Under the pieces are notes generated by a model, which saw nothing but the letters and a program-made list of their open reading frames with translations, made no database searches and had not been told where the DNA came from. From Zygnema cylindricum (lineage: Eukaryota; Streptophyta; Zygnematophyceae; Zygnematales; Zygnemataceae), in the NCBI GenBank assembly GCA_037447655.1, contig JBBHKE010000999.1, forward strand, positions 1 through 24,026: a stretch of DNA of 24,026 nt. The letters are read 5' to 3'. Below are positions 1-24,026 of this stretch, piece after piece. The number at the start of each line of letters is the position of its first letter. The stretch's first letter is position 1. The position numbers and the translations under genes are program-made.

Positions 1-948
1 AATGGAAGAGTTTTTGTTTATTAATATTTATTGTAAGGGTAAGGAAGGTAAAGAAAAAGATAAAATGTAAGTATATGTCGTACCTTATAAAGGTTTGTAA
101 GAATGTATTGATAATGGAGAATGGTAAAACATCTGATTAAATGGGAAGAAAAATGAAAAAAGAAAGGGAAGTCAAAAAACGAAAATGAGAAACATATGTT
201 AGTAAACTATGACCCAAATACGGGCGAGCTAATAAAAAACGTTTAAAGGGACAATGATTACGGGACAAAGTTAAAGGTTATGGTTTTCTCTCCAAAGTTT
301 ATATCTAGGTGAAATCTAATAGTTGTTTGTTTTTTCTTTTTTTGTTTACTTATGTGTCGTTTAAATGACTCTTAAAATTTGAGTGAAACTTGTTGGTTTA
401 TGGGAATATGAAAAAGCATTGGCGGTGTGTAATATTCTAGTTGAAAAAATTACAAATAGTGATAAATATTGTCCAACTGTGAGAATATAAAACGAGCTTC
501 GAAAATTTTTGAAACAATATTTGTTTTTTTCTTCCTTTAACGTAAAGCTTGTTTTCTCTAAAAGTGAATGTAATGTTTTTTTTCCATATCATTTTTCAAT
601 CGAACTTTCAATGATTGGGCGATAATTCATATTTTCTAATATGATATATTGACTATCGGTAGGTAAAATAAATGTACATATCAATTATCGGTAAGAGGCT
701 AACGATACAAAACAACATCGCCAATCGTTATTAGTGTTGAAATTTTTTTCGCCACTTCATACCTCTTTCCTTCGTGCGCACTTTTCGGCTTGTCAATGGG
801 AGACGCCAATAGTAAGGTGAGTATCTTGCCTTCCAAGAGCAAAACGATTAACAATCTGACAGGTGTACCCGAAACAAAGTACTCTATAACGAATTTATTA
901 AAAAGCACAATGGTAAAAGTTGTTTAAACTGGAGATTAAAACTTTAAC
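1..948. other. AT-rich stretch without a recognisable gene
   Basis: No exon, RNA gene or complete element was recognised. The only interpretable part is around 714-760, where a sequence containing ATCGTTATTAGTGTTG followed by TTCGCCACTT resembles the left end of the short TA-flanked MITEs at 2240 and 18761. No matching right end was found, so this looks like a decayed or truncated remnant. The longest open frame here (699-908, minus strand) shows no recognisable domain. Confidence 0.5.
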
Positions 949-953
949 ACTAA

Positions 954-1631
954 GGGTGAACCTCCATCAGGCGAAAAGTGGGGTTCATTATTGGAAAAGG
1001 TACAACTCATTTTAAGTACAGATCCAACTCATTTTTTTACAGGGCCGTACTACATGATTACTGGAGATTCGTCAAGAATCTCCAAACTTTTGGGCGACTA
1101 CGTCGACCGTCCGATTATGTGTTTTCAAAGCAAGCGGTCACTCCGTCCAGTGATTAGCTTGTCTCCTCAGGGAAGAGACTAGCCAATCACCGGACGTGTA
1201 AAATGTTTACGCGTGGAAAGGTCACGTACGAGCAGCGAGCCTTTGAACATTTTCCACGCACTTTTGGATAGGCTGGAATCAAATCCAACGAAAACCACCA
1301 AAAAAATATTTCTTGGAGAATGTGTTGTGACGCCTCCTCCACGATCCGCTGACATCTGGAATTTGCGGCGCCACGACGAAACACGAACGACAAAACAACA
1401 ACAAAAAATACAAAACACGAACGTACAAATTGTACATTCACGTAATTTAATTTTGCGGTTGGGATCTTTGACTGCTCGACGTCAGAACATTAACCTACAT
1501 CCATTCAATTGAAAGAAAGCATGTACGTGATAGATTCCTTGTTGACACGACTTGATGGAGAAGTGAACGAAGTATTACTGCCAGTAAACGCTTCCGTACG
1601 ATTACTGTCGGCGCCTGATGGAGAAGTGAGC
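954..1631. mobile_element. Eroded non-autonomous DNA transposon (family C, copy 1)
   Basis: The left end GGGTGAACCTCCATCA (954-969) and the right end TGATGGAGAAGTGAGC (1616-1631) form an imperfect terminal inverted repeat. TAA flanks both sides (951-953 and 1632-1634), as expected of a 3-bp TWA target duplication of the PIF/Harbinger type. The left end, continuing GGCGAAAAGTGG, is closely matched by the element starting at 17452 (GGGTGAAGTTCCATCA, then AGCGAAAAGTGG). No coding sequence was recognised inside. The right terminus has drifted, so the boundary there is less certain. Confidence 0.6.
1144..1196. repeat. Imperfect hairpin inside the family C copy
   Basis: The 22-nt arms 1144-1165 and 1175-1196 are reverse complements at 19 of 22 positions, with a 9-nt loop. 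Just downstream, GCGTGGAAA and TTTTCCACGC form another short inverted pair. Such subterminal and internal palindromes are common in non-autonomous DNA transposons. Confidence 0.6.
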
Positions 1632-1634
1632 TAA

Positions 1635-2237
1635 TAATGATAAGTGGTGTAGAAAATAGTGTTATGTTTATTAAATAGGGTTCATGCTTTTCTCGCCTCG
1701 GGTCATATTGTAATAATTATTTATAAATTACAGAAGTATAATTAGTGATGCGTATCGGAAGCCTCTTACGATGATCGGTTTGTACCCTTTTTTGCACTAC
1801 CGATCTTCGATACAGCGATTTGATGTAATGTTGAGGAATTGATTGCGATATTTTATCAATATATCTGTACGTTATTCTGATAAAAAGTTATGACAACAAT
1901 CGTACGATACATAAATGAAGGCCTATACTTTTCAAGTCCAAATAAAATAATTTTATTTTGTAACTAAGTGTTTTCATTATTTCGTTATACAAAGTACGAA
2001 CCGAATTATGATGCGTGACATGACCATATTATGACTATATATAATTTAATATATAGATATTGCATAGTATATAGTAGTACTATATAGTGATACTATTAAA
2101 TTTACATATACGGATAACAAATTATTCGTCCCGGAGCGGTACATCGGACCCACTTGCCGTTCGACAACCGATGTCTGTTATCAGAACTACACTATTGTAT
2201 GGCAATAGGAATTATACCGTTACATACAGTCAAACAC
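1635..2237. other. Non-coding stretch, AT-rich in 2030-2110
   Basis: No gene or complete repeat was recognised. The part around 2030-2110 is rich in TATA/ATAT steps and short overlapping palindromes (for example around CTATATAGTGATACTA). It is probably simple AT-rich intergenic DNA. Confidence 0.4.
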
Positions 2238-3245
2238 TACACCGAATATCGTTATTAGCGTGAATGTTTTTTTGCCACTTAGGGTGCGTCTCCATGTACG
2301 TGATACTTAGGAGAATTACTTTGTTTTTCAGCGCAGATTCAGCGGACCCGGATTTCACGTGTACATATGTGTAACAAATGAAATTGTTACTTAAGGGTGT
2401 GACAATTGTATGCGTTGACAATACCCGTGACGGTTGTCAACGTCTACAATTTGTGATGACGCACCCGGTTGTTCAAAAATTGGCAATGACGTCGCGTTAT
2501 TTTATGTGACATTTCTAGACATTTACCTTTTCAACCCTTTGTCCATGGATGTTGTCCATGGCTGACACTACCTTCTCTGTACGGTTGCCTTTTTGGCAAT
2601 TTCCACGAAACTTTGAATATCTCTTCTTATTTGAGAAACCTATTTCATATTTAATATAATCACCATAAAGTTAAGTTTTCTTTTGAACTCCTAGTGGGTG
2701 AATTGATTTTTCCATTCTTGTGTAAAGAATTATAGATAACAAAGAAAAGCGAATAAAAATAATATTAATAGTCATAATAAAATTCCGCCTTTGTCCGGGT
2801 TAAGAAACATAGCAATGATAATTGTGGGTTTTCATTTTTTTAAGGCAAAAAAAAAAATCTCCAGCTTCCCACTGGTCAGCGTAAAGCCGCCTGGTGGATG
2901 GATGAGGAATAGTGAAGTTTGTAGAAGAGAATGCGAGGCTACGTGAGAGAGGTGGCGCGTGCAAGTTACTGGGGCGCCCTCAGAGATTTCTCACGTTTTC
3001 GTGAAATGGCATCGTAATTTTCAGATCCTTGGAATGAAAAAAATCATACTCAACGAAAAGCGACAAAACAAAACAAATTGTGTACTTTGACGGACGCAAA
3101 CGGACAAAACATAACGAATAGTGTACCTTTTGTCCGTGGCTTAAATTCGTTTGAAATTTTATAATTTTTTTTGCACGTGCGAATACGTGTTCCTATTAGT
3201 TTTTCAAAAATACTTTGTTTTAAAACACATCGTCCCTGTGTTTTA

Positions 3246-4468
3246 GGGTACGTCCCCATGTATTAAAGTATCTACTTTTCTCTGTCTTTTTGCCCTAAAA
3301 TTCAGGGTACTTTGAAAAAAAATTAGCCGTACGAGAAAATCATTTTTACCAAAGTAGAGTGAACGTCAATTCATACTTTGGATGTACCTTAAGTTTCAAC
3401 CGTACAAAAAAATAGAAAAAAAGAGAAGTACATTTTGCGTCATCGTCAAATTTAGGATGTACTACATGTTATTCGACCCCGACCCACGCCAAAAAACGTC
3501 ATCTTCAAACTTTTCTTTAAGGGTCCCTCCCCATGTAATCGGTACTTTGATAAAGTATTTTGGACTGTAGTGAAGATTCGCCGTACTACTTTGAAGAGCG
3601 TCCCCATGTGCGAAAATGAAATCTGAACTTTGACATGTGACGGTTGTATACATGGGTATAACTTATGACGATTGAAGACAACTACGAAACTTCCGACGAT
3701 TGGTGACGCCAACAAAAACAATGACAGTTGTAGACGTCTATATTTTTGTGAAGGTGCAGACGTTTAGGGTTTGGTGACATTGTGACGTCACGCTCACTTG
3801 TGACAACGTCGACGTCACGGATTCAAGAACTTTCCGCCATGGTTTCCCGATTTCGCTTTTTCTACTTTTCTCACTCGACCTGCCATTAAAAAAAACCCTA
3901 AAAATTGTCAAAGATAATAATTTTTAAATATCTTTCATTTTATATCAATATTGTCGTGTCTCATTATAGAAAGTGTGAGATACAAGCGTTAGTGTGGGAG
4001 TGAGAGAGAAGAAGCGACGACGACAAAAAATTATACAAAGGACCCATGAATGCAAGTGGAAGTCCGAGACCCCTCCAAATTTCTTCCGTACATAGCGCGT
4101 GCCGGGCACGGAGAAAAATAGAGAGGACTCTCCCTCGTCCAAAAATTTTACAAATCGTGTGGCGCGTGCGTGGTTTGTTTTTCATTCGCTGTTTGGGCGG
4201 TAGTTAAACTAAAATCACCCCCTCGAGGTGATTTTGGATGAAGTTTTTTTTTGGGCTGGATTCTCTTGCTCGGGGGTCGAAAAGGGGAAAACGCCAAAAT
4301 GCGTTCACATGACGACAAACACGCCGTACATCCAAAGTATGAATTGACGTTCACTCTACTTTGGTAAAAATGATTTTCTCGTACGGCTAAAGTTTTTGTC
4401 AAAGTTCCCTGATTTTTAGGGCAAAAAGACAGAGAATAGTAGATACTTTATTACATGGGGATTTACCC
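3246..4468. mobile_element. Inner family B element with long inverted ends
   Basis: Bases 3246-3390 are an inverted copy of about 4322-4468. Both carry the end GGGTA..TCCCCATGTA, then AAAGTATCTACT, and a shared segment ending in a sequence like ACTTTGGATGTAC. TTA lies on both sides (3243-3245 and 4469-4471). This gives terminal inverted repeats of about 145 bp. The segment 3522-4468 is also a copy of the 946-bp MITE at 19350-20295. Either one element has captured extra sequence at 3391-3521, or a fragment in inverse orientation lies beside a complete copy. Confidence 0.65.
3522..4468. mobile_element. Copy of the 946-bp family B MITE
   Basis: This segment aligns along its length with 19350-20295. 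Shared blocks include the left end (GGGT.C.TCCCCATGTAATCGG), a GTGACATTGTGACGTCACGC block, the ATCACCCCCTCGAGGTGATT hairpin near 4213-4236 (partner near 20039-20060) and the right end. Lengths are nearly the same (947 and 946 bp). The left flank is TAA and the right flank TTA, which do not match, so the target duplication is not secure for this copy. The minus-strand open frames inside show no recognisable domain. Confidence 0.75.
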
Positions 4469-4702
4469 TTACGCGGTACGGCTCTAAGTTTTACAGGAAA
4501 ACGACAGGGAAAACCCTTTACTTTGGCACATGGAGACGCACCCTTAATACATATTTTCTCCGTACGCATTTGTCCGATTTTCACTTTGAGACCGCCAACG
4601 GAAGCTCATAGTCTTACCTTTCAATCGAAACCTGCAGCTCCACAATCCGACATGTGTATACGGAGAAAATATAGTACTGTACTAGTAGCGATTCACGGTG
4701 TA

Positions 4703-6710
4703 CTTCTGGTCGAAAGCATCAATTTTGGTAAGTAACAGAGGCCAGGGAAACTTTTCATTTCGGGGTCCAATGAAATTGCACCGTCCTTTGATTTCTCCCA
4801 CATTTATTGCGCGTGTAAAAACAATTTCATGGAGATATTATCGAGGAGGCGTAACATAAGGTCAAAGGGTTACGTGACATCAAGTATCGTCAAGTATTGT
4901 TGAAAATTTGAAATTATAGGTCTCCGCGTGGGCCGGCAAGCATCATGGTTTCCACTCGCTACAGTAATGTAGCTCTTCGCATGCGTGCAACAAATCATAT
5001 TTCAACGTTTATAAAACATGTGGAACGACCCGAACATTTTCAAAAGTCAAAAGTTATCTATATTGAATTAACAGATTTGACAGATTTTTTTATTGACGTC
5101 AATCGTGACAGATCTGTACAATTTCTATTGGTTACCGGTTGGGTCAAACTGTTATATTGCGTCAAGTACATGATAAAATTATTGTTCTACCGCATGTGCA
5201 GGCAAGTGTCATGATCTACCATATATGCAACAAATAGCTTTTAGTGTTTTTTTACATATAAACCCACCTTACAACGCTACAGTATAGTACTGTACCTTTT
5301 CAAAAGTCAAATGCTGTACTGTAGCTGCCATCAACTCGTGACAGATTCGTAAAATTTCTACAAACTTTTTGTTCACGCTGACGTCGACTTCCCTGCCCAG
5401 ACAAAATTGCTTCTGCGGAAAATTGTTCCCTAGTTTTAATGTAAGAAAAGGTATAGAAACGGCATTACCGCATGAGGCTAGCCCTTAATGTGCGCCAGTT
5501 AAGCTCTAAATTTACGTACGGTTTCCTGGACCATAACACGGAAACACCAGATATACTGACCCAGACCTTTCGGCACATTAACGCGCTATCATTTTCCGGA
5601 TATCATGGGTACGGTAATGTCCATGATTTAGAAAGCCGTACAGTTATCTATTTCGCTTCAGTATCTGCCGTACGGGCTTTTAGGATTGCCTGTCCTTTTT
5701 TTTTCTTGAAACTATTTTTTTTGGTTTGTCTTTCGTTTGTTTTTTTCTTTTCTAACGGTATCATCCGCCATATTTGAAATAGGCTAGGCCATACACGACT
5801 TAACACGTGGACGCATAACTCAATATAGCCTAAACTTTGTTAACTTTTGTACTCCTGCCCGAGGAAGAAATAAAGAAATTTCCTTCTCTTTCCGTTTGAA
5901 TTCAACAGCATTATGACAATATATTGAAAATTCCTTACTCTTTTAATCTACTGTAGTGTACTTTTCCATTTTTCTTTTTTCAGAATCACATTTGTCAGAA
6001 ACAAAACAGGTGTGTGTTCCTTAACAAAAAAAAAAAAGGAACTCTTCAAGCTAAAGGAGAAACTGAAGGAATTACTTACGTCACTGATTTGTGGCTGCTC
6101 TTCTAGGGTTGTCTATTTTTCCTTTTTTTTAAATCGCTTCTTTCAAATTTTTTTTTTTTTTTTTTGGTATCAATCTCAAGGTGATTACACTGTTTCTGTA
6201 GTATCATCTTTTCCTCATGTCCTTTCACACTCTTCTTTTATCTTCAAAACTTGTAAAGTCTACTAGTATGAGCTTTCTTTCATTTTTCATTTAGTTCCTG
6301 CTGTTAAGAAATGCCATTTCTTTGTTGAGCACCTTCAGTTCCGAACAGTCCGTACAATCCATAAAATCCGTACTATTTGTGCAATCCTTACAATCCTCAG
6401 TGAAATCTATTCACTTTCAGCATCTCTATTTGTTTTCTGTATCTCTTCCTAATCTCATCTGAGGTATACTTACCTTTGTCCTTTTTGCTTTGTCGTTTTC
6501 GATAAAGGTTTTTTATTTAGCTATTCTTTGACATTAAAACTTGTACAAACTGCTGTAGTTTTTAAGTTTTCAGTTCTTTGTCGGATTCAATACTGTCATA
6601 CATCATACTGTTTACGGCAGTAAACGACAAAGCACTCCCGCTTTGCCGGCCTTTATTCCAACTTTCTCAAATCTGCCATCAATTCTGTCGTGAAAAATTA
6701 TTTTTTTCTG
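4703..6710. other. Gene-free stretch upstream of the TBC gene
   Basis: No exon was recognised. 4925-5365 holds a degenerate direct duplication. Around 6345-6405 a short motif (CCGTACAATCC, ATCCGTACTAT, CCTTACAATCC) recurs. Homopolymer runs occur near 5697-5760, 6024-6036 and 6147-6166. Part of this stretch may be promoter or untranslated exon of the downstream gene, but the sequence alone does not decide this. Confidence 0.4.
4925..5365. repeat. Degenerate direct duplication, spacing about 235-260 bp
   Basis: Landmarks recur in the same order: GGCAAGCATCATGG and GGCAAGTGTCATGA; GCAACAAAT at about 4987 and 5227; CTTTTCAAAAGTCAAA-like blocks at about 5037 and 5297; GTGACAGATCTGTACAATTT at about 5105 and GTGACAGATTCGTAAAATTT at about 5338. 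The spacing varies from about 233 to 260 bp, so the copies have accumulated indels. No coding potential is evident. Confidence 0.5.
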
Positions 6711-6855
6711 TTTTGAAAACCATTCATTTTTTTTTTGTTTTTAAACTTATTCGGTTCTGTCTTCAGTTCTGCTTTGAAAACCATTAATTTTTGTTTCGAA
6801 CTCCATTCATTTCTTTTTTGAAAACCATTCATTTTTGTTTTGAAAATCATTCAAA
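6711..6855. repeat. Short degenerate repeats just upstream of the TBC start codon
   Basis: About five versions of TTTTGAAAACCATTCATTTTT occur in this stretch, separated by T-rich spacers. The array ends about 45 bp before the proposed ATG at 6898, so it probably lies in the promoter or 5' untranslated region. No function can be read from it. Confidence 0.55.
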
Positions 6856-6897
6856 CTGGCGAAAACAACGGCGGCAAGGGTTCGTCATGTTCCCGAG

Positions 6898-9800
6898 ATG
6901 AATAAAATAGTTATCCGAGTCGTAGACATGTACGATTTTCGTCTTGAAGTCAATTTAGAAGAAGCTGTGACACTCAACCAAGTAGAAGAGAGAGTGAAGG
7001 AACAAGGGAGAGTATGGTGGGCTTATGAAGCAAACAGAGGTGTAGGATGGTATTTACAACCTCAAGTGGCCATGTCTACTCAAAAAGAATACCGCGAAGA
7101 TTCAAGTAGTAGTATCGCAGCGACTTTTAGTGCCTCTTTGGGACTCTCTTCTTCTCTCAGTTTTTCGGATGCGGGAAATGCCATGCTTTTGAAGAGGCTT
7201 GTACGGAAAGGAATACCTCCAATTCTTCGACCGAAGGTTTGGAAAGCAATTTCGGGAGCCGCGAAGAAGACGGCCACAGCTCCGGATGGATATTATCTTG
7301 AGTTGTTACGAGAGGTTCAGGGGAGGGAAACAAAAGCAACGAGGCAAATTGATAATGTGAGGACATTACAATGCTGTTATGTTGTGCATTGTTATCTATT
7401 TTTTTTGTCTCTCTATTTCTCTCTCTCTCCCCCCTCTCTCTCCCTCCCTCCCTCCCCCCCCTCCCTCCCTCCCTCCCTCCCTCCCTCCCTTCCAGGCAAT
7501 TTGATTCTGTAAAATCAAATTGAGTTAGGCTTAGAGGTCGTAGTTTTTGGCGTTGTCTTTTTGGGTGTTGGCCTGCACATGTATTCTGAAACAACTATGA
7601 TAGGGAGCAGTAAAAAGAGGTGTTTTTGGCTTCTTTTTACTCCCCATTTCATTTTCATGGATGGCTTGTGTCTTGGGTGGTTGCTCTAGCTTTTTTAACT
7701 GTTTTGAATGCTGTCCTCTATGTTTTATTTCGTTGGCAACTTTGACTGCTTTTTCTTCTTAATATCATATGTTTCTCTTCATTATGGCAGGGGACATTTT
7801 TTGACATCATGCTTCTTGAATATTTGTGAGCATGATGTCATTTGCATAGTTGCGAATTATGTAGTGTTACCGAATAGGTTAAATTCACATATGTGATTGG
7901 TGGCGGTACTGGCTGGTAATGGCAATAATTTGGCAGAAGAGTATACAATTTGTACACTTTTGTGTTCAATTACTGCGATTACCGGCCTGTAATCGTCTGT
8001 GTAAATATCCTATAAGGGATAGTTTCCGTCAATGTGGCATTTGGGGCAATGTCACTCTCTGTTGCTCTTGACGATGTTTCTCAATCAACGTCTCGACTAT
8101 TGTTGTCTTTATGAATACTAGACTCTTCTGTTTTTTAATGCAGTTGATGTAATGAACATGGTTTTGTTTTGACAATGGAGTCAGAAGGTAGTGTCATGAT
8201 CAGCGTTGGCATAGACTTCTGACTCTTGGGAGCACGTCTGGGGCACAGTCTTATACATTAAATAAACAGGAGTTTTACATATGTAGACGTTATCAATTTT
8301 AAATCAAGCTCGGAGCAGGCTGAGTTGTCTTATAAGGTCGTCCAATTGGCTCGCCTATCTCTTTCTTTCCACTGTTCATAACACTCGCACTGTTCACAAC
8401 ACCCACAGTGTTCACATTACCAGCTTTTTAATAAGTAATTGGATGACTTTTGGTGACAGGATTTACATCGGACATTTCCGGGGCATGCGAAGATAGATTC
8501 TCCTGATGGGTTACAGTCTTTGCGGCGCATTCTAGTGGCATACTCATGGAGAGATTCTCGTGTTGGTTACTGTCAGGTAACTTGTTCAGCAGTCTTTTTT
8601 TTTTTTTTTTTACCTGCCTAACATATTCGCGAGCAGGTTGTTTTAGTGTAACCGGCTGACAGTTTACCCATTGCAACATGCTGTTCATTTTCTCAAATTT
8701 TGGCAAGTGTTATGGGATTTTGAAACTTCACAACTTGTCTTTCAGGAGAGCTCTATGCATTTAAAATTTGAGGACATGACTATCGATGCCTTAGTTGACG
8801 TGTTCTAGTGCCTTTATATTACTGTTGTATATCGTGTCTCCAGCTTTTTGATATGTCCAACAACACACCTGAAAATTATCTATTATATTGAAGGATGGCA
8901 ATTAATTGTTTATTAGACGATGTATTTATAATGCACACAATAAGTACAGAACAAAGTGCTGTCGTATATGGGCATAGTGCTTTTGTGCAACAGTATCGGT
9001 ATTATACAGAAGTGCATGAAAGTTTTTCATTTTATGCGGGCATAGTTTCACAAACTATAACAAAAAATACTCAATCATGGGAAGTCAGGTCAATATTACT
9101 CATACTCTTACTGCTCTGCCCTTTGTGCTTTACCCCTCCATTAAAATACAGTTAAGGGAATGAGCCTCAAACCTCTAACAAATGAAAACATCGATTGCAT
9201 ATCAAGATTTAGGAGAACTTTTGATTTCATGTGCATTTTTACTGCTTTGTAATTTGTCGGCGTGTTCAAAATTTGACCTTTTAGTTATTTTTTGTGAATA
9301 AAATTTTATGCAGGGTATGAACTTTGTTGCAGCATACCTTCTTTTGGTAATGCGCAACGAAGAGGAGGCTTTTTGGATGCTCGCCACACTATTAGAAGAG
9401 GTGTTATATGATGATTGTTTCTCGGAAGACCTCTCGGGCACACACGTGGAGCAAAGAGTGCTCCAGGATTTGCTTGTCAAGAAGCTTCCAAAGTGAGTAT
9501 GCAAACACTTTTGAGTCACTGAGAGCAAAACTGCAGAGCTGTAACACATAGGCACTTTAAGATACAAATTCCGTTTTGCCTTTCACATGTAGATTCATTG
9601 TTTCAGATAAAAGTGAGTTAAATTCATTTAAGAAGTACATTCGGGGAGTAAAGGATAGTCAGCAATGTTGCAAATCGAAGCAAGTTTGCAGGTTATTGGT
9701 AAGGTGAACTGGCGGTAATTGCTCAGTATTCCGGTTCATTGGATGCTCAGTAAGCTTGTGGCTACACATGTTTGACGACATGGACATTGGTTTTTTGGGA

Positions 9801-12328
9801 TTGCAAAACATTCAAGAGGGTGTGGAAAATGTCGTGCCGATGATTTGCATTTCTTCAGCTGTCAAGCTACTCTTGGTGTTTCCAGTTTGTGTTCAGTCCT
9901 TTTGGTAGAGAAGTGAACCTAAACTGCATACGAAAAAACATTTGTCAGCCTCTTTTTTCCATATCAGCACAAAGCTGAAAAGAAACACAACGAAAAACAG
10001 GGGAAAGCCGAAACTCTAAGCACCGATGCCTTCCAGTTATCATAGTTAAAGGCTAATTAGTTAAAGTGATCTCAATATGCAAACGTCAAAATTAACCACC
10101 AAAATTGCATACACCATCACTTGGAGATTGTCGACTACTGTGAGGTTATTGTAGAAAGTTTAAAATGTGAAGTAATATGCGAAACTCAAGTTGATCTGTT
10201 ACCTTATCATTATCGCAGGTACTGTATAATCACAGCATTTGTGTGAGATCTCTAGAAAATGTTTTGAGTTCTGACTGATTGTATGGGCAAGGTGAGATTG
10301 TTGCGTTTATTCTTTCATTGAACTGTATGTGATATCTCATCTTATATTGGGTGGGTCAATTCTTTTGCAGATTGGCTGCACACTTGAATACGATCAATTT
10401 TGAAGTCTCGTTAGTAACCACTGAGTGGTTCTTGTGTCTTTTTGCCAGAAGTTTTCCAACAGAGGTAAGTTGTTTCAAAGAGTTATACCTGTTTTACAGT
10501 AGACTACCCTAACTGTGTTTCTGTCTCGATAGGTCTGGATGATGAGGTGACTAAGCAATACGGACAAGCAATGATCAATGTTTTGTTTGTGCACTTTTGG
10601 GGCTGTTGTCATTCTTTCCAGTTGTCCGCTTTTTTGTAAAAAATTGTAGCCTTTTCTGTTTGCCTCTGTCCTGTTTAATGTGCCTTCCAAGGAAACAAAC
10701 CCTGCCACTTGTTGTAGGTTCTTGAATATTGTAAACAAATTTCAAATTTTTGTTCGTTTCTTTCTGGTGTTCAAGAAATTATTGATGTGATTGCTCTCTT
10801 ATCTAGGTACAGCAGTCAGCCACTTTGTGTGTCAATCGTGATCTCTATTAGCTTTCGTAATTTGATTGGTTATTTGATTCGTATCTTGATTGGTAAATCG
10901 ATTGGTACATGGATCGGTAAATTTATTGGTAAATTTGATCGATAAGCTGATTGGTAAACTGATTGGTAAATTGTGCACTTCAAACTGATCGGGTCTGCGG
11001 ATTGTGATTGCAGACAACAATGCGAATATGGGATGTGCTGTTCAGTGAAGGTGCTAAAGTGCTCTTCCGTGTAGCCATCGCAATTTTTAAGGTTAATCCC
11101 GTCAATTTCCCTATTCCTCTAGAAATTCACTCATTTCTTGAAGTTGAACGTGCGTGTCAGTGTTCTCACTAACATTATTACTGCTCCTACAATCTGTTTG
11201 TCGTCACTAATGTCTAACGTAGCACCCTTCCATGTTCGGTTCAGTTCATTTTGGATAAAAGAATTCCTAGCACTCCTTATGGAACTGTTAGGTCAAATTG
11301 AACTGTGTAAATCACTATACTTATTGAAGAATCAAAATGGTTTAAAAGGTTAAGGCCACTGTGAACAGAAAAAGTTGATTTGGTTTTGTTCTGCTTCAGT
11401 TTTATTCCAAGCCAGGCTGACAATGTGTCATAAACCAATTTGTCAAGCAGCTAAAAAGTTTCAGGTTTTTTTGTTGCCTGTATTTTTAGGGGGATTTGTT
11501 CGATATCATTCTTGCAATATCATTGCATTAAAAATATCAATGCATGGAATTTCTCATCTCTAGCCTATAATGGCCGTCAATTTTTTTCCCTTCAATCGTG
11601 CTTTGTACCCCAGATGGTCCACCCGTCCCGAGTTATGTAATAAAATCTTCTTCATATCCTCCCTCTTTAGTAGAAGTTAAATACTTCCCTGTTAGTGCCA
11701 AAACTGTTGCGCTGAAGCTGTTTAGTATCATTGAATTTGGGACAGATGAGAGAGGATGAGCTTCTGAAAGCACAACATCTTGGAGAGGCAATCCGGATTT
11801 TGCAAAACGCAACACACCATTTGTTCGACCCTGACATCCTCCTCAAGGTTTGCCAGTTTTTATCCTCCCTACTGTCAGTATAGAGAGAGACGGATAACAA
11901 GGGATAATGAGATTGCAAGTCAAATTTTTGTCATTGAGGCTAAAGTATATTTGGTTTAGATTATAACGAGTCTGAGTATGTGATACAATTGAGCTAATCA
12001 TGTAGGCATATCGCAGCCACTCCATACATGTCCAGACTACATGCCCAGACGGCGGTCTGTCTGCAGTAAATGCATTTGATGTTTTTGCTATTTTAGTGCT
12101 GATTTAAATATTTGTTTTCAGGTTGCTTTTGACAAGCTCGGGACGATGTCTATGACTGCGATCTCAAAGCAACGCCAAAAGCAACAACCGGCGGTAATGG
12201 CGGAACTCGAGGAACGGCAGAAGAACAAGCTGGTACTGCAAACAAGTCTCTGTGAAAATGAAGGGAATGAGGAGTCATCGATTGTCGGTTCGACAGAAGA
12301 CTTAAGGTTGAGGAGCTTAACTATTTGA
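6898..12328 (+). CDS. TBC-domain Rab GTPase-activating protein, seven exons
   Basis: The exons are 6898-7356, 8460-8576, 9314-9492, 10371-10464, 11014-11091, 11746-11847 and 12122-12328. They join in frame into 411 residues with a TGA stop, and every intron is GT-AG. Role (family knowledge): TBC proteins stimulate GTP hydrolysis by Rab GTPases in membrane traffic. The N-terminal part (about 1-60) has QGRVWWA.EA and GWYLQP, then the TBC domain starts near LVRKGIPPILRPKVW (residues about 101-115). The arginine-finger motif IxxDxxR is present as IDNDLHR (Arg157) and the glutamine-finger motif YxQ as YCQ (Gln192). Later blocks are GMNFVAAYLLLVM, FWMLATLLEE, LSGTHVEQRV, TEWFLCLF, IWDVLFSEGAKVLF and LFDPD. 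The end has ISKQRQKQQPAVMAELEER. From memory the length and order match a plant family of about 400 residues (Arabidopsis AT3G07890 type). Exon 1 has an in-frame TGA at 6841 upstream of the ATG, but an upstream coding exon cannot be excluded. The C-terminal tail after about residue 377 is not conserved as far as I can judge. Confidence 0.93.
7407..7494. repeat. CT/CCCT microsatellite in TBC intron 1
   Basis: This pyrimidine-only tract lies about 50 bp after the exon 1 donor (GTGAGG at 7357). It runs from CT-rich through (CCCT)n and ends with CTTCCAG, a good-looking but apparently unused splice acceptor. The open reading frame that runs through it is intron read-through and does not match the family. 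The true acceptor is at 8459, where the TBC domain resumes. Confidence 0.8.
10862..10975. repeat. Degenerate 12-bp tandem repeat in TBC intron 4
   Basis: Units close to TGATTGGTAAAT recur about nine times, with variants such as CGATTGGTACAT, GGATCGGTAAAT and TTTATTGGTAAA. The array ends about 40 bp before the exon 5 acceptor (AG at 11012-11013). It has no coding role. The minus-strand open frame across it is a low-complexity translation. Confidence 0.7.
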
Positions 12329-12841
12329 ATGGATTGGAGAACGTATAGCATCAGGTGCGAATTTTTTTTTGTAGAGGTAGAGATGGTATGGAGAACCATC
12401 TTCGAACCGCATTTCAGCGTTTTCCTTTGTACCTGGTATTGTAATAGCAGACCATCATCACATTGTCCCTCTCTTTGTTTCATCAAATAACACCATGTAG
12501 GCAATGTCTCTTTTCCTTCGTCCATAAAGTGACCAAAAAAGTCAATCAAGTTGATAATTTGAGCGTATAAAGGCGAGGATCAGCAAGTCACCTCATAAAT
12601 GAATCGATCGCTGGAGCCTGTTTCGATTTACTGGTTCGTGTCTAAGCCAGTAATACAGTTGGAGAAACACTGATCCCGTCGTTCTTTCAATAGAGAGTTG
12701 TAGGCAAAAGAGCCCTTCAATCTTCAATCTTGTTCTCTCAAACAGTGTCATGTAGTGGAGGTAGGGAAATAGTGTTGTCTCAGGCTATCTAGATGAGTTT
12801 AAAGAACCTTGTCAAAACCACTTCTTTTCATCTTCTAAAAG
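12329..12841. other. Probable 3' untranslated region and downstream spacer
   Basis: Non-coding sequence follows the TBC stop codon. No canonical AATAAA stands out close to the stop, so the polyadenylation site cannot be placed. The minus-strand open frame spanning 12118-12549 overlaps the last exon antisense and shows no domain. Confidence 0.4.
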
Positions 12842-12911
12842 TTTCATCTTTCGTCTTTCATCTTTCATCTTTCATCTTTTATCTTTTATCTTTCGTCTTT
12901 CATCTTTTACC
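12842..12911. repeat. Ten-unit heptamer array (TTTCATC)
   Basis: Ten successive 7-nt units are in strict register: TTTCATC, TTTCGTC, TTTCATC three times, TTTTATC twice, TTTCGTC, TTTCATC and TTTTACC. The unit differs from the plant telomere heptamer (TTTAGGG). It lies about 510 bp downstream of the TBC stop codon and is a simple minisatellite. Confidence 0.85.
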
Positions 12912-14173
12912 TCTTTTTTCTTTTCGGAAGCAGTTTAGTATCGAGCAGCTGAAGCTGCAACATAGCCTTTGATAGGTTCTATGATCGTGACCACAACAAT
13001 GTATTTATTTTGACAGTGGACTGTTGTGGTGTAGAGAAGAAAATGATAATTAGTTTTGACAGTCCCCAAATCTTGTATAGGTTGTCGTAGTGTTTCTCCA
13101 CACAATCAACCGATCGACTTTTTGTCTTTTAGGTTGATGGATTGGTAAGGGCCGTGTGTCATGTTTTGTATAAGACAAATTGTTTACAACTTTCCAATTA
13201 CAGGTTTTTTTTTTTTTTCTTTTTTTTTTTTTCGCCTTTTTTTTTTCGTTTTTTTTTTTTTTTTTCGATTCATGGACTCGAATGGATTTTTTCAAAGGAA
13301 TTCCTATCATGTATTAGTAGGTGATTTTGTTCACAAAAATATGACAAAAGTGTTCGGGGATTTTTTTGTATAATACGGACAAAGAAACTGTAATTTTGGG
13401 AAGAAATATGGGCAGTTATAAGTGGAAACTACAGAAGAAACGAAAGGAAAAAATGAAACTGAAAAAAAAAACTGAACTCGGGAGGACGGAAACTAAAAAA
13501 AAAAAGTTTAAAAATAAAATTGAATGACAATTCCTGCAACGAGGTTACAGGTATTTAAATTCTTACGGAAACCTGTGACTGAAAAATCTCAGATACACTT
13601 GTTATTGCTAATAACACAACATGTAAAACCTGCCAAGCCACGATAAAATACACGATCCTTATGCGACTTTATATTTTTTTGCGTAACTTGTTGAATTTTT
13701 ATGCAACTTTATAAATAGGACGACAAAATTTTAAAAAGAAGAAAAGTGGTGAATGAAGGAATCCATGAATTGCCTGCTTCTTGAAGAGAATGAGGTGGTG
13801 TATACTGCCTCTCTTGTTCATTTTTATGTAATAAGCTTTGTTAAAAATATGGTAAAATCAGAGAAACAATCCGAATATACGGAAACAAAAAATTAAAGGA
13901 TGAAGGCCAATCGAGAAGGGGAATAGTCACAAAAATCCGGAGAGTGTGAACTCAATATCAAGTATCAACATCTTGCACGGCATGCATATAAGAAGTAAAA
14001 ATAGTACCGGAGGATAGATTCATTGCTTGTCCCTTTCTTCAATAGCCTTATACCCGATATTTCCAACCGAACTCCTACCATTACAAGAAAAGGTAGGTTG
14101 TCAAAATAACACATCTATATTACCGTATGAGTTAAACGACTTAATTTATTCTAAAACTATTCTCACTTCATAA
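12912..14173. other. Intergenic stretch with homopolymer tracts
   Basis: No gene was recognised. Long T-rich runs occupy about 13204-13266 and A-rich runs lie near 13440-13510. Translations of the T-run are phenylalanine homopolymers and are not treated as genes. The remainder shows no domain, tRNA cloverleaf or transposon ends that I could identify. Confidence 0.45.
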
Positions 14174-14216
14174 CATAGTTCATATGTGTGAAAACAATTA
14201 ACAACACTATTTATGG
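14174..14216 (-). repeat. Dispersed repeat end shared with the right part of the window
   Basis: CATAGTTCATATGTGTGAAA and the sequence after it, through CACTATTTATGG, match the reverse complement of about 23606-23656 with only a few differences. The first half also matches the direct sequence at 23504. It looks like one end of a dispersed element whose fuller copy is at 23504-23652. No partner end was found next to this copy. Confidence 0.6.
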
Positions 14217-14775
14217 TGTCCCCCATATTGTGCGCATATTGTATGTTACATTACGTATTAACATGGAGTAACAACGTAGGAGGTTCTTGACTTGTTTCTA
14301 GTGTACTTACATAATTGTCAATCTAACATGTACAAACCAGAAATTGCGTGTTTACGTAATGCAAAAAAAATGTGTTATATCAATTTTTCTTAATCCCCCT
14401 TTTTGCTCCACGTATGCCCAATAGTGTGATGTAGGGTAATTACATGACCCTAAATTAATGAAAATACCGACCAATGTGATTTGTATTTCCACCACAATGT
14501 GATACGCATCATGACTCTCATGTAAGGTTAAAAACAAAAATTCTACCTTGGAATCAAAAGTTTAGAAATAGGTCAAATTTTGTCGGTGATTTGAGAAATT
14601 AGCATCTTATGAGGTGTAAACCATGACGTGAGTTTTAATTGGTTTACGACTTTCCAAACGATTGGAAAAGCGACATGAAAGCTTAGAAAGAAAGTTATTT
14701 TGGATGTAACCAAAGGAGTTAGAAGTCACACATCAAAGTTTTTTTCACACTATATATGTAAAAGATGTAAATGTT
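14217..14775. other. Intergenic stretch, nothing recognised
   Basis: Non-coding, AT-rich sequence. The minus-strand open frame 14352-14537 shows no domain. No repeat ends or RNA gene signatures were identified. Confidence 0.4.
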
Positions 14776-15192
14776 TATTAATATAGCGGGATGGTAAGCC
14801 ATCCTAGTACATGTGATGAAAGGAAAAGAAACAACTAGAAAGAAACCAAAACGCAATGAATACGGGGAAACCAATCCTGAGAGGAAAAAAAAAAAACCAA
14901 ATATAAATTGAATGGAATACACACATATAGAAAGGTAAATTAAACAAAGACATGGAAGGAGCAAACCAACACAACAACAACAACAACAACAACATAGAAG
15001 CCTTTTAACGGAAATTCCCCAAACAACCACTAACAGAACAGAACGTTTTTCCCGCGAATCCCCGAAGCTCGAGATTCGAATCTCGGGATAATCCCAAATC
15101 TAAGGATAATCCCGAATCTCAGGATTCTACGCTGAGGGAGATCCAAGACTAGTCGGCAACCCGTGACCGCAAATAGCGAACGGAAATGAATC
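14776..15192. repeat. Dispersed repeat D, uninterrupted copy
   Basis: This copy begins at TATTAATATAGCGGGATGG and ends near CGGAAATGAAT. A second copy is found in two pieces at 15695-15890 and about 16833-17046. It contains a perfect hairpin (GGATGG, loop TAAG, CCATCC at 14789-14804), a (CAA)n run near 14965-14995, and a cluster of inverted CGGGATTCGAATC-type blocks near 15065-15130. The minus-strand open frame with a cysteine run is a translation of the CAA repeat. No terminal inverted repeats, LTR or polymerase were found, so its class is unknown. Confidence 0.75.
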
Positions 15193-15694
15193 ATAGTTCA
15201 AAAGTAGGTGAAAGTAGGCCCATACAATATGCCTATTGTATGCAAAACATACAATGTGACCTTAAGACCCATATTGTATTCGGACCTACTCGGACCAATT
15301 AAAACATTCGGACCAAAATGTTTTATTTACATCGTCAGATTCGGACGATCGGACGATCGCTGATCAAAGTAGCGATCTAAGAAGATCACATGAAAAGCTC
15401 AAAACACAACTTACGATAAAGGCGCCGACCAAAGGTGTAACAGTAAAAGCAGATCGAACTTGTTTGTAAAGGGGTATTTAGGTGTTATGAATATAGAGTA
15501 CTAAATTTGGTGGACGTCCGCGAAAGAATCGCGCAATTTAGAGTCCTACTTCAAAAGATATAGCGATGGGTGCATTTAGGTGACAGTTAGGGGTCAAAAT
15601 AATAGGTGGGTAACATTGAAACGGGTTAAGGGTCAAAGTAGTGGCGGAATTTAAGGCGTACATCTATATAAAGTACTAATATTGGTTTGGTACC
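15193..15694. other. Spacer between the two repeat D copies
   Basis: No gene was recognised. Small palindromes around CATACAATATGCCTATTGTATG (about 15222-15243) and GGACGATCGGACGATCG (about 15343-15359) are the only structure noticed. Confidence 0.4.
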
Positions 15695-15893
15695 TATTAA
15701 AATAGCGGGATGGTAAGCCATCCTAGTACATGCGATGAAAGGAAAGGAAACAAAAAGCAATGAATATGGGGAAACCAATCCTGAGAGGAAAAACAAAAAA
15801 GCAAAAATAAATTGAAAGGAATACACACACATAGAAAGGTAAATTAACAAAGACATGGAAAGGAGCAAACCAACACAACAACAACAACAACTA

Positions 15894-16382
15894 CACCGTG
15901 AATCGCTATTAGCGTACATGACGCTAATTGGGGTACCCCTTTTTTTGGGGCAAATTCTCAAATAGAATAAAGTACGCTAAATGTTTCTGAACGTTATTTG
16001 AGGTACCCCGCTCAATACGGTTCATAACTGTAATTTAGTGCCATTTTAAATAGTGTGGTGTACGGACTCCCATATCTGTACTATTCCGTACATTTTTAAA
16101 TTTAAAAGTACAGAAAATATAATAATATATAATTGCGTAAATATTTTCCGGCATACGCAGATGTCAAAAAAACGCGACGTCGTACGATTTGAACAATTTC
16201 GTACATCTACATGTTTTAGTGTGGACATATTATGTGCTGAAAATTTTTACAAAGCAGTTTACAAATTAGAGTACATGATAAATTAGTATCATGGTGTACC
16301 CGAAAAAACACAATTTACCGTAAAGTACGCTAATTGTTTCATTACGCTATATTTTTTATTACGCTAATAGCGATTCACGGTG
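15894..16382. mobile_element. TA-flanked MITE, long form (family A, copy 3)
   Basis: The terminal inverted repeats are perfect over about 23 bp, beginning CACCGTGAATCGCTATTAGC on the left and mirrored as its reverse complement on the right. TA lies on each side (15892-15893 and 16383-16384). At 489 bp it is the same size class as 18134-18634 and shares an internal block (CATTTTAAATAGTGTGG.GTACGGAC). No transposase is encoded. The two overlapping small open frames inside show no domain. Confidence 0.85.
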
Positions 16383-16554
16383 TAGTGTTGGGTATCGGGT
16401 AAATTCATATCGCGATAATTTCGATATTCGATATATCGAATATCGATCGAGAGATTCCTCGATATATCGTACCGGGACCAACATAAATTATCGCGATATA
16501 TATCGCAAAAACTGGGTGTCCGTACAGTCATAGTACGGAAAATCGTACGGATAT

Positions 16555-16582
16555 CCCCCCACTGCGCGCGCTCAGTGGGGGG
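16555..16582. repeat. Perfect GC-rich hairpin
   Basis: CCCCCCACTG (16555-16564) and CAGTGGGGGG (16573-16582) form a perfect 10-bp stem with the loop CGCGCGCT. It stands out in an otherwise very AT-rich element and lies near its middle, where foldback elements typically have their apex. Confidence 0.85.
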
Positions 16583-16716
16583 GGTGGTTTGAAAAAAAAA
16601 TCGGGAAACAAAATTAATGCCTCGATATATCGGCGATACGATATATTGGCGATATATCGCGATGATTTGGTTTTCGATATATCGAAGCGATATATCGATT
16701 ATCGGGTACCTGAAAT

Positions 16717-16719
<3 letters not shown>

Positions 16720-16780
<61 letters not shown>

Positions 16781-16797
16781 TATGTATATATATATAT
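16720..16797. repeat. AT dinucleotide microsatellite
   Basis: A nearly pure (AT)n run of about 75 bp is interrupted only by ACATATATATGTATA. It lies inside the palindromic element. The isoleucine-tyrosine repeat open frames on both strands are translations of this run. Confidence 0.9.
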
Positions 16798-17046
16798 CGA
16801 ATATCGGCAAAGGTCCTCGATACTCAACACTAACAACAACAACAACATGAAAGACTTCCAACAAAAAATCCCCAAACAACCACTAACAGAGCGAGAATCT
16901 TTTTCCGGCGAATCCCCGAAGCTCGGGATTCGAATCTCGGGATAATCCCAAATCTAAGGATAATCCCGAATCTCGGGATTCGACGCTGAGGGAGATCCGG
17001 CACTTGTCGGCAATCTATGACCGCAAATAGCGGAACGGAGATGAAT

Positions 17047-17448
17047 GCGGGCTTCTAAAGCCACAGATAAACGGTCACGATTAAAATATGCGAGACACGC
17101 AATCTCACTTCTTTCTCTTTCGTCCTTAGGACCTCATCGAGCGACAGGCAAAATTTGGACACGTGTATACTCGACACGGCTCGCCGTACACAAAACTCCA
17201 TCTTAATGAGCTCCTAGAATATGATCATACGATGCGATAAGACAGTATAGATTACGAATATCGTATGTAATGTACGTATCTATTGTTTTTCACAACGTAG
17301 GGGCTACAGTGCTGTCACCGTGTAACGCCTGTAAATGTTTCTTTCGCCAATTCAAAACACTTTTATCCCTGCCACATGTCCGATTCTCAATTGAGATCTC
17401 CGATCGAAAGGAGAGAATCTTGATTTTCAATCCCGACTGTCAAATGAA
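17047..17448. other. Spacer, nothing recognised
   Basis: Non-coding sequence between repeat D and the family C element. No domain appears in the small + strand open frame at 17270-17452, and no repeat ends were identified. Confidence 0.4.
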
Positions 17449-17653
17449 TTAGGGTGAAGTTCCATCAAGCGAAAAGTGGCGTTTCTAACAGAAATCCGCG
17501 ACTCTCCGTACCAGATCGTACCGCCTATTTTGTTTTTATACGAAAACCAACATTACAGAGAATCTTGCCGATACTCTCCGGAGGTCTTGGAGGTAATACT
17601 GGCCGTCGGATGTTAATCTGCGATGAGTTCGCTTCAATTTTCTCTGTTAGACT

Positions 17654-17678
17654 CAACCCACCTCGACGAGGTGGGTTG
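17654..17678. repeat. Perfect 12-bp palindrome
   Basis: CAACCCACCTCG (17654-17665) and CGAGGTGGGTTG (17667-17678) are exact reverse complements separated by a single A. It lies about 200 bp inside the left end of the family C element. It could be a protein-binding site, a cruciform, or the remains of a small foldback. Confidence 0.9.
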
Positions 17679-18133
17679 GCATACACAGGAAAAAAAAAAT
17701 TGTGACACGGTGGACAATTAAGCTACGTGTCATGATGGAAAACCAACGAAAAATCTTAAGATTTCCACATGACACGCGGTTTCCAAAATATAAACGAAAC
17801 TAAAAACGAAATTTCGTAACATTCCCTCGTCACGCTATTTTCGGTAACTTTTGTTCGTCACACTATTTCTGTCAAAGGACTTTCGTTATGTTCGAAAACT
17901 GAAACCCTAAAAAATGAGCTGTCGTCTGCAAAATGTATAAAAGTTTTGTCGTATGCTCACGTCGTACGCAGATACATGGTACGCAAGTCAAGATTTGAAG
18001 TTAAGTTTGTCGGTGCTAAAAATCTGAAAGATATACAATATCGGATCGTAGCTTGCGTGGCGCCAGTCAATTTAAAACACGTGGCTTACAGACTCTACGT
18101 GATGGAACTTCGACTCAATCGACCCGGTATGTA

Positions 18134-18634
18134 CACCGCGAATCGTAATTAGAGTAAATTACTCTAATTCGGTCGCTCGAAATTTCGACTCTATCACATC
18201 AAATAGAGTAAATGATTCTAATTTTTTCATTATGCTATTTAAGGTAAGGTTTAATTAGCATTTTTAATTCTAATATAGGTTCATTTTAAATAGTGTGGAG
18301 TACGGACGACGTCCGACCGTGCAAAATTGTACTTCTATAAGTAAAAAAGTACAAATAATGATTTAATACAAGCCATTATCATGTAACTGCGTTTTAACAA
18401 ACCGCGTAGTGCAAACGTCATAGTGACGATAAACTGTACGTTTTTTCAGATTCTGTACGAATACCTTATTTAAAGTAGAGGATATTAGCTTGCCAAATTA
18501 GAGTACACCGCATAAATTAGAGTAAATTCCTTTTTGAAACAGTTCTATCACATAAATTAAAGTAAATTACTCTAATTATTTTTTTCTTTTTTTTTACTCT
18601 AATTTTTTCATTACTCTAATTACGATGCGCGGTG
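18134..18634. mobile_element. TA-flanked MITE, long form (family A, copy 4)
   Basis: The left end CACCGCGAATCGTAATTAGA and right end AATTACGATGCGCGGTG form imperfect terminal inverted repeats. TA lies on each side (18132-18133 and 18635-18636). The length of 501 bp and an internal ATTTTAAATAGTGTGG block match the copy at 15894. This copy has AGAGTAAATTACTCTAATT where the other has GCGTA-type sequence, so the two are diverged relatives. It interrupts the family C element. Confidence 0.8.
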
Positions 18635-18760
18635 TAGTGTTGGCCGTACAATTACAGAAACGTATGATGGAACTTCACCCTAATCCGACAAATGTACGCG
18701 AAGAAAATACTTTTTTAAAGAAGCGAAGTAAAGATTTAAAGATACGCGTAATGTAATGTC

Positions 18761-18991
18761 TTCCGTGAATCGCTATTAGCCCTAATGTATTTTTCGCCAC
18801 TTAAAACATCGTTTCTCCTTACACACATGTCCGATTATGGATCTGACGGTTGCGATTTAAAATTAACATTCTCAGCTTCCGATTGCCGGTCTCAATTTTA
18901 AAATCGGACAAGTGTGTACGGATAAAAGATGTTTAAACTTTTATAAGTGGCGAAAAAATCACCAACACTACAGTAATAGCGGTACAGGGTG
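18761..18991. mobile_element. Short MITE (family A, copy 2), uninterrupted
   Basis: The left end (TTCCGTGAATCGCTATTAGC) and the right end (TAATAGCGGTACAGGGTG, followed by TA) are drifted family A termini. The interior is a long imperfect inverted repeat: GCCACTTAAAACATC..TCC and ACA.ATGTCCGATT on the left answer AATCGGACAAGTGTGTACGG and AAGTGGCGAAAA on the right. It is the uninterrupted relative of the split copy at 2240-4700 and therefore shows what that insertion site looked like before insertion. Confidence 0.72.
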
Positions 18992-19259
18992 TACTGCCCG
19001 CATCAAAGGTCGCAAACGGTCAACCGAAACCGTGACCGACCGTTAACCGACCGCCCGCACCGGATCCGGAACGGATTCGGTTGCCAAATTTTGGGGGCCG
19101 GGCGGTTGCGGTCGGTTGATTCACCATAAAAAAAAAAAGTCGGTTACGGTGGGTTAACCAAAAAACCAAAAAAAAGGAAAATTTTGTACTGTCCATACAA
19201 TCCAACATTATTGTACTTTGTACTCGTTGGTATCGTGGAAGTACGTAACATCATGATTA

Positions 19260-20398
19260 GCGTCGCAAATTTGACACGGTAGTAACACTATTCATTTCAC
19301 AAATATTAGGGAACGGGACAAAGCGTCGCAAATCTGACACGGTAGTAAGGGTACGTCCCCATGTAATCGGTACTTTGATAAAATATTTTGGACTGTAGTG
19401 AAGATTCCCCATACTACTTTGAAGAGCGTCCCAATGTGCGAAAATGAAATCGGAACTTTGACATGTGACAGCTGTAGACGTAGGCATAACTTGTGACTAT
19501 TTAAGCCGACTACGAAACTTCAGACGATTGGTGACGCCAACAAAAACAGCGACAGTGGTAGACGTCTAGATTTTTGTGAATTTGTAGATGTTTAGGGTTT
19601 GGTGACATTGTGACGTCACGCTCACTTGTGACATCGTCGACGTCACTGATTCAAGAACTTTACGCCATGGTTTCTCGATTTCGTTTTTCTACTTTTCTCA
19701 TTCGAATTGCCATTAAAAAAAAACCAAAAAATTGTCAAAAGAAATATTTTTCAAAGATCTTTCATTTTATATCAATACTGTCGTGTCTCGTTCTAAAAAC
19801 TATGAGATAAAAGTGATAGTGTGAGAGGGAGAAGGGAGAGGCGACGACGACGAAAAATCATCCAAAGGACCCATGAATGAAAGTGGAGGTCCGAGACCTC
19901 TGCAAATTTTTTTCTGTACATGCGCGTGACGGCCACGGAGAAAAATAGCGAGGACTCTCCCCATTACAAAAAAAATCGCTCTCGTGTGGCGCGTGCGTAG
20001 GTCGTTTTTCATTCGATGTTTGGGCGGTACTTTAACTACAATCACCCCCTCGAGGTGATTTTGGATGAAGTTTTTTCTTGTGCTGGCTTCTCTTGCTCGG
20101 GGGTCGAAAAGGGGGAAACGCCAAAATGCGTTCACATGACGACAAACGCGCCGTACATCCTAAGTATGAATTGACGTTCACTGTACTTTTGTGAACATGA
20201 TTTTATAGTACGGCTAAAGTTTTTGTCAAAGTTCTCTGAATTTTAGGGCAAAAAGACAGAGAAAAGTAGATACTTTAACACATGGGGACGTACCCTAACA
20301 CTATTCATTTCGCAAATCTTAGGGAACGCGACAAAGCGTCGCAAATCTGACACGTTAGTAACACTATTCATTTCGCAAATCTTAGGGAACGCGACAAA
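19260..20398. repeat. 64-bp tandem repeat inside the hAT-like element, three units
   Basis: Units start with GCGTCGCAAATCTGACACGG at 19260, 19324 and 20336 and continue through GTAACACTATTCATTTC and TTAGGGAACG.GACAAA. The second unit is cut by the MITE at 19350-20295 with a duplicated TAA. The first and third units therefore serve as intact empty sites. Confidence 0.85.
19350..20295. mobile_element. 946-bp PIF/Harbinger-like MITE (family B)
   Basis: Perfect terminal inverted repeats GGGTACGTCCCCATGT are present on both ends, with TAA on both sides (19347-19349 and 20296-20298). The neighbouring tandem unit reads GTAGTAACACTATTC without interruption, which proves the insertion site and the 3-bp duplication. 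It is a full-length relative of 3522-4468. No transposase is present, and the minus-strand open frame 19800-20135 shows no domain. Confidence 0.88.
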
Positions 20399-20641
20399 TC
20401 GTAATTATTGGCTTATTCATACCTTGTACATTAATTAATTTTGTACTTTTTCGGTTATGGGCGGGCACGGTTAGTCGCGAGAAATCGAGTTTCGGTTAAC
20501 TTTTATTTTCGTAAATGGCGGTCGGTTAACGGTTAACAATTTTGGAGCGTGACATAACCCGGTCGGGCGTCGGTTATTCAGATTTTGAAAAAAAAAACGG
20601 TCGGTTTCGGTTATGTAAAATTTTGACTTTTGCGACCTCTG

Positions 20642-20804
20642 CCCCACATACCTTAACCGATATTGCCAATGAAACTCAATACGATTCAGTACGAAACGAT
20701 TTTTAAGACGATGCGATACGATGCGATTCTCATTTCCGCCGTCTGTCTGATTTTCTCTTGTCAGCCTTGGAAGGGAGGCCCCCGAAAAGAAAGCAGGCGC
20801 TGCC
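20642..20804 (+). promoter_or_regulatory. Short upstream region of the SAC3-domain gene
   Basis: Only 163 bp separate the end of the hAT-like element from the proposed ATG. The region has overlapping GATGCGATAC repeats near 20708-20727 and a T/C-rich stretch ending in TTTCTCTTGTCAG (AG at 20763-20764), which looks like a splice acceptor. If it is used, the first recognised exon begins at 20765, coding or untranslated upstream exons exist, and the transposon stack lies in an intron rather than the promoter. No TATA box was identified with confidence. Confidence 0.4.
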
Positions 20805-22996
20805 ATGGACGATGGTGATTGGTCGGACAGAGCGCCGCGGATAGTCGGAAAGTGTCCGGATATGTGTCCCGGTGAGTTCCTTATATTATATCATATAAAT
20901 GAAAGAGAGGGAAAGAGGGAGAGAGGGAGAGGGAGAGGGAGAGGGAGAGGGAGAGGGAGAGGGAGAGGGAGAGGGAGAGGGAGGAGGAGGGGGAGGGGGG
21001 AGGGGGAGGGAGAGGGTGAGGGGTAGGGGTAGGGATATACAAACAAAGATGTTTGAATAAAAATATATCTAGCTAGAAAGTAATTTAGCGATGGATTTTG
21101 TAGCTCTCTGCTAGTCATTTTTTTAAACAGTGTAATTAACAGTGTTTTATCATTTTAGGTCTATTTTTTTTTTGACCTAATTGGAATTTTTAACCTAATC
21201 CACGTAAGTTGAGGATAAGATTTTGAATTTTTCCTTCTGTAATATTATAAGTCCTAGTCTGCTTATTTGACCGTTGTAATTGAGATTTGAAGAATTATTT
21301 CAAATAAAAATATGGTTTTTGTGGAGATCTATGTTTTCAACTCAATACACTTCTCGTCGCTATTCGAACTAATAATTGTTAATTTTACTGCATGTTTTGT
21401 TTACTCAAAATCATAAATTGGTGTTGATAGCTATTTAGTCAAGTGGCCCATAATGGCCACCTGGCAAAGCGTAATTTAGTGTAGATATAATTAAATCCTC
21501 CTTAATGCTAATAGTACACCAACTCTAAGAGAAAATGTAGTATAGTTAGTACGAAATCCGCTTTAACATAAATTAGTGTGGTATATTTAACTTAGTGTGG
21601 TAAATACTGAATCCTCTTTAATGCTAATTATTCACTAACGTTAATTATTCTAGAACATAATTTAGTGTCGTTAAAGCCAAATCCGCTTAAACATTCATTA
21701 TTCACTAACTCTAATAACGTTGTTAGGTATGGCTCTGTGTATGTGACCATCGGAAATTAGAGTGAATAATCTCTTCTAGGAAAACCATGTTTTTGTTGAG
21801 ATGTTAAGTTCTTAACTTAGGTCCTTAGCGCTCTTTCCTGTCCCTCTCCCTCTCCCCCTCCTTCCTCCTCTCCTCTCCGTCTTCTCGTCTCTCTCTCTCT
21901 TCTCCTTTCCCCTTTCTCTATCCCCTCCCCCTCCCCCTCTTCCTCCTCTTCCTCTTCCTCCTTCTCCACTCCCTCACCCTCACCCTCCCCCTTTCCCTTT
22001 ATTAGAATATAGCATCTTTAAATCCTAATTTGAGGGGAATTCCAGTCAGACGTAGCCCCAAATTGAGTTCGAGAAAAATCCCAGTTAGAAGGAAATCACA
22101 ATTAGAGGGAAATCCCATTTAGAGGGAAAACCCAGTTAGAGAGTTGGAGGGAAATGACAAATCGCGGTTAGTGGGAAATCGCATTCACAGAGGAATCTTA
22201 TTATAGGAAAATCCGGGCTAAACTGAAACCAAATGCGTAGGGAAATCTCAGTTAAAGAGAACTGCCAGGTTATTCTGTCCATCAAGCCAAAGTTTCAAGG
22301 TATACATAATTGAACAATTTATTAAATGTACCATTTACTGCATCCCATTCTTGCACAACTGCATCCCAAAAAAAAATTGTTGATCCGGTTCTTTTAGTCA
22401 CTTTTTAAAATAGTAAAATACACACCATTTATCGTTTCTTAACAGACAGTTTTTGTGGGCTTTTCATTGTTGTAAAGAGGCTTAACTTTTTGTCCGGAAA
22501 TTTGGGAAAATTTGGAATGGTCAGTCTCGGAACGGGAACTGAGGGAACGATTGCAAGATATTTCCGTTTTTGAGCGATTACCCGGCTCTAGACCTTATAG
22601 AACCTCCAAAGAATTGGCTGTGAAAAAGGTAATTTATGTTTCACTATTTGATAAGGCTTTTGTCCTGCTTTGCTCTTTCCAATTATCCGTTGCAATATGT
22701 TTAATAATCAGTCGATCTTCTTCTAATGGATGAAGCAGTATTTAATATTCGGTTTACCTTTTTCCATAATGCAGTTTTCACGCACTATTTCAGGAAATTA
22801 CCTTCATTCTCAAGACGTGAGACCGATTTCCGTCTTACAACGAACTGTGAATCACCTTTTGACTGTTTTGGACAGTCCAAGAGTTACATTTGAGGAAATT
22901 TACTATTTCTTTTTTGATCGATCTCGATCTGTTCGTCAGGAACTTGCCATTCAACTTATCCATGGAAAAGCAGCCATTGATTTGTGCAAACCTATT
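20805..22996 (+). CDS. SAC3/GANP-domain protein, 5' part (three exons)
   Basis: The exons are 20805-20871, 22525-22628 and 22775-22996. Introns are GT-AG, and the first splits a valine codon (G plus TC). Together they give 131 residues; the gene continues beyond the window or past 22997. The start context GCCATGG is favourable and an in-frame TGA lies upstream at about 20749. The protein begins with a short acidic leader, then GKCPDMCPVSERELRERL, the classic start of the SAC3 domain, followed by VFERL, LAVKKFSRT, DVRPISVLQRTVNHLL and YFFFDRSRSVRQELAIQ. Family knowledge: SAC3/GANP proteins serve as scaffolds, best known in TREX-2 mRNA export at the nuclear pore; shorter members (SAC3D1 or plant SAC3-like types) have other or unclear roles. 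With only about 15 residues before the domain, this resembles the short class, but an upstream exon is possible. The next expected SAC3 block (of MVRFH type) was not found by 24026. Confidence 0.92.
20901..21034. repeat. Purine tract (GGGAGA)n in SAC3 intron 1
   Basis: An almost pure G/A run starts about 30 bp after the exon 1 donor (GTGAGT at 20872), with hexamer GAGGGA units, then GGAGG and finally GGGTAGGGGTAGGGA. The arginine-glycine open frame running through it from the exon 1 ATG is intron read-through. Confidence 0.9.
21470..21725. repeat. Degenerate AT-rich direct repeats in SAC3 intron 1
   Basis: Two phrases alternate: TAATTTAGTGT.G (about 21471, 21572, 21659) and AATCC.C.TTAA..CTAAT..T.CACTAAC (about 21495, 21611, 21689). 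They form a decayed tandem array with irregular spacing. No coding or structural role is visible. Confidence 0.5.
21832..21999. repeat. Pyrimidine tract in SAC3 intron 1
   Basis: This C/T-rich run of about 168 bp (CCCTCTCCC, CCTCCTCTTCC, CTCACCCTCACCCTCCCC) is complementary in character to the purine tract at 20901-21034, some 800 bp upstream in the same intron. It ends about 525 bp before the exon 2 acceptor. Confidence 0.9.
22031..22265. repeat. Degenerate tandem repeat of about 17 bp in SAC3 intron 1
   Basis: Units close to AGAGGGAAATCCCAGTT recur (for example AGAAGGAAATCACAATT, AGAGGGAAATCCCATTT, AGAGGGAAAACCCAGTT) and degrade toward the right. No coding potential is present. Confidence 0.7.
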
Positions 22997-23107
22997 GTAA
23001 GTTGTCCAGTTGAAAACCGCTTTTTTGTGTGACATTTTGTCTCTTTTCAGCTCGCTGTAGTGTGATTCTAATTATAGTGTTGCCAAAATTTATTGCACAC
23101 TTCGATG

Positions 23108-23287
23108 TTTTAAAACATTGTTTTGGTTTTCTTTAAAGGTCATATAATAATACGTTTAAAGCCTTCTTTCTGGTTTCTTTAAGTATCAACTGTACGACGT
23201 TTGAAACCTTCTTTCTAATTTCTTTAAAGATCCACAATAAGACGTTTAAAACCTCATTTTCGGCTTTCTTCAAAGATCAACATTAAT
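23108..23287. repeat. Four-unit, 45-bp tandem repeat downstream of SAC3 exon 3
   Basis: Unit starts at 23108, 23153, 23198 and 23243 are exactly 45 bp apart. Each reads roughly CGTTTAAAACCTTCTTTCTGG, then TTTCTTTAAAGATCAACA. The units differ by scattered substitutions with almost no indels. It lies in the presumed third intron. The spacing is constant, but there are no distinct spacers, so it is not a CRISPR-like array. Confidence 0.8.
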
Positions 23288-23423
23288 ACTTCCAAGTGAT
23301 GATGAGTCGTTGTTTCATTTCTATGAGATGTCTTCACTTTCCAACGTCCTGATCCGCACATATCCTTTTTTTTGTTTCTTCCTTTCCCACTTAACAATGT
23401 CTTTGTTTGTGCTTATTTTCTGT

Positions 23424-23665
23424 ATTGTCCCTTTCAAGTCCGTATTTTCTACATTACCTTTAACCTTTGAGAAAATGACATAGTTCACATGAAACTCATG
23501 AAATAGTTCATATGTGTGATAACAACTGGAATTGCTGTTTGTTGTCACTCTGGGCTATATACCCCTATTTTACCCAAAAATGGCGTGTATTCTGCGTATA
23601 ATATGTGGTAACCACATATAGTGTTTCCAATTGTTTTCGCACATCTGAACTATGTTCATGACCTC
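23424..23665 (+). repeat. Left arm of a perfect 242-nt mirror repeat
   Basis: Base i equals base 47450 minus i for every i from 23424 to 23665, checked block by block. The partner arm is thus the same strand read backwards, without complementing. This arm appears to be the native one: about 23606-23656 matches 14174-14216 as an ordinary reverse-complement repeat. The arm could extend left of 23424, because its partner is cut by the window end. Confidence 0.97.
23504..23652. repeat. MITE-like unit with 28-bp inverted ends, inside the left mirror arm
   Basis: The ends 23504-23531 (TAGTTCATATGTGTGATAAC and the next 8 bases) and 23625-23652 are reverse complements at 24 of 28 positions. An internal hairpin ATATGTGG, loop TAA, CCACATAT lies at 23601-23619. 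One end also occurs at 14174-14216. No clear target duplication was found. Confidence 0.6.
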
Positions 23666-23784
23666 TCTCAAGAAAAAATGTGCATCAAAATCAAAAAATG
23701 TGGATTCAAACCAGAATTTTTTGTTTTAATTTTAAAAAATGGGGATGAAAATAAAAAAAATTGGGGATGAAAAAAAAATAACGG
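23666..23784. other. 119-nt spacer between the mirror arms
   Basis: This A-rich spacer contains repeated AAAAAATGTG.AT and TGGGGATGAAAA phrases. It does not obey the mirror rule: pairs such as 23666/23784 and 23723/23727 differ. The exact symmetry therefore stops sharply at 23665 and 23785. Confidence 0.8.
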
Positions 23785-24026
23785 CTCCAGTACTTGTATC
23801 AAGTCTACACGCTTTTGTTAACCTTTGTGATATACACCAATGGTGTATAATATGCGTCTTATGTGCGGTAAAAACCCATTTTATCCCCATATATCGGGTC
23901 TCACTGTTGTTTGTCGTTAAGGTCAACAATAGTGTGTATACTTGATAAAGTACTCAAAGTACACTTGATACAGTAAAAGAGTTTCCAATTTCCATTACAT
24001 CTTTTATGCCTGAACTTTCCCTGTTA
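23785..24026 (+). repeat. Right arm of the mirror repeat, reversed but not complemented
   Basis: Read from 24026 back to 23785, this segment is identical to 23424-23665 over all 242 bases. Examples: CTTTTATGCC at 24001 is the reversal of CCGTATTTTC at 23440, and ACCTTTGTGA at 23821 is the reversal of AGTGTTTCCA at 23620. It reaches the last base of the window, so the true length is unknown. No SAC3 exon was found in it. Confidence 0.97.

Follow-up and report, generated by a model that had tools for sequence, protein, structure and literature searches.

Mirror repeats that form H-DNA are composed of homopurine-homopyrimidine sequence, as described in one report (PMC9171763). Sequences reversed without complementing also serve as man-made controls, according to two further reports (PMC11006607, PMC11099658), and these resemble the locus described below in being reversed but not complemented, with the difference that their reversal is declared and deliberate. 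A third point of comparison is a T7-like phage contig (IMGVR_UViG_3300013307_000032, hereafter L119), which carries two perfect 120-nt arms separated by a 24-nt spacer at its end (locus 1-264), and which looks like the product of an ordinary fold-back assembly artefact.

The DNA stretch analysed here in its entirety, referred to as the window, is 24,026 nt in length and has the layout of a fold-back at its right end, where two arms flank a spacer and the right arm finishes at the window’s final base (Table 1). A script check established that base i equals base 47450-i at all 242 positions when nucleotides 23424-23665 are compared with nucleotides 23785-24026. Thus, the right arm is identical to the left arm when the latter is reversed (242/242), although it shares no position with the reverse complement of the left arm (0/242), and agrees with the complement and with the left arm as written at only 68 and 64 of the 242 positions, respectively. 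The earlier note on this DNA had described a perfect 242-nt mirror, and a recheck of the arms for mismatches uncovered none; divergence between the arms is therefore zero, with an upper bound of about 1.2% at 95%. Because the right arm stops at the window’s final base, however, the length of 242 nt is a minimum should the source record run past position 24026. The spacer itself lacks mirror symmetry, given that 22 of its 59 self-mirror pairs match where 20.5 are expected, and therefore the inner edges of the arms are sharp, as had been proposed from the abrupt breaks on either side of this unsymmetrical segment.

Table 1. Features in and around the mirror repeat, with positions in the window.
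Feature	Position	Strand	Remarks
Another copy of the MITE-like element, partial (one end), ordinarily oriented	14168..14236	-	81% over 70 nt, E 2.7e-12
SAC3/GANP gene, 5' part	20805..22996	+	Coding pieces near 20805-20876, 22530-22628 and 22775-22996
Left mirror arm (242 nt), regarded as native	23424..23665	+	Exact mirror of 23785-24026; ordinary-orientation match to 14168-14236; k-mer scores lean the other way
MITE-like palindromic element in the left arm, about 166 nt	23496..23661	+	Terminal inverted repeats (about 37 nt), imperfect
Spacer, 119 nt, A-rich, without mirror symmetry	23666..23784	+	22/59 self-mirror matches
Imperfect 22-nt tandem repeat in the spacer	23734-23778		
Right arm, the left arm backwards and uncomplemented, to the final window base	23785..24026	.	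242/242 reversed, 0/242 reverse complement

The likeness between the window and the L119 contig lies in the two perfect arms, the short spacer and the position at the end of the contig or, here, of the window. The relationship between the arms is nevertheless the opposite in the two cases, since the L119 arm agrees with the reverse complement at 120 of 120 positions and with the plain reversal at none, whereas the window arm agrees with the plain reversal throughout and with the reverse complement nowhere. This latter result rules out an ordinary fold-back or inverted duplication. With H-DNA tracts the window shares mirror symmetry on a single strand, but its arms are exact over 242 nt, are separated by 119 nt rather than by a short loop, and are of mixed sequence: purines make up 43% of the left arm, in which purine or pyrimidine runs reach 8 nt at most. 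An H-DNA tract is ruled out on the basis of this mixed composition, which agrees with the earlier observation that the arms are unlike homopurine mirror repeats.

When simple repeats were removed by a dinucleotide entropy filter before the mirrors were ranked, the window’s second-longest exact mirror measured 19 nt. Comparison of the window with its own plain reversal, which had been suggested as a check, accordingly yielded no other mirror of comparable size. An order-2 model was used to simulate 60 windows, whose longest mirrors ranged from 13 to 23 nt, and an estimate that treats bases as independent places the expected number of exact 242-nt mirrors at approximately 10^-131. A chance origin is ruled out by these three results taken together. 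The control comprised 159 phage or prophage loci (2,676,064 bases; 157 loci from IMG/VR, a stretch of lambda and a stretch of T7), L119 with its reverse-complement fold-back being one of them. Only one of the 159 contained a non-simple mirror of at least 30 nt, a 41-nt self-mirror within a tandem repeat, and apart from this case the longest was 21 nt, although as a base rate this control is weak because the loci are not algal and 80 of them are lambda-type loci that are near-related (99-100% in terminase). The earlier note had left three choices, namely an artefact, an engineered control or an unknown process, and this framing is supported by the lack of a comparable mirror elsewhere in the window or in the control loci.

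The simple repeats of the window include an AT array of 39 copies (16720-16797), a GAGAGG/GAGGGG array (20915-21034) and a CT-rich array (21837-21998). The longest simple mirror, at 61 nt, derives from a GAGGGA array. No RNA family matched the window at gathering thresholds, and a scan of viral_contigs, which may omit records near the window’s own genome, returned no match to the exact 26-base pattern that spans the boundary between the left arm and the spacer.

These comparisons bear on the reading in which the mirror is a real genomic duplication, generated by some unknown process that copies a strand without complementing it in a snap-back geometry. The arrangement does have such a geometry, in that the text beyond the spacer retraces the left arm from its inner end to its outer end. 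Against this reading stand the zero divergence between the arms (below about 1.2% at 95%), the absence of further long, non-simple mirrors from the window, the 159 control loci with none over 21 nt except for the tandem-repeat case, and the coincidence of the right arm with the window end. To our knowledge, no enzyme or repair route produces an uncomplemented mirror duplication, and nothing that points to a biological origin was found in the analysis of the window. We therefore judge a genomic duplication to be extremely improbable.

Much of the left arm is occupied by a MITE-like element, and this provides a means of deciding which arm is native. The element exhibits the terminal inverted repeats typical of MITEs, albeit in imperfect form (86% over 37 nt, as an internal inverted match), and with regard to copy number it has one partial copy, comprising one end, at 14168-14236 within the window. 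A further match to this region (90% over 30 nt) represents the same stretch recovered through the palindromy of the element. Within the window, the left arm alone has an ordinarily oriented relative, whereas the right arm matches 14168-14236 only once the whole window is plainly reversed. On this evidence the left arm looks like ordinary, native DNA and the right arm like reversed text. The inverted-repeat partner that had been noted at 14174-14216 is thus real and slightly longer than first described, and the proposal that the left arm is the original is supported by this alignment, though one k-mer test leaned against it.

Models of k-mer usage, for which the remainder of the window served as training data, give a less uniform picture. 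The two arms score about equally at order 2 and the left arm is ahead by 2 bits at order 3, but the right arm scores higher at orders 4 and 5, reaching -453.4 bits at order 5 compared with -483.4 bits for the left arm, where the scatter of the scores is large (standard deviation 15.5 bits). At order 5 the breakdown by stretch is negative in 9 cases out of 12, with -14.9 bits coming from a single 20-nt stretch. A 6-mer test likewise identifies the left arm as atypical for its own orientation, with 3 of 96 background tiles being equally extreme. We consider the homology to 14168-14236 to be stronger evidence than these contrary scores, and therefore the right arm is disfavoured as the original.

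A gene for a TBC Rab-GAP protein lies on the plus strand in several exons, with pieces extending from 6898 to about 12325. Among the best 120 of 814 matches, its closest relatives are found in streptophytes, and the identities, which are approximate because the exons of the query were joined by hand, are 93% to a Logan protein, 69% to a EukProt transcript, 62% to a EukProt protein whose style of name we take to be that of Spirogloea, 56% to Closterium and about 56-63% to named land plants. Judging from this one gene, the window appears to derive from the nuclear genome of a green alga among the streptophytes, which may be a zygnematophyte. Long repeats are common to the regions 3240-4440 and 19310-20400, with inverted copies inside; they include a 65-nt exact inverted repeat (3323-3387 and 4326-4390) and a 44-nt direct repeat (3762-3805 and 19590-19633). 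These two regions may represent copies of one transposable element.

Upstream of the mirror, a SAC3/GANP gene is represented by its 5' part, for which the edges of the pieces and the splice sites were set by eye. A piece from the window matches positions 35-114 of the 289 positions of the Pfam SAC3_GANP profile, and a relative, P0001, covers profile positions 1-114. A tblastn search with P0001 recovered nucleotides 22760-23002 (E 2.6e-19) and, weakly, nucleotides 20805-20876 (E 0.009), whereas the middle piece was read by eye and its frame has no Pfam match. Used as a pattern against viral_contigs, with the same possible omission of records near the window’s own genome, the SAC3 piece gave two matches, neither of them a relative. 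Fifteen plus-strand open frames of at least 25 amino acids start between 22997 and 24026, and none yielded a SAC3 match in Pfam, a search that shorter exons could escape; one of these frames matched DUF5819 at E 0.09, below the cut-off. Because the SAC3 pieces reach only profile position 114 of 289 and none of the later frames continues the match, the window seems to stop inside the gene. To judge from these coding pieces, the SAC3/GANP gene appears to have been broken off by the window end, as occurs in contigs or in cut windows.

Given these characteristics, we consider it probable that the mirror arose at a contig end as an artefact of data processing or assembly, in which a string was added in reversed but uncomplemented form. 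Known routes of DNA synthesis and rearrangement yield direct or reverse-complement copies, and we know of no polymerase that omits complementing. An exact reversal (242/242) that lacks divergence and has sharp edges, by contrast, is what a reversal made by software should look like. In the proposed mechanism, a program would take the 242 bases to the left of the 119-nt stretch in leftward order, from 23665 down to 23424, and the resulting string would then be written onto the right end, reversed without complementing. Two commonplace programming faults could have this outcome. In the first, a program growing a contig end or seed to the left, either one base at a time or by traceback, would also join its raw buffer, never turned around, to the right. 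In the second, a fold-back or opposite-strand join would make use of ‘reverse’ where ‘reverse complement’ was intended. We infer the involvement of a program as the agent, the termination of the source record at 24026 and the kind of fault. A program fault would explain why the mirror is exact, why its edges are sharp, why the spacer has no symmetry and why the repeat sits at the end.

A literature search that covered part of the matching literature found neither an assembler fault that writes reversed sequence nor a long mirror repeat that is not homopurine. The length of the spacer, 119 nt, is the same as a default k-mer step of the assembler MEGAHIT, and we attach little weight to this correspondence with a k-mer length, which is a coincidence recognized after the fact.

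The main rival to a processing or assembly artefact is a deliberate control, wherein someone would have reversed a real segment and placed it at the window end as a test or decoy. The exactness of the mirror and the precise coincidence of the arm with the window end are what such a design would produce, and plainly reversed sequences are known as man-made controls from the two reports cited at the outset (PMC11006607, PMC11099658). However, no mark of planting was found in the sequence, and the odd lengths of 242 and 119 nt, together with the apparent break in the middle of a gene, fit an assembly accident equally well. We regard deliberate placement as unlikely, though it carries appreciable weight.

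A sequencing artefact can also be envisioned, in which a nanopore read a strand for a second time in reverse, with this read coming to dominate the contig end. Strands have been read in both directions in research nanopore set-ups, and such bidirectional reading makes the geometry physically conceivable. Base-callers model directional k-mer currents, however, and therefore a backward signal should not yield the exact letter-by-letter reversal observed here, with identity at every one of the 242 positions. This makes an origin in a re-read strand very unlikely.

With an artefact of processing or assembly as the preferred reading, the observation has modest value for quality control. Screens for repeats usually seek direct and reverse-complement copies, and for this reason a plainly reversed tail can go unnoticed in public contigs. 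Searching the ends of contigs for exact mirrors would be cheap, and it could name the faulty program if the cases found share an assembler.

For biology, the alternative would require a cell to copy each base as itself, rather than as its partner, in a snap-back geometry, a form of copying that is not known today and to which we assign almost no credence. If true, it would contradict the principle that copying of nucleic acids proceeds by complementarity, and precisely because a biological reversal would do so, an artefact or a planted control is far likelier. The mirror is thus most likely of little biological interest, being an artefact or else a planted control.
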